Shown in pieces: positions 1-59,026 of a stretch of 59,026 bases of DNA. Under the pieces are notes generated by a model, which did not search any database, was not told the DNA's origin, and saw only the letters and a program-made list of their open reading frames with translations. The number at the start of each line of letters is the position of its first letter. Positions within the stretch are counted from its first letter, which is position 1. The position numbers and the translations under genes are program-made. This stretch comes from a virus: positions 1-59,026 of the IMG/VR virus record IMGVR_UViG_3300030520_000025; one strand, written 5' to 3'.

Positions 1-127
1 ACCACTTCACGGCCGTCATCCATCGTCAATCGAACTGCCTTCTCTCTCGTCTCCCACTTTTTCTCGACCGTACACGTCCGCATCTTGCGGTCGTTGCCTT
101 TCCCTTTCGGTGCATACTCGTCTACCG
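1..127. repeat. Terminal direct repeat (left copy), overlap of a circular contig
   Basis: Bases 1-126 are identical to 58900-59025. Base 127 is g, whereas 59026 is a. The repeat lies inside coding sequence in the same frame at both ends, so it marks circular closure of the assembly rather than a true terminal repeat of the virion DNA. The single mismatch is at the extreme contig edge. Confidence 0.9.
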
Positions 128-212
128 CTACGAGTTGCTGGCCATCTTTCACGTCGTCCAGGGGAATCCATCTCAAGTCGGCTGTGAGAACTTTGGTCTT
201 TGGGTCCATGCA
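1..212 (-). mobile_element. Intein, N-terminal segment, in terL
   Basis: The intein starts at Cys133 of the precursor (codon 212-210) and opens with the usual block A of phage terminase inteins, C-x5-TxVLTxDLRW. Splicing would excise it and join K132 to the Cys codon at 58337-58335. The remainder is at 58338-59026. Total intein length is 258 residues. The block B motif, with sequence in the terminal overlap and beyond, reads CGPEHPLL. It keeps the His but has Gly where Thr is normal, which is unusual though not necessarily inactivating. Confidence 0.9.
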
Positions 213-608
213 TTTCAGAACGAACAGTTGAATAGCTATCTGCTTGTCGTCACATATCGCAAGGAAGTGGAGGAGAATCTTCTGCCCTAGCCGAAACTCA
301 AACGGCAGGATTCGCTCTTCAGCGTTTCGGATCTTTGCATAGCGGGTAATGAAATATTCTGCTGAGGCGAAACATAGGTACTGCTCGTTGTCGATCCACC
401 GGCGAATAAACTTTACTTCGTTCTTCGATGGAACTTTTCCGTCCGCCCACCAGAACGACGCACCGGCCTTGTTGCGCCGCGCGTCCGTAATTGAGTCGAT
501 GTACTTGCAGAACTCCTCCGCCTCAACAGGCGTGTGAGGTTCAGGCATCCAGCCATTCTTTTGTGCAAAGGCTCTAAGTGTTCTCTCTGTGACGGCTTCC
601 GAATACAT
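1..608 (-). CDS. terL: Terminase large subunit, N-terminal part (N-extein plus start of intein; runs off the window start)
   Basis: This is the first part of the packaging ATPase gene. It starts at the ATG at 608-606, which shares one base with the terS stop (TAATG overlap). It stays open to base 1 and continues in frame at 58899 because the window ends overlap. Residues 1-132 are the N-extein, ending IQLFVLK. Cys133 begins an intein (CMDPKTKVLTADLRW, then GQQLVAVDE). Joined to the part at 56601-59026, the precursor is 968 residues and the spliced enzyme about 710. The split is an artefact of where the circle was opened, not a broken gene. Confidence 0.93.
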   Translation of the reverse strand, partial: MYSEAVTERTLRAFAQKNGWMPEPHTPVEAEEFCKYIDSITDARRNKAGASFWWADGKVPSKNEVKFIRRWIDNEQYLCFASAEYFITRYAKIRNAEERILPFEFRLGQKILLHFLAICDDKQIAIQLFVLKCMDPKTKVLTADLRWIPLDDVKDGQQLVAVDEYAPKGKGNDRKMRTCTVEKKWETREKAVRLTMDDGREV

Positions 609-1354
609 TACTTACCGTCCGTGAGGCGGCGGCGGTCTTCGCTCCATTCCTCTAGCCGAGTGCTGATGTTCGGGAATGCCTCGTCGAACTTCTCGTCATC
701 CTCGTCGTCGCTGTCCTCTTCCTTGCCCTTCGGTGGCGCGCCAAGGTTTATGGCGATGCTCTGCCCGTTGCGAGTCGGCAGGAATGTCGTGGCCTCGTGC
801 AGCATTCGACGGCTGGTATCGCCCGCGGGACCGAGCAGCAGCGCCGTCTCAATCGTCATGTCCACCACGTCCGGGTGCCTCAACACAGAGCGAAGCGCCG
901 ACTCCTGACCCTTCACCTGCCGAGCGGCTTGGAAGATGGCCCCAAGGATTTCCAGCGGTGAAACGTCCGCCAGAAGGCAGATAGCCTCGACCGGGATTCG
1001 GTCGCGGTCGCGCTTCGAGACTTTCTTCCATGCCTCAAGATAGGCGACGGCGGCGGGGGCAGTAGACCATTTCAGGTAGTGGATGATTTGCTTGCGGGGT
1101 ACGTTGGTGTCCCCCTTGACGTTGAAGCATGCAATCAGCGAGTCGGTGATGGGCTGGCAATCTTCTAGGTCGTCGGGGTCGATGTCGATTCGGGCAAGGA
1201 CCGCTTCCAGTTCCGTGTCTAACTCATGCTTTGGAGGAAGTGAAGCGCGATTCAAACCTTCCAATATCGTCGGGGAGGGCGGCGTACTCTTCGGGGCTGC
1301 GCGCTTCTTTGGTTGCTCCGACTTTGGAGAGGTAGGTTTCTTCTTGGCTGTCAT
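608..1354 (-). CDS. Probable terminase small subunit
   Basis: This is a 248-residue protein immediately upstream of terL and overlapping it by one base (TAATG), the standard place for the DNA-recognition subunit of the packaging motor. The N-terminus (residues 1-35) is Lys/Pro-rich and probably disordered. The middle is helical with basic patches. The C-terminus has an acidic run (EEDSDDEDDEKFDE) before a last helix. I recognise no family motif, so the call rests on position and composition. The first 131 bases overlap a smaller open frame (1224-1454), so the exact start is uncertain. No other ATG is available in frame. Confidence 0.6.
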   Translation of the reverse strand: MTAKKKPTSPKSEQPKKRAAPKSTPPSPTILEGLNRASLPPKHELDTELEAVLARIDIDPDDLEDCQPITDSLIACFNVKGDTNVPRKQIIHYLKWSTAPAAVAYLEAWKKVSKRDRDRIPVEAICLLADVSPLEILGAIFQAARQVKGQESALRSVLRHPDVVDMTIETALLLGPAGDTSRRMLHEATTFLPTRNGQSIAINLGAPPKGKEEDSDDEDDEKFDEAFPNISTRLEEWSEDRRRLTDGK

Positions 1355-1454
1355 CGCGCTTTGGATACTCCACGTCCGCCCATCGTTCTGCTACTGTAGC
1401 AAATCTCTCAAGGATATCGAGCGCACGGTCTAACTGTTTGGCGGTCATCGTCAT
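1224..1454 (-). CDS. Small hypothetical protein overlapping terS start
   Basis: This 76-residue frame begins four bases after the stop of the 1458-1664 gene and runs 131 bases into the 5' end of the terS frame. The protein is acidic and helical at its start (AKQLDRALDILERFATVAER). Its spacing fits the operon, but a 131-base overlap is large. Either this gene or the terS start may be mis-set. I recognise no family. Confidence 0.5.
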   Translation of the reverse strand: MTMTAKQLDRALDILERFATVAERWADVEYPKRDDSQEETYLSKVGATKEARSPEEYAALPDDIGRFESRFTSSKA

Positions 1455-1457
1455 ATC

Positions 1458-1664
1458 CTAGCCGCGGCCGCCAAGACGCATGCCCTGCGCACGAATCCAG
1501 TACGAGAGCATGTTCTTGACGTTCACGCCAACCGAGCCTTCCATGAGGTTGTGGTGCTCGGTGCAAAGATTGGCCCATGGCTTTCCTGCGTTATCGACTT
1601 GGAGATGCAATGCTTGGGCGGAGCATTTTGGCTTGTCTGGGTCTTTCCATGTGCACTGGCTCAT
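1458..1664 (-). CDS. Small Cys/His protein, HNH-like
   Basis: This 68-residue protein has a possible metal-binding core: C-x8-C near residues 4-14, then CTEHHNLM. That resembles the tail of small HNH or zinc-finger phage proteins. It starts at an ATGA overlap with the gene upstream and has an AAGG ribosome-binding site. Its last ten residues (AQGMRLGGRG) are also found inside the portal protein, encoded by a perfect 31-base repeat. No function is claimed. Confidence 0.6.
   Translation of the reverse strand: MSQCTWKDPDKPKCSAQALHLQVDNAGKPWANLCTEHHNLMEGSVGVNVKNMLSYWIRAQGMRLGGRG
1461..1491. repeat. 31-bp perfect repeat, copy 1 (partner at 54872-54902)
   Basis: The 31 bases at the 3' end of the small Cys/His gene are identical to an internal stretch of the portal gene. 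They are read in the same frame as AQGMRLGGRG in both. The flanking bases differ on both sides. Confidence 0.9.
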
Positions 1665-2113
1665 GCGTCCTTACCTTTCACGCGACTCTTGGGCGTCCGG
1701 CTCAAACCAAGTCCGTCATCCTGCTTTGGGATCACCACGTTCGATGGGATGGGCTGCGCCGTCTCCCTGCGGAACCGATCGGGCGGCATAGGTTCAATGA
1801 CACCCTCGACGCGCTCCACTTGGCAGGGCATCCCGAGCATCCCTCCGATACCTCCACGGTCGATGCGTCCAAAGTCATCCAGTTCGTAGTCCACCCACCA
1901 CTGATAGGCCACGTTGTCATCATCGCAGTCCACCCACCACGTAGCCCGCACCCGAGAGAACGACTGCGCGTTGAACGAGCACGACCGGCTGAGGCTGGAT
2001 TCGATGGAGTCAACTGGAAGCCCTGGCACCTTGGCGTGGATCATGGCCGCGATGCCCTTGCGGATTTCATCGCCTTCCAGCGGAGCTACTATTTTGATTG
2101 GAGCTGCTGCCAT
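1661..2113 (-). CDS. Hypothetical protein, late-operon head
   Basis: This is a 150-residue protein. I chose the ATG at 2113 because a GAGGGA ribosome-binding site lies seven bases upstream. Earlier codons in the frame lie within the upstream helix-turn-helix gene. The sequence has several WW and YE/D motifs (TWWVDCDDDNVAYQWWVDYE) suggesting a compact beta fold, and a basic tail (KSRVKGKDA). It ends in an ATGA overlap with the next gene. I recognise no family. Confidence 0.7.
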   Translation of the reverse strand: MAAAPIKIVAPLEGDEIRKGIAAMIHAKVPGLPVDSIESSLSRSCSFNAQSFSRVRATWWVDCDDDNVAYQWWVDYELDDFGRIDRGGIGGMLGMPCQVERVEGVIEPMPPDRFRRETAQPIPSNVVIPKQDDGLGLSRTPKSRVKGKDA

Positions 2114-2307
2114 TCTGCTTCCCTCGCATACCGCTTCTGAAGTTCTCGGAACCGGAGCCGCGTACGGGCTATCGGCTTCGTCTTTCCTCGCTCTACGTTG
2201 TGGATGCTCCGCGTGCAGCATCCGAGTACTCTTGCCATATCGGACTGCCGGAGTCCGTGCTTGCGGCGCCAGCGCAGCCAGTCGGTGACTACCCTACTTC
2301 TCGCCAT
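2089..2307 (-). CDS. Helix-turn-helix DNA-binding protein (XRE type)
   Basis: This 72-residue protein is mostly one XRE-like helix-turn-helix. WLRWRRKHGLRQSDMARVLG is followed by the recognition-helix region (CTRSIHNVERGKTKP), which carries the typical I..xE.G pattern. It sits near the start of the leftward late operon and probably acts as a small transcriptional regulator in the host cell. The ATG at 2307 is chosen because it overlaps the end of the 49-residue gene upstream (translational coupling). A longer frame upstream has no ribosome-binding site. Confidence 0.8.
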   Translation of the reverse strand: MARSRVVTDWLRWRRKHGLRQSDMARVLGCCTRSIHNVERGKTKPIARTRLRFRELQKRYAREAEWQQLQSK

Positions 2308-2443
2308 GCGCCTGCCATGGAAAGGGCGTCGTGTTCCTCTTGAAACCCCATGCAGCCATGATCCCGTCGAGTTGCTTCTCGGATGCAATACGCTTCCTGT
2401 CGCTCCAAGCAAGAAAGGCTTCGTGAAGTTCAGATTTAGTCAT
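2294..2443 (-). CDS. Small hypothetical protein, 49 residues
   Basis: This short gene begins MTKSELHEAFLAWSD and ends FPWQAHGEK. It has a good ribosome-binding site (AAGGTGA) and overlaps genes on both sides: its ATG lies before the stop of the zinc-ribbon gene, and its stop lies after the start of the helix-turn-helix gene. The tidy overlaps and amphipathic helical look make it credible. I recognise no family. Confidence 0.65.
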   Translation of the reverse strand: MTKSELHEAFLAWSDRKRIASEKQLDGIMAAWGFKRNTTPFPWQAHGEK

Positions 2444-2555
2444 TGGTCACCTTCTTTTTGGGTGGATTGAGAGGCTGCATGCACCTGGGACACTTTACGG
2501 GGTTCGGCTTCCGTGGCGTCCATTCGGCTCCGCAGTTTGGTCTAGGGCACTTCAT
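2436..2555 (-). CDS. Small zinc-ribbon protein
   Basis: This 39-residue protein begins MKCPRPNCGAEW and continues with CPRCMQPL, a four-Cys zinc ribbon. It is one of several very small zinc-ribbon genes in this genome. I chose the ATG at 2555 because AGGA lies eight bases upstream and the Cys motif starts immediately. It is the first gene of the leftward late transcription unit that leads to terS and terL. Confidence 0.75.
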   Translation of the reverse strand: MKCPRPNCGAEWTPRKPNPVKCPRCMQPLNPPKKKVTND

Positions 2556-2562
2556 GAACCGA

Positions 2563-2593
2563 ATCCTACTGGTGGTGGTTCTTTCTGTCAAGG
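2563..2593 (-). promoter_or_regulatory. Candidate leftward promoter of the late operon
   Basis: On the minus strand a perfect -35 TTGACA (2593-2588) is followed 19 bases later by TAGGAT (2568-2563), just before the zinc-ribbon ATG at 2555. The spacing is longer than ideal and TAGGAT also overlaps the ribosome-binding site, so this is tentative. Confidence 0.3.
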
Positions 2594-3122
2594 ATGAAAT
2601 TGGTCTCGGCCAAGACTCGTCACATCCCGGTCGAGTGCCTTTGTTCTTTTCTGGACACACCTCTGGCTAGGGTAGTGCGATCTACTAACCAGAAACCATC
2701 CCCGGCTGACTCTCCGGTTCACCGCGTAGGGGCATGAGGTGTATCCTCACACGACGTCCTCGCTCGGCAGGCCATTATGCTTAGAACCGTGAACCCCCGC
2801 TGATACACATGAGGCGGTATAGAGGTTTGCGCTGGGAGGAGGGGCGATTCCAAATGCGTCTTCGATCTTCGTTGCGCTGACGTTTGGGATGGCTCCCTGG
2901 CGTCGGTCACACGCTAAGAGAGATATCGAAGCTGCGTACTTTCCGCCTGACCGAACAGGATGCAAACTACCAGATTCCCGCCGACTCCGATGGAGCTGCA
3001 TACGGTCGGCATTAACGTCGATACACGGGCGCAAGTTCGCCTAACCTCGACGCCGCCCTTGCGGACGGGTGTCAAGGCGCACGAAGTCGCTAGATAGTAA
3101 AAAATCGAGTTGTTCGATGATT

Positions 3123-3201
3123 TATCTTGCATTTTCATCTACCTGACGGTTGCAGGATAGCACGATGATGCATCATAATGTCAATAGACGGTATCTTGCA
3201 T
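3123..3201. repeat. Cluster of TGCANGATA-type boxes
   Basis: TATCTTGCAT occurs twice in the same direction (3123-3132 and 3192-3201), flanking an inverted relative TGCAGGATA at 3152-3160. A fourth copy, TGCATGATA, is at 11107-11115 upstream of another gene. They could be operator half-sites for one of the phage helix-turn-helix proteins, or iterons. Confidence 0.5.
3150..3179 (+). promoter_or_regulatory. Candidate rightward promoter with operator palindrome
   Basis: TTGCAG (3150-3155) and CATAAT (3174-3179) are separated by 18 bases. A perfect 12-base palindrome, ATGATGCATCAT (3165-3176), fills the spacer and covers the first half of the -10, as expected for a repressor site. The downstream gene starts at 3354, after a terminator-like hairpin. 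Confidence 0.4.
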
Positions 3202-3297
3202 GCCTGCCTGACAACAGCCGCTCCCGTCTAAACTTCCCAAAGCGCCACAGGAGGGGAAGATTACCAACCCGTTTCTCCTGAAATCGGGTTACAGACT

Positions 3298-3324
3298 GAC
3301 CCCATCTCGCAGTGGGGTCTTTCT
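3298..3324 (+). terminator. Terminator-like hairpin ahead of the 3354 gene
   Basis: A 7-bp stem GACCCCA/TGGGGTC with an 8-base loop is followed by TTTCT. A second hairpin (AACCCG/CGGGTT) lies just upstream. It sits between the candidate promoter and the gene, so it could be an attenuator or the end of a small transcript. Confidence 0.5.
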
Positions 3325-3353
3325 GCATCTAACGGTAGCGAGGTACTACTCCC

Positions 3354-3563
3354 ATGCTTTCAGGTCTCATAGGCTTACTCATCAGCCTTCTCGTCCTTGG
3401 CCTGGTGCTGTGGCTATGCTGGTGGTTCATCAACATGATCCCAGCGCCGCAGCCCATCGCTACCGTGATCCGCGTGGTGTTTGCGCTGATCTGCCTCATC
3501 GCTGTTCTCAGTCTTTTGTTCGGCGGATGGGCTTTTCCTTTTGCCGGCCACTATGTTCGCTGA
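3354..3563 (+). CDS. Small two-helix membrane protein
   Basis: This is a 69-residue, very hydrophobic protein with two transmembrane helices, residues 3-28 (rich in Leu and Trp) and about 40-58, joined by a short polar turn (PAPQP). It should insert in the host inner membrane. Size and topology would suit a small holin or an uncharacterised phage membrane protein. It is not next to the lysozyme, so I do not assign a lysis role. The start is the ATG at 3354 with GAGG upstream. Confidence 0.7.
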   Translation: MLSGLIGLLISLLVLGLVLWLCWWFINMIPAPQPIATVIRVVFALICLIAVLSLLFGGWAFPFAGHYVR

Positions 3564-3575
3564 TAGGCTAAACCC

Positions 3576-4091
3576 ATGAGCCGCGACCGTAACGAAGAAG
3601 ACCGCATCCTGCACACTGAACGCGAGATTCTACGCGACGACCGTGAAATCTTGCACGAGCTTCGCCCCCAGCTTTCACGTATCCAAATCCGCTTCAAAGG
3701 AAAAAATCACATGGCAGACTCCACCGCAGGTCCCGTAGTTCTGACAGCAGTTGGCGCAACCGTCACCGCAACGGTAATTGGTTACGACCAATTCGGCAAC
3801 GTCTTCGAAGGCAACTTCCCCAACCCCACGTTCACCGCTTCTGACACGACTGGTGCGATCGCGACGTTCAACACTACGTCGGGTCTCATCACGGCAGTTG
3901 CGAACGGCGTGGACACCATCACGGCCACGGTGACCACCACGGACGCGAACGGCAACCCTGTCACCCTCACGGACTCTGAGACGGTCACCGTGGCTCTGGC
4001 AGTCGTTCCGCCGGTCCTCACGACCATCAAGGTGGCGTTCTCGGCTCCCGTGAACAACGCAGCGCCTACGTCGACCCCCTCGGCGTCGTAA
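3576..4091 (+). CDS. Ig-like (Big-2 type) domain protein with coiled N-terminus
   Basis: The protein is 171 residues. Residues 1-45 are strongly charged and helical. From Met46 the sequence is a beta-rich Ig-like repeat (VTATVIGYDQFGNVFEG, then TTSGLITAVANGVDTITATV) as in phage and bacterial surface proteins, ending in a Pro/Ser-rich tail. The internal ATG at 3711 has a better ribosome-binding site (AAAGGA, eight bases) than the ATG at 3576, so a long and a short form may both be made. It probably decorates the virion, but it lies away from the structural genes. Confidence 0.65.
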   Translation: MSRDRNEEDRILHTEREILRDDREILHELRPQLSRIQIRFKGKNHMADSTAGPVVLTAVGATVTATVIGYDQFGNVFEGNFPNPTFTASDTTGAIATFNTTSGLITAVANGVDTITATVTTTDANGNPVTLTDSETVTVALAVVPPVLTTIKVAFSAPVNNAAPTSTPSAS

Positions 4092-4257
4092 CGGTACCTC
4101 TCTCAGGACACAACAAAGCCGCCCGATGTGCTGGGCGGCTTTGTTGTGTCCATTTGATTCTCTCCCACTTCCAGCAGACGCACTCCCGACGCCAGCAATA
4201 GGTCTTACCGTCCGCACCTGTCCCGAGGGCTGGTTGGCCGCACGAGACGCAGGTCAC
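4066..4257 (-). CDS. Small Cys-rich zinc-binding protein
   Basis: This 63-residue frame starts at a GTG that overlaps the stop of the coiled-coil gene upstream (GTGA). The first 30 residues carry CVSC, then C and CVC, a zinc-ribbon pattern. The second half is read straight through the strong terminator hairpin at 4106-4151 and into the antisense of the Ig-like gene, so only the N-terminal part looks native. The coupling supports translation. The C-terminus is doubtful. Confidence 0.45.
   Translation of the reverse strand: MTCVSCGQPALGTGADGKTYCWRRECVCWKWERIKWTQQSRPAHRAALLCPERGTVTTPRGST
4106..4151. terminator. Strong bidirectional terminator between convergent operons
   Basis: A perfect 19-bp inverted repeat with an 8-base loop. 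The core is GCCGCCC/GGGCGGC, flanked by AAA and TTT runs, so it works on both strands. It ends both the rightward 3354-4091 unit and the leftward 7402-4066 operon. Confidence 0.85.
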
Positions 4258-4442
4258 CTCTTTTCCATCGCACGTATGGCGTTGGTGATGTTGTTTACTT
4301 TGTCGCGGGCGTCATCAGTAGAAGCCTTGGCGACTTGATAGGAGTTGTAGAGCTTATTGCTAATATCTCCCTTTTCTTCGTAGTCGAGGGTTAGAGATTT
4401 CTCCATGCGTCGCATTTCTTCCAGCAATTCCTCATGAGTCAC
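4254..4442 (-). CDS. Small coiled-coil protein
   Basis: This 62-residue, highly charged protein is predicted to be all helical (MTHEELLEEMRRMEKSL, then AKASTDDARDKVNNI). It overlaps its neighbours by four bases on each side (ATGA and GTGA). It may be a partner of the membrane coiled-coil protein encoded just upstream. No family recognised. Confidence 0.7.
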   Translation of the reverse strand: MTHEELLEEMRRMEKSLTLDYEEKGDISNKLYNSYQVAKASTDDARDKVNNITNAIRAMEKR

Positions 4443-4795
4443 CGTTTCACCGCCTTCGCCTTCGGCTTGAGCTTGGTAATCTGGCCCCGTAGGTTCGCGC
4501 TGGTGCGCCGCTCAGACTCCAGTTGGGCGTGGAGCGAGTCGGTAATGTCCAACGCCCGCGAGAGCTGGCCGCGCAGGTCGGCAATCTCAAGGAAGCAGTC
4601 TGGTTCTGGACTGGACGGCGTGGGAGCCTCAAGCTGGGCCTTCTGGCGCCTATTCAGTTCGTTCAGGGCCTCATTGATGCATCGCTGATCGGTAAGAAGT
4701 CCCTTGAGCGTCTTCACCTCACCGCGGCTCTGTTCGTTCCTCCACGAGAGCGCTACAACCGCCAAGCCTAGAATCAGTACAAGGAAGTCCATCAT
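4439..4795 (-). CDS. Membrane-anchored coiled-coil protein, i-spanin-like
   Basis: The protein is 118 residues: one N-terminal transmembrane segment (MMDFLVLILGLAVVALSW) followed by a long charged coiled coil and a basic tail. This is the topology of an inner-membrane spanin subunit, and the next gene upstream encodes a small secreted protein. The pair is far from the lysozyme gene, so the spanin idea is only an inference. The ATG at 4795 has GAGGTGA upstream and overlaps the preceding stop (ATGA). Confidence 0.65.
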   Translation of the reverse strand: MMDFLVLILGLAVVALSWRNEQSRGEVKTLKGLLTDQRCINEALNELNRRQKAQLEAPTPSSPEPDCFLEIADLRGQLSRALDITDSLHAQLESERRTSANLRGQITKLKPKAKAVKR

Positions 4796-5070
4796 TTTTT
4801 CACCTCGGGCTTTTCCGATGGCTTGGCGACGCACGCCGGATCGCCCGCCGGACTCATCTGCAGAAAAAACTTCTCTCCGCATGCAGCCTGAAGCCTCGTC
4901 ACGGCCGCCTGGAACTCGGTCTGCGCACCCTTGGCTTGTTCGCTGGCTGCCATGAGCTTGGATTGGGCCTTGAAGAACTCGGCGCGCTGGGCGTCGGTGA
5001 TTTGTGGGATGGGTGCGCCCTGAGCGAAGGCTATGCTAGTCAGCAGCAGAATGGGCAGGTACTTCTTCAT
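4792..5070 (-). CDS. Small exported (Sec signal) protein
   Basis: This 92-residue protein begins MKKYLPILLLTSIAFAQGA, a clear Sec signal peptide with a likely cut after the AFA or AQG region. The mature part is helical and charged, with two Cys and a Lys-rich tail. It should be periplasmic. Together with the downstream membrane coiled-coil protein it could form a spanin-like or envelope-acting pair. No lipobox is visible. The start at 5070 has AGAGG upstream. The first 35 bases overlap the end of the regulator gene. Confidence 0.65.
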   Translation of the reverse strand: MKKYLPILLLTSIAFAQGAPIPQITDAQRAEFFKAQSKLMAASEQAKGAQTEFQAAVTRLQAACGEKFFLQMSPAGDPACVAKPSEKPEVKK

Positions 5071-5461
5071 CGGAAACCTCTTTCGTGGTGGGTGGAATGA
5101 GAAGGGCAAACGCCGGCACTCCAAAGGCGTCCGCAAAACGTTGTATGGAGGCCAGCGTAGGGGATATGCGCTGGTTCTCGAACTTGGAGATCCACGTCCG
5201 AGGAACGCTCATGCGCTTCGCGAGCTGGCGCTGAGACAGGTGGCTGTGGCGCCTCGCGGTTAGGACGTTCTGCTGGAACACGAGGCAGATGTCAACCGTA
5301 GGCTCCTCGTGGGGTCTAAAGACGCTGATAGGCAGGGTGGGCATGGCAGCAACAGGCGGAACGAACAAAGGCTTCTCGCACCTCCGGCAGTCTTTGGATT
5401 TGGTCATGTACTGGGTGAGATCACAGGACGGGCACTTGACGACTTCGCGCTTATCGTTCAT
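5036..5461 (-). CDS. Zinc-ribbon plus XRE helix-turn-helix regulator
   Basis: This 141-residue two-domain protein has a zinc ribbon at residues 9-31 (CPSCDLTQYMTKSKDCRRC), a linker, and then a classic XRE helix-turn-helix. In the latter, RRHSHLSQRQLAKRMSVPR is followed by WISKFENQRISPTLASI at about residues 70-110. It probably controls transcription of this operon or of the early or late promoters. It starts at an ATGA overlap with the small membrane gene upstream. Confidence 0.85.
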   Translation of the reverse strand: MNDKREVVKCPSCDLTQYMTKSKDCRRCEKPLFVPPVAAMPTLPISVFRPHEEPTVDICLVFQQNVLTARRHSHLSQRQLAKRMSVPRTWISKFENQRISPTLASIQRFADAFGVPAFALLIPPTTKEVSDEEVPAHSAAD

Positions 5462-5622
5462 TCGGCATCCTCGGGGTCAGCAAGCCACCCCATCGACGTA
5501 CAGACGCCCCAGCAGAGGATGCGCCACGTCCAGTGCAACAGGAGAGATAATAGTCCCACCGTAGCTGCCGCAGCTCCGAGAATCAGGATGCCGATGGCGT
5601 AGTCCTTGAGCAGTTGGCTCAT
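5458..5622 (-). CDS. Small membrane protein, 54 residues
   Basis: A short gene with one transmembrane helix at about residues 8-30 (YAIGILILGAAAATVGLLS), then a Trp-rich segment and an acidic end (DPEDAE). It overlaps both neighbours by four bases (ATGA on each side), which supports it strongly despite its size. No family recognised. Confidence 0.7.
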   Translation of the reverse strand: MSQLLKDYAIGILILGAAAATVGLLSLLLHWTWRILCWGVCTSMGWLADPEDAE

Positions 5623-5855
5623 GCGTGCCTCAATTCAGAGTCTTTGCAGTAGCATTCCTGACCGAGAGGGTTGTCGAGTGACACTCTCCATCCCCACCAA
5701 CCCAGTCCGTACTTTTCGTAGGCAATGCAGGTCCCTACGTTCGGCGCCCAAGGATGCCCGGCGGTGACGAATACCCTATCTCCCGCACTGAACGCACTGA
5801 TACGAGTCTCGCCGGACAGTCCCGACCTACGATCCATTTTACGAAGTCTGGTCAT
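5619..5855 (-). CDS. Hypothetical protein, 78 residues
   Basis: A compact beta-looking protein (AGDRVFVTAGHPWAPNVGTC, then GWWGWRVSLDN), resembling an SH3-like or KOW-like small barrel. It has a GGAG ribosome-binding site eight bases before the ATG and four-base overlaps on both sides. No family assigned. Confidence 0.7.
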   Translation of the reverse strand: MTRLRKMDRRSGLSGETRISAFSAGDRVFVTAGHPWAPNVGTCIAYEKYGLGWWGWRVSLDNPLGQECYCKDSELRHA

Positions 5856-6064
5856 TTCGTACGCTCCTGCTCCAACGCTTGCTCAAGGTGCTGCACCACC
5901 AGTTTGAGCCGGTTGACCTCTGCGGCCGCATCTCTGAACGCAGGCCACGGTGCGTACTGCTTCTGATGGTCACAGCAGTCACCATAGCGCGGGTATACGC
6001 GGGACAGGTCGGGCCTTTCCTCTTGGGCCTCTCGCGTCAGCCGTTCAATCATGTTTTCGCTCAC
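5852..6064 (-). CDS. Hypothetical coiled-coil protein, 70 residues
   Basis: The GTG start at 6064 is chosen because AAGGAGG lies just upstream and it overlaps the stop of the zinc protein (GTGA). The C-terminal half is a coiled coil (AAEVNRLKLVVQHLEQALEQ). The N-terminal half has a CCDH cluster. No known function. Confidence 0.65.
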   Translation of the reverse strand: MSENMIERLTREAQEERPDLSRVYPRYGDCCDHQKQYAPWPAFRDAAAEVNRLKLVVQHLEQALEQERTK

Positions 6065-6444
6065 CGTGCCTCCTTACATCCGCGCTGGTGCATGCCATTC
6101 ATTCCGCTGCAATAGGGGCAGGACGAGCCTACCCCAACGCCAGGATCGACGAGTCCAACTGCGCCAGTTCCTTCTCCAGCGCTTCCTTCTCCGCCAATAG
6201 CTTCGTGCGCTGCTTGTTGAGGTGGTTGAGGGCTACGCGTACGTGTCCGGTTACCTTCTTTTCGGGCTCCGGTTGCTCGAACAATTCCTTCGACTCGACT
6301 GCTACCGCCATGGTGGGTCTCCTTTGAAATTCTGATTCTACTGCGCGCCACATCCCAACGCGGACTGTGGCAAAACGGGCACTGAACAGGCTTGGTCTCC
6401 GACCGCTGCACCCATTCGTGATCGCACCTGAGGCACTTCGGCAT
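6061..6444 (-). CDS. Zinc-ribbon protein with unusually long open frame
   Basis: The first 30 residues (MPKCLRCDHEWVQRS, then CPFCHSPRWD) are a typical mini zinc ribbon. Such proteins normally stop after about 40 residues. Here the frame stays open for 127 residues through low-complexity sequence, then ends with another Cys cluster (CPYCSGMNGMHQRGC). A 60-residue gene with a stronger ribosome-binding site (6129-6311) is nested in another frame. The start overlaps the upstream stop (TAATG). The N-terminal domain is sure, the middle is doubtful. Confidence 0.6.
   Translation of the reverse strand: MPKCLRCDHEWVQRSETKPVQCPFCHSPRWDVARSRIRISKETHHGGSSRVEGIVRATGARKEGNRTRTRSPQPPQQAAHEAIGGEGSAGEGTGAVGLVDPGVGVGSSCPYCSGMNGMHQRGCKEAR
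6129..6311 (-). CDS. Small helical protein nested in the zinc-ribbon frame
   Basis: This 60-residue charged, helical protein (NKQRTKLLAEKEALEKELAQ) is preceded by AAGGAGACCCACC, a strong ribosome-binding site at good spacing. Coding lies entirely inside the 6061-6444 frame but in a different phase. Composition is more protein-like than the enclosing frame in this stretch, so I regard it as real. Confidence 0.7.
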   Translation of the reverse strand: MAVAVESKELFEQPEPEKKVTGHVRVALNHLNKQRTKLLAEKEALEKELAQLDSSILALG

Positions 6445-6695
6445 TACCGGCACTGCCTTTCCACGAACGCCTTAGCTCCGTCGATCGTGTTGAACTCTTT
6501 GCTGTCGATCTTCTCTTCCTCCCGTGGCCGCACGATATCCGCGTAGAACATTCCATCATGGGCCTTGCCGACCGCGCCACAGACGTAGGACACAGACTCA
6601 TCCGCTCCAGTCGAATACGAGACGTGGTACTGGATCTCGTTGATGAATCCGTTGTAGTGCCAGAATCCTAGCGAAAGAGCGATTGCAAGGATCAT
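6444..6695 (-). CDS. Hypothetical protein with N-terminal membrane segment
   Basis: An 83-residue protein. Residues 1-16 (MILAIALSLGFWHYNG) form a short hydrophobic anchor or signal. The remainder is polar with two Cys, including C at the end (VERQCR). It starts at an ATGA overlap with the upstream gene and ends at a TAATG overlap with the zinc-ribbon gene. Probably envelope-associated. No family recognised. Confidence 0.65.
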   Translation of the reverse strand: MILAIALSLGFWHYNGFINEIQYHVSYSTGADESVSYVCGAVGKAHDGMFYADIVRPREEEKIDSKEFNTIDGAKAFVERQCR

Positions 6696-7402
6696 CCCAT
6701 CACTTCCTTCCGCGAAACCTGCGTCACGAACTTTCCGACATAAGTGTACTTCGATCGAAACTGATTCTCCGGCATCACCATCTCCACAGCCGAGAAGTCA
6801 TTGAATGCCCTGAATCTAACGGATGGGTAGTTGGTTCCGTTCAGTTGGCACCAGATTTTATCTGGCCCCGCCAAGAAAACCACTCGCTTTGGCGGTTCGC
6901 TGTGCTTGCACTCCGGCCAAGTAAGGGAACACTTCTTGCACTGCGGTCGATACCGCTCCTCGTAAACCCCATGCCGATAACGTGGCCTCATGGCTTCACC
7001 TCGTCGATAGCCGCCAGAATGCCAGACACAAGCCCCCTCTGGATCGTGATTCCACGACTTACCGTCCAGAAAGGCTTTTACCGCCGCTCGCCGTGGGTCT
7101 ACTGGCTTGGGCTGGAGAGCCGCGTTGCGGCGGCGAACGAACTCTCTGAGCACCATCTGCGAGATGTCACGACAAACCGCTCCTACTACGTTCACCGTTC
7201 TTCCGTAGGCCAGATTTTCGAACGTGTCAATTTCGTAGTCGGACGGCATCTCCCACGGTAGCTGTAGGTGCGGTGCCACACGGCGTAAAGCATCCATCCT
7301 CACAGCCGTCTCGCGTCCAAGCCCTAGAGAATACCCATGGCCCCTACCGAAATCCTCGTAGACTTCAACTGCTTCTTTGAGTTGCTGTTCTGTTAGTTCC
7401 AT
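6692..7402 (-). CDS. Hypothetical protein, first gene of the leftward accessory operon
   Basis: The protein is 236 residues. The N-terminal half is helical. The middle has a possible zinc site (CKKCSLTWPECKH, residues about 155-168). The C-terminal part is beta-rich (VVFLAGPDKIWCQLNGTNYP). I cannot assign a family. A good promoter lies so close upstream that transcription should begin at or next to the ATG, so the message may be leaderless. No ribosome-binding site is present. Confidence 0.75.
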   Translation of the reverse strand: MELTEQQLKEAVEVYEDFGRGHGYSLGLGRETAVRMDALRRVAPHLQLPWEMPSDYEIDTFENLAYGRTVNVVGAVCRDISQMVLREFVRRRNAALQPKPVDPRRAAVKAFLDGKSWNHDPEGACVWHSGGYRRGEAMRPRYRHGVYEERYRPQCKKCSLTWPECKHSEPPKRVVFLAGPDKIWCQLNGTNYPSVRFRAFNDFSAVEMVMPENQFRSKYTYVGKFVTQVSRKEVMG

Positions 7403-7408
7403 GTGATT

Positions 7409-7437
7409 ATTATCATCCTACTCATCATCATTGTCAA
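7409..7437 (-). promoter_or_regulatory. Sigma-70-type promoter, leftward accessory operon
   Basis: TTGACA (7437-7432) and GATAAT (7414-7409) on the minus strand are spaced by exactly 17 bases. The expected start of transcription falls on the first base of the ATG at 7402. Confidence 0.8.
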
Positions 7438-7746
7438 TCCCCATTTTGATTTTTAGGGTTGGGTGGAAAAAAGCGTCCATGCCACCACCACCCCCTTGTC
7501 GAGGACAACTTCGCCGGCGCAGCCAACTTCCGCGATGGTCAACCTCTAAGGAATGGTGCGCGGCGGCGCTGGGCGGGCCTCAGGTGCAGGCAGGGCGCGG
7601 GTTGCGTGCCGATGGGCAGGGGATTCGTGCTGGGCAATCCGCGGACTATTGGCGGGGGTTTGGCGTGCGGCGATGTTGGGGTCAAGAGAGATGGTCGCCG
7701 CAACACAAGCAAAAACGCGAGCAATAGAGAAAGTTTACGAATTAGC
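7438..7746. other. Intergenic region between divergent operons
   Basis: About 300 bases, G-rich on the plus strand in the middle (7560-7680). Competing frames exist in all phases, none with a ribosome-binding site, so no gene is called. I see no clear hairpin or repeat. It may be untranscribed spacer or an unrecognised RNA. Confidence 0.4.
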
Positions 7747-7774
7747 TTGACACGTCGCGCGACATGGCGATAAT
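7747..7774 (+). promoter_or_regulatory. Sigma-70-type promoter of the amidoligase operon
   Basis: A perfect -35 TTGACA (7747-7752) and GATAAT (7769-7774) with a 16-base spacer. A perfect 10-base palindrome, GTCGCGCGAC (7754-7763), sits in the spacer and may be an operator. The transcript should start near 7781, giving a short leader that begins just before the ribosome-binding site. Confidence 0.85.
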
Positions 7775-7784
7775 GTAGGGGAGT

Positions 7785-7797
7785 CACTCAGGAGGTG
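7785..7797 (+). promoter_or_regulatory. Repeated ribosome-binding-site box, copy 1
   Basis: CACTCAGGAGGTG precedes the amidoligase start. The same 13 bases occur at 11132-11144 and 11634-11646 before two other genes. The shared flank (CACTC) shows conservation beyond the Shine-Dalgarno core. Confidence 0.75.
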
Positions 7798-7803
7798 GCG
7801 AAC

Positions 7804-9129
7804 ATGGATACACCCTTAGAAGTGTTGCATAGGGTAGTAGGTCAAGCGATAGCAGATGGCGCGCCGGTATTTGAGAATCAGCCGGTTGAGGATGAGATCG
7901 AGGAAGATGAGCCCGAAGTGGATCTCTGTAGTGTGTGTGATGAACCTCTAGACGATTGCACGTGTGCGGTTTGCTTAGGCCATCGTTACTTCAGTGGGTG
8001 CGAAGAGCGGTTTGATGGTTCGCCGTGCGAACGTTGCCAGAGGTGCCCGGATTGCTGCGAGTGCTATCACTGCGATGGGTGCGGTTCGCAGGTGGAGTAT
8101 GTTTGTTCGAATTGCGAGCAATGTGAGGATCAATGCTGCAGTTGCTATTCCTGCGAAGCGTGCGGCGAACGTTCTCAGTCCGCGACGTGCGGCGGTTGCG
8201 ATAGATGCAGCGATTGCTGCGAATGTGAGAGCAACTCCGAAGGTATGTATGAGGGGATGCTTCGCTTCCACTCTGCGCAGCGCAATCAATTCAAGATCAA
8301 TCCGTCCAAGCGTTTTATCTCTCTTGAGATCGAAGTAGCGGACGGCGACGCGGAATCCATGCATACCGTTGCGGGGGATTGGGCGGATTCGATTGTCGAG
8401 GATGGTTCGCTTCCGTCCTCGGGGTGGGAGATGAACCTAAACCCATCGCAGGGTGATGTATTCATTGACCATACAAACGAGGTTGCCGATGCGCTCAAGC
8501 GTGCTGGCGCGTCTGTCAGTCGCGCGTGCGGGATGCATTGCCACGTAGACGCGCGTGACTTCCAATGGTTCGACCTATTCAAGCTCTGCAAACTGTACGC
8601 GAAGATCGAAGGTGGAATGTTCGCGCTGGTATCGCCGTCGCGTCAAGGCAATCGCTACTGTGAAGAATCCGCACGCTCTTACACTTTCTCAGACTTCCGT
8701 ACCTTCAAGGCGGATCTTATTCGGTCACTGTACGGATGGACGCCACAAAAGGGGAAAAGGGTGCATACCGGCATGACGGGCGCGTCCAAGCGTGCGCACA
8801 AATGCTCGCACGGCACGCGCCGGGAGTTTTCGCAGCGGATGGACAAATACAATGGCGAGCGCTATCGCGCATTGAATCTCCACTCATTCTTCTATCGTGG
8901 AACAGTAGAGTTCCGCCACCATCACGGTACAGTCATAGCAGCGAAGATGCAGGGATGGGGAATGGTTTGCGCGTCCGTCCTAGATGCTGCGATGCGTATG
9001 AAAGTGTCGGATATCGAAGCATTGCCGATGGGTTGGGATGGGTTGCTCGCCATCCTGTCAACAGACTTACAATCTTGGGCGATTACGCGTCGCTCTGAAA
9101 TTCAAGACAAATGCAAAGGGGAAAACTAA
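7804..9129 (+). CDS. Amidoligase-family enzyme with Cys-rich zinc-knuckle N-terminus
   Basis: A 441-residue protein. Residues about 40-150 are a dense array of C-x2-C knuckles with repeats such as CPDCCECYHC and CSDCCEC, probably binding several zinc ions. Residues about 160-430 match the phage amidoligase (glutamine-synthetase-like COOH-NH2 ligase) family: FISLEIEVA, VEDGSLPSSGWEMNL, GMHCHVDARDF and GTVEFRHHHGT carry the conserved acidic, His and Arg residues. Such enzymes join a carboxylate to an amine using ATP. The substrate is unknown. The next gene is a class-II glutamine amidotransferase, a partnership described for this superfamily. The ATG at 7804 is spaced correctly from GGAGG. A GTG at 7795 overlaps that site and is unlikely. 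Confidence 0.85.
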   Translation: MDTPLEVLHRVVGQAIADGAPVFENQPVEDEIEEDEPEVDLCSVCDEPLDDCTCAVCLGHRYFSGCEERFDGSPCERCQRCPDCCECYHCDGCGSQVEYVCSNCEQCEDQCCSCYSCEACGERSQSATCGGCDRCSDCCECESNSEGMYEGMLRFHSAQRNQFKINPSKRFISLEIEVADGDAESMHTVAGDWADSIVEDGSLPSSGWEMNLNPSQGDVFIDHTNEVADALKRAGASVSRACGMHCHVDARDFQWFDLFKLCKLYAKIEGGMFALVSPSRQGNRYCEESARSYTFSDFRTFKADLIRSLYGWTPQKGKRVHTGMTGASKRAHKCSHGTRREFSQRMDKYNGERYRALNLHSFFYRGTVEFRHHHGTVIAAKMQGWGMVCASVLDAAMRMKVSDIEALPMGWDGLLAILSTDLQSWAITRRSEIQDKCKGEN

Positions 9130-9130
9130 T

Positions 9131-10102
9131 ATGTGCGGAATCGCAGGGTATTTCAGTCAAGGCAACAAACCGTCTACGGCAACGGCCGTAGCTATCGCCA
9201 TCCTCGCGCGCGAGATGGAGACGCGCGGAGATCATAGCTGGGGATGTACGGACGGGGAGATGGTCAATCGCAAGCTGGGGAAGATTAGCAAGGGGTTTGC
9301 CGTTCCGAAGCGTCTACCCTCTAACTTCACGCTACATACGCGATTCGCCACAACGGGGAAGGTCAAAGAGTCCAACTCTCACCCATTCGTCGTCCAACGC
9401 GAGGGAAGGATGGTCGTAGGGATGCACAACGGCATCATCTCAAACCATTCCACGCTCAATCAGAAGTATGGGAGAACGTGCCGCGTTGACTCCCAGCATA
9501 TCTTCGAAAACATCGCTTCGGGTTTCACGCTCAATGATCTTGAAGGATATGGAACCATCGTCTATCGAGATGCGGGAGAGTGGTATATCGGCACGTTCAA
9601 CGGTGGCGAGATAGCCATTGCTCAAACATCCGCCGGGATATTCTTTGCTTCCACCTTCAAAGCCTTAGACGGCGCGTTGCTCGCGGCTGGGTTGGAACCA
9701 TCGAAACGGGATCTACTCACGCAAGACGATACGATCTACAAGCTAACCCCAGCGGGTTTGGTGGTGGCGTATACCGTCAACGTAAAAGACTCATTCGCGC
9801 GCTGGGATGATGACTGGAAGCTCAAAAGCAAGTCGTGGGGTACCACGTTCGGTCCTATGGTGGAAACGTGCGAAACGTGCGGAGATTACCTTCCGCCGGA
9901 AGCGACGGGTTCACTTTGCCGCCACTGCGCAGCGTTCCAGCTTGACTGGGATACACAGGTAGTCCCGGAAGACATGTTCGCCAAGTGTGAAGATTGCGGA
10001 CTCAGGGTCGAAGCTGGCGAGGAAGTAGCAGTCTTAGGTGACACGTACCTGTGCATCGACTGCGCAACAAAGTACGACGACGCGGAGGTGAATGTCGCAT
10101 GA
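9131..10102 (+). CDS. Class-II glutamine amidotransferase (Ntn hydrolase) with zinc-ribbon tail
   Basis: A 323-residue protein beginning MCGIAGYF. Removal of Met leaves the catalytic Cys2 of class-II amidotransferases. The domain also shows LHTRFATTG and GMHNGIISNH (oxyanion and glutamine-binding region), ending near residue 220. Two C-terminal zinc ribbons follow (CETCGDYLP..CRHC and CEDCGLRV..CIDC). It should release ammonia from glutamine or act as a related amidohydrolase for the amidoligase encoded one base upstream. AAGGGGA precedes the ATG. There is no synthetase or isomerase domain, so it is not asparagine synthetase or GlmS. Confidence 0.88.
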   Translation: MCGIAGYFSQGNKPSTATAVAIAILAREMETRGDHSWGCTDGEMVNRKLGKISKGFAVPKRLPSNFTLHTRFATTGKVKESNSHPFVVQREGRMVVGMHNGIISNHSTLNQKYGRTCRVDSQHIFENIASGFTLNDLEGYGTIVYRDAGEWYIGTFNGGEIAIAQTSAGIFFASTFKALDGALLAAGLEPSKRDLLTQDDTIYKLTPAGLVVAYTVNVKDSFARWDDDWKLKSKSWGTTFGPMVETCETCGDYLPPEATGSLCRHCAAFQLDWDTQVVPEDMFAKCEDCGLRVEAGEEVAVLGDTYLCIDCATKYDDAEVNVA

Positions 10103-10419
10103 GGCTATCAACGATTCAATCTCGCTGGGTTAGCGCGCTGCGCTCTGGCCTGTTCGCCCAAACCAAAGTCCTCTACCCGTACCTGAGAGAGGACGACGGG
10201 TTCACCGCGCTGGGAGTCTTATGCGAACTTGCAAGGATTGCTGGCGTGGTGGAAGGATTCAATCCCGCCCAGGATGTTCCGCCGAAGGTGACGGAGTGGG
10301 TGGGATTGAAATTCCCCTACGCGTCGTCGCTATCCCTCGCGGATAATAGCAAGACGTTCGCAGAGATGGCGTCCGCTATCATCTTGCACGCGGAAGAACT
10401 ATTCGAGGTGACGCGATGA
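10099..10419 (+). CDS. Hypothetical protein of the 'ALRSG...LGVLC' phage family
   Basis: A 106-residue protein with W-x2-ALRSGLFAQ, then LREDDGFTALGVLCELA. This matches a widespread small phage family with the pattern ALRSG-x-Y-x-Q and CCLGVLC. Its function is unknown. It starts at an ATGA overlap with the amidotransferase and has GAGGTG upstream, so it is made together with the amidoligase pair and could be a cofactor or substrate. Confidence 0.7.
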   Translation: MRLSTIQSRWVSALRSGLFAQTKVLYPYLREDDGFTALGVLCELARIAGVVEGFNPAQDVPPKVTEWVGLKFPYASSLSLADNSKTFAEMASAIILHAEELFEVTR

Positions 10420-10556
10420 TCTACACCTTCCACGCCTACAGCTTCCCATGCACCGTAATCGACCCCAAACCGCGTAGGGATGGATGGCTCTACATCCGCA
10501 ATGACCAAACCGGGCGCCACTCGTGGGCTAACCCTCAGTACCTCACCGCTGCATAA
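10416..10556 (+). CDS. Small hypothetical protein, 46 residues
   Basis: This short gene starts at an ATGA overlap. The protein begins MIYTFHAYSFPCTV and ends SWANPQYLTAA. It is beta-rich, with no motif I recognise. The operon position supports it. Confidence 0.6.
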   Translation: MIYTFHAYSFPCTVIDPKPRRDGWLYIRNDQTGRHSWANPQYLTAA

Positions 10557-10572
10557 CCGAAAGGATCACGCC

Positions 10573-10716
10573 ATGTTCACTACCGAAGTAGGAAGCCGAA
10601 CCAACCCTCTCCATGTCGTATCGCTCACCATTGCCGCTGTCTTTGTTGCCACCATAGCGGTCGCCCTGGCGCACAACTCGTTCCCGCACGCGTGGCTAGT
10701 CATAGGGAGGCTCTAA
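10573..10716 (+). CDS. Small membrane protein, 47 residues
   Basis: One transmembrane helix at about residues 14-33 (HVVSLTIAAVFVATIAVALA). AAGGA precedes the ATG at 10573. A longer frame upstream has no ribosome-binding site and crosses the 46-residue gene. The stop overlaps the next ATG (TAATG). Function unknown. Confidence 0.65.
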   Translation: MFTTEVGSRTNPLHVVSLTIAAVFVATIAVALAHNSFPHAWLVIGRL

Positions 10717-10868
10717 TGAGAGGCCTCTACGACCCCACCGGCTGCCGTCGCATGCAACGCCACAACCAAGAACGTCAAGACTTGTTCCGCGCCATCCGCA
10801 GCGGCATTATTTATACCGTCGCGATGCTCGCCATAGCCGCTTTCGTAGTTGCAATCTGGAGTCGATAA
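10716..10868 (+). CDS. Small membrane protein, 50 residues
   Basis: A basic, polar N-terminal half (CRRMQRHNQERQDLFRAI) followed by one C-terminal transmembrane helix (SGIIYTVAMLAIAAFVVAI). TAATG overlaps join it to the genes on both sides and GGGAGG lies upstream. The two adjacent single-helix proteins may form a membrane complex. This is inference from adjacency only. Confidence 0.65.
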   Translation: MRGLYDPTGCRRMQRHNQERQDLFRAIRSGIIYTVAMLAIAAFVVAIWSR

Positions 10869-11062
10869 TGCCGAAGCTTACCCGCACCGTAAACCCCGAC
10901 TGGTTGACCAAACAACAGGCCGCCGACTTGCTCCAGGTCTCCGTGCGCACGATCAACCACTACATGACCACTGGAGTCATCGACGTAGCCAAGCACGTTC
11001 GCCGGCCTACCAGCCGCACCACGCGCATCGCAGCTGCAGCTATCGAGAAGATTTTGTCCTAA
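10868..11062 (+). CDS. MerR/excisionase-type helix-turn-helix protein
   Basis: A 64-residue protein that is essentially one DNA-binding domain: WLTKQQAADLLQVSVRTINH is the HTH_17-type motif, followed by a wing-like segment (HVRRPTSRTTRI) and a last helix. It closes the amidoligase operon and could regulate it or nearby early promoters. An excisionase role is unlikely because no integrase is present. Confidence 0.8.
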   Translation: MPKLTRTVNPDWLTKQQAADLLQVSVRTINHYMTTGVIDVAKHVRRPTSRTTRIAAAAIEKILS

Positions 11063-11067
11063 TATTG

Positions 11068-11096
11068 GCAAGCTATTTAGGTTTTAGCTTGCTTTT
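11068..11096 (+). terminator. Rho-independent terminator of the amidoligase operon
   Basis: An 8-bp stem GCAAGCTA/TAGCTTGC (11068-11075 and 11085-11092) with a 9-base loop, followed by TTTT. Confidence 0.85.
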
Positions 11097-11103
11097 GCAC
11101 AAC

Positions 11104-11118
11104 GTTGCATGATAGCAT
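11104..11118. promoter_or_regulatory. GTTGCATGATAGCAT box, relative of the 3149-3162 site
   Basis: GTTGCATGATAGCA differs by one base from GTTGCAGGATAGCA at 3149-3162. It lies just after the terminator and 35-50 bases before the next start, a natural place for a promoter or operator. A clear -35/-10 pair is not visible. Confidence 0.4.
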
Positions 11119-11131
11119 CGCTCAAGAAAAT

Positions 11132-11144
11132 CACTCAGGAGGTG
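11132..11144 (+). promoter_or_regulatory. Repeated ribosome-binding-site box, copy 2
   Basis: CACTCAGGAGGTG ahead of the ATG at 11153, identical to copies 1 and 3. Confidence 0.75.
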
Positions 11145-11152
11145 ATTGCATT

Positions 11153-11608
11153 ATGGGTCTCGACATGTACTTACACGCGGAGCGCTACCTCTATTCCTAC
11201 CCTGAAAATGGGCCGGATCAGTTGATCGCTAGTCGTATCGCAGAGGCTTCCAGCGTCCCGTATGGACGCGTCAAGGAGGTGAAGGTAGAAGTAGCTTACT
11301 GGCGCAAGAGCAACCAAATTCACGCATGGTTCGTGAAGAACGTGCAGGACGGCGAGGACGACTGCGGAGACCACTACGTCTCCCGCGAGAATCTTCAAGA
11401 TCTTCTAACTGCTGTTACTGAATCCATCTCCCACAAAGACAAGGCGGTCGAATTACTTCCAACGCAGGGAGGTTTCTTCTTTGGCTCAACCGATATCGAC
11501 GAGTGGTACTGGAAAGGCCTCGAAGAAACGTCGGTGAAGCTGCGTGAGATTTTGAGTGCGTTCCCAGACGACAGCCAGTGGTCATTCTCGTACCACTCAA
11601 GCTGGTAA
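11153..11608 (+). CDS. Conserved phage protein, 'MGLDMYL' family
   Basis: A 151-residue protein beginning MGLDMYLHAERYLYSY, with WRKSNQIHAWFVKNVQDGED and LLPTQGGFFFGSTDIDEWYW. This is a well-conserved family in many phages with no known biochemical role. The ATG at 11153 follows the GGAGG box at normal distance. The family is usually found among early accessory genes, as here. Confidence 0.8.
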   Translation: MGLDMYLHAERYLYSYPENGPDQLIASRIAEASSVPYGRVKEVKVEVAYWRKSNQIHAWFVKNVQDGEDDCGDHYVSRENLQDLLTAVTESISHKDKAVELLPTQGGFFFGSTDIDEWYWKGLEETSVKLREILSAFPDDSQWSFSYHSSW

Positions 11609-11633
11609 ACCAGTCTCGAACCAGACCGAATCG

Positions 11634-11646
11634 CACTCAGGAGGTG
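11634..11646 (+). promoter_or_regulatory. Repeated ribosome-binding-site box, copy 3
   Basis: CACTCAGGAGGTG ahead of the GTG start of the ERF gene at 11652. The first two copies precede ATG starts. Confidence 0.75.
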
Positions 11647-11651
11647 CAACC

Positions 11652-12359
11652 GTGGCAACAGAATTGACAGTTCAAAAGCAGGTAAACCCACTCCTAATCC
11701 TTCAGGAAGCCGTAGACAAGGGCGCGGACATCGAGAAGCTAACCGCGCTCATGCAGCTCGCGGAGCGCTGGGAAGCGAATGAGGCCAAGAAAGCGTTCAA
11801 CGTAGCGTTTAGCGCTTTCAAGTCGGAAGCGGTCACGATCGTCAAGAACGTTGACGTGAAGGATGGCCCACTCAAGGGCAAAAAGTACGCCGATAAGTTT
11901 GGCGTCGTTGGCGTCGTCACCCCCATCCTGTCAAAGCATGGCCTCAGTCACTCGTGGAAGCTCACGAAGGACGAGAAGGAGTGGATGGAGGTCACCTGCA
12001 CCATCAAGCACGTCCTCGGTCATTCTGAGACAGCTTCGATGGGATCAGCGCCGGACACTGGCGCTGGTCGCAACGCCATCCAAGCACGTTCCAGCGCGAA
12101 CAGCTACCTCGAGCGCATCACCCTTCTGGCAATCACCGGCATGGCGGCATCGGACGAGGATGACGACGGAAACGGCTTTCAGCAAACGGCCAAAGAGAAC
12201 GTCGTGGATGACCTTCTGGCCGCCCCCACGACCGCCGCACTGCAGTCCATGTTCTCCACGGCCTACATGCTGGCAGCGAAGCGTCCTGAGTCGCAGAAGG
12301 CATTCAAGGAAGCATATGAGAAGCGCAAGGCTCAACTCGCCAAGAAAGAAGGTGAGTGA
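11652..12359 (+). CDS. erf: ERF-family single-strand annealing protein
   Basis: A 235-residue recombinase of the ERF superfamily. FNVAFSAFKSEAVTIVKN, YADKFGVVGVVTPILSKHG and LSHSWKL give the typical block. The C-terminus is an extended helical tail. It should coat and anneal single-stranded DNA in phage recombination, working with the exonuclease encoded next. The start is a GTG at 11652 after the conserved GGAGG box. The first 96 bases of the longer frame overlap the upstream gene and are not used. Confidence 0.88.
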   Translation: MATELTVQKQVNPLLILQEAVDKGADIEKLTALMQLAERWEANEAKKAFNVAFSAFKSEAVTIVKNVDVKDGPLKGKKYADKFGVVGVVTPILSKHGLSHSWKLTKDEKEWMEVTCTIKHVLGHSETASMGSAPDTGAGRNAIQARSSANSYLERITLLAITGMAASDEDDDGNGFQQTAKENVVDDLLAAPTTAALQSMFSTAYMLAAKRPESQKAFKEAYEKRKAQLAKKEGE

Positions 12360-13141
12360 TGCGTATTATCGAATGCGAGCAAGGATCACCGCAATGGCTC
12401 AAGGCTCGGGAGGGCAAGATAACCGCCTCCCGCATGGCCGACGTCCTCAACTTCCTCAAGCGCGGCGGCGAGTCTCAGAAGCGCGCAGACTACCGCGTGG
12501 AACTCATCGCGGAGCGTCTGACCGGCCTAGCCGCCGATTACTACGTATCGCCTGAGATGAAATGGGGCACCGAGCAAGAGCCCTTTGCGCGGTCAGCCTA
12601 CGAGATTGCAACGGGAAACTTCCTCGATCAAGTCGGATTTGTCCTCCACCCCACGCTGGACTATGCCGGCGCGTCGCCTGACGGCCTGTACGGGAAGCAT
12701 GGCGGCGCCGAGTTCAAGGCTCCGAAGTCCACAACCCACCTCGAGTACATGATGGCAGGAGCCGTTCCCGAGGCTTACATCCCACAAATGAACATGGAGA
12801 TGCTTTGCTGCGAGTGTGACTGGATCGACTTCGTTTCGTTCGATCCCAGGATGCCCGAAGACCTGCAGTTGTTCATCGTGCGCCACCACCGCGACGAGGC
12901 GAAGCTCAAAGAGATGGAAGCCGAGATTGTCCGCTTCGAGGGCGAGATAAACGAACAGATAGCGAGGCTCTATGGACTACAGCGCAGGAATCTTTCAGGT
13001 GTTGATGCGGGAGTGCCCGAGTCTATCGACCTTCAATCAGTTCGTGGTTCCCTTGATGAAGCTCTTGCCGAAGGACTTGAGGGACATTGCGGCAACGGAA
13101 GCCAAGCGCCGGAACTACAAGCCGAACAAGGAGCGAGGTGA
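12359..13141 (+). CDS. YqaJ-type (lambda-exonuclease-like) recombination nuclease
   Basis: A 260-residue PD-(D/E)XK nuclease of the YqaJ viral recombinase family: GSPQWLKAREGKITAS, WGTEQEPFARSAYE, GASPDGLYG (catalytic Asp) and AEFKAPKS (E-x-K). It resects DNA ends for ERF annealing. The start overlaps the ERF stop (TGATG). A GTG three bases earlier is also possible. The last about 50 residues are polar and unlike the family. A separate 59-residue gene is nested there in another frame. Confidence 0.87.
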   Translation: MRIIECEQGSPQWLKAREGKITASRMADVLNFLKRGGESQKRADYRVELIAERLTGLAADYYVSPEMKWGTEQEPFARSAYEIATGNFLDQVGFVLHPTLDYAGASPDGLYGKHGGAEFKAPKSTTHLEYMMAGAVPEAYIPQMNMEMLCCECDWIDFVSFDPRMPEDLQLFIVRHHRDEAKLKEMEAEIVRFEGEINEQIARLYGLQRRNLSGVDAGVPESIDLQSVRGSLDEALAEGLEGHCGNGSQAPELQAEQGAR

Positions 13142-13151
13142 GTATGAATAG
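12972..13151 (+). CDS. Small helical protein nested in the exonuclease 3' end
   Basis: A 59-residue frame starting MDYSAGIFQVLMRECPSL, with NQFVVPLMKLLPKDLRDIAA and a basic end. The hydrophobic pattern is that of a folded helical protein, unlike the enclosing frame. GAGG lies four bases before the ATG, and the stop falls just after the start of the next gene, as elsewhere in this operon. Confidence 0.6.
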   Translation: MDYSAGIFQVLMRECPSLSTFNQFVVPLMKLLPKDLRDIAATEAKRRNYKPNKERGEYE

Positions 13152-13269
13152 CTTCCTCGACTTCGACGACTCCCTAGACCTAGATGACGATGACGGTCTC
13201 TGCCCCCACGGAACCGCCTACAACGAATACTGCGAACCATGTGACGAACTGATTGTGGAGGAGCTATGA
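13144..13269 (+). CDS. Small acidic protein with four Cys/His ligands
   Basis: A 41-residue protein: an acidic stretch (LDFDDSLDLDDDDGLC), then CPHGTAYNEYCEPC, a likely zinc site. AGGTGA lies before the ATG. It ends in an ATGA overlap with the next gene. It resembles small metal-binding proteins of phage early regions. Function unknown. Confidence 0.6.
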   Translation: MNSFLDFDDSLDLDDDDGLCPHGTAYNEYCEPCDELIVEEL

Positions 13270-13520
13270 GACACCCACCGACCGGATGCTACTACAACAT
13301 GGGCGAGCTAACACCATTGCCCAAACCATACAGCCCCTACCGCTGGGACGCCAGCAAGGTTGCGGAGCCCGAAGTCTTCATCAAACATCGCTTTGGAGCC
13401 ATGCTTGATTGCGCTATATTTGGCTGGCGGTTTAGCTACATCCCCACAGTTGCAGAGGCAGCATCTCGTGAGCGTGAGGCTCAGGCGTGGGAACCTGCCG
13501 GCCGCTACTCGGGGTGCTGA
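13266..13520 (+). CDS. Hypothetical protein, 84 residues
   Basis: A Pro/Tyr/Trp-rich small protein (CYYNMGELTPLPKPYSPYRW). It starts at an ATGA overlap. One base separates it from the KTSC-like gene. No family recognised. Confidence 0.6.
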   Translation: MRHPPTGCYYNMGELTPLPKPYSPYRWDASKVAEPEVFIKHRFGAMLDCAIFGWRFSYIPTVAEAASREREAQAWEPAGRYSGC

Positions 13521-13521
13521 C

Positions 13522-13770
13522 ATGAAGACCTCAGAACTACTCGCCAAAGTAGAGATGAAGCCCGTCTCGAAGGCCCGGAACCTATCGCGCTTGGGCTGGG
13601 CTGATGGGTACATGGTTGTCCAGTTCGCAGGACGGCCCGACCTCTGGGTATACGGCCCGGAAATTCCTGAGCTCAAGCGCGATCAGATCCTCGCAAACGG
13701 ATGGCCTGACGCACTCTTCACAAAGGCCATCAAGAACAAGTACCAATGTCACCACATCGGAGCGAAATGA
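13522..13770 (+). CDS. KTSC-domain-like protein
   Basis: An 82-residue protein. SKARNLSRLGWADGYMVVQF is followed by DLWVYGPEIPE and a terminal helix with FTKAIKNKY, matching the KTSC domain layout (small beta sheet with F/Y-x-Y and a C-terminal IKxxY). The family is common in phages and lysyl-tRNA synthetase C-termini. Its role is unknown. The ATG at 13522 follows the preceding stop by one base. Confidence 0.65.
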   Translation: MKTSELLAKVEMKPVSKARNLSRLGWADGYMVVQFAGRPDLWVYGPEIPELKRDQILANGWPDALFTKAIKNKYQCHHIGAK

Positions 13771-14030
13771 GATTTTACATGCACGAACACTACTTCGGGG
13801 AAAGCACGGTCTCATCGACCCTCGTTGCGTGCCCGTGTGGGCACATCGATTTTCTCGATAAGCCAATAGACTCATGTGAGTTCATGGAAGAGTTCGTCTG
13901 CGCAGCCTGTGGCGGATCGGTATTTATCAACTGGGGTCTAACCTCCCCTGATCACCTTTCTATCTTTCAATTCACTTCATTTTGCCCTAACCATCTGTGC
14001 CAAGCGAAGGGATCCAATGCTTCTGCGTGA
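13767..14030 (+). CDS. Cys-rich zinc-binding hypothetical protein
   Basis: An 87-residue protein with VACPCGHIDF, VCAACGGSVF and CPNHLC, probably a zinc ribbon plus an extra site. ATGA overlap with the KTSC gene. Its end overlaps the helicase start by 14 bases. No function assigned. Confidence 0.6.
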   Translation: MRFYMHEHYFGESTVSSTLVACPCGHIDFLDKPIDSCEFMEEFVCAACGGSVFINWGLTSPDHLSIFQFTSFCPNHLCQAKGSNASA

Positions 14031-15642
14031 CTATCAACTCGACTGCTTGAATCGGAGCAAGACGGCCTACGAGAGCGGGATCAACCGCCAGCTTGCCGTT
14101 CTCGCCACCGGCCTAGGAAAGACGGCCATCGCATCGTCTCTGCGTTCACACCACGGACTCAAGGGCAAGGTGATGATGCTAGTCCACATGGACCAACTCG
14201 CGAAGCAAGCCGCCCGAGCAATGGCTACGTGGAATCCTGGCGCATTTGTCGGAGTGGAGATGGCCGGCCAGTACGCGAGTCCGATGGACGACTTTGTAAT
14301 CGCGTCCGTTCCGACGCTCGGCCGCAAGGGTTCTGACCGCATCAAGGGCATCGACCCATCCGAGTACTCCGCCATCATCCAAGATGAAGCGCACATTGGC
14401 ATGGCCGACTCATTCAAGCGAGTGTACGACCATTTCGGCTTGATGCAGCCAAACCCGGAAGGACCTCTCTTCCTCGGGATCACAGCGACACCGAACCGCA
14501 ACGACGGGCAGGGGCTGAAAGCCTTGTTCGACATGATCGTGTTCGACATGGGCATCCGTGACGGCATTGCCTCGGGCTTCCTCTGCGACATCCGCGCCAT
14601 GCGGGTATCAGGCAAAGCAGACCTCGGCGGCGTCCACGTTCGCATGGGTGAGTTTGCGGAGAATGAGCTAGCTTCGGCAGTCAATACGCCAGAGCGCAAC
14701 GCCATCATCGTCAAAGAGTGGTACAAGCACGCACGCACCCGCAGGACGATCTGCTTCACCGCAAACGTGCAGCACGCTCTTGACCTCGCGCAAGCGTTCG
14801 TAGTGCATGGCGTGGATGCGAAGGCAGTATGGGGAGACGACCCACTCCGGCAGGAGAAGATCGACTACCACAAGACCGGCCAGTATCCCGTCATCTGCTG
14901 CGCTCAGTTGCTCGGCATCGGATATGACGACCCGCAGGTTTCGTGCATCGTCCTGGCTGCCCCGCGCAAGAGCTTCGTGCGGTACGCGCAGGAGGTTGGC
15001 CGCGGAACCCGCATTGCAGACGGCAAAGAAGACCTCCTCGTGATGGACATTTGCGACTCCAGCAGCAAGCACGACCTCTGCACTGTCTCCAGCCTGCTCG
15101 GGCTACCGAAAGACCTTGACCTCAAGGGAGAGAAGTTCTCGAAGGCTCGCGAGCAGCTTGAGCGCGTGGCGGCCGAGTTCCCCACGGCAAACATCCAAGA
15201 CCTCCGCAACCTGTCCGAACTAGACTCCCTCGCGGAGAAGGTGGAACTGTTCAAGGTGGCGTATCCGCCCGAAGTCTCAAGGCTCACCGAACTGGCGTGG
15301 CGAAAGCAGGGCGAGGCGTACGCAATCAACGTGGAGCGGGAGCGGCTGGTCATCTCGGCTGATCTGCTAGGCGACTGGTGGGTGCGTGGCTCGGTGGCTG
15401 GGAAGCATGTAGAGATTCAGGCGCAGAACTTGGCGGGAGCGTTCAACATAGCTGACAAGACGGTTGCGGACTCTGGGGTGAATCGCTCTATCCTGCAACG
15501 CGAGGCCCGCTGGCGGGAGTCAGGGCCGAGCGACAAACAGATTGCGCTCTGCAAAAAAGTAGGACTCCCCATTCCCAATGGGGCTACCAGAGGTCAAGTA
15601 AGTTTTGCTTTAGACCAGCACTTCCAGAAGAGGCGCGCATGA
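14017..15642 (+). CDS. Superfamily 2 DNA/RNA helicase
   Basis: A 541-residue helicase with the expected SF2 motifs: GLGKT (Walker A, residues 32-36), DEAH (123-126), TATPNR (156-161) and, near residue 320, QEVGRGTRI (motif VI). It hydrolyses ATP to move on nucleic acid and probably serves phage DNA replication or recombination. After about residue 400 the sequence is an unassigned helical extension ending in a basic tail. Its neighbours are the recombination genes upstream and a nuclease that overlaps it by four bases. Confidence 0.9.
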   Translation: MLLRDYQLDCLNRSKTAYESGINRQLAVLATGLGKTAIASSLRSHHGLKGKVMMLVHMDQLAKQAARAMATWNPGAFVGVEMAGQYASPMDDFVIASVPTLGRKGSDRIKGIDPSEYSAIIQDEAHIGMADSFKRVYDHFGLMQPNPEGPLFLGITATPNRNDGQGLKALFDMIVFDMGIRDGIASGFLCDIRAMRVSGKADLGGVHVRMGEFAENELASAVNTPERNAIIVKEWYKHARTRRTICFTANVQHALDLAQAFVVHGVDAKAVWGDDPLRQEKIDYHKTGQYPVICCAQLLGIGYDDPQVSCIVLAAPRKSFVRYAQEVGRGTRIADGKEDLLVMDICDSSSKHDLCTVSSLLGLPKDLDLKGEKFSKAREQLERVAAEFPTANIQDLRNLSELDSLAEKVELFKVAYPPEVSRLTELAWRKQGEAYAINVERERLVISADLLGDWWVRGSVAGKHVEIQAQNLAGAFNIADKTVADSGVNRSILQREARWRESGPSDKQIALCKKVGLPIPNGATRGQVSFALDQHFQKRRA

Positions 15643-16169
15643 ACATATCTCCATTGTGTCCATGCGGTAAGACTGCCCTCTACCGAGTAGGTCATATTGG
15701 CTATTGCAAGCAGCACAGGGCGGACGCCATAGCGCAGATCGAGAAGTTCGGAAACCCTCGCAACAAGACACTTAGGACGGCCCCCAAGGTAAAAGTTAGA
15801 CACGTCGCCAAGGTTAGCTCCCAGCAGTTCAAGCTAGACCGCCAGAAGGCCATGATCGCAGCTCCTACGCCATCCGAGGCTGCTCTGCGCATCATGTTGC
15901 GAGCGAACCCTATTACGAGAGGTAAGTGGAAGTTCCAACCTATCCTTCACGGGTATATCCCGGACTTTCTGAACACCAAGGCTGGAGTAATTGTCGAATT
16001 AGATGGCGCTCCACACTTCACGGCAGAAGGAAAGCGCGCAGACGCTCGCCGCTCCCGTCACCTAATGCGTCATGGCTATCGCGTTATACGATTCTCCAAC
16101 CACGAGGTGTTCACCAACCCCGACGGGGTGATGGCGTTCATCATGGCCGCGCAGGACGGAACTCTGTGA
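15639..16169 (+). CDS. DUF559-type nuclease with N-terminal zinc motif
   Basis: A 176-residue protein. The N-terminus has CPCGKTALYRVGHIGYCKQH, a small zinc site. The C-terminal half is a DUF559/Vsr-like restriction-endonuclease fold: GYIPDFLN, VIVELDGAPHF (catalytic D and E-x-D type), RHLMRHGYRVIRFSNHEVF. Likely a DNA nickase or repair nuclease in phage replication. ATGA overlap with the helicase gene. Confidence 0.85.
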   Translation: MNISPLCPCGKTALYRVGHIGYCKQHRADAIAQIEKFGNPRNKTLRTAPKVKVRHVAKVSSQQFKLDRQKAMIAAPTPSEAALRIMLRANPITRGKWKFQPILHGYIPDFLNTKAGVIVELDGAPHFTAEGKRADARRSRHLMRHGYRVIRFSNHEVFTNPDGVMAFIMAAQDGTL

Positions 16170-16732
16170 CCTTCGAGGATCTAGTCCGCGCATTCGACGC
16201 CAAAGGGCGAGGCCGCAAGAAGCGAGCCAAGTGCCCATGCCACAAGAGCCGTGGATCGACCCTCATCGTGTCCGACGACCGAGAGAAGGGGCTGGGCGTC
16301 TATTGCTTCGCGGGGTGCTCCAATGACGACGTGCTGGCCGCCGTGGGGCTTTCATGGAAGGACTTGAAGCCCCGCAAGGACTGGCTACCCCCCGAAGAGT
16401 TCAAAGCCCTCCAAATCAAGCGGAAGGACGAGGAGGCGGTCTTGGCCGAGACTAAACGCAAGACCCGAGCGCTGGTGGACGAGACCCGCCGCTGGGAGGC
16501 TGTGGCAAGCCTCCTGCACGCTCACCTTGTCCACGCCCGAGATAGCCCACAGGAAGCCGCCATCAGCCGCCTGTGGCGCAAAGCGCTGGCTACGGCGCGG
16601 GATCGGCATGAGAAGCTGTGCGTGCTCTGGCCGGCGGCGCCGCAGGTTGAGGGCTACCGGATTGTGCGGATGCCGCGGGAGATAACTCGGCGCTTCACTG
16701 GCGACGCTATCGCGGACGTTTTGGGCTTATGA
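16166..16732 (+). CDS. DNA primase-type CHC2 zinc-finger protein
   Basis: A 188-residue protein with a GTG start overlapping the preceding stop (GTGA). The zinc finger has Cys23, Cys25-His26, and Cys47 and Cys51 in YCFAGCS, followed by DDVLAAVGLSWKDL, as in the zinc-binding module of DNA primases. No TOPRIM or polymerase domain follows. The remaining 110 residues are helical and charged. It may load or regulate the host primase or act as a stand-alone zinc module. Confidence 0.8.
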   Translation: MTFEDLVRAFDAKGRGRKKRAKCPCHKSRGSTLIVSDDREKGLGVYCFAGCSNDDVLAAVGLSWKDLKPRKDWLPPEEFKALQIKRKDEEAVLAETKRKTRALVDETRRWEAVASLLHAHLVHARDSPQEAAISRLWRKALATARDRHEKLCVLWPAAPQVEGYRIVRMPREITRRFTGDAIADVLGL

Positions 16733-16770
16733 TTGTCGTACCGCACCATCCCCACCTACCGGAGACGCCC

Positions 16771-17391
16771 ATGACACCAGACCTCGAAGCCACTGCCGAC
16801 GCTGAAAGAGAGCGCGCCATCTTTTCCAAGCTCCGCTCGATCGACGACAACGAACGCCAGTCTCACGCACAGAAGGGCATCCTAGCCCGGGCCGTACGCG
16901 ACCAGATGCTGTGGAAGCACCGCGAGGACCCCGACACCAAAAAGCCGTGCAAGTCCTGGACCCGATGGTTGAGAATAGCTTGCCCGTTCTGCTACAGCAC
17001 CGTGCACAAGGCCTTGGCCGACGTCGAGGAGCTACGCGACATACCCGAGGAAGACTTGACGCAGATAGCCACTGGAAACTTCCCAACGCTGATCCAGCTA
17101 TCAACCGCCGTGCGCGCTGATCCTGAGGTATTGGATGCGGCAAAGAATAAACGCCCCGAGCAATTCAACGAGCACATCCGCCAGCACCATCCAGACCAGC
17201 ACATCGAATCACGCCAGCCGATGAAGTTCTCTCCCGAGTCATCTGCCGCGAAGGTTATCAATGAAGCGCTGGAAGCGGCAATGGAGCGCGGGGCGAGATC
17301 GAGGGATGAAGCTCTTGAGATGATCGCGGTGAACTTCATAGACGATTGCAGGATGGAAGCGGAGGTCGAGAGTGCCCACCAAACTACCTAA
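16771..17391 (+). CDS. Hypothetical helical protein of the replication block
   Basis: A 206-residue protein, mainly helical (LRSIDDNERQSHAQKGILAR, then KALADVEELRDIPEEDLTQI), possibly DNA binding. I chose the ATG at 16771 because GGAG lies seven bases upstream. An ATG at 16729 in the same frame overlaps the preceding stop and would add 14 residues (MIVVPHHPHLPETP). No family recognised. Confidence 0.65.
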   Translation: MTPDLEATADAERERAIFSKLRSIDDNERQSHAQKGILARAVRDQMLWKHREDPDTKKPCKSWTRWLRIACPFCYSTVHKALADVEELRDIPEEDLTQIATGNFPTLIQLSTAVRADPEVLDAAKNKRPEQFNEHIRQHHPDQHIESRQPMKFSPESSAAKVINEALEAAMERGARSRDEALEMIAVNFIDDCRMEAEVESAHQTT

Positions 17392-17710
17392 AGCTCTGTC
17401 TGAAGGTGAAGAGACTTTCCAGCTTCACTGCAAAATCTATAACCTCTCCCCCGAGCGCGAATTTTACTTCGCCAAGGATGAGGGGCGTCTCTGGAGATTT
17501 GATTTTGCGTGGCCGGATAAGAAGGTAGCTGCCGAAATCAACGGCGGGACATGGACGAACGGCCGGCACAATCGTGGCTCCTCGATGGCGAAGGAGTATG
17601 AAAAACTGAATCACGCAAGTTTGGGTGGATGGAGAGTCTTCCAATTCACAACTGAGACCGTGCAGAGCGGAAATGCCATCGATCTCATCGTTATGGCTTT
17701 GCAGGTATAA
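17372..17710 (+). CDS. PD-(D/E)XK-like phage endonuclease
   Basis: A 112-residue protein. LWRFDFAWPDKKVAAEINGG contains the Asp and the E-x-N active-site pair of a phage nuclease family related to VRR-Nuc and resolvases. GRHNRGSSMAKEYEKLNHA and GWRVFQFTTE follow, as usual in it. Probably a structure-specific endonuclease for replication or recombination intermediates. GTG start overlapping the upstream gene by 20 bases. Confidence 0.8.
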   Translation: MPTKLPKALSEGEETFQLHCKIYNLSPEREFYFAKDEGRLWRFDFAWPDKKVAAEINGGTWTNGRHNRGSSMAKEYEKLNHASLGGWRVFQFTTETVQSGNAIDLIVMALQV

Positions 17711-17711
17711 T

Positions 17712-17776
17712 GGGAGGGTCAGGTGTTGATCGCACCGGACAAGCCCAGCCGCCCAAGGAGCGACCGTGACCCTTCC
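17712..17776 (+). ncRNA. Structured leader of homing-type endonuclease gene, copy 1
   Basis: The outer helix pairs 17712-17721 with 17767-17776 (AGGGTCA/TGACCCT core, extended by G-T and G-C pairs). The inner hairpin is GGTG (17722-17725) and CACC (17733-17736) with a 7-base loop. The next 30 bases (17737-17766) are identical to 42164-42193 and contain the AAGGAG ribosome-binding site. The GTG start (17766-17768) lies at the edge of and inside the outer helix. Copy 2 keeps all helix positions with compensatory changes. Confidence 0.75.
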
Positions 17777-18290
17777 ACTCTTCCCATCCTATCGTGAAAT
17801 CTCTCTTACTAAAGGGCTCGTTGCCATCGTAGACCAATTCGACTTTGAACTTGTTTCAGTTCATCGTTGGTATGCGAAGTGGAGCGAGTGCACCCAATCC
17901 TTTTATGCCGCCACTAGCATTTCTGTTTCTGGAAAGTCTAAAACTTTGCGGATGCACCGGCTCATCTTGAGCATCTCAGATCCTCGTATTCTTTGCGATC
18001 ACGCGAATCAGGACACGCTAGATAATCGACGCAGCAATCTTAGAGTCGCCACTTATCAAGAAAACAACCGAAATCATCGTCTCAGGAAAGACAATCGCTC
18101 TGGATTTACGGGCGTGTGCTGGTTTTCTCCCAAAGCTAAGTGGAGAGCCTACGTCTACTTAGATGGAAAGCAAAAACATCTTGGGTACTTTACCGATGTG
18201 GGGGAAGCCAGGAAAGCGCAAGTAGCTGCCGCCAAAGAGTTGTATGGGGAATTCAAGCCTAGCGACATGATCGTTACGGCGCTGGGATGA
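17766..18290 (+). CDS. HNH homing-type endonuclease with AP2 domain
   Basis: A 174-residue protein. Residues about 60-105 are an HNH_3-like nuclease core (LRMHRLILS, CDHANQDTLDNRRSNLRVAT). Residues about 115-165 are an AP2 DNA-binding domain (SGFTGVCWFSPKAKWRAYVY, then KHLGYFTDVGEARKA). Such genes are mobile homing endonucleases. It sits between a nuclease gene and another HNH gene in the early operon. Translation probably depends on the structured leader that encloses its GTG start. Confidence 0.88.
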   Translation: MTLPLFPSYREISLTKGLVAIVDQFDFELVSVHRWYAKWSECTQSFYAATSISVSGKSKTLRMHRLILSISDPRILCDHANQDTLDNRRSNLRVATYQENNRNHRLRKDNRSGFTGVCWFSPKAKWRAYVYLDGKQKHLGYFTDVGEARKAQVAAAKELYGEFKPSDMIVTALG

Positions 18291-18562
18291 TAACCGTGGG
18301 CAAGCTAGGCATCGTGCGATGCACTGGAGACGATCTCACCAGCTTGCGCATTGAGTGCTTTGAGCGGGACGACTACCGCTGCGTGGACTGCGGGAGGACG
18401 GTGCGAGTGGACGCTCCTGAGTGGGCTGACAACCGCGCTCACATGGCCCACATCGAAGGCAGGGGTCGTGGCGGGTCTGACGTCATCACCAACGTCCACA
18501 CCAAGTGCCGCCGGTGCCATAGCGACCTTGAGCACAATCCGAAGTCAGTGCCAAAGAAATAG
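18287..18562 (+). CDS. HNH endonuclease
   Basis: A 91-residue protein: CVDCGRTVRVDAPEW, AHMAHIEGRGRGGSDVITN and CRRCHSDLEHN form the HNH core with two zinc-binding Cys pairs. ATGA overlap with the HNH-AP2 gene. A small free-standing HNH nuclease such as this may act in packaging or as a mobile nicking enzyme. With no terminase gene nearby, the latter is likelier. Confidence 0.82.
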   Translation: MITVGKLGIVRCTGDDLTSLRIECFERDDYRCVDCGRTVRVDAPEWADNRAHMAHIEGRGRGGSDVITNVHTKCRRCHSDLEHNPKSVPKK

Positions 18563-18565
18563 TTC

Positions 18566-18594
18566 TTGACTCTCTACCGGTATAGGCGCACTAT
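18566..18594 (+). promoter_or_regulatory. Candidate promoter ahead of the small HTH gene
   Basis: TTGACT (18566-18571) with a weak CACTAT 17 bases on (18589-18594). The perfect 8-base palindrome TACCGGTA (18575-18582) lies between. The ATG is only six bases after the -10, so the transcript would be nearly leaderless. Confidence 0.35.
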
Positions 18595-18600
18595 CTATCC

Positions 18601-18807
18601 ATGCCGAAGAGATACACGGAAGCGCACATCAGAATCGAGCTAAAGAATCGGCTGCAAACCATGACGCAGAAGGATATCGCTCGCGTCGTGGACATGCACC
18701 AGCCGGACGTGTCGGTTGCTGTTCGAGGCGGAGCGATACCCGCGAAGCTATCTGCGTGGCTCGGGTTTCGCAAGGTTGAAGGCATCTACGAACGGAGAGC
18801 GAAATGA
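18601..18807 (+). CDS. Small helix-turn-helix DNA-binding protein
   Basis: A 68-residue protein with a Cro-like motif: LQTMTQKDIARVVDMHQPDVSVAVRGG, split as helix 2 (TQKDIARVVD) and recognition helix (QPDVSVAVR). It may control the promoter next to which it lies. A basic C-terminal end (RKVEGIYERRAK) may also contact DNA. It starts directly after the candidate promoter, with no ribosome-binding site. Confidence 0.7.
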   Translation: MPKRYTEAHIRIELKNRLQTMTQKDIARVVDMHQPDVSVAVRGGAIPAKLSAWLGFRKVEGIYERRAK

Positions 18808-19052
18808 GAAGGAAGATTAGCCAGATCGACTCCATCAACTATCGCAACCGCATGTTAGCTGCAGAGAAAAAGCTCAGGGATCAAAAAAACAGATGGTCGA
18901 GTGATTGGCAGAACTCGTGGATCAATATCGAGTCGCTAACCCTTTCTGATGCCTCATTCGCCAAGATCGATACTGCGCGGAAGCTCGGGCATGCCGTTAT
19001 CATTCTGCCAGGCAACCGCAATGAGATTCTGATCTACGCCGACCCGCTGTGA
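18804..19052 (+). CDS. Hypothetical protein, 82 residues
   Basis: The N-terminal half is basic and helical (MRRKISQIDSINYRNRMLAA). The C-terminal half is alpha-beta (KLGHAVIILPGNRNEILIYA). ATGA overlap with the HTH gene. No family recognised. Confidence 0.6.
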   Translation: MRRKISQIDSINYRNRMLAAEKKLRDQKNRWSSDWQNSWINIESLTLSDASFAKIDTARKLGHAVIILPGNRNEILIYADPL

Positions 19053-19201
19053 CTGAACTACTCCAACTCATCGCGGAACTGGAGAGGTTAGCCAGACCGC
19101 GGCATGAGATGGATGCTGAGACGTTTGAAAGCTGGCAGGAGTCGTACCTGCAATTTCTGATTGAGCGCATCGAGCGCGAGGATGGAGGTGACAGACATTG
19201 A
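19049..19201 (+). CDS. Small acidic helical protein, 50 residues
   Basis: The GTG start overlaps the upstream stop (GTGA). The protein is a single amphipathic helical unit (LLQLIAELERLARPR, then YLQFLIERIERED). Its 3' end holds the GGAGG ribosome-binding site of the next gene, and its stop overlaps that gene's start. No family recognised. Confidence 0.55.
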   Translation: MTELLQLIAELERLARPRHEMDAETFESWQESYLQFLIERIEREDGGDRH

Positions 19202-19383
19202 CAAAATATCTTCCCTACAAATCATCGCAGTGGGTGGTAGTAAGCCTTTTGAGTCTCAATACATTATCAATTGGTCTTGCCCAGAGGACGCCGGAAACAA
19301 CGGAGAACTCTCCCAGCCTCACGTATGCAAATCTGGGAATGATTGACCGCGCACTGTATGGCTGTATCAGTGGCGAGATGTAG
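19198..19383 (+). CDS. Small protein with N-terminal signal or membrane segment
   Basis: A 61-residue protein with a TTG start, supported by GGAGG nine bases upstream and overlap with the preceding stop. Residues 9-28 are hydrophobic (SSQWVVVSLLSLNTLSIGLA). AQ after it could be a signal cleavage site. The rest is polar with one Cys. Probably exported or membrane-bound. Function unknown. Confidence 0.55.
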   Translation: MTKYLPYKSSQWVVVSLLSLNTLSIGLAQRTPETTENSPSLTYANLGMIDRALYGCISGEM

Positions 19384-19421
19384 AAACAGCCGTAATTTCT
19401 GATTGAGCAAGAGGAGCAAAG

Positions 19422-19883
19422 ATGGCCGAACTAAGCGAGAACGACCCAGAATTTACGTGTAGCCATTGCGGTAGAGACATGCGCACCTTCGACAATGTTT
19501 GCTCAAACGGCGCGTATTGTTTCTCTATTGCCGACTATAAGGAACGGTTTAGGGATGCCCGAGGCCACACTGACGTACCCGTAAAAGCTATTCCGACACC
19601 ACCAAGCAACGGGGGCGCAGCATGGCCGGTTGCGCGCGATCCTTTAGACGTAGCTAACGAGCGCATCAAGGTCTTAGAAGTCCTACTTGAAGATGCCTAT
19701 GGTACCGGGAACGTCTTCAAAACCGAAGCTACTCGCAGGCTGAGACTCATTGAAACCGCAAGGGATTTACTAGCTGAAGCAGCTTGCAAAATGAGCCTCC
19801 AGTGGTTCCAGCGGGAGCAGGCTTGGGTTGCGTCATTGAATGAGCACCTTCCGTCCTCCAACACGAAGTATCCCACACCATAA
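19422..19883 (+). CDS. Zinc-ribbon hypothetical protein
   Basis: A 153-residue protein. FTCSHCGRDMRTFDN with two further Cys (CSNGAYC) is a zinc-binding N-terminus. Residues 85-150 are helical (ANERIKVLEVLLEDAYG). A strong GAGGAG site precedes the ATG. Such two-part proteins are common in early regions of soil phages. No function known. Confidence 0.65.
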   Translation: MAELSENDPEFTCSHCGRDMRTFDNVCSNGAYCFSIADYKERFRDARGHTDVPVKAIPTPPSNGGAAWPVARDPLDVANERIKVLEVLLEDAYGTGNVFKTEATRRLRLIETARDLLAEAACKMSLQWFQREQAWVASLNEHLPSSNTKYPTP

Positions 19884-19888
19884 GGAGC
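19873..19888 (+). repeat. CCACACCATAAGGAGC, copy 1 (ribosome-binding-site repeat)
   Basis: A 16-base stretch containing AAGGAG that precedes the gene at 19893. It recurs exactly at 20088-20103 before the gene at 20108. Confidence 0.7.
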
Positions 19889-19892
19889 CACC

Positions 19893-20087
19893 ATGACACC
19901 GAAACAGCGCAAGATTTGGGAGAATCGGATGATTCAGAGAGAAATTCGAATGCTCAACTTCTACCGAGCTCCCCTCGCGAATAATGACCCTCCTGATGGA
20001 TCGTTTCTCATGGGCGCATTCTTGCATGGATGGGATTCTGCGATGCGGGCTTCGCGGAAAAACCCCAAATCAAAGCCAACGAAGTAG
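19893..20087 (+). CDS. Small basic hypothetical protein, 64 residues
   Basis: MTPKQRKIWENRMIQREIRM begins a basic helix. MGAFLHGWDSAMRASRK follows, a pattern seen in small phage proteins with an LxGWxxA motif. A strong AAGGAG site lies upstream. No function known. Confidence 0.65.
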   Translation: MTPKQRKIWENRMIQREIRMLNFYRAPLANNDPPDGSFLMGAFLHGWDSAMRASRKNPKSKPTK

Positions 20088-20103
20088 CCACACCATAAGG
20101 AGC
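20088..20103 (+). repeat. CCACACCATAAGGAGC, copy 2
   Basis: Identical to 19873-19888, again supplying the ribosome-binding site of the next gene. Confidence 0.7.
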
Positions 20104-20107
20104 AGAG

Positions 20108-20335
20108 ATGGCAGACGTTATATGGAGTGAAGAGGAAAAATCGGCAGCGCTTGAGCAACTAGAGAAGGATGAGCGTTCTATCTCTTGGGAAGACAAGGGC
20201 ATTGAACTCCAGTGCGAGGTAACCGCCTTGCGTGAGGCGCTGGAGACTATTGCGGGATTTGCTCCCGGCAATGGAGATGTGTGCGAGATTATCGCTAAAC
20301 GCGCGCGAGCAGCCTTGCAGAAAGTTGGAGAGTGA
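20108..20335 (+). CDS. Hypothetical acidic protein, 75 residues
   Basis: Helical and acidic (WSEEEKSAALEQLEKDERS, LREALETIAGFAPGNG). It starts after a duplicated ribosome-binding site, and the stop overlaps the next gene's start (TGATG). No family recognised. Confidence 0.65.
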   Translation: MADVIWSEEEKSAALEQLEKDERSISWEDKGIELQCEVTALREALETIAGFAPGNGDVCEIIAKRARAALQKVGE

Positions 20336-21072
20336 TGGCAGACGTAGAAGAGATGAAGGATCACGATTGGGGTAATGACTCTCGCTGCATAAACTGTGGA
20401 GCTTACGGCGATGTTGCGGGAGTGTGGGGCCTAGCTACCTATGAGGCTCTAACCCGCAAACAATGTCCAGCCAAGCTCCCAGCAGATGCTAGCCCCTCAG
20501 AGCCGCAGGAGCAGCGCCTCTACCCGACTGGCGGCGACCCTAAAGACTTCTGTACATGCGACCACCACGAGATGTGTCATGCCAACTATGCGGGGATGTG
20601 CCGGGCATGCAATCAGACGGGATGTGAATGCAGAGACTACCAGCCCGAGGCAGCCCCAACAGCAGCAGGGAGCGAGGGGCCGCAGGATATTCTCGCGGGA
20701 GATGTTTGGCACCGCGCCAACGAGAATCGTACGGACGCTATCTGTAACGTCGCGAAGCCTTATGAAGCGATCACCACCGGCAAGTATCCTGTCACGTGCC
20801 CCGCGTGCCTTGCGTTGCTGGCGGCTCCTGTGGCATCCCAAGCTCCAGCCGCCCCGAAGCGGCCCAGTGAAATGTATCTCGGAAACGGGAAGCAAGGGTG
20901 GAATTACTTTGCACCTGCTCCGATAAAAGCCTACATGGACTATCTAGAGAGCCGCGTAAGGGAGTTGGAGACCGCGCTGAAGCTTTGCGCAAACCTACTT
21001 CAAAGTATGGAACCGAATTGTGATTGCATCGCGTGTACGACAGCGAAGAAAGTGCTGGCCAACCATGAATAA
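20335..21072 (+). CDS. Cys-rich hypothetical protein
   Basis: About 245 residues with several Cys clusters: CINCGAYGD, FCTCDHHEMCHAN, MCRACNQTGCECRDY and CPACLALL, then a Pro/Ala linker and a helical C-terminus ending CDCIACTTAKK. Probably binds zinc at several sites. The ATG at 20335 overlaps the previous stop. A GTG at 20332 is an alternative. It resembles modular accessory proteins built from common phage fragments. No activity assigned. Confidence 0.6.
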   Translation: MADVEEMKDHDWGNDSRCINCGAYGDVAGVWGLATYEALTRKQCPAKLPADASPSEPQEQRLYPTGGDPKDFCTCDHHEMCHANYAGMCRACNQTGCECRDYQPEAAPTAAGSEGPQDILAGDVWHRANENRTDAICNVAKPYEAITTGKYPVTCPACLALLAAPVASQAPAAPKRPSEMYLGNGKQGWNYFAPAPIKAYMDYLESRVRELETALKLCANLLQSMEPNCDCIACTTAKKVLANHE

Positions 21073-21829
21073 GCCCTCTCAGTTGGAAATGGGAGAAGCG
21101 ATCCGCAAGGTCTACCCCTACTTCAATCTTCGCGGTCTTGAAGGCGACGGACCAAAGGTATGGGGGGCATTCTTTACTCTCGGCCAAACCTATGAACAGA
21201 CGAAGTGGTATCCGACACAAAAACTGGCCGTCGAGGAAGTCTTCTACGCGCTCCCGAAGAAGCTGGAGAGCGCACTGGCAGTAGTAGGGGACGAGGAGCC
21301 GGATCAGTTACTCTGCGTCCACGGCATATTCGGGCGCGATGGATTGGGTTGCGAAATCTGCAACTCCCTAGACACACAAGAACTGCCGTCGCTGGACGTA
21401 AAAAATATGGCTCTTGAAATGTTCATCGAGGAGCGAATGACCGTCGCTAAAGATTGGGGAGTACCCACTAAGGGCTTTGTTTCAAAGCAAACGCTCGATG
21501 GTATCGATGCGGAAGTAAACGATCGCCTGCGCATACGCCTAATCGAAGCCTTGTCTCGACTCTCCGCAATGGAGAAAGAGAACCATTGGATCAGCGTGGA
21601 GCACGAGCTGCCACCAATGGGCAGACTTGTCATCGTATCCGCAGGTAAAGTAGTGCAGATGTGCCTCTACAGTTGGAATGGAGAAGACAATGCTTGGAGT
21701 CCATTCGATGAAGATTTCGATTGCGCTCCTGCGGATACCTTCACTCACTGGCGTCCTCTTCCATCCCCTCCCAAGGAGGCACTAGACGTTAGAAGGGACA
21801 AGAATGGGTGGCCAGACAAGCCACATTGA
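21065..21829 (+). CDS. DUF551-containing hypothetical protein
   Basis: A 254-residue protein. The last 70 residues match DUF551: HWISVEHELPPMGRLVIVS, then TFTHWRPLPSPP. This domain is common in phage and prophage accessory proteins and has no known activity. The N-terminal part has a short Cys motif (CVHGIFGRDGLGCEIC). The start overlaps the preceding stop. It ends the rightward early region and overlaps the convergent leftward gene by 41 bases. Confidence 0.7.
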   Translation: MNKPSQLEMGEAIRKVYPYFNLRGLEGDGPKVWGAFFTLGQTYEQTKWYPTQKLAVEEVFYALPKKLESALAVVGDEEPDQLLCVHGIFGRDGLGCEICNSLDTQELPSLDVKNMALEMFIEERMTVAKDWGVPTKGFVSKQTLDGIDAEVNDRLRIRLIEALSRLSAMEKENHWISVEHELPPMGRLVIVSAGKVVQMCLYSWNGEDNAWSPFDEDFDCAPADTFTHWRPLPSPPKEALDVRRDKNGWPDKPH

Positions 21830-22520
21830 CCCCTAGAGTCCCGTAGTTGAGTATCTTCTTCCACCATGGCTGCGGCGCCGTTGCTTGGTCTGCGGCCTTT
21901 CTTATGTCCGTCGCGATCGCTGTTATCTGGACTGTCGTGAGCGCTGCCTGCTCTGAGGTGTCCGCTACGCCCTTCAGAGCCCGGTCTACGTCTGGGGAGG
22001 TTACGCGCGCATCGAAGTCTTTCACCATTCTGTCGGCGTCGTCCTCGACGGGTTGTAGCTTCCTGATTGCGGCCCCAGCGTCGCCTATGGTCGCGTTGGC
22101 GGTGTCGATGGCAGGGTTTATATGCGTCGAGAGCGTGGTGAGGCTCTTAGACGCAGCGTCGGCCGTTCCTGTGAGGGCGTCTGTAGCCGTGTTGACGTGG
22201 GTTAGCGTCCCCGTCACTGCTCCGCCGACATTCTGGATCGTGCCGGCGGCCGACGTAAGCACTGCTCCAGTTTGCTTTACCTGTTCAGCCCCCTGTGCTG
22301 CGAGGATGCCGATGTTCTTGGTGGTCTGGCTCATCTGGGCAATTGGGCCACAGGTTACGCTGCCATGGAAGCCTGTGCAGGGCGCGTTGACTGTTGCGAG
22401 GGTCTTATTGACCCCATCGATCGTGCTGCTTGCTTTCCACAGCACTAGACACAAGAAAACCCCCGCCACGGCATACGTAACGAGGGTTATATCTCGGAGG
22501 ATGGAGCGAAGGTTGTCCAT
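21789..22520 (-). CDS. Membrane-anchored coiled-coil protein
   Basis: A 243-residue protein with an N-terminal transmembrane helix (residues about 10-30, LVTYAVAGVFLCLVLW), a long Ala/Thr-rich coiled coil (SQTTKNIGILAAQGAEQVKQ) like DUF948 or signalling proteins, and a hydrophobic C-terminal segment. Last gene of the late operon, next to the lysis block, so it may act on the envelope. The start is uncertain: ATG at 22520, or a TTG at 22544 with AAGGGG upstream. Confidence 0.65.
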   Translation of the reverse strand: MDNLRSILRDITLVTYAVAGVFLCLVLWKASSTIDGVNKTLATVNAPCTGFHGSVTCGPIAQMSQTTKNIGILAAQGAEQVKQTGAVLTSAAGTIQNVGGAVTGTLTHVNTATDALTGTADAASKSLTTLSTHINPAIDTANATIGDAGAAIRKLQPVEDDADRMVKDFDARVTSPDVDRALKGVADTSEQAALTTVQITAIATDIRKAADQATAPQPWWKKILNYGTLGVNVACLATHSCPF

Positions 22521-22574
22521 AGGGTTATGGATGGGCGGCCCCAAGGAACCCCTTCCGAAAGACCGCCCAACTGT

Positions 22575-23015
22575 TTAGGCCGCTGGGGTTGCCGCTGGCG
22601 CGGGTGACGCCGTGGTGAGTGCGGTAGCCAAAGTGGTGAGGTTGGTCACGATAGCCGTAGCCGCCGCAACGCTCTTCGGGTTCTTGATCTGGGCTGCCGA
22701 GATGAGGGAACTTGCATTGGTCGCGAGCGAAGATGCGAGGCTGGCCGCCGTGGGTGTGGCGCCGTAGTCTGCAATCAGGCCGCTGAGGGCCGTGACACCG
22801 GTCGTGATGGCTGAGGTGGCCGCCGTGACTGCTGCTGATGCAGCTGGGCCTCCCTCGAGGCCTGCGATGACCGAAGCCGCCCCGCCAACGTACTGGAGAG
22901 TCGTGTCGGCGATCTTCTCGATCGCGGGCTGTTCGGCGTGAAGTTTGGTCAGTTCCTTCTCTGCCCAGTTAATAAATGTGTGTTCTGCGCCTTCAATGTC
23001 AGAAATAAAGCTCAT
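22575..23015 (-). CDS. Ala-rich hypothetical protein
   Basis: A 146-residue protein. It begins MSFISDIEGAEHTFINWAEK, a charged helix, then a long Ala/Ser/Thr-rich helical region with small residues, and an Ala/Pro tail. The pattern is seen in uncharacterised proteins beside phage lysis genes. AAAGGAG lies upstream of the ATG. Function unknown. Confidence 0.65.
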   Translation of the reverse strand: MSFISDIEGAEHTFINWAEKELTKLHAEQPAIEKIADTTLQYVGGAASVIAGLEGGPAASAAVTAATSAITTGVTALSGLIADYGATPTAASLASSLATNASSLISAAQIKNPKSVAAATAIVTNLTTLATALTTASPAPAATPAA

Positions 23016-23069
23016 GTGGGGCTCCTTTGGTGGTGCGGTTGATGTTTCTGCTGGGATTATAGTCCTCAG

Positions 23070-23363
23070 TCATGCGGCTGGGGGATTGATCGGGGGAACT
23101 TTCAACGTGCTGGAGCTCATGTCCGTAACCACGGAGCCTCCCGGTAGATCGCTGGGATCACGATGGGTAAGGTCTTTGCCGGTTAGGAGGGTCGAAGCGA
23201 TGGCAATTTCAGCCACGGCTATGCCACTCGTTCCGACCAGGGCCGCTACCCTCAGATTTGGGTCGCCGCGGGAGAACAGGAACACCATGATGCTGATGGC
23301 GTCGGCGCTGATAATGGCCAGCACAATGATGGTGAACAACTGCCTCGCGTTGAGTCCGCCCAC
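23070..23363 (-). CDS. Two-helix membrane protein, probable holin
   Basis: A 97-residue protein with two transmembrane helices (residues 9-29, QLFTIIVLAIISADAISIMV; and 38-60, RVAALVGTSGIAVAEIAIAS) and a polar C-terminal tail. It starts with a GTG sharing one base with the lysozyme stop (TAGTG), so it is translated with it. Position and topology fit a class II holin. No sequence family proves it. Confidence 0.6.
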   Translation of the reverse strand: MGGLNARQLFTIIVLAIISADAISIMVFLFSRGDPNLRVAALVGTSGIAVAEIAIASTLLTGKDLTHRDPSDLPGGSVVTDMSSSTLKVPPINPPAA

Positions 23364-23791
23364 TAGACCGCCTCCAGAAAGAGATTCGCCTCAGCTTGAC
23401 GTCGGCGTACAAGGCCCGGAATTACTTGTCCTCCAGCATGTACCCATTCCCCGAACTGCTCGGAGGCTAGCTGGAAATTGCCTTGATTCACCAACCGTAA
23501 CAGGGTGGAACCAGTAAAGTTACCTGAGCCTACGTTGTACGTGAAGTCTACCATCGCATCATGCTGATTCTGGTTGATTTCGGACGTAACGTTCTTGTTC
23601 ACCACGGAATTAGCCCACTGGGTATCAATGACGAGTTGAGCATCCGCCTGCTCTTGCGTCCAGACCGTCCCCAGTGTAGTCGGAGTATGACCCCAACCGA
23701 TTGTAGGGACGCCTGCGGAGTCTAGGTAAGCCTCCAGCCGGCATCCTTCAAACGACTTCGTTAGCGCGAGTCCTGCGGGTCCGTAGTTCAC
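23363..23791 (-). CDS. Endolysin, T4-type lysozyme (GH24)
   Basis: A 142-residue muramidase. Glu15, Asp24 and Thr30 occur at the T4 lysozyme spacing (FEGCRLEAYLDSAGVPTIGW), with NQNQHDAMVDFTYNVGSG and the C-terminal RRRQAEANLF typical of the family. It cleaves the glycan strands of host peptidoglycan at lysis. No signal peptide, so it needs the holin. GTG start overlapping the upstream stop. Confidence 0.93.
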   Translation of the reverse strand: MNYGPAGLALTKSFEGCRLEAYLDSAGVPTIGWGHTPTTLGTVWTQEQADAQLVIDTQWANSVVNKNVTSEINQNQHDAMVDFTYNVGSGNFTGSTLLRLVNQGNFQLASEQFGEWVHAGGQVIPGLVRRRQAEANLFLEAV

Positions 23792-23907
23792 GACGGCAAT
23801 ACCGGATTGTTCGGCGAAGGAAGCGGACCACCCTTGCGCACTGGAGGGTTGGTAGGGTCAACTGGCTGCGGGGGGGTGTATGGCGGGTTTACTGGATTAG
23901 ATCCCAT
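23788..23907 (-). CDS. Proline-rich micro-protein, 39 residues
   Basis: A short gene with a strong AGGAG site. The product is Pro/Asn-rich (MGSNPVNPPYTPPQPVDPTN) and disordered. Its stop overlaps the lysozyme GTG (GTGA). Its main role may be translational coupling, or it may be a linker-like peptide. Not a known family. Confidence 0.6.
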   Translation of the reverse strand: MGSNPVNPPYTPPQPVDPTNPPVRKGGPLPSPNNPVLPS

Positions 23908-23916
23908 GTGAGTCTC

Positions 23917-24171
23917 CTAGAATGAAGTGGAAATCTGGTGCGCTTCGTGTTGGCCCCTAGCTAAGTCAGCAACAGTTCCCCCCAGGATCGTGAGCAGAAG
24001 GAGAATGATGCCCCAGAACATTTTCTTTATATCAGAAATCGATTTTGTATGAGTTTCCAACGCGTCCTCCGCTTGCTGCATCCTCGTAGTGATCCCCGGT
24101 TTTCCGTTACCGTGGAACATATTCTTCTCGAGTCGTTCGATCCTACTTTCGTGTTCGTATCCGTTCGGCAC
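23917..24171 (-). CDS. XhlA-like membrane protein of the lysis cassette
   Basis: An 84-residue protein: a charged coiled coil (ESRIERLEKNMF, TRMQQAEDALETHTKSISDI) followed by one transmembrane helix (FWGIILLLLTILGGTVADLA). This layout matches haemolysin XhlA or holin-associated proteins. GTG start with GAGG upstream. Probably a holin or holin partner at the inner membrane. Confidence 0.65.
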   Translation of the reverse strand: MPNGYEHESRIERLEKNMFHGNGKPGITTRMQQAEDALETHTKSISDIKKMFWGIILLLLTILGGTVADLARGQHEAHQISTSF

Positions 24172-24240
24172 TGGCCCTACCTCTAAGTTAGATTCTCGAC
24201 GGCACCCTTGGGAGGCTTGGCCATTACTGCCATAGGCCGC

Positions 24241-24456
24241 TTACTCAACGAACTTATCTCTATCCAACTCTTGCTTGACGCCTTCAGCTTTGCTCGATTT
24301 TCTCGTAAGTTCAAGCAATTCAGTCAGACGTCCGTCTACCCTCTCGCCCACATCCGTCAACTTAGTACGGTTCAGCCACCCAAGGACCGCGGCAGAGAGT
24401 GCAACGATCGTCGGCGGAGTGGTGGCAATCAGTGCGATCTTTACGGCGTCCGTCAT
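24241..24456 (-). CDS. Small membrane protein, possible holin
   Basis: A 71-residue protein with one N-terminal transmembrane helix (residues 3-25, DAVKIALIATTPPTIVALSA) and a charged coiled-coil tail (LTELLELTRKSSKAEG). AAGGAGG lies directly upstream of the ATG at 24456, which overlaps the previous stop (ATGA). The earlier part of the frame lies within the upstream gene. Lysis-cassette position. Confidence 0.65.
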   Translation of the reverse strand: MTDAVKIALIATTPPTIVALSAAVLGWLNRTKLTDVGERVDGRLTELLELTRKSSKAEGVKQELDRDKFVE

Positions 24457-24665
24457 CCTCCCTCCTTGCCCTGCAACTGGCCCAGCACATCTTTGAACAT
24501 CTTCGCGGCCTCGGGACACTTCCGAGACTCGCAGAGATAGATTGCTCGATTGAGGCATTGAACCATGATATCTACCTTTTCCTCCGCAATATAAATATCC
24601 ATCTCCGCCGCATCGTAATAAGCTCTGGTGCCGAGGAGAATCCGCTTTGGGTGGTTCAACGGCAT
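24453..24665 (-). CDS. Hypothetical protein, 70 residues
   Basis: A helical protein (MPLNHPKRILLGTRAYYDAA, then NRAIYLCESRKCPEAAKMF) resembling a single helical repeat. The ATG at 24665 has GAGGTAA upstream. A TTG 36 bases earlier is less likely. No function known. Confidence 0.6.
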   Translation of the reverse strand: MPLNHPKRILLGTRAYYDAAEMDIYIAEEKVDIMVQCLNRAIYLCESRKCPEAAKMFKDVLGQLQGKEGG

Positions 24666-24730
24666 AAGGTTACCTCTAAAATAAGTCTTACAGCCATCCA
24701 AACAGCCAACTTAGTAACTTCTCCCACCAG

Positions 24731-25126
24731 CTAGTTGGCGGTAACGGTGAGGCCGGTGGGGGCGGGAAGAGGGAGCGTGCCGCTCGCGATGTTCGATGCG
24801 GGAGAAGTTTGGGTCCCGTTGACGTTCACCGCGTAGTAGGAATACGTCCCAGCCGTCACCGTGGAGTCCGTGTAAGGGCCGCTAGCCGTGACACCAGTAA
24901 CCAACTGCGTGAAGGATGTCGGAGCCGTGCAGGGCGTGCCAGCGCACCGGAAGAGGGTAACCGTGGTGCCAGCAGGAACTCCGGTGGGCTGAGTCCACGA
25001 GACGGTAGCGGTTGGACCGGTGGCTGTCTGAGCGAACGAGACCGCCAGCATTGAGTGCTTGGTCTGGGCCGAGACTGGCAGGCAGAGGACAAGTAAAGCG
25101 GCGAGGAGCGATAACTTCGTTTTCAT
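24731..25126 (-). CDS. Exported fibronectin-III-like protein
   Basis: A 131-residue protein. Sec signal peptide MKTKLSLLAALLVLCLPVSA, cut after SA. The remainder is one fibronectin type III-like domain (VSWTQPTGVPAGTTVTLFRC, TYSYYAVNVNGTQTSPAS). It is the first of four consecutive genes upstream in this operon whose products start with signal peptides. The annotated stop is followed, one base out of frame, by a codon run for SWWEKLLSWLFGWL. AAGGAG lies before the ATG. Confidence 0.75.
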   Translation of the reverse strand: MKTKLSLLAALLVLCLPVSAQTKHSMLAVSFAQTATGPTATVSWTQPTGVPAGTTVTLFRCAGTPCTAPTSFTQLVTGVTASGPYTDSTVTAGTYSYYAVNVNGTQTSPASNIASGTLPLPAPTGLTVTAN

Positions 25127-25134
25127 GGTTCTCC

Positions 25135-27009
25135 TTAGTGTACGGACGTGCCTGATGACAAGGCTACTCCAGATGAAAATTGAACTCCGAGAAAAGTTGG
25201 CGGCGCTATCCCCGGCTCTACAAATCCGATCGCCGGTGGGTTAGGACGTGTGACACCTACAAAGTCCAGCGTGGAGGCTTGAGACGCTGTACCAGCACCA
25301 ATTGCAGGTGATCCACTCTGAAGTTTGTAATTCGTCCACGGGCCGTTGGTTGCGCTTACGAATAGCGGATTGGTTGGCAGACTCAGCGACGTGAGGCTGG
25401 AGGCTGGTGTCGTCCCGCTGGGCGTCCCGCCGTAGAACAAAAGGTTGTTCGACCCTGTAAGGATCGCCTGCGGGGAGCCGCCGCCGAAAAGGATGTTGAA
25501 GGACGACGTGTTGGCGTACGCAGGCTGGTAGATGATGTTGTTCGTTAAGTGAACAGTGAACGGGGTCTGCGCTGTCTCGAAACCGTATGCGATCGCCGCA
25601 GCAAACGTGCTGCTGGATGAGTTTACGTAGACACTGCAATCATAGAAAGTGTTGTTATAGACCTGTGCCGTTCCCGAGCCTACCGCGCTAGTTGCCTCGC
25701 CGGGGAATGAAAGGCAGGTGTGAACGCCGTCTGAGTCGCTGGCGGGTTGAATCCCGACGTGGTGGATGATGTTGCCGAAAATGTTTAGTGGTCCCTGCGC
25801 GCTATCCCACGTAGCGATGTTGATGCCCGCACCGTTCACGTCGGTGATGTCGTTATAGGCGAACTCACCATTGCCAAAGCCGAGGGACGTATCTGTGAAG
25901 TAGTTCCACTGAATGCCGTTCCATGTGCAGTCGTCGATCTTGTTGTAGTCCGCGACCACCTGATTGCCCGTCAAATAGATCGAGTGGTACTGCTTGTTGG
26001 ACACGCCCCCCGAATCGGAGCAACTGCTGTTGTGCAGGTAGTTGCCGAGGACAAATGTGCCGACATTGACTTGAGCTTCTTGACCGCCTGTAAGACAGGC
26101 TGAGGAGCCAGAGCCGGTCGGAGCGGTGAGTATATTGTTAACTGCCCGCATAAACGGCCCAGTGGGCGGCTCGGTGAACGAGAGGCAATTTCCTTGGCCC
26201 AATATTGTTAGCCCGGAGATTACCGTGCCCACGTCGCCATAGTCGCGGATGCCCGTTGAGGCATTGACACCGTTGCCGATTGTTGCTGTAGCTCCGGGGC
26301 GCGCCATAAGGACGGTAGGAGTTGCTGAGGTCTGCGTAAACCCCATATCCAATTGGAAGGCGGTGTAGAGGCTTCCCCCATCCGCGTAGGCAAAGTCGAA
26401 CCCATTCAAGAACACAATAGTGTCCCCACCGTTGATGCACTGGTAAAACTGAATCGGGATCAGACTATTGGCTGGCGGCGAAACATTGCTGCCTCCGCCG
26501 TTGATTTGCGTGCTGGGCGTGTTATTCGTCTTCCACGGATTGCCGAACGATCCGTTACCGGCGTTGCCGTCCAGAGCGGTGCCGTTCTTTAGATTCGTGC
26601 AGTTCAGCGTAGTTCCGGTTGTGGCATTGTCGATGCCGGAGCCAATGTAGTAGATCGCACCCGAGCGCACAGTGAAGGTGAGGTTTGAGCACGAACCTCC
26701 CGGCGTGGTGATGACGATGTTACCGCTTCCCGTCGTGGCTGACGGAACCTGAAAGCCCAACTGTTGACGGTCTCCCGTCTTGTCCGCGCCGAGGTAAATC
26801 TTATTCGTAACTGCCGTGCCGTTCACCGTGATCGAGATAGTCGATAGCGACGAGCCGAAGTTAGCCCCGAACACGTCCACATAGATTCCGCCGCCGCCCT
26901 CGCCGCCTGTTGCAGGCCCTGAGAGGTTGTCCTGGTACATGCAGACAGGGGCTTGCGCGAACGCCAGAGGCGAACAGAGCAATGCGAAAAGGAATGCAAC
27001 TACCTTCAC
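25135..27009 (-). CDS. Exported beta-helix protein, tail-spike-like
   Basis: A 624-residue protein with a signal peptide (MKVVAFLFALLCSPLAFAQ), then an IPT/TIG-like domain (VFGANFGSSLSTISITVNG), and from about residue 170 a right-handed beta-helix (NYLHNSSCSDSGGVSNKQYH, YNDITDVNGAGINIATWD, LNIFGNIIHHVG). The fold is that of phage depolymerase spikes and bacterial secreted pectate-lyase-like proteins. It may bind or cleave surface glycans. GTG start overlapping the upstream fibre stop. Confidence 0.75.
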   Translation of the reverse strand: MKVVAFLFALLCSPLAFAQAPVCMYQDNLSGPATGGEGGGGIYVDVFGANFGSSLSTISITVNGTAVTNKIYLGADKTGDRQQLGFQVPSATTGSGNIVITTPGGSCSNLTFTVRSGAIYYIGSGIDNATTGTTLNCTNLKNGTALDGNAGNGSFGNPWKTNNTPSTQINGGGSNVSPPANSLIPIQFYQCINGGDTIVFLNGFDFAYADGGSLYTAFQLDMGFTQTSATPTVLMARPGATATIGNGVNASTGIRDYGDVGTVISGLTILGQGNCLSFTEPPTGPFMRAVNNILTAPTGSGSSACLTGGQEAQVNVGTFVLGNYLHNSSCSDSGGVSNKQYHSIYLTGNQVVADYNKIDDCTWNGIQWNYFTDTSLGFGNGEFAYNDITDVNGAGINIATWDSAQGPLNIFGNIIHHVGIQPASDSDGVHTCLSFPGEATSAVGSGTAQVYNNTFYDCSVYVNSSSSTFAAAIAYGFETAQTPFTVHLTNNIIYQPAYANTSSFNILFGGGSPQAILTGSNNLLFYGGTPSGTTPASSLTSLSLPTNPLFVSATNGPWTNYKLQSGSPAIGAGTASQASTLDFVGVTRPNPPAIGFVEPGIAPPTFLGVQFSSGVALSSGTSVH

Positions 27010-29435
27010 GGCTTCACCGCAATCACAATGGCTGCGTACGGGTCGGTACTTGTTGAATCGGAGGCAGTAGCGATGATTGCAGCCGCAGTGCCCTGGTTGA
27101 AGTATTCAGAAACTTTACTAAAGGTCCCGTTTACCAAGGTGAAGGCATTGGGTGCGGTTCCGGCTGTATTGCCGTTCGACCCAGTGGCAAAGAAGGCAAC
27201 GATCAAATCTCCGTTGGTAACGGGCGTTAGGGACGTGGCGGTTAGGTTGTTCGCTCCTGCTGCCCCGCCAAACGCACTGGCCTTGATCGAATATCCAACT
27301 CCAGAACCGCCATCAATGGGGCTCGAAGATGCTGCGCCAACAACCTCAAAGGCAAGTCCGCTAAGAAAGGTTGCCCCCGTTGAACTATGGACTGTTACGA
27401 CATTAGAGGCCGTTGTGTGAGTGTTTAGTGCATAGAAGCACTCCGATTGGTCGTTGGCCACGGTGAATGCAGCCTGTCCGGGGCCGCAATCAACATAAGT
27501 ATTTCCTGCCGTATCCGTGGGCACTGTATAAGTCACATTTGAGCCAGAAAATTCGTGGACGATGATAAGACTGCCAGAGGTTAGCGCTGCGCTAAACGCC
27601 GTGAGTGCTGCACTTGTGACCGATGTCGCACCGCCATTCAAAAGCCCAGTGTTAGGAATGGTGAATGAATTAGTGAGGTAATTCTGTGGGGTGCTTTGGA
27701 CGAAGTACCCGCTGCCTTGGCACGATCCGTACAGCGTCTCTGTAGAACTCACCACGATTCCAGTTCCACCAGCAACCGCCGTGGTCCCCGTTGAAATAAA
27801 TGGAGAGCCGGTGCTGCAACTCGTCGTTACAGTGGTGCCGGGGCTGACGACTCCCGCGACAGGAGAGAATACCGGGGTAGCTGCGGACGGAGGCCATGTT
27901 AGCCCACCTGCCGAACCGAGAACAGTAAATCCGGTGTAGGCAACGCCGCCCGAACCTGTAGTGGGGTAGCCGGGGTTAGCACCTATATAGCAGGGGATGC
28001 CATTGAAGGACAAACATCCAGTGCTGGACCCACCGATCAAGAATGAACTGCCTTGCGTCGTATTGTTACCAGTGGCTGACCAGCCCTGCATGGCGGCTGA
28101 GGAGCCAGGATATTCGGCAATTAGAGGACTTGTGTATCCGTTGTTATTCGAAAGGGTGACCGGACCGACTGCTCCATTGTTCGACGGTAAGCCGAATTGC
28201 ACAGAGGCCGAAACTCCCCCCGACACCGTACATCCGCCAGTGTCAAGACTGTTTCCCGTGGCGATCCATCCACCCTCCGCACCAGCAGCCGCCGCCTTAT
28301 AAAAATCCAACACAACCGCGAAACCATAGAGAGTGTTGTTGCCTATCGAGGTGTGCATACTTGAATCAGAGTGCAGGATTCCACCACAGGGACCAAAGCT
28401 CAAGGCTGGAGTCGTGTGCTCAATCGTATTGCTTGTAAAAACTAAGGTATTGGCCCCTCCGTTCTGATCCACATTGCGAGAGAAGCATTGACCACTTACA
28501 TTGCCCTGAAACTTATTTCTGGAAAACTCACTGGTCCCGATCCACGTATCCCATTGAACGGAGTAGTTCGTACAAGTCCCCAACGTGGCGTTCCCAGCGC
28601 CTGTATTGTTGAAATTCACATCGTCGATGACATCGATGTACAACCCCGGCTCAATCTCAAAAATGGCAGTGCCTAGACCAGCACCATTCGTAAACGTACC
28701 GCCGCGCCAAGTGAAATCGTGGCAGCCGGTTGAGTAGAAAGAGCCGCCAGTCGGACAGCCCGTATTTCCACCTTGGATGCAGTTGCCTCCCGTCTGAGCG
28801 CAATCAATTGTCGCGAAGGATTGGATGCTAGCGCTTCCTGCTGTACCGCCTGTTCCCGCTGGGCCAGTGAAGGCCAAGTTGCAACTCGCCAGCTTGTAAG
28901 CCTTACCTGAGCCGGAGCCTTCGATATATACGTGCGCTTCTCCGGGGCCTGCATAGGAATTGATCGCGGTCATGAAGGCCGTGGTAGCCGATCCGCAGTT
29001 ATCCGTTGAATCGTCGTCTACCCATTGGAGGCAATTGCTTAGGCCATTGCAAGCTGAGGCGATGTAGAAGATGGAGCTTGTCGGCGTCGGTGTTCCAATG
29101 AAAGGAGCGCCCGTCGTGGTCGTATTATAGAGCGGTCCCGTAGCCAACCCAGACAGCAGCGTGCCGTTGAGTCCCTTCACTGTCGTCGCCCCGCCAGTCG
29201 ATGTGCTTGTTGCGTCGCCGGTAAGGGCGTTGAAACTTCCACCGCCACCAGAACCAATTAGCGTCCAAGTTCCACTTTGGCAGGTGTAGAGCGTTCCGAG
29301 GGTTACGACCTGTTCATCCGGCAGGTTCTGAGTACAGGCACCCGATGGGGCCGAGGCGACATTGATGATGCTCGGGTTGCTCACCTGTGCGGCGGCCGGC
29401 AGTGCAAACAGAAACGCCAGTAGAACTTTCTTCAT
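27006..29435 (-). CDS. Tail-fibre or spike-like protein with signal peptide
   Basis: An 809-residue protein. The signal peptide MKKVLLAFLFALPAAAQ is followed by NALTGDATSTSTGGATTV, a motif shared with the 1657-residue fibre next upstream, then a pectate-lyase-like beta-helix and an Ig-like C-terminal part. Likely a receptor-binding or depolymerase protein. The ATG at 29435 has AGAGGTGA upstream. A GTG at 29444 is part of that site. Confidence 0.75.
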   Translation of the reverse strand: MKKVLLAFLFALPAAAQVSNPSIINVASAPSGACTQNLPDEQVVTLGTLYTCQSGTWTLIGSGGGGSFNALTGDATSTSTGGATTVKGLNGTLLSGLATGPLYNTTTTGAPFIGTPTPTSSIFYIASACNGLSNCLQWVDDDSTDNCGSATTAFMTAINSYAGPGEAHVYIEGSGSGKAYKLASCNLAFTGPAGTGGTAGSASIQSFATIDCAQTGGNCIQGGNTGCPTGGSFYSTGCHDFTWRGGTFTNGAGLGTAIFEIEPGLYIDVIDDVNFNNTGAGNATLGTCTNYSVQWDTWIGTSEFSRNKFQGNVSGQCFSRNVDQNGGANTLVFTSNTIEHTTPALSFGPCGGILHSDSSMHTSIGNNTLYGFAVVLDFYKAAAAGAEGGWIATGNSLDTGGCTVSGGVSASVQFGLPSNNGAVGPVTLSNNNGYTSPLIAEYPGSSAAMQGWSATGNNTTQGSSFLIGGSSTGCLSFNGIPCYIGANPGYPTTGSGGVAYTGFTVLGSAGGLTWPPSAATPVFSPVAGVVSPGTTVTTSCSTGSPFISTGTTAVAGGTGIVVSSTETLYGSCQGSGYFVQSTPQNYLTNSFTIPNTGLLNGGATSVTSAALTAFSAALTSGSLIIVHEFSGSNVTYTVPTDTAGNTYVDCGPGQAAFTVANDQSECFYALNTHTTASNVVTVHSSTGATFLSGLAFEVVGAASSSPIDGGSGVGYSIKASAFGGAAGANNLTATSLTPVTNGDLIVAFFATGSNGNTAGTAPNAFTLVNGTFSKVSEYFNQGTAAAIIATASDSTSTDPYAAIVIAVKP

Positions 29436-29448
29436 CTCTCTCACCTCT

Positions 29449-32400
29449 TTAGAAGACAGCCACAGAATAATTTTTGGCGGCGGGAGTCACTGCTGCTATT
29501 GCGCAAATGCTCACGGTCACCGTGTTAGCCCCGGTAGCGGCGGCCGATAGCGTAACGAGCCCATTCGGTAGTGACCCATCTGAAGCGGCAACGGCAACGG
29601 GAGATCCAATCGGGAAGTTGCCAGCGCCTACGCCTGTAACCGTCGCCGTTCCTGTAACACAGCTTCCGGCCCCCGCTAACAAGCTTCCTCCGATGGACCC
29701 CGTGGTGCCGCTTAGGTAAGTGCTAGCAGCAACGAAAGCCGTCGTGGCAATCTGGTTGTTGTTCGTGCCCAAAGTCGCCGTCGGTGCCGTTGGGGTTCCT
29801 GTGAACGTAGGGCTGGAAAGAGGCGCGGCTCCCGGAACTTGTGCCAGAGGCAGGTTCCCCGTAACGCCGCCCGGCGCGCTGCTGGCAAGATTCACCACAG
29901 AGAAGTTCATTAGCGACGTGAATTCTGATCCCCCGTTGAGATCTACCTTGAAGAGATGGGATGAGTCTGCGCGAATGGTGTCTACTCCAGCCGCAGCCGT
30001 AACCGCAGTTCCCGCTTCCGCGAAGGCTCCGCAGCCTGACACTCCAGCGCCGCAGGTCGGAGGAGACGATCCGAGTGCAAGACTCGTCGCCGTCAGCGTT
30101 GTGAATGCGCCAGAGTTTGGGGTGGTGCTGCCGATTGTACCCGGCGTAGCCCACGGGATGCCGGTGATGCAGTTGGACCATCCTGCTGCCGTTGAAGTTC
30201 CGCCGCTAGTGAGACATTGACCTGAAGTTCCGAGGCTTCCATTGGCCTCATACGCGAAGGCATTGAACGTTTCTGTCCAATTCAGAACCTCTTGACTGAA
30301 GAGACTTCCAGTATCAATGAAGCTTAGCGCACCAAAGCTATCGTCATACTTCACAATGCCGTTGTTCGTTTGACTGTGGTTCTGCATTTCGATCAGGTAG
30401 CTTGTGGGAGCGTTTGCCAACTTTAGGGCGTCAAACCAGAAGCCTGTATCGGCGTCGATCATTGAGAACCCTGGTGCGCCAGAGCTCCCGCTATTTCCAA
30501 GTCGGATCATTGCCAACATACGAGAACCACCCGAATCAGATAACTGCAAGCAGCTACTTGGATTACTACCATCTATCGGCGTCCACTGGCCGCACACCAT
30601 ACGGATGCCTTCGCCTGAGAATTCCGATGTTGGAGCGCCGACAATATTATCCGCCACAGTGAGGAGCATGTCGTTTGTTCCAAGCGTGGACGTATCCGTT
30701 GCGCCATTGCCGGTTCCAGTGGTGATCGCTGCGGAGTAAATCGTGACTGCCGTTCCCGAGGGGAGAATATTTCCTGTGCTTCCAACGCCGTTGCATGCTC
30801 CTGTGCCGCCGCCAACGCAATTTGAGAAAGCTAACTGTGTGGAGGTAAACGCTCCGTCGATCTTGTAAGCCACCGGCCACCCAGCGGAGACGGCGGCATT
30901 GGATACGAACGCCTCGCTGGCGGGTCCGCCCTGCATGATACGCGTTGAGTTTCCGTTATTCCACGCGTTGCGCGTGCAGAAGGTAACACTGTCCGTGGTC
31001 GACCCCGTAGTAACGGCGGTGATATAGACCTCTTCCTTGAATGGTCCGGAAAGATTGGCGTCTAGCGATGTTCCTGGTGAAGCGGCAACCACTGGGCAGG
31101 AAGTAATACCACCAGAGACCACAAAGTGGTTAGGCGAGGCCGGAGATACCCCGAGCGTTACTGTGCAGGTAGTAGCAACGTACGCTTGGAAGTGGCCGCT
31201 CCCGTTGCCAGTGCAGGAGCTGCCGATGATGTTGCCCCACGCGACCGACACGGGAACTGTACCCGCCGTAAGCGCGTAGGACATGCCATTCATCACGCTG
31301 CTCTCTGCGCCAAGCGTCACAGAAGAAGTCGCCGCGGTCGTGTTGATGACGATGTCATCATCTGGGATATTGCTAGCGAGGCGGGGGTTAGTGCAGTTGA
31401 CGTTGCAATTCAGCGAACCCAACGTGATCGAGTTTGCTCCGTTCGTCGGCGCAGCGAGAGTAGCTGTCATCAGTAGGCCGCTTGCCGTCGAAGTTGAGAA
31501 GGTTCCGGCGCTCGGTACGCCAGAGAAGGCAGCTCCAGCAAATGAGCCATTGGCGGGGGCGTTCCCTGTCGCCTGATAGTAGTAAATTGTTTGCCCTGCC
31601 GCAGCAGTTAGAGATGGAGTCCATGTCTCGACGCAGGGTGAGCCGCTGGAGCAGGTTAGCGACGGTAAGGATTCAGTCACTGGAGCACCAAGCGTAAACG
31701 ATCCTAAACCGTTCGGTGTAGCCAGCCCGATATCGATGGTTTGCGCCGTGGTGTTTGCCGTATAGGTCACAGAGAACGACTGAACCGCTCCCGCTGCTGG
31801 GAAGATTACTGGAGCGCCGTTACCCCCTACCCAGATGTAAGTTAGGCCTGAAGTTGAAGGGCCATGCGCGCCGCTAAGCGTTCCGACCGAAGGCGTTACG
31901 AGCGCTCCATTGAACCATGGGCCTTGCAGAAATTGAAAGGTAGCGCACTGACTTCCTTCGCCAGATGCATCCACAAACCCACCGCTAGCTTCGCAATACA
32001 TGTAAAGTCCTGCGAAATCTCCGCCAGCGTTTTTCCCGGCATTGATTAGGAGGCCCTGCATGATGCCGCGAGTCGCTGAATAGGCGTCAATGGTTAGTGC
32101 ATTTTGTGTAGACCACGCCGGGGGAGTACCACAGGATGTGCTGTTGTTTCCGCAATTCCAGCCTTGGCCGTAAGAGAACATCGAAATTACATTAGGCTGG
32201 ACGACACCAATGTTTCCTACTGAGGTCTGCTCGAAGGTAGTCGTGTCTCCCGGTTGCGTCGTGATGAACTGACTGTCTCCGAGGGGAGGATTATTCTGGA
32301 CGCACACTCCGAGCGCACAGCCGCCGCCACCACCCGCAGAGAACACCCAAGCCGTCCCCGTCCAATTCAGGAAACCGGCAGATAGGCTCGGCAACGCATT

Positions 32401-34422
32401 ATTTAGGAGTCCCGTGACTGTGGTAGCTCCGCCTGTCGAAGTGCTGATCGCATCGCCTGACAGGGTTACGAAGGTTCCGCTTCCGCAAGATCCCGCCGTC
32501 CATGCGCCTGCAGATCCAAATACACAGTCTCCGTTTACCGGAGCAAGTCCTGCTGGTGAGCTCGTGGAGTTGGAAATTACCAAGTCACCCGTTGCGGGCC
32601 ACGTAATCGAACCACCACCACCCGTGCAGCCTACATTCGTCACCACCGCAGGAGAGCCTGTCGGATAGCAGAGTGGGCTGGTGCTGGGAGTTAGGTAGTT
32701 GAGTTCTAGGCCCTGAAATGCGACCGTAGAAATTAGCGCTGTTCCGCCTCCGGCACCATCGTTGATGCTAAAAGTTATGGTCGGATGACCAGTTGATGTC
32801 TCGTTGGTTGATAAGTCCATCCCCGAGAGGCTATACGTTATACAGTTGACGACATCTTGAGTCGGCAATCCATGACTGTCGCCGCAAATGTAAGGAGTTA
32901 CGGGCGTTACAGCGACCTCGCCTCCGAGAACCATCCCATTGAAAACTTGCACCGCGCCGGGGTCAGGACTTCCGTCTCCCGTCACCGCTAATAGCTGGCC
33001 ACCCGTGAATGAATCTACGTCGAAAATGGATGAGTTCTGCCCCGTTACCTCTCCGCTCACTACCAGCGTCGTCTGGTCATTTCCGTCTGTGGGATTCACG
33101 TACAGCGGCAGGACTGAGGTCAGTACGCCAAAGTTAGTATTGCCGTTGTCGATGGGAGAGTCGCCCAGCGTTGAGGATGTTGCAGCGAGCGGCAGAACTC
33201 CCGGTGTCAGGCCAGAGATTCCACCACCCCCCGGCGTAACCCAGACTCCTAAGTCGTTGCAAACATCTCCTATGCCCGTCCCCGGCGCGCAGGTAACCAT
33301 TTGCGACGTGGCGCTGGACTTACTGGTAACAAAACCACCTCCACCCGAAACAAAGGTGAAGCCGTTGGGCATGTAAACACCGCCCTCAGCCGCCAATAGA
33401 AAAGGCATATAGACAGTGCTGCCAAAAGCTGTTCCGAAGTTGACGCCGGGGTTGATTCCGTTCAGAAGCCCGCCTTGGCCCGCAGAGGATACTTGAAAGT
33501 TCTGCGGAGACGCTGGGCCTGCCGCTTGCGTATAAACTGCTCCCTCAATATTCGTGTTGATCGGATGAGACACAGCCGTGTATGCATTGCCTCCGCGACG
33601 AAGGCTTAACTGATTCAATACAAGTGACGTAGGGGTTATCGAATCCCAACAGATAAACTCCACCGCTCCATTCGTCCATCCGCATCCAGTAGAAGGCCAG
33701 CCCGTCGTAGAGGCCACAGGAATCGTTAGAGATGTTGGGGTAATCGCTGCCGTAGTGGTAACCAACACGGTTGCGAAGGTTGGGTTGTTCTGGTCTAGGT
33801 TGGCGCACGTAGGCCCGGCACAGAAAGGCGGCAGGGCGCACCCGGTGCTGCCTAATGGGCAATTTACCCCATTGATGACAGAGAATGGAGTAGCCAGCGT
33901 AGCCAGCACATTACTTCCTGAGGGGTTCGCGAAGTTGATTTGCCCATTGCCGGTCGAATTGGCGAAGTTCACGGGAGAGGACAACGCAGAGCCACCGTTG
34001 ACTGTTATTGATGCCCCGCCACCGCCAGAGCCGCCAGCGCCCGCCAGAAGCCCGGTCAGCGTCACCGGAGAGGTGTAGGTGTTTGGAGTGATGCCGCCGC
34101 TCAGCACTACGTCGTAAGCCCCAGATTGCATCGCGTAGAACAGCCATTGGCCTGTCGTTGGACTTGCCGTAAAGGGGTTGGAGAGTGCTCCACTTGATGG
34201 GTTGGCGTAGATCGTCGCAAGCGTGGTGGTTCCCGAAAGATAAACGGTCACAGTGCACGATCTAACCACCCCTTGCTGGTAGTTGGTGCTTTTTAGACCT
34301 GATACGGATGCCTGTTGTGCGCCCTGCTCGCAAAAGCCGTTGATGGCTCCAGTCTGAGCCGAGGCCACCCCTGTTGCCAAGCCCATCGCCAACGCCGCCA
34401 GCAGCCAGAGTAGTTTCCGCAT
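29449..34422 (-). CDS. Giant tail-fibre-like protein with signal peptide
   Basis: A 1657-residue protein, Gly/Ser/Thr/Asn-rich. It has a clear signal peptide (MRKLLWLLAALAMGLATGVASA), an N-terminal domain with two Cys (residues about 25-110), repeated LSGDAISTSTGGATTV-type segments, long beta-structured repeats, and a C-terminal fibre motif (TFTGTPTAPTATLG, NQIATTAFVAAS) typical of phage tail fibres. Probably the main host-recognition fibre. GAGGG lies before the ATG. A 40-base element repeated elsewhere in the genome lies 20 bases upstream. Confidence 0.78.
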   Translation of the reverse strand: MRKLLWLLAALAMGLATGVASAQTGAINGFCEQGAQQASVSGLKSTNYQQGVVRSCTVTVYLSGTTTLATIYANPSSGALSNPFTASPTTGQWLFYAMQSGAYDVVLSGGITPNTYTSPVTLTGLLAGAGGSGGGGASITVNGGSALSSPVNFANSTGNGQINFANPSGSNVLATLATPFSVINGVNCPLGSTGCALPPFCAGPTCANLDQNNPTFATVLVTTTAAITPTSLTIPVASTTGWPSTGCGWTNGAVEFICWDSITPTSLVLNQLSLRRGGNAYTAVSHPINTNIEGAVYTQAAGPASPQNFQVSSAGQGGLLNGINPGVNFGTAFGSTVYMPFLLAAEGGVYMPNGFTFVSGGGGFVTSKSSATSQMVTCAPGTGIGDVCNDLGVWVTPGGGGISGLTPGVLPLAATSSTLGDSPIDNGNTNFGVLTSVLPLYVNPTDGNDQTTLVVSGEVTGQNSSIFDVDSFTGGQLLAVTGDGSPDPGAVQVFNGMVLGGEVAVTPVTPYICGDSHGLPTQDVVNCITYSLSGMDLSTNETSTGHPTITFSINDGAGGGTALISTVAFQGLELNYLTPSTSPLCYPTGSPAVVTNVGCTGGGGSITWPATGDLVISNSTSSPAGLAPVNGDCVFGSAGAWTAGSCGSGTFVTLSGDAISTSTGGATTVTGLLNNALPSLSAGFLNWTGTAWVFSAGGGGGCALGVCVQNNPPLGDSQFITTQPGDTTTFEQTSVGNIGVVQPNVISMFSYGQGWNCGNNSTSCGTPPAWSTQNALTIDAYSATRGIMQGLLINAGKNAGGDFAGLYMYCEASGGFVDASGEGSQCATFQFLQGPWFNGALVTPSVGTLSGAHGPSTSGLTYIWVGGNGAPVIFPAAGAVQSFSVTYTANTTAQTIDIGLATPNGLGSFTLGAPVTESLPSLTCSSGSPCVETWTPSLTAAAGQTIYYYQATGNAPANGSFAGAAFSGVPSAGTFSTSTASGLLMTATLAAPTNGANSITLGSLNCNVNCTNPRLASNIPDDDIVINTTAATSSVTLGAESSVMNGMSYALTAGTVPVSVAWGNIIGSSCTGNGSGHFQAYVATTCTVTLGVSPASPNHFVVSGGITSCPVVAASPGTSLDANLSGPFKEEVYITAVTTGSTTDSVTFCTRNAWNNGNSTRIMQGGPASEAFVSNAAVSAGWPVAYKIDGAFTSTQLAFSNCVGGGTGACNGVGSTGNILPSGTAVTIYSAAITTGTGNGATDTSTLGTNDMLLTVADNIVGAPTSEFSGEGIRMVCGQWTPIDGSNPSSCLQLSDSGGSRMLAMIRLGNSGSSGAPGFSMIDADTGFWFDALKLANAPTSYLIEMQNHSQTNNGIVKYDDSFGALSFIDTGSLFSQEVLNWTETFNAFAYEANGSLGTSGQCLTSGGTSTAAGWSNCITGIPWATPGTIGSTTPNSGAFTTLTATSLALGSSPPTCGAGVSGCGAFAEAGTAVTAAAGVDTIRADSSHLFKVDLNGGSEFTSLMNFSVVNLASSAPGGVTGNLPLAQVPGAAPLSSPTFTGTPTAPTATLGTNNNQIATTAFVAASTYLSGTTGSIGGSLLAGAGSCVTGTATVTGVGAGNFPIGSPVAVAASDGSLPNGLVTLSAAATGANTVTVSICAIAAVTPAAKNYSVAVF

Positions 34423-34441
34423 GTTTCCCTCGACGATGCCA

Positions 34442-34481
34442 AGGCGCTATCGGGACTCGAACGAGGCGATTGCGGGACTCT
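34442..34481. repeat. 40-bp imperfect repeat, copy 1 (partner at 53492-53531)
   Basis: The two copies align without gaps over 40 bases with 30 identities. The outer ten bases at each end are identical (AGGCGCTATC and GCGGGACTCT). Each lies just upstream of a leftward gene. The centre differs. Confidence 0.7.
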
Positions 34482-34504
34482 CTGGGGAGAGTATACAATG
34501 GGCC

Positions 34505-34996
34505 ATGCCCAACGCGAAGAAAAACCCCGACCCCAAGGTTCCCACCGTCAACGGCGTTCCAATCAACGATCCCCCGGCTCCTACGCCAGCACCCACCCCA
34601 CCCGAGACTCCCCCATCGCGTCAGCCTTCCGGCGCCGTAATTGCCCTGCAAGAGCAGATTGTCGGACTCATCACCGCCCGCGACAGGGAAATGGCGAAGG
34701 TAGCGCTCTCGCAGGCGAAGGTTAGCCTCTGGCAGGGACGACTGCACGCTGCGCAGGCTGCGCTGCAAGGTGATATCACGAATCTCACGCGGCTGGATCA
34801 GGAAGTGCAATACCGCATGGGCGTGATTGACCAGCTCGAGGGCCGCGCTCCATCCGCTCCGCAGTACCCGCAACAGGCGTATCCGATGGCTCCAACAAGC
34901 GGTCCCAACCTCGTCACTACCTCCCAGCCGTATCAGGGCGACGACAGCGACCTCGTGAACCGCGCACACGCAACTAGGGCCTTGGCGGTAATCTAG
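34505..34996 (+). CDS. Coiled-coil protein encoded against the late operon
   Basis: A 163-residue protein. Residues 1-40 are Pro-rich and disordered (PPAPTPAPTPPETPPS), residues 45-115 a coiled coil (VIALQEQIVGLITARDREM, RLDQEVQYRMGVIDQLEG), and the C-terminus is Gln/Pro-rich. It is read rightward amid leftward structural genes and overlaps the next leftward gene by 23 bases. A possible promoter is TTGCGG-16-TATACA. Probably a virion-associated or regulatory coiled coil. No family recognised. Confidence 0.65.
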   Translation: MPNAKKNPDPKVPTVNGVPINDPPAPTPAPTPPETPPSRQPSGAVIALQEQIVGLITARDREMAKVALSQAKVSLWQGRLHAAQAALQGDITNLTRLDQEVQYRMGVIDQLEGRAPSAPQYPQQAYPMAPTSGPNLVTTSQPYQGDDSDLVNRAHATRALAVI

Positions 34997-35870
34997 AGAA
35001 CCCGAGGGATTCCGATGGCTCAACCCAGTTCGGACACGCCACACGGAACGGGCAGGGGCGAACGCGATCGTGACATCTACTTAGCTGCGGCTCTGGCCTA
35101 TCGCCCGAAGAAATCCTCACCAGCTTCCGCTCCGCAAGGGCCACGACTTCAGTTGCTCGCGGATGCGGCTCAAACTCAAGAACATGAATAGTCTCGGCCA
35201 AGACTCCATCGGCACTCATTGCGTCAAGCCACTCTTCGCGGGTGGCTTTGTCGTCTTCGCGCGCCACGCGGTCCCACGTACCCGAGAAGGAGTCACCATC
35301 CCTACGCTCGAATCGGAGCGTCTTCGCCACAGGGTGACGCACGCCGACGGTTAGCGGGCTTGACCAGCGGCCCTTGCGCATCGAGCCGATGACGACCACG
35401 ATTGAGTCCATGGACACGCCGTAGGTTGCCGTCTCGCCTTGCACGCCCCACGAGTGCTTTAGTTCCGTCTCCCGCCACGCATCCCAGCGATCGACGATAG
35501 CCAGATGGCGCAGCTTGCGTCCATCGCGGCTGAGAAAGGCTCCCGAGTTCCATGAGCCTTTGGCCGGCGGACGCTCCCAAGGGCCATACTCCCCACGCAC
35601 GATCCAGCAAATCATATCCGCGAGAGCCGCGATATGAGAAGCCAAGCCAAGCAGGTCAGATTCTGCTGTGTCGATGCCAACGTCGGTACAAAGTCGCATC
35701 GCCTCATCGGAAGCCGCGAGGCCCGCATCCTCGGCGGTGCTGGCGAGGCCAAAGTCTACAGCGGCAACGAGGATCATCTTGGGGGTTATCGAGGATGGTT
35801 CCCACTTCTGGAAATAATGGGCTTGACGTCGGCAGAAGTCATCGCTGGAAAGAATCGCGGCAGAGTTCAC
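34974..35870 (-). CDS. RecB/Cas4-like Cys-cluster protein
   Basis: A 298-residue protein. An early Cys (DFCRRQAHYFQKW) and three late ones (SRCHDRVRPCPFRVACPNW) mimic the four-Cys iron-sulphur arrangement of RecB/Cas4 family nucleases. The expected catalytic D and E-x-K pair is not clear in the middle (SMDSIVVVIGSMRKG), so it may be inactive or a different fold. It sits between fibre genes and internal virion proteins. The GTG start at 35870 has GAGGTAA upstream. Confidence 0.5.
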   Translation of the reverse strand: MNSAAILSSDDFCRRQAHYFQKWEPSSITPKMILVAAVDFGLASTAEDAGLAASDEAMRLCTDVGIDTAESDLLGLASHIAALADMICWIVRGEYGPWERPPAKGSWNSGAFLSRDGRKLRHLAIVDRWDAWRETELKHSWGVQGETATYGVSMDSIVVVIGSMRKGRWSSPLTVGVRHPVAKTLRFERRDGDSFSGTWDRVAREDDKATREEWLDAMSADGVLAETIHVLEFEPHPRATEVVALAERKLVRISSGDRPEPQLSRCHDRVRPCPFRVACPNWVEPSESLGFSRLPPRP

Positions 35871-35871
35871 G

Positions 35872-36630
35872 TTACCTCTTCGTCGGCTGGGATTGGCCGC
35901 CCATGAGCGGGTCTGCGGGCGCCACACCGAGTCCTGGCGTTGCGTAGTCGGGAAGCCCCGGAGCGGCAGGCGCGGGAGCCAGAGGGCCAGTGCTGAGGCC
36001 CAGCAAGTGCTTCACAGCATCGACGTAGCCATTGCCCTTCGGAAGACTCGCCATCTGCTGAACGAAGGGGTGGTACGCCTGATACGTCTGCGACATCGCA
36101 TGGAGGTCGGCGGGCTTGGCTTTGCCTGACTTCACCTTCGCTAGATATGCGTCCTGCTTGGCCTTGTAATCCGCCACGAGGTCGGCTTGCTGCTCCGAGT
36201 TGAGGTTGGCGCTCGTCTTGCCAGAGTTGCGCAGCGCCACCAGCCCAGCCTCGCCGCCGTAGTCATAGTTGCGGAGGTCGCCCTTCGTGTAATTGAGTGG
36301 GGCGGTTGGTGCGGCATCGCCAAAGACGGGAATCTCGTATCCTCCCGGAAGTTTGATATTTCCGTCGGCGCGGGTCTGCTGAAACTGGTGTTCCATCTCA
36401 TGCACGCGGGTCTGCGGGGTGTACTGCGACTGGTCGTAAACCGAGATGGCTCCGGGGCTGAGCGATTCCGCAATCTTCTCGGTGCCTGGGGTTTGGTTCT
36501 GAGGGGCGGGCTGCACGGTCTCGGTGACGGGACCAACGTCCTCGCGGATAAACGATGGGATGGACGAGTCTCGAGGGACGACGCTGTACCCAGCGGGCGG
36601 GGTTGGGCTATTGGTTGGCAATCGGCTCAC
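35872..36630 (-). CDS. Virion-region protein with HExxH metallopeptidase motif
   Basis: A 252-residue protein. RVHEMEHQFQQTRADGN contains HExxH, as in zinc peptidase-like phage and Vgr-associated proteins, and LNSEQQADLVADYKAK further on resembles the conserved EQQA-x-I/L motif that follows in them. Pro-rich ends. It follows two internal-virion-type genes, so it could be an ejected protease or virion assembly factor. GTG start, overlapping the upstream gene by 23 bases. Confidence 0.6.
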   Translation of the reverse strand: MSRLPTNSPTPPAGYSVVPRDSSIPSFIREDVGPVTETVQPAPQNQTPGTEKIAESLSPGAISVYDQSQYTPQTRVHEMEHQFQQTRADGNIKLPGGYEIPVFGDAAPTAPLNYTKGDLRNYDYGGEAGLVALRNSGKTSANLNSEQQADLVADYKAKQDAYLAKVKSGKAKPADLHAMSQTYQAYHPFVQQMASLPKGNGYVDAVKHLLGLSTGPLAPAPAAPGLPDYATPGLGVAPADPLMGGQSQPTKR

Positions 36631-38740
36631 CCGTTTCCGAGTCTACCCAGTTTGATCCGTCATTGCTGCCGATGACGTGCCCATCCTTGCCTACTGCGGT
36701 GTGCTTGTACTTCTTCATCGACTTGAGCTGGCGCGTCTTGGGGCCGGAGGCGACCGCCAGCGCGAGGATTGAGGGGCTGATGGCGATGCCTTTGGCTTGC
36801 GCCGCCTTCACGATTTGGGGCATGCTTCCGCGGAGCTCGTCAGGAATAGCCTCAAGTTGTGCGGGAGTGGGCTTCGTCAGGAACTTCATCACCTCGGGCT
36901 TTTCGAGGACGTCAGCAATTCCACGCATGCCGCCATAGGCTACAGCGCCAGCTCCGAGGTCTCCGGGGATCTGGCCCAACCCGCTGAAGCCCTCCCCGGA
37001 CATCGCGCGGCCCATCTCAAGCAGCGGGCGGTAGAGCGAGACGTAGACAGCCGCGTTGACGGCGTGCGAGCGCATCCATTGAGCCGTCTTTTTTACTCCA
37101 GCTTTGTTCGCTCCCTGAATTTCTTCGGGGACGATGGTCTTCACGGGCGCGACCTTTGGTGGCGTAGCCTTTGGAATCGGTGTAGCGTTTGGCTTCGGCG
37201 GTGGAACCTTCACTACGTCGCGTACCGGAGCTTCCTTGGGTAGCGCGGCGATGCCTTGCTTGAGGTTGTCGATGTGCGCAGCAACCTTTGGAATCTCGGG
37301 ATCGAACGAGCCGAGCAAGCGCAGTCGGTTGGCTTGAGCGTCTGCGGCCATAAACTCCGCGTTGGCCCCACGCACGGCGGCTGTGGCGTTGTCGGTCATC
37401 GTTAGAGGCTTTCCGAAGGTCTGCTTCATGCGCCGCCAGTAGTTGCGAGCGTCGAGAAGCTCCGCACCCTTGCCCTTCGCGTCAGCGATGGCTTGCATAT
37501 CCTTGCCAATGGCCTCGTGCATGATGTCGTAGGCGTGGAACGTCGCCCCGTCAAGTCCGCCCTTGGAGATGGCGTTGCCGAGCTCAGAGTAGAGAAGCTG
37601 CTCATCCTTGTAGGTGATGAGGTTGTCATCCTTGCCGATAACTTCGTCGATACGCTTCAAAAGGGCGGGCTTGTTCTGAACTTCTCCGAATGAGTGGCTG
37701 GCTTTGGCGGAGGCTTCCTTTAGGGATTTTTCGTCACCCGGAATGTTGCTCAGTTCCTTGTTTACGCCGTTGTACTTCTCGTTTCCAACCTTCAGCGCAT
37801 TGTTGCGGGCGGTCTCTTCGCGGGCGCGCATCTCCTCGGTGGCGGACTGCAGTTTCTCCTGCGTCGGAGCAATCTTCTGTTGCTGACGAAGCGCCTCGGC
37901 GTTGGCGGCATCTACATCCGCCTTCTTAGCCGCGTGAGCCGCTGTCGCATCCTTGTTTGCACGCAGCACATCCTGCTTCGCTTGCTTATCCTTAGCCGCC
38001 TGTCTTGCGTTGTCCTCTGCTGTGTCATTGGCTGCCACCTCATTTTCGGCGCGAGTCTTCTCTACGAGGTCTGCGACGGTGCGCGTACTCGGACCCACCA
38101 GCTTGCCGACCTTTCCTGCCCCCTTGAGTAGTGCTCCGCCAGCCTCGCCTACAAGAAGACCCGTGGCAGCTCCGGCGGCGGTATCCGCGGCGTAATCGCT
38201 CGCATCGGCGGCGGTAGGGTCTTTGAGGGGATGCTGCGCGTCAACGGGAGTCCCGCCTTGAATCTCCGACTGCTGTTTGGCCTGAAACTGCGCTGGGGTC
38301 CACGACGCGTTCTTGACGGCGTCCACAGCACCCGCAGGGAGGGCCGTGAGGTCGCGGAAGGTCGTGTTGCCAAAGTTCTGGAGGATGCGTGGCGCGGAAC
38401 CTTCAGGCTGCGCATCGGCGTCTGCGGGGGTGATGTGCGGCGCTTTCTTTGCTCCCCATGCCGCCAGCGCGTCGAGAGGGTGGAATCCGGGGCCGGGGTT
38501 CACTTGCGCTTGCCGATCCTTCGCGTACTGCGCCAGCGAGGAGGAAGCCAGCTTGTAGCCGTTCTGGAGAGCGTCGGGAACCTTGCTGTAAGGAATCTTC
38601 TCTGTGCCCTTTGGCCCTTGCATGTCATACAGCCCCTCGTTCTGAGGGTTGGCGTTGATGGGCGGCGCGGCGGGCGGAGGAGGCTCAACCGTGTAGCCCG
38701 ACGACTGCGCCGGCGCTTCGATGGTGTATTGGTCCGCCAT
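36608..38740 (-). CDS. Large internal virion (ejection) protein candidate
   Basis: A 710-residue protein: Pro-rich N-terminus, a small-residue hydrophobic patch (GAATGLLVGEAGGALLKGAG) that could enter membranes, a long Ala/Lys/Glu coiled coil, then helical and Pro/Lys-rich segments. Size, composition and position after the head-tail genes suit a podovirus internal core protein delivered with the DNA. No lytic transglycosylase motif is visible. It starts at the base right after the preceding stop. Confidence 0.65.
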   Translation of the reverse strand: MADQYTIEAPAQSSGYTVEPPPPAAPPINANPQNEGLYDMQGPKGTEKIPYSKVPDALQNGYKLASSSLAQYAKDRQAQVNPGPGFHPLDALAAWGAKKAPHITPADADAQPEGSAPRILQNFGNTTFRDLTALPAGAVDAVKNASWTPAQFQAKQQSEIQGGTPVDAQHPLKDPTAADASDYAADTAAGAATGLLVGEAGGALLKGAGKVGKLVGPSTRTVADLVEKTRAENEVAANDTAEDNARQAAKDKQAKQDVLRANKDATAAHAAKKADVDAANAEALRQQQKIAPTQEKLQSATEEMRAREETARNNALKVGNEKYNGVNKELSNIPGDEKSLKEASAKASHSFGEVQNKPALLKRIDEVIGKDDNLITYKDEQLLYSELGNAISKGGLDGATFHAYDIMHEAIGKDMQAIADAKGKGAELLDARNYWRRMKQTFGKPLTMTDNATAAVRGANAEFMAADAQANRLRLLGSFDPEIPKVAAHIDNLKQGIAALPKEAPVRDVVKVPPPKPNATPIPKATPPKVAPVKTIVPEEIQGANKAGVKKTAQWMRSHAVNAAVYVSLYRPLLEMGRAMSGEGFSGLGQIPGDLGAGAVAYGGMRGIADVLEKPEVMKFLTKPTPAQLEAIPDELRGSMPQIVKAAQAKGIAISPSILALAVASGPKTRQLKSMKKYKHTAVGKDGHVIGSNDGSNWVDSETGEPIANQ

Positions 38741-40234
38741 TTAGGGCTTCACCCATTGCCCGCCCTGACTCTTGGCGATGACCGTACCGCCTTTTTTGAG
38801 GAGGTGGTTGTCTTCCTTTGGAGCGGGAGGAGCGTCGGCGGGGGCCTTCCATGCGCCGCCGCCAGCGGGCTTTTTTAGGCTCTGAGTCTTAGGGCCGGCG
38901 GGGAGGGGCTTCACCTGCGCCGGAAGAGGCGTAACCGTGCCATCCGTGCCGCCAACGCCGTAATCCTTCTTCATCCCCTCAAGAACGGAACTATCGGCCG
39001 CCAGCGTGTTGGGAGCGAGCTCCACCATGTTCTGGATTTGCTCGGGAGAGAGCGTGACACCTTCGAGATATCCGTCCGGGCCGTACCGCTTCTCGACGTT
39101 CTGGAGCCATGGAGCCGACTGCTCAGCCTCTTCCACCATCGCCCGCGTTGCGCGTTGCGCGGCCCCAGGCTGGTGCGTGGTCATGGCGACGTGGTTCATT
39201 AGGATGGCGAGCTGCGCCTGCTGGTTTCCAGCTAAGGCGTCGGGCATCAGGCTGTTCATCTTCGCCATCATGCCCTTGTCTTGATAGACCTGCTGCTCCT
39301 GCTTCGTCATCAGTCCCTCGGCGGGCTTGAATTGCCCCATAGCAAGAGCGTTCTGGAACGAATACATCGCCCGCTGGTTGGATGCCGCGATCGAGCGCGC
39401 TTGCATCTGCTCCATGTGGCGGTAGTTCTCTTGACGGCGCTGCTCAAACTGCGAGTTCTTGGCCTTTGCTCCCGCGTCCATCGCATCCCACTCGTCCTTC
39501 ACTTGCTGAGGCGTGTCGGGGTCTTTCATGTCCTTCACTGTGAATACCTTGCCGTTGAATGGGATGCCGATGGGGACGCCACCCGAGACGATGGGCTTTA
39601 GGTTGTTCGCGGGCTGCTTCGTATCGAGGACGAACCCGCTCGGGATGCTTTCGGGCTTGTTCGCATCGAGCGTCTGAATTTCACCGTTCGGCCCACGGAA
39701 GTTCTTGAGGTTCGGCTTGTTGACGCTCAGCACGCCTCCCTTCTTTTCGGCCCACTGCTGCTTCGTCTGGTCGCTCGGCGGCTGGCCCGTGACGCGCTGA
39801 TAGAGCGCAGCGTAGTTCCCCCACTCGTCAGGCGTACCCTGCGCGATGGCGGTAGCTTGGCTGGCGTCCTGCGTGGTGCCAACGGCGTTCTTGGCTGCCA
39901 AATCCTTTACTCGGGCGTCGTGGTTCGTGATGTGCAGCCGGTCGGTCGTGTGCGTCTTGAGCCAGTCGCCCGCGCCGAGCTTCGCGTCGGGGTGGAAGAT
40001 TTCGCGCATCGCGTGGATGTTCTGCTGAATCTTGTCGACGGTGTCGTTGTAGTCCTGCGGGTTCGCCTTTTGGTCGATGGTCTGGAGCTTGTCCTGAAGC
40101 CCTTTGATCGCCATGCTGTACGGCAGAGTTTGGCGCTGCTGGTCTGCGACGATGTTGTTGTTTTCCTGCGCGACGTTGCTCCGCGTGTTCGCCGCGGCTT
40201 GGTCGCCCATGTCGATGAGTGGGTTGGCTGCCAT
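38741..40234 (-). CDS. Internal virion protein candidate
   Basis: A 497-residue protein, Gln/Ala/Asn-rich and helical in the first and middle thirds (DQKANPQDYNDTVDKIQQNI, SQFEQRRQENYRHMEQMQAR), with a Lys/Pro-rich tail. It is in the position and of the style of podovirus internal proteins. It begins at a TAATG overlap with the upstream gene. No enzymatic motif. Confidence 0.6.
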   Translation of the reverse strand: MAANPLIDMGDQAAANTRSNVAQENNNIVADQQRQTLPYSMAIKGLQDKLQTIDQKANPQDYNDTVDKIQQNIHAMREIFHPDAKLGAGDWLKTHTTDRLHITNHDARVKDLAAKNAVGTTQDASQATAIAQGTPDEWGNYAALYQRVTGQPPSDQTKQQWAEKKGGVLSVNKPNLKNFRGPNGEIQTLDANKPESIPSGFVLDTKQPANNLKPIVSGGVPIGIPFNGKVFTVKDMKDPDTPQQVKDEWDAMDAGAKAKNSQFEQRRQENYRHMEQMQARSIAASNQRAMYSFQNALAMGQFKPAEGLMTKQEQQVYQDKGMMAKMNSLMPDALAGNQQAQLAILMNHVAMTTHQPGAAQRATRAMVEEAEQSAPWLQNVEKRYGPDGYLEGVTLSPEQIQNMVELAPNTLAADSSVLEGMKKDYGVGGTDGTVTPLPAQVKPLPAGPKTQSLKKPAGGGAWKAPADAPPAPKEDNHLLKKGGTVIAKSQGGQWVKP

Positions 40235-40797
40235 TAGAATCCGGCCCCCGAGAGGAACGCGAGAGATTGATTCGCTCCGGCGGGAGATGCCGCGAGACCA
40301 GAGAACCCTCCGGTAATCATTTTGCCCACGCCGAGCGCGCTGCCTACGATGTCATTCAACTGCGCCGCCTTCTGCTTTTGGATCGTATCGGCGTCGGTAA
40401 ACGCGGTCTGCGTGGCATTGATGCCCGTCCCGAGAAGATTTGAGCCTTCGCTGCCGAGGTTCGTTGCGGCGCTTCCCGTGAGGCTGGCAATGGCCGACGT
40501 GATGTCCGCGTGCGTCTTATCGTTCCCTGCCGCCGTCGACGCGTTGGTACCCCCGCCGCGATTGCCGAACTGATCGTTCGTCTTGGCCTGCTGCTGCTGC
40601 GCTGTTTTGGCTGCGCCGATCTGCGGGGCGAGGACGGAAGAGATTTTAGTCGGGTCGCCGCTGAGAATCGAGGACATGAACGCTGTGGATGAATTAATGT
40701 CCGATTCGCCCGTAGACGTGGCGAAGTTACCAGCCCCGGTAATGCTGCTGGCGGCGGTTGTTTCAGCTTTCGACGGGCCGACATCGACTCCGAACAC
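40234..40797 (-). CDS. Internal or ejection-type structural protein, small
   Basis: A 187-residue, Ala/Ser/Gly/Thr/Gln-rich protein (TAQQQQAKTNDQFGNRGG), ending in a small hydrophobic segment (ALGVGKMITGGFSGLAA). Similar small proteins accompany ejection proteins in short-tailed phages. GTG start with AGAGGTG upstream. Confidence 0.6.
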   Translation of the reverse strand: MFGVDVGPSKAETTAASSITGAGNFATSTGESDINSSTAFMSSILSGDPTKISSVLAPQIGAAKTAQQQQAKTNDQFGNRGGGTNASTAAGNDKTHADITSAIASLTGSAATNLGSEGSNLLGTGINATQTAFTDADTIQKQKAAQLNDIVGSALGVGKMITGGFSGLAASPAGANQSLAFLSGAGF

Positions 40798-40814
40798 TCA
40801 GCACCTCTTTCGTC

Positions 40815-41744
40815 TCAATAATACTCTACCCACAATCCTAGAGAAGTAATCGCTCCGCTACCGCCCACAATCAGCTCGTAATAATTCCCGCTTGGCACGA
40901 GGAACCCAAAGCCAGCCTTGCCACCACTGACGGACGCGGTGTACTCGTTTCCCCAGCCCACTGTGACAGGCGGGGTTACAGTGTCCACAAGCGCCGTCAG
41001 ATCGCTCGTAAAGCCGCCAGCCGTGCCGCCGTAGCCAGAAACCCACATGTCAACCCCAGTCGTGTTGTGATAGATAGTTGCGTACGCCCGAGAGCCTGTG
41101 ACGTCGTGCCTTGTTTTCCCTCCACCACCCCCGCCTGTGGAGTTCACGGTGACAGCGCCAACCCCCGAAGATGGAGAGATGGTGACGTTGGTTCCCGCGA
41201 CGATGGAAGTCACCCCGCCCGCCGTCGATCCCGGCGACTCCGCCCAGAAGTTCAGCCCGTCGAAGTAGACCGTCACCCAGCTACCTGCGGGGAGGGTAAG
41301 GTTGGCGTTGCCGTTGATGATTCCCTGCGCTGGAGTTACCGTCACGGTACTCGTGCCCGCGTTGGAGATGCTGGTGAACCATGGGAGGGTTACAGACGCG
41401 TTCAGCGTCACTGCGATGGGCGAGACCGCCCCGAGAACGATGAGCGCCCCGTCGTCGGTCTGTTGCGTCCCGTAGGCCACTACGCCCGTTTGGTTGTTCA
41501 CGACCCCGCCCGATACGGTAGTGTTGATGATGGTGACGGTCTCAGATGCGCCAGAACTTCCCGAACTTGCTGCCGATTGCGCCGTCTTCACCGTGGTAAT
41601 ACCCGCCGAGAGAGCGGCCACGGCCTGATTCAAGTCCGTGATGCTGTTGTCGTGGCTATGGATGGCGGCCACGATCGCAGGGTGCGCGGCGGCGGGCGGA
41701 ATGAGGTTCGGGCGCCGGAATGACGGGACTAGGGGGTTGCTCAT
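40815..41744 (-). CDS. Tail or fibre-type structural protein
   Basis: A 309-residue protein. An N-terminal helical segment (DNSITDLNQAVAALSAGI) like a fibre trimerisation coil, then beta-rich domains (ALIVLGAVSPIAVTLNASV, VTSIVAGTNVTISPSSGVGA), a Gly-rich hinge and a compact C-terminal domain. The layout is that of a short tail fibre or adaptor. ATGA overlap with the upstream gene. Confidence 0.65.
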   Translation of the reverse strand: MSNPLVPSFRRPNLIPPAAAHPAIVAAIHSHDNSITDLNQAVAALSAGITTVKTAQSAASSGSSGASETVTIINTTVSGGVVNNQTGVVAYGTQQTDDGALIVLGAVSPIAVTLNASVTLPWFTSISNAGTSTVTVTPAQGIINGNANLTLPAGSWVTVYFDGLNFWAESPGSTAGGVTSIVAGTNVTISPSSGVGAVTVNSTGGGGGGKTRHDVTGSRAYATIYHNTTGVDMWVSGYGGTAGGFTSDLTALVDTVTPPVTVGWGNEYTASVSGGKAGFGFLVPSGNYYELIVGGSGAITSLGLWVEYY

Positions 41745-42118
41745 CCACCACCGCCTTCCACGCCGAATATCTGAATCTCGTGATACGCATCTTCACTTCC
41801 CCAGCTTTTTCCAAAACAGATGCAACCATCCAAGTACACCTGAAGCGCGGGGTCTGCCGAGACGAACTGCAACTGCAAAAGCTTCCACTTGTTCGCCAGC
41901 GGGCGAGTCCAGTACTTCGTGATTTTTCCGCCGGTGGCAGGGAGGGTGATCGTTGGGAAGCCGTAGCTGCCGTTGCCCACGTCCGCCGCGATGCCAGTCA
42001 GCGCCACGGGGAGCAGTGAACTGTACTCAAGAACGAGTTGACCGCAGTGCGTGTAGCCCTTGCCTCCCAGCGCCGCTGCGACGACCGTAGCTGTAGCAGT
42101 CTCTGCGCCTACAGGCAT
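41741..42118 (-). CDS. Structural protein, jelly-roll-like
   Basis: A 125-residue protein with beta-rich sequence (THCGQLVLEYSSLLPVALTG, KLLQLQFVSADPALQVYLDG) and a Gly-rich end. Probably a small virion protein. GGAGG lies directly before the ATG. A homing-type endonuclease gene is inserted just upstream on the other strand. Confidence 0.6.
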   Translation of the reverse strand: MPVGAETATATVVAAALGGKGYTHCGQLVLEYSSLLPVALTGIAADVGNGSYGFPTITLPATGGKITKYWTRPLANKWKLLQLQFVSADPALQVYLDGCICFGKSWGSEDAYHEIQIFGVEGGGG

Positions 42119-42139
42119 ACCGCCTCCAGTGATAGAATA

Positions 42140-42202
42140 AAGGGGTCAGGCGTTACTAGCGCCGGACAAGCCCAGCCGCCCAAGGAGCGACCGTGACCCC
42201 TT
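42140..42202 (+). ncRNA. Structured leader of homing-type endonuclease gene, copy 2
   Basis: The outer helix pairs 42140-42148 with 42194-42202 (AAGGGGTCA/TGACCCCTT). The inner hairpin is GGCG (42149-42152) and CGCC (42160-42163) with a 7-base loop. Bases 42164-42193 are identical to copy 1. Relative to copy 1, an A-T pair becomes G-C in the outer helix and a T-A pair becomes C-G in the inner one. The GTG start is at 42193-42195. Confidence 0.75.
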
Positions 42203-42768
42203 CCCCTCATCTTATCGAAAAACAATGCACGGCATGCTTCGAGACTCTTCCTTTGTCTAGTTTTTGGAAGAGAGCCGACATGCGATCTGGATATGCAAGT
42301 GGATGTAAAGCTTGCGCAACTATCAAAAAGAAACTCTACCGCCCGAACTGCGATAAGGGGAAATATGCGGCTTTGAAAGACAGGAAGGGCCCCGAGTGGT
42401 CGAAGCAGAATATACGAAGAATTGGTTTCTCTAAATTCAAGGTCAACCAAGCTTGGTACGAAGAAAAGCTTGCATCTCAAGACGGTAAGTGCGCAATATG
42501 TGGATCGGAATCCAATCATCAGCGGTGGGCGCGCTTTTGCATCGACCATAACCACGAGTGTTGCCCCAAGCATACTGCTTGCGAAAAGTGCCGCAGGGGT
42601 CTGCTTTGTCACCGCTGTAACATCCGCCTCGGCATGATCGAGGACTCCGAGTGGATCGCTAAAGCTCTTGCATACTTGGTGCGCCACAATAAAGACCTCT
42701 CAGTTGCTTTTGCTCAACTTCCTAGCTTTCTTACTGTCCCATCGGAGCAGCCGCACAGCAAGCCTTGA
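42193..42768 (+). CDS. Endonuclease VII-like (recombination endonuclease) homing gene
   Basis: A 191-residue protein. The N-terminal zinc motif (CTACFETLPLSSFWKRADMR, GCKAC) is followed by an endonuclease VII core: KCAICGSESNHQ, FCIDHNHECC, RRGLLCHRCNIRLGMIEDS. It is encoded on the plus strand inside the leftward structural operon, overlapping the 3' end of the nozzle-like gene by 55 bases, as expected for a mobile insertion. Its start is in the structured leader. Confidence 0.87.
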   Translation: MTPSPHLIEKQCTACFETLPLSSFWKRADMRSGYASGCKACATIKKKLYRPNCDKGKYAALKDRKGPEWSKQNIRRIGFSKFKVNQAWYEEKLASQDGKCAICGSESNHQRWARFCIDHNHECCPKHTACEKCRRGLLCHRCNIRLGMIEDSEWIAKALAYLVRHNKDLSVAFAQLPSFLTVPSEQPHSKP

Positions 42769-45764
42769 ACTCCTTGGCTTTCGTTTGAAGTTCGCGAGGT
42801 TACGGGCGGAGTGTACGTGTCCCATATCCATCCCGCCCCTATTTCCTCAAACACTAAGGAGTGGAACTCTCCGTCTATACCCATAAAGTCGTAATAAAGA
42901 TAGCCGTTCTGGTAGCTAAATTTCTGAAGAGAAGGCTGGGTGTCGTCCGGTGGAACTATATCAATCCCATTGCGCGTTATGATCTGCGGAGTGCTCCCCT
43001 CGTGGGGAAATAGCGGGTAGATAGATTGATCGGTGATCGACTGCGAGGCCTGTCCACCCGCAGAGACGTGTATTCCATCCGCCACGCGGAAGAAGATGTT
43101 TCCGCCACCCGAGACGGCCAAGCATCGCGGGATGAATAGACCACGCGTGATGCCCGTCTCCTGCAGGCTCCACGTAGAACCCACCGTGCCCGTTGCGGTT
43201 GCCAGCGCATTGTAGAAGTTCGGGACGATGAGCCAAGCGCGCTTATCGGAGAACAGCACGCCGCTGCCGCCGCTCATGCATCCGTTCACCAGGGCTTCGT
43301 TAGGGTCGGTCACGTCCTGCTGGTTCGTGTCGGGAGCCGAGTCTAGATTCGATCCCTCGCACCAGTAGAGCGTCCCCGGTCGCAGCGGGTCTCCCACGCC
43401 GTAGATAAAGTTGATGTTGTCCGTCGGGCCAAATAGGTACGGCAGGGGCTGCGCTGCCAGAATAGGCTCGTTGATGACGTAGACCAGATTCGCTCCGTCG
43501 GGCACGCCGGGGATGAGCATCTGCGTTGTCGAGGTGGGCCGCGCAATCATCGTGTATGCCAGACCCGTAGGGGAGCCGATTGTGATGACCGTGCCGCCCA
43601 GCCATCGAGGGTTGAAGCCCGTCGCCGTGCCGCCGATGGCTCCGCCGCTTACCCACGTCAGAACGCCGCCAGAACTATTTAGGGTGCCCTTCTGCGGGAG
43701 GTCGATGGACGGGAACGGCTCGTAGTTGTCGAAGCTCAGGAGTTCATTGCTGAGCTCCGTGTCCGTAAGCGAGTCCACGATTGGCGTGTTCGTTCCACCG
43801 CCCCCGAGGTTGTCGTTGGGGCCGGTGGCGACGTAGGTGAAGTTCGACGTGGACTGATCTAGCCGCCAGTAATCTACAAGGTCGATCTGCGGGTCGGGAG
43901 ACCAGAGCGACGTGACCGTGTTCGACGCAACAGGAAGAGATAGCGGCGCGGACTCAGGAGATGGGTTCGACTGCGCGCCGGTGGCGGATGAGCGGTAGGT
44001 GTAGCGGTACTGGACTTCGACGCGGGTATTCGCCGCGCCGGGGCCGATGATGCCGACCGCCCCGCCGGCGGTAGATGAAGCCTCAAGCAACAGGATGCGG
44101 CCCAGCCGATACCAGTAGTCGTAGTCGATTTCGATGCCGTACGTTCCCGCAGACGCAAAGCTCACGACCACCGTTGTTTTCGCGTAGTTGTTATCGTTTC
44201 CCGACGTATAGTTTTGGCGCGGGAGTAGTGGGTAGCCATTGACAACGGTGATCGTTTGCCCGAAGTCCGACTTCGCGGTGCCAGAGCCTTCGCCCACCCC
44301 TCCGACGGTCGCAGATATGAGCGTTGCTCCCTCAATGCCCCAGATGCAGTCATCGTGATTCGTCAGAACGAAGGTGTAGTTTCCTGCCGATGGGACGTAG
44401 AGGCTTCCGTAGAGACAGAAGTTGAAATTCGATGTCTGCGTTGGGGAAACTGAGATGGTGCCAGCTACAGAGTCGTCCGGGTTGAGCTGGTTCCACACCA
44501 TCGCAGTGGTTCCCGTTCCTATGCCGGGGGTCGACGGTATTCCTGCGGTGAATGTGGCGTCGAAGATGAACGAGTTTCCCGAAAGCGAGTTTACCGCCGT
44601 GGAAGTCGTGCGCGGGGTGCCGCCGCCAGGGTCGCCCGGGTTGCACCAGATATACGCGCCGGTCGGGCCTGATGTCGGAGAGTCCTGAAAGAGCGCCAGC
44701 GTTAGGTTACCTATCAGCCCCATCGTCGGGGAGAGAGCATCGATAGTGACCGTAGCGCCCAGAGCAAAACTTCCCGAGTTCGCGGAGAACGTGTTGCCGG
44801 TCGAGTTGATGCCGACTTGGAAGGTAAACGCCCCCGAAGGAACAGTGATCGGCGTACCAATCGAACCGCCGACGTCCACCACTGATGGAACGAACTTCGG
44901 AGCCACACCCGCGGGCATGACGTTTCCAGACGCATCGCAGAACGCTCCGGTGACGACCGTAGCCGAGGCGGGAGTGCCACCGGTGCCTGCGATTTGAATG
45001 TAGTGACCTGGGTTCGTGCTTACGCCCGTGGAAGGCCCCGTGGAGGTCGGCGTCTTGCTGCCGCCGTTGATCGTCGCCGTACCAGTCAGCGAGTTGATCG
45101 TGACCGTCGTGGCGTTCTGCACGTTGATAACGAAAGGTGCCGTGCCGTCCGGCGTGGGGCTCGGGTAGCCGTTAGTCTCGCCGAAGTTGAAACTCGGGTT
45201 CGCCCCGGCGAAGTTCGTCCATGGGATTGCCGTCGCCAGCAACGTTCCGGAGACGGTTGTTGACGAGTTTTGCGTGCTCACCACGGGCGCAAGTTGCGGT
45301 TCCTTGACGCCCGTCTTATAGATCGTTCCATCGGAGCGCACCTTGACCTGCCCAAAGCAGCTAAACGTCGTGGCGTCCCCGCTGTAGAGCGAGTGGGTGA
45401 TGATCGTGACCGCTTCCGAGTTATCCCCGATGTACTCCCACGGCTGGACAGACGTGTTCGGACGGAACGGGATCATGGACGGCGGGTTGCCGCTCAATCC
45501 CGTGGCGATGAGGGTTGCGTTGTTGTAAAGCGACGTCCCCGCCGCAATGATTGTGGTGTAGCCCGAAGAAGGACCCGCGGGTGTCGAGTCATTAAGCCTA
45601 TCCAGAGCGATGATGATGCCCGAGACGGTAATGATGGCGTCCGTCAGCAGGTTGCGTAGCATGAACCCACCCGACAAATATGCTCGGATGTTGATCCCGA
45701 GCGCCACAAAGCCAGCCTTCAATCTATTAATTGGGTTGGTGAGATCCAAGCCGCGTAGATTCAT
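42714..45764 (-). CDS. Tail-nozzle-like protein with PA14-like insert
   Basis: A 1016-residue protein. The C-terminal third (DKRAWLIVPNFYNAL, GNIFFRVADGIHVSAGGQ, CGCSDGTVRKLGS) has the repeated layout of the beta-propeller tail nozzle or stabilising proteins of short-tailed phages. Residues about 440-560 resemble a PA14 domain (CLYGSLYVPSAGNYTFVLTN, YGIEIDYDYWYRLGRI), a carbohydrate-binding module. The ATG at 45764 overlaps the upstream stop (ATGA). The 3' end overlaps an inserted endonuclease gene. Confidence 0.6.
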   Translation of the reverse strand: MNLRGLDLTNPINRLKAGFVALGINIRAYLSGGFMLRNLLTDAIITVSGIIIALDRLNDSTPAGPSSGYTTIIAAGTSLYNNATLIATGLSGNPPSMIPFRPNTSVQPWEYIGDNSEAVTIITHSLYSGDATTFSCFGQVKVRSDGTIYKTGVKEPQLAPVVSTQNSSTTVSGTLLATAIPWTNFAGANPSFNFGETNGYPSPTPDGTAPFVINVQNATTVTINSLTGTATINGGSKTPTSTGPSTGVSTNPGHYIQIAGTGGTPASATVVTGAFCDASGNVMPAGVAPKFVPSVVDVGGSIGTPITVPSGAFTFQVGINSTGNTFSANSGSFALGATVTIDALSPTMGLIGNLTLALFQDSPTSGPTGAYIWCNPGDPGGGTPRTTSTAVNSLSGNSFIFDATFTAGIPSTPGIGTGTTAMVWNQLNPDDSVAGTISVSPTQTSNFNFCLYGSLYVPSAGNYTFVLTNHDDCIWGIEGATLISATVGGVGEGSGTAKSDFGQTITVVNGYPLLPRQNYTSGNDNNYAKTTVVVSFASAGTYGIEIDYDYWYRLGRILLLEASSTAGGAVGIIGPGAANTRVEVQYRYTYRSSATGAQSNPSPESAPLSLPVASNTVTSLWSPDPQIDLVDYWRLDQSTSNFTYVATGPNDNLGGGGTNTPIVDSLTDTELSNELLSFDNYEPFPSIDLPQKGTLNSSGGVLTWVSGGAIGGTATGFNPRWLGGTVITIGSPTGLAYTMIARPTSTTQMLIPGVPDGANLVYVINEPILAAQPLPYLFGPTDNINFIYGVGDPLRPGTLYWCEGSNLDSAPDTNQQDVTDPNEALVNGCMSGGSGVLFSDKRAWLIVPNFYNALATATGTVGSTWSLQETGITRGLFIPRCLAVSGGGNIFFRVADGIHVSAGGQASQSITDQSIYPLFPHEGSTPQIITRNGIDIVPPDDTQPSLQKFSYQNGYLYYDFMGIDGEFHSLVFEEIGAGWIWDTYTPPVTSRTSNESQGVQGLLCGCSDGTVRKLGS

Positions 45765-45892
45765 CGTGGCACCACCACGCCGTCTTTTACCTGCCACTTC
45801 GCAGCGCACGCAGAGCATAGGCCACCCGATGGCACGGAGGCATTATGCGCCCCGCACCGCAAGCAGCGCCGTTCTGTGATCTGGATAGCCAC
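45761..45892 (-). CDS. Small zinc-ribbon protein, 43 residues
   Basis: RRCLRCGAHNASVPSGGLCS and ACAAKW give a four-Cys ribbon. The GTG shares a base with the upstream stop (TAGTG) and the stop overlaps the next ATG (ATGA). Function unknown. Confidence 0.65.
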   Translation of the reverse strand: MAIQITERRCLRCGAHNASVPSGGLCSACAAKWQVKDGVVVPR

Positions 45893-46017
45893 TATTTTGC
45901 AGTCTTCTTTTGCGACCAGTGCCGCTTGTAGTTTCCGCCCTTGCGAATCTTTTCCTTGTCGGGCTTCGCGTCGCTGTTGGCTACCTTCAATCCGGGGAAC
46001 TTCCTAGCTTTGCCCAT
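45892..46017 (-). CDS. Small basic protein, 41 residues
   Basis: Lys/Arg-rich (MGKARKFPGLKVANSDAKPD, then HWSQKKTAK), with GAGG before the ATG. Likely a nucleic-acid-binding or structural peptide. It lies between two small genes of the late operon. No family recognised. Confidence 0.6.
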   Translation of the reverse strand: MGKARKFPGLKVANSDAKPDKEKIRKGGNYKRHWSQKKTAK

Positions 46018-46056
46018 GGTTTCCTCTCGACTTACTGCGTCTCTTGAATTTGACAC

Positions 46057-46272
46057 CTAACGTCTCCGGCCTTTTGGTAGATCGCCCATCTTCAGCTTCG
46101 CACGTTTCGGCATCTTGCCCGTGTACTTTCGGTCGATGCCAGTGTTGCCGAGGCCCTTGTACTCGCGAGGCTTCGGTCCATTGACGCGCTCATGCCAGTC
46201 CGATCCCTGATTCTTGATGGCGCTCTTGATTTGATCGTTCGCCCCCTGCGATGCTTCGCGTGTCTTTTTCAT
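46057..46272 (-). CDS. Small basic protein, 71 residues
   Basis: A basic, Gly/Lys-rich protein (PREYKGLGNTGIDRKYTGKM, ends GDLPKGRRR). GGAGG upstream, and the start overlaps the stop of the adaptor-like gene (ATGA). It may bind DNA or a structural partner. No family recognised. Confidence 0.6.
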   Translation of the reverse strand: MKKTREASQGANDQIKSAIKNQGSDWHERVNGPKPREYKGLGNTGIDRKYTGKMPKRAKLKMGDLPKGRRR

Positions 46273-47744
46273 CGTGGTTCATCCTCCGATTGGCGTTGTC
46301 CTTCGGTGTTGATAAGGTCGGTGAAGATTCCATACGAAAGCCAGCGTTTATTCCTCTCCCCGACGGCTCGGTAGAAGTCCTTGAGCAGCGGGTATGTGGC
46401 GCTGAACTCCTGCCCCCCCTGTTTCCAGCAAGCGACGTGCTGCGCGTAATCCAGAACTGCTTGGAAATCATCGCGGGAGACCTGAACGTACGTGTTGGTC
46501 GAGTCGAGCAGCGGGGCATTGCCGACGAGCGTTAGCCCAACCGACTGACCAAGTCCCGGAGTCGGCGCCACGAAGTCGATGCCAGCCTGCACGATAGAAT
46601 TCAATGTGTCGTTCGATGCCTGCCACTCGGGAGCGTAGTCGTCCATTGAAGCCAGCGCGGTAGAGTCGGCTGTAGCGCCGTTGATCTGCGTCTGCTTGAG
46701 CCAGTTTGACTTCAGCATGAGTTCCAAGCCCTGCGTGTACCGCTCAAGGCAGTAGGAAGCCCTCTGGCGGTCGGTGGCCTCAGACTCACGCCCCAGCAGG
46801 TCCGCCAGAGCGCCGTACATCGGTAGCCAGCTCCAATCATCTGGGATGCCCAGCAGCGTCGCGGCGGGAGGAGCGAAGGTCGCGGCCGCGTTCAGGACGA
46901 TGATGTCGTAGGTGCCCGGAACGTTCGGAGCGATGTCAACGTCGAAGGCGAGCGGAGCCTCGGTAGCTATATCCCAAGACTGCGGTAGCCCAAACTCGTT
47001 TGTGTAGTCGGGCTCGAAGAAGTCGAAAGCTTGGGTGTCCTCACGGGTCAGCGTCACCGACTGCGCGAACTGGAGTGGAGTAGCGGAAAGCCCCGCAGAG
47101 ACCGGCAAGGAGATTCCCGCTACATTTCCTGAGATGCTGGTGACGAAGGTGTTGGGTTGCACCCCCGCTCCGACGACTACCATGTTCTGATACACGCCCA
47201 GCGACGATGCGAGAGTGATGGCCATATCTCCCGTCGAGGCCGTTCCGGTAGTCTGGGCCGAGACTGCCATGAATCGGATGCGCCGAGGCTCGAGCACCGT
47301 ATCCGGCAATGCGTTATCCCTTGTCCCGGGTACCGCCACGACCGAAAGCAAGCCGAGATTGCACGCGCTCGCCTGAATCACTTCCTGCGTGCGCTTCTGG
47401 AGAGCGTATTGGAGGGCCGAGATGCTGAATTGATTGGTTCCCGTCCACGTCCCGCCCGTCGGCGGCTCCAGCAGCATGTTCTCCATGTTCGTGTAGAGGT
47501 CGACGTCGGTGACGGTGCGCAGCCGTGGAGACCCGGCGAGGGTTCCAGTGTTGATCCACGAGCCGTTGGCGTTCGGGATTACTAGGTCGGCGTTCCAGCA
47601 CTCCGCCATGGCGGACCAGTGGCGTAGGCCCTCAACGAGATACCCCCAGCACTCGTCCGCCGTCCAGAACGTTGTGCTGTTCAGTCGACCTTGCAGCGCG
47701 GAGACTGCGGCGGTCTTCGTTAGCCATGTGTAAGGGGCCGCCAC
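46269..47744 (-). CDS. Head-tail adaptor-like protein
   Basis: A 491-residue protein. The N-terminus (LQGRLNSTTFWTADECWGYL, VEGLRHWSAM) has the helical style of short-tailed-phage head-to-tail adaptors. An internal beta-rich insert (residues about 160-230) and a helical C-terminal region (DDFQAVLDYAQHVACWKQGG) follow. Position between capsid and nozzle genes supports a connector role. GTG start with AGGTGA upstream. Confidence 0.55.
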   Translation of the reverse strand: MAAPYTWLTKTAAVSALQGRLNSTTFWTADECWGYLVEGLRHWSAMAECWNADLVIPNANGSWINTGTLAGSPRLRTVTDVDLYTNMENMLLEPPTGGTWTGTNQFSISALQYALQKRTQEVIQASACNLGLLSVVAVPGTRDNALPDTVLEPRRIRFMAVSAQTTGTASTGDMAITLASSLGVYQNMVVVGAGVQPNTFVTSISGNVAGISLPVSAGLSATPLQFAQSVTLTREDTQAFDFFEPDYTNEFGLPQSWDIATEAPLAFDVDIAPNVPGTYDIIVLNAAATFAPPAATLLGIPDDWSWLPMYGALADLLGRESEATDRQRASYCLERYTQGLELMLKSNWLKQTQINGATADSTALASMDDYAPEWQASNDTLNSIVQAGIDFVAPTPGLGQSVGLTLVGNAPLLDSTNTYVQVSRDDFQAVLDYAQHVACWKQGGQEFSATYPLLKDFYRAVGERNKRWLSYGIFTDLINTEGQRQSEDEPR

Positions 47745-47751
47745 GCATCAC

Positions 47752-48036
47752 CTACTTGACTACGAACGTGAGGAGGGTTTGGCCGGCGGTTCCGGTCACG
47801 TACCAGTCGCCCAGCGTCTCGGTATACCCGACGGGCGTCTGCACGGTGAACGATCCGGAAGGCTGAAGCGGGATGCCCAGCGACGCCGAAACACGGCTGT
47901 CACCGATGTACATCACGGCGGCAGAGTTGTTGTAGAACGTCACCCACTGGAACGAGCTTTCATGCTGCACGATCGGGTCGCGCGGAACGATGGACGTCGG
48001 AGAAGTCGCTGCGATGGTCGTCGAGATTACATACAT
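47752..48036 (-). CDS. Small virion protein
   Basis: A 94-residue beta protein (SFQWVTFYNNSAAVMYIGDS, GIPLQPSGSFTVQTP) with the look of a single beta-sandwich. Small proteins of this style (conserved YIGDS, GIPLQPSGS) occur near connector genes. The start overlaps the upstream stop (TAATG). Confidence 0.6.
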   Translation of the reverse strand: MYVISTTIAATSPTSIVPRDPIVQHESSFQWVTFYNNSAAVMYIGDSRVSASLGIPLQPSGSFTVQTPVGYTETLGDWYVTGTAGQTLLTFVVK

Positions 48037-49079
48037 TAGTTGCTCCTGTTCCCGGAATACCCGCCGAGATTGATCCCTGCGTTCATTGTGGCATAAGGCG
48101 AACCTTGGCCCCACGGACCACGGAGGCGAACGTTGTTCTGCTGCTGCCCGTCGAGATTGAGGTCGATCGCAAGAACCTGCCCGAAGATGAACATGAACTT
48201 CTTTTCCGCCATCTGCGACAGGAGCATCATGCCCTTGCCGGAGCCGGGGGTCTTCGCTTCCATCTTTGCGGCCGCATCCTCCAGAAGCATCTGGCGAGCC
48301 TTCTGCTCGAGCATGTCCTCGGTGATCGGGTACGGCGTCGTCATAGACATCCAGTCCGCAGGAACCTGCGGGAGCGGTCCGCGGCGGCGGTACGAGTAGC
48401 TGTACGGCACGTAGTTAGTCTGGTGCGGCCATAGTTCGAACATCTGGTATCCGAGCGTGGCGCTGCCGGGGCGTTGGTCCGTGCCCGCCGGAACCGCGTA
48501 CCGTGGGTTCGAGAAGTCGAGGCGCTGAGGGTCTTTGACTGACAGGGTGGCCTGCGTGACGCTCCAGAAGTCGATGTAGCCATCGTTGGTTGTGTCGCGG
48601 ATTTCGATGAACTTCCGGAAGTCGGCAACTGGCGCCGGGTAGTAGACCTGATAGATCATGTACGGCTGGCCGGGACCACTGGTCGGCTCCATCCAAGGGC
48701 GGTCAAGGGTCAACGTCGCAAACGGGTAGTTCGGCGAGTTCGCCGGGTCTTGCCCATTGTCGTACGCGATGATGTTGTAGACCGAGAAGCTCGGGTTACG
48801 GTACTGAAGCTGCGTGATGAACGGCTGGCCGGTGTAGCCCAGCAGGAGATTCGTGAGGTACGAGTTGCATACGATGCTGGGGGAGTACGGCGTCGTGGTC
48901 GTGCTGCCGGTGTTGAAGATGATGCCAGGGGTGAGCCATCCAGAGAAGCCCTTTTGAAACGACCAATCGCAGTTATCGTAGATCGCCCCCAGCGCGCGCT
49001 GCGTCTCCGTCTGCGAGCGAGACAGTGGCGTATCGGGTACCAATCCAGTCAAGGCCTTCGCAACGTTAAACAGGCTCAT
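48036..49079 (-). CDS. Structural protein, connector-region
   Basis: A 347-residue protein. The helical start (MSLFNVAKALTGLVPDTPLS, TETQRALGAIYDNCDWSFQK) resembles adaptor or head-completion proteins. A long beta-rich middle and a helical C-terminal region (EDMLEQKARQMLLEDAAAKM) follow. The ATG at 49079 is preceded by TTAGGAG. Role inferred from position. Confidence 0.6.
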   Translation of the reverse strand: MSLFNVAKALTGLVPDTPLSRSQTETQRALGAIYDNCDWSFQKGFSGWLTPGIIFNTGSTTTTPYSPSIVCNSYLTNLLLGYTGQPFITQLQYRNPSFSVYNIIAYDNGQDPANSPNYPFATLTLDRPWMEPTSGPGQPYMIYQVYYPAPVADFRKFIEIRDTTNDGYIDFWSVTQATLSVKDPQRLDFSNPRYAVPAGTDQRPGSATLGYQMFELWPHQTNYVPYSYSYRRRGPLPQVPADWMSMTTPYPITEDMLEQKARQMLLEDAAAKMEAKTPGSGKGMMLLSQMAEKKFMFIFGQVLAIDLNLDGQQQNNVRLRGPWGQGSPYATMNAGINLGGYSGNRSN

Positions 49080-49086
49080 CGTTCTC

Positions 49087-49140
49087 CTAAAAGTAAAGGG
49101 CCGCGCCGAGAACGGCAACGGCCCCCACTGCGATTCTCAT
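49087..49140 (-). CDS. Possible 17-residue hydrophobic micro-peptide
   Basis: MRIAVGAVAVLGAALYF, with AGAAGGAT just before the ATG and placed between two structural genes. It could be a tiny membrane peptide or merely a leader. Too short to be sure. Confidence 0.3.
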   Translation of the reverse strand: MRIAVGAVAVLGAALYF

Positions 49141-49146
49141 ATCCTT

Positions 49147-49743
49147 CTACAGCTGCGAAACAAAGGCTCCGAACTGGACAGTCTCAGCAGTGAGATTGGT
49201 TCCACTTGGAACGCTGCCGCTGCTCGGTGCCACCGATACGGTGAGGGTTGCGGGAGTACCGCCGGTGCCGGAGATGGTTGCCGTAGGTGCCGCCGTGTAC
49301 GATCCCGAGTTGGTGATGTTGATGGCGATGGTTGTCGCCGTCAACACCGTCACGGTTCCAGCAGCGCCGCTGCCAGTACCACCCGCGAAGACGATGGGAA
49401 CAACCGTGCCAGGAGTCATGCCGACGCCCGCTGCGTTCTGAACCACGAGCACGCCGTTCCTGCCCGAGTACGTCCAGTACGCCCTCCAGCCCGATTGCGT
49501 TGGGGAGGGAGCGCCAGCGCGAACGTAGGCCGCTCCGATGCCCGCAGCCGTCGGGATAAAGTCAACCTGGTAGTTTCCGCTAACCGTGGTGCAAGCCATC
49601 GGAAAGCTGATGTACTCGTTCGCGCCGGGGTTGGAGAGTGGATCGCCAGTCGCGGGGGCGTAGGATGAGGGTCCGCTGGCGACGAGAAGCGCCTCGCGGA
49701 ACTCACCTACTTGAGCGGACTGGTAAACATATGAAGGTGTCAT
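49147..49743 (-). CDS. Virion protein with beta-sandwich repeat
   Basis: A 198-residue protein with a beta-rich N-terminal domain (REALLVASGPSSYAPATGDP) and then a Gly/Thr-rich repeat (ITNSGSYTAAPTATISGTGG) also present in the protein at 50096-50956. Decoration or head-surface role inferred. AAGGAG lies before the ATG. Confidence 0.6.
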   Translation of the reverse strand: MTPSYVYQSAQVGEFREALLVASGPSSYAPATGDPLSNPGANEYISFPMACTTVSGNYQVDFIPTAAGIGAAYVRAGAPSPTQSGWRAYWTYSGRNGVLVVQNAAGVGMTPGTVVPIVFAGGTGSGAAGTVTVLTATTIAINITNSGSYTAAPTATISGTGGTPATLTVSVAPSSGSVPSGTNLTAETVQFGAFVSQL

Positions 49744-49752
49744 CCTTGCTCC

Positions 49753-50094
49753 TTATGCCAACTGCTCTATGGTCAGATAGGCGGAATAACTGCTACCACT
49801 GAACGACCCTCCGACAGATGTCGACAGTGAGATATATGATCCATCCCCAACGAACACAAAGTCGGCACCTATTTGAGACGGTTCAGTGAGCGAAGTGTTC
49901 AGCGAGCATCCGTTACCCACTGGCTCCAGCGAAAGAGTAACGCTTGGACCAGAAGATGCAGCTTCGGAAGAGAGCGCAACGGTGATCCTATACAAGGCCG
50001 CCGCCGTCGTCGTGTAAACGCTCGTCGACGATATAGCCGACGTTTGCCCCGTCCACTCATTGCTGTATACGATTTGCGCTGCGCAGAATGGCAT
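49753..50094 (-). CDS. Small virion protein
   Basis: A 113-residue, beta-rich Ser/Thr protein (LYRITVALSSEAASSGPSVT, FVFVGDGSYISLSTSVGGSF). Typical small structural protein near the capsid gene. AGGGA lies before the ATG. Function unknown. Confidence 0.6.
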   Translation of the reverse strand: MPFCAAQIVYSNEWTGQTSAISSTSVYTTTAAALYRITVALSSEAASSGPSVTLSLEPVGNGCSLNTSLTEPSQIGADFVFVGDGSYISLSTSVGGSFSGSSYSAYLTIEQLA

Positions 50095-50095
50095 A

Positions 50096-50956
50096 TTATC
50101 CCTGCCTCACTGGAAGCTGGAGGTCAACACGAACAATCGTGCTAGCCGCCGGTAGGTCAAGAGTGTATCCCATGAATCCGCCGGTGGTCGTGATCGTAGA
50201 GTTCGTTGTAACCGCCGAAGCGGTCGCCGCCGTTACTCCATTTCCTGCCGCCGGGGTACCGCTCGCCGTGGTGACGAGTACAGGAGCGATACCGAGCTCT
50301 TGAATGACCACCCATGCGTTCGCGGTAATTTGCGCCGCCGTTACGGACGTAAGGAACACGCCGCGCGGGGAGGAGAGGGAAAGCGCCGAGGCGTCGAATG
50401 TGGAAACGAAGTTGGGGTCAACGTTCATCTCCGCCAGAACCGAGCCGCCCGAACCAGTCGAGAGGACCGAAGTCAGGGTGAAGGTGGGAACCGAGGTCAT
50501 GTTCGCGCCCGCATAGGTCAACTGCGCACCGACGATGGCACCGCCAGAGAGCGTGAGGAGAGCCGTTGCCGCCGTTCCGCCCGCAGCCGAGGAACTTATC
50601 GCCACCGTGCCCGTGCCGGAGCCTGTAGCCGTGATGACGTAGCCGGAGCCAGCTGCGGAAACCACAACCTGCCCAACAGTCGTCGGGAGGCCCCATCCCG
50701 CTACCTTACCGAATCCGGTGTTGGCGGCGGTGGAAGCGGCAGAGAGGCGCACGAGGCGGTATCGGCCAGTGTTGAGGTTCGACCCGAAGCGGATGTTCCA
50801 CTGAGCAGCCTCGCTCGTTTGGAGGTCCACATAATCGCCCTCGTGGAGCGACCCGCCGAGGTACGGAACCCCGGTGATCGCGTCGGACATGCCGCTCGGC
50901 GAGGTGTAAACCGCGAACGGCCCAAGATAAAAGGATTGTGCGAGTGTTTGTGCCAT
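50096..50956 (-). CDS. Head-associated structural protein
   Basis: A 286-residue protein directly after the capsid gene with a TAATG overlap. The N-terminal part (FYLGPFAVYTSPSGMSDAIT) is followed by a GSGY-type beta repeat (VVSAAGSGYVITATGSGTGT, GAQLTYAGANMTSVPTFTL) and a C-terminal beta domain. Probably a decoration or head-stabilising protein. The start at 50956 avoids a 47-residue extension that lies within the capsid frame. Confidence 0.6.
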   Translation of the reverse strand: MAQTLAQSFYLGPFAVYTSPSGMSDAITGVPYLGGSLHEGDYVDLQTSEAAQWNIRFGSNLNTGRYRLVRLSAASTAANTGFGKVAGWGLPTTVGQVVVSAAGSGYVITATGSGTGTVAISSSAAGGTAATALLTLSGGAIVGAQLTYAGANMTSVPTFTLTSVLSTGSGGSVLAEMNVDPNFVSTFDASALSLSSPRGVFLTSVTAAQITANAWVVIQELGIAPVLVTTASGTPAAGNGVTAATASAVTTNSTITTTGGFMGYTLDLPAASTIVRVDLQLPVRQG

Positions 50957-52233
50957 TACTGTCCCACTCCCTTGAAGCCGAAGATAATCATGCCGTGGGT
51001 CGGCTGATCGCTGTACACGTTTGTCGCCAACCGCAGATACCGGATGTTGGACGAGATGTTGTTCGGAATCGGGTTCTCGCGGATGTTGAAGTTCCAACCG
51101 CTACCCGGCTTCGGGGGAAGCATGACCATCGCTTCGGGGTCGATGAAGTAAAGCGCCTCGCCCGGGTTGATGGTGGTTGCCGACGGGATGTTCGATCCTG
51201 TCGGGGAGAGCGTGCCCGCCGCCACTGCAACGCCGTTGACGTTGAATGTGGGGGTAAGGTACGGCGAAAGCTGGGTGCTGCCACCCGATCCGTCGTAGTA
51301 CTTGGCCTGACCAACCGAGCCGAACGCTGCCGGGTTGCCGCCAGGGAGGAAGTTGAATGCCACCGAAGACGGGCAGAGCGGGTCTTCGTGGATCTTGATG
51401 CCGTTGAAGTCAATCGAGCGCCAACCGAAGTCGGTGCCTTCCTTGACGTCAAGCTGCATCGTGACCGACTGCGTCCGGAAGGCAGTTGCGACTGCGCCCC
51501 ATCCGAACGGCCCAACGAAGCCAACCTTTGCCTTCGCGCCGAGAACACTCAACTGAGCGACTGCGCGCTGGAAGACGGGCCACGTGATCGAGCCAGCCGC
51601 ACCGGTGTTCGTTCCGCAGTAGTACGGGGTGGCGTTGTACGCCTGTCCCGTCACACCGTTGCGGGTGACGCCGCCATAGAGGGTGTAGTAGTTGCCGAAT
51701 GGACCCGGATCGTAGCCGTTGTTGAACGCCTCGTCGAAGCCGTTGGACGACTTGTGACGATCGTTCGATACGCCGGCAGTCGAGCCGCCAGGGGAGCCAG
51801 AGTTCCACTGGCCGTGCTGGTAAGCGTCCATCTCAACCATCGACTCAAGCCGCTTGGCGAGGCAGTAGTTGTCGATCGCTTCCTGAGAGACGATCTGAGT
51901 GTCGCCCGCGGCGTTGTAGAGGTCGTACTCCGTCTCTTCGATTTCGAGGTCCGACTCATAGAACCGAATATCGAACTTGGAGTCGTTGACCATCTGCTTA
52001 CGCGTCGGGTTGATTGTCGCACCCGGCTGGGTGGCGGAACCATGAGCGAAGTCATAGATGTAGGGGTTGCGAACGCCCGTGCCCTGGAAGAAGACGTCCA
52101 TGACGCCAGCTTCTTTCAGCAGCGTCAACAGAGGGTAGTTGGTACCGAAGCAGTCCGCTACAAACCCCTTGCGAATAAGCTCTCGTGATACCGCATCCCT
52201 TTGATTATAAAGAGGATCGTTTGGCTGAGGCAT
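50956..52233 (-). CDS. Major capsid protein
   Basis: A 425-residue protein following the scaffold-like gene, the usual position for the major head protein. Alpha-beta composition with an N-terminal arm (PLYNQRDAVSRELIRKGFVA) and segments such as FDIRFYESDLEIEETEYDLY and CLAKRLESMVEMDAYQHGQW. No single motif is decisive, but size and order (portal, scaffold, capsid) make the call strong. A weak AAAGG lies upstream of the ATG. Confidence 0.85.
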   Translation of the reverse strand: MPQPNDPLYNQRDAVSRELIRKGFVADCFGTNYPLLTLLKEAGVMDVFFQGTGVRNPYIYDFAHGSATQPGATINPTRKQMVNDSKFDIRFYESDLEIEETEYDLYNAAGDTQIVSQEAIDNYCLAKRLESMVEMDAYQHGQWNSGSPGGSTAGVSNDRHKSSNGFDEAFNNGYDPGPFGNYYTLYGGVTRNGVTGQAYNATPYYCGTNTGAAGSITWPVFQRAVAQLSVLGAKAKVGFVGPFGWGAVATAFRTQSVTMQLDVKEGTDFGWRSIDFNGIKIHEDPLCPSSVAFNFLPGGNPAAFGSVGQAKYYDGSGGSTQLSPYLTPTFNVNGVAVAAGTLSPTGSNIPSATTINPGEALYFIDPEAMVMLPPKPGSGWNFNIRENPIPNNISSNIRYLRLATNVYSDQPTHGMIIFGFKGVGQ

Positions 52234-52248
52234 TTACATTAACCTTTC

Positions 52249-53022
52249 TTAGACAGCACCACTGGTGGATTTTCCAAACTCGTTTGCGCGGGTCATCGCG
52301 CTGGCGATCTTCTCGCGTGCCGACATCGAAGAGAACTCGCGCACGCTCTTCGTGTCGCGGGGCTTCGGGATGTTCGGGTAGCCGCTCGGCATGCCGCCAT
52401 TCAACTCAGGATGGCCTGCAACGGAAGGGTTCGTTTCCTTGTACTTGGTGACGGCGGCCGCGGCGTAGTCGTCCATGCGCTTCTGCTCGCGCTCGGTGTT
52501 GACTGCCGTCTCCTTTGCCGTGATGCCGTACTTCTGCTCCGCCCAATCAGCCACCGACAGACGGCGGCTCTGCGCTTCCTGTGCGAGCGTTGCGGGGTCG
52601 TCGGGGAGCGGCTGGCCGAACACTCGCTGGTAGCGGGTGGACACGCCGAGGGTCTGACCGACGCTGGCGAATCCGTTCACGATCGTCTCACGAAGGGAGT
52701 CCATCGGGTCTTTCGCTGCCGGGGTGATGCTGGGAAGATCGGGGATGGTGATGCCGTTGAAGCCCTGCGCCTTGACGGAATCGAGGGCGGCCTTCAATGC
52801 AGCGTTGGAAGCCTGCAACTGAGCCGTGTTCGCTTCGGTCATGCCGAACTTGGCGATGTTGTCGTTCACGATGCGGTCGAGGTTCTGAGCCTCTTCCAGT
52901 TTCCGCTGCGCTTCGGTAGCCGCCGCCGACATGGATTGGTCGAACTGCGAGATGATGTCCGCCTTGGCGGTGAGGGTCTCTTCTGGTACTCCGAGCGCAA
53001 GTGCGAGTTCGCGTGTCGTCAT
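52249..53022 (-). CDS. Scaffolding protein candidate
   Basis: A 257-residue, highly charged, helical protein (TEAQRKLEEAQNLDRIVNDN, QASNAALKAALDSVKAQGFN) located between portal and capsid genes. These are the features of phage scaffolds that chaperone procapsid assembly and are then lost. AGGAG lies upstream of the ATG. No protease motif. Confidence 0.7.
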   Translation of the reverse strand: MTTRELALALGVPEETLTAKADIISQFDQSMSAAATEAQRKLEEAQNLDRIVNDNIAKFGMTEANTAQLQASNAALKAALDSVKAQGFNGITIPDLPSITPAAKDPMDSLRETIVNGFASVGQTLGVSTRYQRVFGQPLPDDPATLAQEAQSRRLSVADWAEQKYGITAKETAVNTEREQKRMDDYAAAAVTKYKETNPSVAGHPELNGGMPSGYPNIPKPRDTKSVREFSSMSAREKIASAMTRANEFGKSTSGAV

Positions 53023-53032
53023 CTAAATTCTC

Positions 53033-53299
53033 CTATGCTCCTTGGGGCGGCGCCGCCGGAGCGGACTGTTGGGGGTTCCCTGGTGCTTGCTGCGAAGATT
53101 TCTGAATGGCCTGAACGAGCGCGCTTACGGCTACTTCGAGTTCGGGCTGAATGGTGGTGTTCTGAGTCGATATCTGCTTGAGCGCCATCGCGATCTTGCC
53201 CAGCGTGTCTTGTAGCGGATTGGCTTGAGGCGAAGCACCGCCCCCACCCTGAGGGGAGGGAGCGGATGCTTGCGGGTTGGGCATTGTTGCTGAAGCCAT
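53033..53299 (-). CDS. Small Ala/Gln/Pro-rich protein
   Basis: An 88-residue protein: a disordered N-terminus (ASAPSPQGGGGASPQANP), a helix (TLGKIAMALKQISTQNTTIQ) and a Gln/Pro/Ala tail. Probably an assembly or capsid-associated protein. GGAG lies ten bases upstream of the ATG. Confidence 0.6.
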   Translation of the reverse strand: MASATMPNPQASAPSPQGGGGASPQANPLQDTLGKIAMALKQISTQNTTIQPELEVAVSALVQAIQKSSQQAPGNPQQSAPAAPPQGA

Positions 53300-53317
53300 G
53301 ACGGTGAAACTCCTGAA

Positions 53318-53434
53318 CTACTTGTGGCGCTTTTTCCCACCCTTGTGCTTCTTGCCGCCATGCTTCTTGTGCTTTTTGCCCTTGTGCTCTTTCTCGGAAG
53401 TGCCCTTGATTTTGAAGCCGTGTTCCTTCTTCAT
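53318..53434 (-). CDS. Lys/His-rich micro-protein, 38 residues
   Basis: An extremely basic peptide: it begins MKKEHGFKIKGTSEKEHKGK and continues as alternating Lys, His and Gly. More than half of the residues are Lys, His or Arg. AAGGAG lies before the ATG. It follows a terminator and precedes the scaffold region. It could bind DNA or metal ions, or help condense DNA during packaging. This is inference from composition. Confidence 0.65.
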   Translation of the reverse strand: MKKEHGFKIKGTSEKEHKGKKHKKHGGKKHKGGKKRHK

Positions 53435-53461
53435 GGTGGAACTCCTTGTCCTAGCAAACAG

Positions 53462-53496
53462 AAAAACGCCTCGCGACATATTCTGTCTGCGAGGCG
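53462..53496 (-). terminator. Leftward terminator inside the head-gene operon
   Basis: On the minus strand the stem CGCCTCGC/GCGAGGCG is extended by GACA/TGTC with one bulged base and a 5-base loop, followed by TTTTT. It should end part of the terL-to-portal transcript before the scaffold and capsid genes. Confidence 0.8.
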
Positions 53497-53531
53497 CTAT
53501 CGGAACCGTGGGCGGGCGAATGCGGGACTCT
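53492..53531. repeat. 40-bp imperfect repeat, copy 2
   Basis: Partner of 34442-34481, with identical 10-base ends and a diverged centre. Its left end forms part of the terminator stem. Confidence 0.7.
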
Positions 53532-53567
53532 ATGGGTTTTACCTTATCACTAAATCGAACTTACGTG

Positions 53568-53852
53568 TCAAGCACTTACTTCAGAAATAGTTTTTGCGAA
53601 CAATGCAGTCACCATAATGTCCGCCTCGGAACCATCTGGGATGCGCGCGATCTGGTCGAACTCGATAACCGTGAGCGTGCCCTGATTGAAGTTCATCTTC
53701 AATGGAACCGGGCCCGTCATGCGGCTTGACTGGTACGCCGCGATGACTCCGGCGAGGACTTCGATGGCCTCTTCGCGCGTCTTGGGGCGCACCTGCTGGC
53801 GGACGGTTGAGAAATGCTCGCGCTTGGTCACTACGATGTCTTCAGCTTGCAT
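53568..53852 (-). CDS. Hypothetical protein, head region
   Basis: A 94-residue protein that is helical then beta (REEAIEVLAGVIAAYQSSRM, GTLTVIEFDQIARIPDGSEA). AAGGAG lies before the ATG. Such small proteins are common after portal genes. Function unknown. Confidence 0.6.
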   Translation of the reverse strand: MQAEDIVVTKREHFSTVRQQVRPKTREEAIEVLAGVIAAYQSSRMTGPVPLKMNFNQGTLTVIEFDQIARIPDGSEADIMVTALFAKTISEVSA

Positions 53853-53861
53853 GAGGTCTCC

Positions 53862-54053
53862 TTAGAACGCGGCGATGCGTTCGCCTAGAACGCCAGAGTA
53901 GTTGTTCATTATTGCGAGTTGCCGCACAAGGCGTCCCTGCTCCGCTACTGGTAGTACTTTGAATATATCGGTATCGGTGAACGTATTGAGTTTCTCGATC
54001 TTTTCATCCAATTCGGTCTTCTCGTCTACTACGCGCTGCTGGTGTGGTTGCAT
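53862..54053 (-). CDS. Small conserved phage protein of the MQPHQQRV type
   Basis: A 63-residue helical protein (MQPHQQRVVDEKTELDEKIE, ending YSGVLGERIAAF). The start and the end match a recurring small family in phage accessory and structural regions (EKxELDxKIxKL, QxxxMxxYxxVLxxRI). Function unknown. AAGGAG lies upstream. Confidence 0.7.
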   Translation of the reverse strand: MQPHQQRVVDEKTELDEKIEKLNTFTDTDIFKVLPVAEQGRLVRQLAIMNNYSGVLGERIAAF

Positions 54054-54064
54054 TTTGGGTCTCC

Positions 54065-56110
54065 TTATGATGTTGAGTTCACTGCGCGAACGTTGCCAGA
54101 CTGAGATCCCTTACCCTCTGGATGGTTTGGCTTTTTGAATGAGTTGGGCCTTCCCCCTCCTTGCCCTTGCTGGGATGCTTCCGGCGGAGGATCAAGACCT
54201 AGCTCGTGTTGCTTGGCGGCGATCGTGGCCTTGGCCTCAAGCTCCCACACGCCGTCGGCAACCTGCTCTTTCTCCCACTTCTTATGCTGGACGTCGTAGT
54301 CCTCAATGCCCAGTTTGGCGAAGACGGTCTCGTTGGAAATCTTAGCACCCTTCTGGAAAAGCATCATGTAAATCATGCGCTCCTGCTGGTGCGTGATGTT
54401 CAACAACTGAGCGGGAGTCGAGATGGTGCGCAGCTTCTCGCAGAACCACATTGACCTTTCGCGCTTCGATTTATTGCTGACCTTGCTGCGGTCTTCTCCG
54501 GTAAGGTGCGAGGGGATAATCGAGTTTGGGTCATTGTCGAAAGTTTCTAGCCCCACACCTTCAGGTCCAACCATCGAGAGCAAATCTTCCACCGTGTAGA
54601 ACTGCGCGATGTTGAACTTCAGCATGTTCGCTTGCCGATTGTTCGATCGCCAGATGTTCACGGCGATGCCCTTCGCCATAGGGCCAAGGTTCTCCACGAA
54701 CTTGTCCATCGACTCATCGCTCATGTTGCCCTTGACTTCGCGCATGCTGGCGAGGTCGGTGAGGCCGAGCGTGGCCTTGATGGACGCCCCGAGAAGGTCG
54801 ATGCCCTTGAAGTCCGTCTCCGAAACCTCAAGACCTTCAGGCAGGAGAGAGCGCGTCCACTTGGATGGGTCGCCGCGGCCGCCAAGACGCATGCCCTGCG
54901 CATGGAGGAGGTCAAGCTTCTCCATTTGCGTGCGGGCCACGCCGTTCGATACGTCATGGCCCAGCGGCGGGTCTTTCTGGACAGCGAGAACAGTGTTCAT
55001 GTCCGAGATGCGGTCGCGGCGGGCAATCTCTAAGCCCTTGACGTTCTGGATCGACGAGTAGCCCACCGCAGACCATGCCCAGTCGTTGACGTCGACATGG
55101 GATACAGGAATCTCGCCGTGCCAGTTGAAAGCGGTGTCATCATAGAGCGGGACGGGAACCCCTGGCGAAGTGATGACCAGTCTAAGCTGGGGGTACATGC
55201 GGCAGTCTGCCACACCTGCCTTACGAGATTCGGGTAGGCCATTTGCAGGGTTGATAGTGACCAGCAGGTCGCCCAGACTTGGTACTTGGTATCCCCAAGA
55301 CGTTCCGTCGATACCCATCTGTTGAGTTCGCCCGGTGTCATTGATGCGCAGGTCTCGAATGAAGCTATAGCGGATTTCGCAGTACCGATTTTCCCATCCA
55401 TTGTGCTCTTCTCCGGTGAAGCGATAGCGGTCGTAGAAGTCCATGCGCCGCGCCATGCCCAGCGTGCCGTAGTTCTTCCAGTCCATGCGGCCAATCGGCG
55501 TAAGCCACTGCTGAAACGCTGGGAAGCGCGCGTGAGCTTCGGCAACCGGCATTGGGCGTACGATCGTGCCCGCGTAGCAGCCCTGAACGTCGTTGTCGGC
55601 CGGCAGTTGCTCGGGCAGGAACTCCCGAGGCCCTAGCGCATCGAATACGATCTTGCCGCGCCCCCAGCCGTACTTGTCGCGGCTGTACTTCTGCCAGAGA
55701 TAGCCACGGCCCACCATCGCGTACTGCAGCGTGCGGCGCATGTTCGAGACGAACTCGGAGTCCCAGTAGGTGAAGCGGAACACGTCGTTGTAGAGCGCGG
55801 CGTACTTCGAGAACTCCTCGGCGCGGGAACCCAGCGTCGCAATCTGCCGCAGGTCGGTGATGGTTTCGACGAATGTGCGGATGTCCGGCTGGAGAAGGTT
55901 CGACTCGAGGTCGCGGTCTTGGCCGAGACCCATGAGGAGCTGAATGTCTTTGTTGACGTTGCGGATACCCGGCTGCGCTTGCGTCCATGCGTCGCCGTTT
56001 TGTACAAGCTCCGATATCCATCCAGCCCGATAGTAATCAGGCGCCTCGCGCGGGGGGCACTGCCAGCTTCGGACTTTATCGCTCTCAAGCGGCAGCACAG
56101 AGTTTGGCAC
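54065..56110 (-). CDS. Portal protein
   Basis: A 681-residue protein after the terminase, the usual portal place. The N-terminal half has Trp/Tyr-rich alpha-beta segments (YYRAGWISELVQNGDAWTQA, FRFTYWDSEFVSNMRRTL). The middle contains NWHGEIPVSHVDVNDWAWSA and the long helix (ISDMNTVLAVQ). A Gln/Gly-rich C-terminal tail follows. It forms the head vertex through which DNA passes. It includes the 31-base repeat shared with the gene at 1458-1664 (AQGMRLGGRG). Confidence 0.8.
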   Translation of the reverse strand: MPNSVLPLESDKVRSWQCPPREAPDYYRAGWISELVQNGDAWTQAQPGIRNVNKDIQLLMGLGQDRDLESNLLQPDIRTFVETITDLRQIATLGSRAEEFSKYAALYNDVFRFTYWDSEFVSNMRRTLQYAMVGRGYLWQKYSRDKYGWGRGKIVFDALGPREFLPEQLPADNDVQGCYAGTIVRPMPVAEAHARFPAFQQWLTPIGRMDWKNYGTLGMARRMDFYDRYRFTGEEHNGWENRYCEIRYSFIRDLRINDTGRTQQMGIDGTSWGYQVPSLGDLLVTINPANGLPESRKAGVADCRMYPQLRLVITSPGVPVPLYDDTAFNWHGEIPVSHVDVNDWAWSAVGYSSIQNVKGLEIARRDRISDMNTVLAVQKDPPLGHDVSNGVARTQMEKLDLLHAQGMRLGGRGDPSKWTRSLLPEGLEVSETDFKGIDLLGASIKATLGLTDLASMREVKGNMSDESMDKFVENLGPMAKGIAVNIWRSNNRQANMLKFNIAQFYTVEDLLSMVGPEGVGLETFDNDPNSIIPSHLTGEDRSKVSNKSKRERSMWFCEKLRTISTPAQLLNITHQQERMIYMMLFQKGAKISNETVFAKLGIEDYDVQHKKWEKEQVADGVWELEAKATIAAKQHELGLDPPPEASQQGQGGGRPNSFKKPNHPEGKGSQSGNVRAVNSTS
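54872..54902. repeat. 31-bp perfect repeat, copy 2 (inside portal gene)
   Basis: Identical to 1461-1491, same strand and same reading frame, coding AQGMRLGGRG. Confidence 0.9.
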
Positions 56111-56113
56111 GTC

Positions 56114-56587
56114 CTACCTCAACTCGATCTTGGGGTTCTCAAGGGCAACATCCCCCGAGGTCTTGGTGGCTTCGTACTTCTCGGCGGCGATGCAGACCTC
56201 CTGCCGTTGTCGGGACTCTACCGCGGTGTCGTAGTAGAAGTCCATCGTCTTTAGGAGCGCGTTGTTGATGTCGCGCTGGCGGGCGGGCAGGGATGCGTTG
56301 CGGTCGCGCACGGCGGCCTTGATGGACTCGCGCATCGGCCTCTCGGCCTCAAGGCGTCGCAGGGCGGTCTCCTGCCGGTCGCGGAGGGACTGCTCGCGGA
56401 ACTGCTGGGCCTTGCGCTCAATGTCGGAGGCGTGCAGAAGAAGCTCGGTGCCGTACTTGGTTCCGGGCGGCACTACCGGGGGGAACCCCTCCGGCCCAAA
56501 GCCTAGTATTCTCTTGGTTTCAAGGTCGGTGTAGACGACCGTGGCTTCGCGGCTGGATAGCTGGACATTATGCTGGCTCATCGGCAT
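56114..56587 (-). CDS. Hypothetical protein between terL and portal
   Basis: A 157-residue, helical and basic protein (DIERKAQQFREQSLRDRQET, RRLEAERPMRESIKAAVRDR) with a beta-looking start (REATVVYTDLETKRILGFG). Possibly a head-assembly cofactor. The ATG at 56587 has GAGGA upstream. An ATG at 56635 in the same frame would overlap the terL end. Confidence 0.6.
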   Translation of the reverse strand: MPMSQHNVQLSSREATVVYTDLETKRILGFGPEGFPPVVPPGTKYGTELLLHASDIERKAQQFREQSLRDRQETALRRLEAERPMRESIKAAVRDRNASLPARQRDINNALLKTMDFYYDTAVESRQRQEVCIAAEKYEATKTSGDVALENPKIELR

Positions 56588-56600
56588 GAGTGTATCATCC

Positions 56601-59026
56601 TCAGTCAAGTACGACCTCTCGGGTCGCCCATTCATCTACCACTTCCTGCATCTTCTTCGTTAGTGGATATCTAGACTGCAGCCTGAGAGCGGTATTCTCG
56701 AAATCTCTCAGCGTCGTCCAGCCCATAGCGCAGGCGAATACATTGTCGTCTTTTTGCCCTTCTTCATGTTCCATCCGGGTTTGCCCGCCATCCTTCTTCT
56801 TTCGCACGAACGTTCCGAGCTGGCGGATAACGATGGGGTCGTTCAGGATGTACCAGCCCGTGTTCACCGCATCGACGAACCTCTCCAGCAGAATCGACCG
56901 AGACCATGCCGTGGTGCGCCAGCCCTCCTTGCTCCCCTTGTTCGGGTCGATGTTCCCCTTCTGGTCGTAGAACTGCATGATGTGGTGGTACGTGAACCCC
57001 ATGATCTTCAATTGGTGCTGGCACTCGTCCCCAGGCTTCCGTACCTGCTCGATCACGAACTTGGGGTCGTTGCCGCCATTCTCGTTCTGCCCGAACAGCA
57101 CGGCCACGCAAGCGGCGATGCGCGCCATCTGCGGGGAGTTCACTTTGAGAGACGTGAAGGATGCTACCTGTACCGTCGGGGCTGTGGCGCCGCCGTCCCT
57201 GCACACGCTGAGCGCGGCGCGGTCCTCGTTTGGGGTGTTCAACCCATAGGCGGTATCAACCGAGATTGCGTACTGCACACCGGGTATCGGCGGCTCGTAG
57301 ATCATCAGCTTGTCGAAGGTTGCGGCGTCGTCCGAGTCGTCAAACGACTTCATCGGAACCAGCGTCCACTCGTAGTGGTTGCCGTCGGGGGCGTCCCACT
57401 CCAGATTGATCCGCTGCTCGGTCCAGTCCACTTCCTCTTCGTTCGGGCGGTGAGGAGTGTTGTCGCTTCCGATGAGGATCGTCCTGCCGGTGATGGAGTA
57501 AGGCTTGTATCCGCGCTCGCGGCCGGCTGTGACCACTTCGATCGTGTCGCGCTCGAATACGGGGTCATGCTCGCTCTGGAAAGCGTCTTCGGGAGTCGGA
57601 GCGTACTGCGAAAGGAACTGGCTCTCCGAGTGAGAGGCTACGGCTTCCTTCCAAAGGCACTCCCAATACCACTGGAACACTCTGCCCATCTGCCAATGTT
57701 GGCCCAGCACGTCGCTGAGATAGGACGTCTGGCGGACGAATAGTTCGGCGCGGCGGCGCATGCGGCTCGTCGCTTCCGATGGGGCCCAGCCCTCAGGAAC
57801 CGGGCGGGCGCGGAGCCAGTCCTTCGGAGGGTACAAATCCTCAGCGCACGACGGCGGGATAAAGAATGGGGTGAAGCGTCCGCCTTTGTCTAGGTTCTCG
57901 GTGTAGTATTCCCATTTCTCCCGCTGCCACGTAGTCGCCATGCTGCCGGTGCCCTCAAGCACCATGAAGAGGCTGCGGGTGGCGTGGCACGCCGGGAAGA
58001 GGCCTTCTTCCAGCACGCGCTTGGGGTTGGCGTAGTCACCGAGCTCGCTGATGTGAATGCAACTCGGGCTGTCACCCTGAGCGATACCGACTTCCTGATT
58101 ACCCGACTGCACGGAGAGCTTGGAGCCGTTCGACCACCGCGGCTCTTTGGCTTTGATAATCGTCTTTGGCGGACCCAGCCAGAATGGAAGGCGCGTCCAC
58201 GTCGTGTCGATCATCGCGGCCAGCTTGTCGGACTGCTGAGCCTGGACGGAAGCCATCACCGCGTAGGTGTTCGTGCGGAAGAGAATGCGGTGTAGGAAGA
58301 ATTGAGCAACGGCAGTCGAGATTCCGACTTGCCGACAGTTGTGAGTCACGAATCCTTCGGCGATAAATGTTCCGGTGGATGTTTGAATATCCACCATGCG
58401 CTGCTCTGGCAGGAGTTCTATCTTGACCACTTTAGCCCATCCCACACCACTGCGCTTACCCGGGAGAGACTTCCCCTCCCACCAGTTTTTCCCTATGAAC
58501 CTACTTGGTCTTCCTCGTCCGAAGAGGCGGAACAACTCGTCCATGCGGGACAATCGCAACCTACCCACGGGCTGAGTTCCAAGAACCGAAGAGTCTTCTG
58601 GCGTTCTGATGTCTAGTTCTTCTCCAAAGTTATAATCGCGCTCCCTTAGGTATCTCCGAGCCCTGTTGAACGTTTCTCCAAGCCGTTGAGTTATACAGAA
58701 GTCAGCACCCTTGCGGGCCGAGTTGCAGCTTCCTTCTCCATCCGCCAAACCAGCAAACCATCCATCCTCGTGGGTCGGCTCCTCCCACGGTTTCGTTATC
58801 CATCGCACCCTATCGCCGATGCGGAAATCTTCTGCGTTTCTCCACTGCGTTGTTGTTCCACCACGGAGACATCCCAGCAAGGGATGCTCGGGTCCGCATA
58901 CCACTTCACGGCCGTCATCCATCGTCAATCGAACTGCCTTCTCTCTCGTCTCCCACTTTTTCTCGACCGTACACGTCCGCATCTTGCGGTCGTTGCCTTT
59001 CCCTTTCGGTGCATACTCGTCTACCA
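56601..59026 (-). CDS. terL: Terminase large subunit, C-terminal part (rest of intein plus C-extein)
   Basis: This continues the gene from 1-608. The first part is intein. From Cys at 58337-58335 the C-extein begins CRQVGISTAVAQ, which after splicing completes the Walker A motif with the N-extein (LFVLK then CRQVGIST). CIHISELGDY is the Walker B region and YAISVDTAYGLNTPNEDRA is the start of the RNase H-like nuclease with its catalytic Asp. The enzyme pumps and cuts concatemeric DNA at the portal. It ends at 56601. 578 C-extein residues. Confidence 0.93.
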   Translation of the reverse strand, partial: VDEYAPKGKGNDRKMRTCTVEKKWETREKAVRLTMDDGREVVCGPEHPLLGCLRGGTTTQWRNAEDFRIGDRVRWITKPWEEPTHEDGWFAGLADGEGSCNSARKGADFCITQRLGETFNRARRYLRERDYNFGEELDIRTPEDSSVLGTQPVGRLRLSRMDELFRLFGRGRPSRFIGKNWWEGKSLPGKRSGVGWAKVVKIELLPEQRMVDIQTSTGTFIAEGFVTHNCRQVGISTAVAQFFLHRILFRTNTYAVMASVQAQQSDKLAAMIDTTWTRLPFWLGPPKTIIKAKEPRWSNGSKLSVQSGNQEVGIAQGDSPSCIHISELGDYANPKRVLEEGLFPACHATRSLFMVLEGTGSMATTWQREKWEYYTENLDKGGRFTPFFIPPSCAEDLYPPKDWLRARPVPEGWAPSEATSRMRRRAELFVRQTSYLSDVLGQHWQMGRVFQWYWECLWKEAVASHSESQFLSQYAPTPEDAFQSEHDPVFERDTIEVVTAGRERGYKPYSITGRTILIGSDNTPHRPNEEEVDWTEQRINLEWDAPDGNHYEWTLVPMKSFDDSDDAATFDKLMIYEPPIPGVQYAISVDTAYGLNTPNEDRAALSVCRDGGATAPTVQVASFTSLKVNSPQMARIAACVAVLFGQNENGGNDPKFVIEQVRKPGDECQHQLKIMGFTYHHIMQFYDQKGNIDPNKGSKEGWRTTAWSRSILLERFVDAVNTGWYILNDPIVIRQLGTFVRKKKDGGQTRMEHEEGQKDDNVFACAMGWTTLRDFENTALRLQSRYPLTKKMQEVVDEWATREVVLD
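58338..59026 (-). mobile_element. Intein, C-terminal segment with LAGLIDADG-type endonuclease motif
   Basis: It contains block B (GPEHPLL), a single LAGLIDADG-type motif (GWFAGLADGEGS), and the C-terminal splicing block (VKIELLPEQRMVDIQTSTGT, then FIAEGFVTHN) ending in Asn before Cys. The total of 258 residues leaves room for only one LAGLIDADG motif, so the endonuclease would act as a homodimer or be vestigial. Splicing residues (Cys1, penultimate His, Asn, Cys+1) are all present. Confidence 0.9.
58900..59026. repeat. Terminal direct repeat (right copy)
   Basis: Same as 1-127 except the last base (a instead of g). It lies in the intein in the same frame. In the joined sequence the position reads GCG (left copy) or GTG (right copy), Ala or Val. 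Confidence 0.9.

Follow-up and report, generated by a model that had tools for sequence, protein, structure and literature searches.

Why should two nuclease genes of different families, in the same virus, be preceded by one and the same structured leader? The question is raised by IMG/VR virus record IMGVR_UViG_3300030520_000025, of which positions 1 to 59,026 (59,026 nt) constitute the window analysed here. One leader lies at 17712-17776 (copy 1) and the other at 42139-42203 (copy 2); their features are collected in Table 1. A preliminary description of the sequence had placed them at 17712-17776 and 42140-42202: the first location holds, and the second is corrected here.

Table 1. Features of the two leaders, and of the genes next to them, in the window.
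Feature	Positions	Strand
-10 box TATAAT, copy 1	17706..17711	+
5′ arm of closing helix P1, copy 1; inferred +1 = G17718	17712..17721	+
P2 hairpin (GGTG..CACC plus U.G), copy 1	17722..17736	+
Conserved GGACAAGCC, possible mini-hairpin P2b, copy 1	17737..17745	+
P3 hairpin with SD AAGGAG (17755-17760), copy 1	17750..17762	+
GTG start and 3′ arm of P1, copy 1	17766..17776	+
HNH endonuclease gene, HNH-AP2 type (HNH_3; phrog_99)	17766..18290	+
-10 box TAGAAT, extended (TGA before), copy 2	42133..42138	+
5′ arm of P1, copy 2; inferred +1 = G42145	42139..42148	+
P2 hairpin, copy 2	42149..42163	+
Conserved GGACAAGCC, copy 2	42164..42172	+
P3 hairpin with SD AAGGAG (42182-42187), copy 2	42177..42189	+
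GTG start and 3′ arm of P1, copy 2	42193..42203	+
Endonuclease VII gene	42193..42768	+
Tail-region gene interrupted by the copy 2 cassette, N-terminal part	42714..45818	-
C-terminal part of the split tail-region gene; own SD (GGAGG) at the cassette edge	41741..42118	-

The two leaders of the window

Comparison by blastn of the 1.7-kb regions around the two copies gives a single alignment, of 69 bp with 88.4% identity, which coincides exactly with the leader. The two leaders of common layout reported at these loci are thus confirmed (69 bp at 88%). The products encoded downstream, an HNH endonuclease and an endonuclease VII, give no protein alignment with each other, in agreement with their assignment to different families. 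Yet the two window leaders are closer to each other than to any other copy, despite the unrelated proteins. A 24-mer core occurs twice in the window, against no occurrence in 100 shuffles, even when three mismatches are allowed.

The run that is identical in both leaders extends over about 38 bases; it had been noticed before, with a length of 30 bases that was too short. The copies differ only in the P2 loop and in two base pairs which are altered on both sides, from A-T to G-C in the outer helix and from T-A to C-G in the inner one. Both compensatory changes, already proposed from the sequence, are real.

A family of leaders in virus records

The searches establish the element as a genuine RNA family, and as an expression module that is mobile. 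It is present in at least 32 IMG/VR virus records, from uncultured phages, as at least 35 distinct copies; these counts are lower bounds, the family being larger than the copies listed. The preliminary description had proposed a search for covarying copies elsewhere, whose absence would have refuted its interpretation; they were found in at least 32 virus records.

Exact patterns of 22-25 bases retrieve no copy outside the window. The first copies in IMG/VR were obtained with gapped patterns (L009, L010, L013, L027, L030, L036, L038, L046 and L050), and a covariance model built from nine leaders led to diverged copies in the same phages. A relaxed pattern together with the first covariance model yielded more than 20 further copies, the weakest accepted one scoring 33.8 bits with the first model and the next match less than 20 bits. 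A second covariance model matches 32 of the 34 records searched and added two copies; the two records in which it finds no match are cultured Tunturi phages.

In Rfam, no family matches the element at the gathering score, and the best permissive matches are chance ones to microRNA and snoRNA models. When four leaders are compared by BLASTN with 50,697 phage records (GenBank phages), the outcome is either nothing or chance-level matches. The GTDB genomes were searched with a strict pattern of the GGACAAG form only, which gives 31 matches, none of them with the surrounding structure. None of the loci related by the HNH protein was confirmed, and the three loci found to be related by the endonuclease VII all lack the leader. 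No report of the element was found in the literature, limited to open-licence papers.

Nuclease partners

Every copy stands before a nuclease gene or a nuclease-like remnant, and several unrelated families are represented; the preliminary description had suggested looking for matches at the starts of HNH or endonuclease VII genes. The downstream genes encode HNH-AP2, other HNH, endonuclease VII, DUF559/Vsr-like or PDDEXK_5 proteins, or are remnants. The assignment relies on Pfam/PHROG matches for the genes downstream of 15 copies; the remaining genes were assigned by inspection, from their similarity to those 15 or as nuclease-like remnants. The term "homing-type" used here rests on the nuclease family, and there are no data on homing itself. 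The nearest relative of a leader often stands before a different class of nuclease. As judged from sequence comparison, unrelated nuclease genes share and exchange the element.

Some leaders stand before decayed nuclease genes of which 37-89 codons are left (L009 3301-3570; L185; L289; L351 1692-1757), which suggests that such genes are gained and then decay in a homing life cycle.

Secondary structure and covariation

The RNA is closed by a helix of 9-10 bp, P1, whose 3′ arm contains the start codon. The preliminary description was right about this outer helix, except for its extent, given as seven pairs. P1 encloses a hairpin of 4-6 pairs (P2), a short conserved GGNNAAGCC element and a third helix (P3), which carries the SD in its loop or arm and is reduced to CGC/GCG in the window, compared to 4-6 bp in relatives. 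The GG/CC of GGNNAAGCC could pair in 32-33 of 33 copies (possible P2b), according to counts made with a structure string that misplaced P1 and that was used nowhere else. The GGNNAAGCC element is not invariant, since one diverged copy, in G031, has GGUUCUAACC.

Among 33 distinct copies, 94.0% of the cells are paired (80.9 in shuffles), 14 of 18 pairs are altered on both sides (6.9 in shuffles), the cells altered on both sides number 71 (18.2 in shuffles) and the covariation score is 0.362, compared to 0.132 in shuffles. Sliding the partners destroys the signal: no slid structure is more than 55% paired. The 33-row alignment (A3) was fitted to the covariance model and its rows are related, so the shuffle counts are not probabilities. 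RNAalifold recovers the same helices from ten sequences when no structure is supplied. When single sequences are folded by energy, the outer helix is recovered, but neither P2 nor P3; the fold therefore rests on covariation and comparison.

The outer pairs of P1 use GC, UA, AU, CG and G.U, and codons 2-3 consequently vary in step with them (MTP, MTT, MTN, MTS). In all nine first copies, the fifth pair of P2 is U.G or C.A by inspection. The sequences AAGCCU and GUC/GAC are conserved beyond what pairing requires. Pairing of the P2 loop with GGACAAG in a pseudoknot was also envisaged, but inspection showed that the loops do not vary with GGACAAG, and the idea was abandoned. That the 3′ arm of the covarying P1 holds the start codon is supported in the aligned copies by computation and covariation, without any experiment.

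A promoter-like box in a fixed register

A TATAAT-like box is located at -12 to -7 relative to the invariant (G/A)UC of P1. This box was part of no search pattern, nor of the model (R1) that found the copies. The mean match to TATAAT is 4.45/6 at -12, compared to about 1.6 at other offsets. A match of at least 5/6 occurs within one base of this place in 26 of the 33 copies (mean of 0.9 and maximum of 5 in shuffles), and exactly at -12 to -7 in 21 of them. No -35 element rises above background in the aligned copies. The conservation of the element has a sharp onset at -12 and declines some 11 bases past the start codon, i.e., about four codons into the gene. In copy 1, the box contains the TAA (17708-17710) that terminates the upstream gene 17372-17710; in many copies, the stop of a same-strand upstream gene falls at -8 to -20.

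The standard sigma-70 spacing puts the start of transcription at the G/A of (G/A)UC. It is inferred, the start being unmapped, that an RNA made from this promoter would begin inside the closing helix, without the covarying outer 5′ arm. The element's own transcript would then lack the 5′ sides of the outer P1 pairs (-1 to -6), and yet these pairs covary strongly, so their pairing could be selected only in transcripts initiated upstream. This argues for a read-through lock, provided that the box is indeed a promoter, which is itself inferred.

Insertion sites and phage lineages

The endonuclease VII cassette of copy 2 splits a tail-region gene of the window. The two halves of this gene form a single uninterrupted frame in four relatives (G009, G022, G030 and G031), which thus present the empty site. 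The cassette is antisense to the neighbouring genes, and its new junctions provide a stop for one half and an SD with an ATG for the other. Leader-bearing cassettes are also found near these tail genes, at another place than in the window, with an endonuclease VII in G022 and G011 and a remnant in G031. No comparable empty site was identified for copy 1. A separate observation concerns the homologue of the tail gene in G009 (L353 327-1624), which has about 1.3 kb extra between the equivalents of window residues 978 and 987.

Related terminases are found in six member records and, distantly, in the Tunturi phages of Acidobacteriota. No terminase match was obtained in large member contigs such as G005, G019, G021 and G023, although these contigs may be incomplete; the element is therefore probably not limited to one phage lineage. 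The cultured Tunturi phages, which are kin by their terminase, have a related HNH gene and no leader: in Tunturi_1 (L297 1354-1470), a cultured acidobacterial phage, the related HNH-AP2 gene is antisense and lacks it.

A proposed read-through lock and the alternatives

The -10 box beside the 5′ arm, the third helix and the insertion of a cassette into the tail-region gene are missing from the preliminary description. They turn its idea of a shared RNA that sequesters the start codon into a specific model, a read-through lock. That idea is itself supported, as the closing helix includes the start codon in all aligned copies, but the repression is inferred. We consider it fairly probable that the element is such a lock, acting as a portable module for the expression of homing-type nuclease genes. 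The proposal builds on homology, covariation, box position, nuclease association and tail-gene insertion, which the analysis does show; the start of transcription, the repression of read-through RNA and the timing are inferred.

The module would consist of about 80 bases of DNA comprising the -10 box, a branched 5′ RNA (P1, P2, GGNNAAGCC and P3 with the SD) and the start codon, placed inside the 3′ arm of P1; it would end at about codon 4. Transcripts entering from upstream phage genes would possess the whole 5′ arm and form the 9-10 bp P1, which would hide the start codon and prevent production of the nuclease. Those initiated at its own promoter would begin at (G/A)UC, retain the inner 3-4 pairs of P1 and be translatable. 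The module may be shared and exchanged by unrelated nuclease genes because it would insulate them from any locus where they insert.

The computed cost of opening the ribosome footprint is on average 13.5 kcal/mol in the read-through RNA compared to 8.1 in the own-start RNA, and it is higher for the former in 32 of 33 copies; it drops to 10.7 when outer arms are swapped between copies. For the own-start RNA of either window copy, the prediction leaves the start codon mostly paired (unpaired probability of 0.03 and 0.00), which implies that any switch would be graded. Other observations count against the lock. As no -35 element stands out, the TATAAT box might depend on a phage factor, or might have no promoter function, and read-through is less obvious for copy 2, antisense to its neighbours. 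Simple sequestration has no need for the conservation of GGNNAAGCC. Finally, the aligned rows are all related and alignment A3 is fitted to the model.

The conservation of AAGCCU and GUC/GAC beyond the demands of pairing could be accounted for by the main rival of the lock, a switch RNA, whose core (GGNNAAGCC, P2 and P3 with the SD) would bind either a small molecule or a protein of phage or host origin, and gate the start site, so that one signal would time every nuclease carrying the module. The position of the SD in a hairpin loop and a branched fold more elaborate than the single hairpins of T4 point in the same direction. However, GGNNAAGCC is variable (GGUUCUAACC in G031), no riboswitch of Rfam matches, and the outer P1 pairs are explained by the promoter register without any ligand; we regard such a switch as unlikely, if still worth keeping in mind. 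That unrelated homing nucleases exchange one mobile RNA module equipped with a conserved sensing core, one phage or host signal timing them all, likewise seems doubtful to us. If true, it would mean that a transferable cis-regulatory RNA defines a class of selfish genes irrespective of protein family.

The fold could also be constitutive, protecting the 5′ end of the mRNA or presenting the SD for a low and steady translation, read-through and own transcripts being then equivalent. We give little credence to this reading: P2 and P3 do remain near the 5′ end of the own-start RNA, but it explains neither the covariation of pairs whose 5′ side is upstream of the inferred start nor the fixed distance of the promoter box. 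It is very improbable that the element acts at the DNA level, as an inverted repeat serving as recognition or insertion site of mobile genes, even if its sharp boundaries and its location at gene junctions are compatible with this role. Indeed, it is complementarity rather than sequence that is conserved, with G.U pairs in P1 and a recurrent change from U.G to C.A in P2, and the element is common to unrelated nucleases.

Comparison with known systems

In phage T4, the early and middle transcripts of I-TevI form a stable structure in which the ribosome-binding site is hidden, and the position of a late promoter keeps this structure from forming in late transcripts; comparable arrangements have been reported for I-TevII, I-TevIII, segB and Aeh1 mobE (PMC2988022, PMC3014915). 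Like these leaders, the element precedes nuclease genes of homing type and has a helix that would hide the translation start in long transcripts; if the -10 box is a promoter, short transcripts from it, without the 5′ part of the structure, would escape as they do for I-TevI. T4-type leaders are described as individual structures on particular genes, whereas the element is a branched RNA whose homologous copies, conserved in sequence and at a fixed spacing from the promoter-like box, are common to HNH, endonuclease VII, DUF559 and PDDEXK_5 genes in other phages. The resemblance is one of anatomy and should be taken as an analogy only, in the absence of sequence comparison or evidence of descent.

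The start regions of T4 genes e, soc and 49, the latter encoding endonuclease VII, also lie within RNA helices, and late promoters of gene e give transcripts without the 5′ strand (PMC3014915, PMC2988022). Unlike the element, these leaders belong to single genes and have not been shown to be mobile or common to several protein families. The homing gene mobE of Aeh1, which has an RNA structure that hides its ribosome-binding site, splits nrdA into two reading frames (PMC2988022). Copy 2 differs from it in being an endonuclease VII cassette, inserted in antisense into a tail-region gene and equipped with a shared module. HEARO RNAs are structured RNAs found beside HNH-type genes. Their likeness to the element lies in this proximity; no Rfam family matched the element.

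What seems new is a homologous, branched and portable RNA with a fixed promoter register, carried by unrelated nuclease families. The scattered T4 trick thereby gains a conserved, searchable RNA family, and regulatory DNA is seen to move between unrelated selfish genes. In phage metagenomes, the element can serve as a marker for genes of homing type, whatever their nuclease family; the read-through lock can be tested directly with compensatory mutants.

Neighbouring genes in the window

The gene that directly precedes copy 1 (17372-17710, + strand) matches phrog_503, which also weakly matches a DUF559 nuclease of the element family (L191); it is possibly another nuclease. A small second HNH gene (18287-18562, + strand) directly follows the HNH-AP2 gene and overlaps it. 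Farther away, at 7795-10102 on the + strand, amidoligase-like and glutamine amidotransferase-like genes are neighbours and overlap each other.
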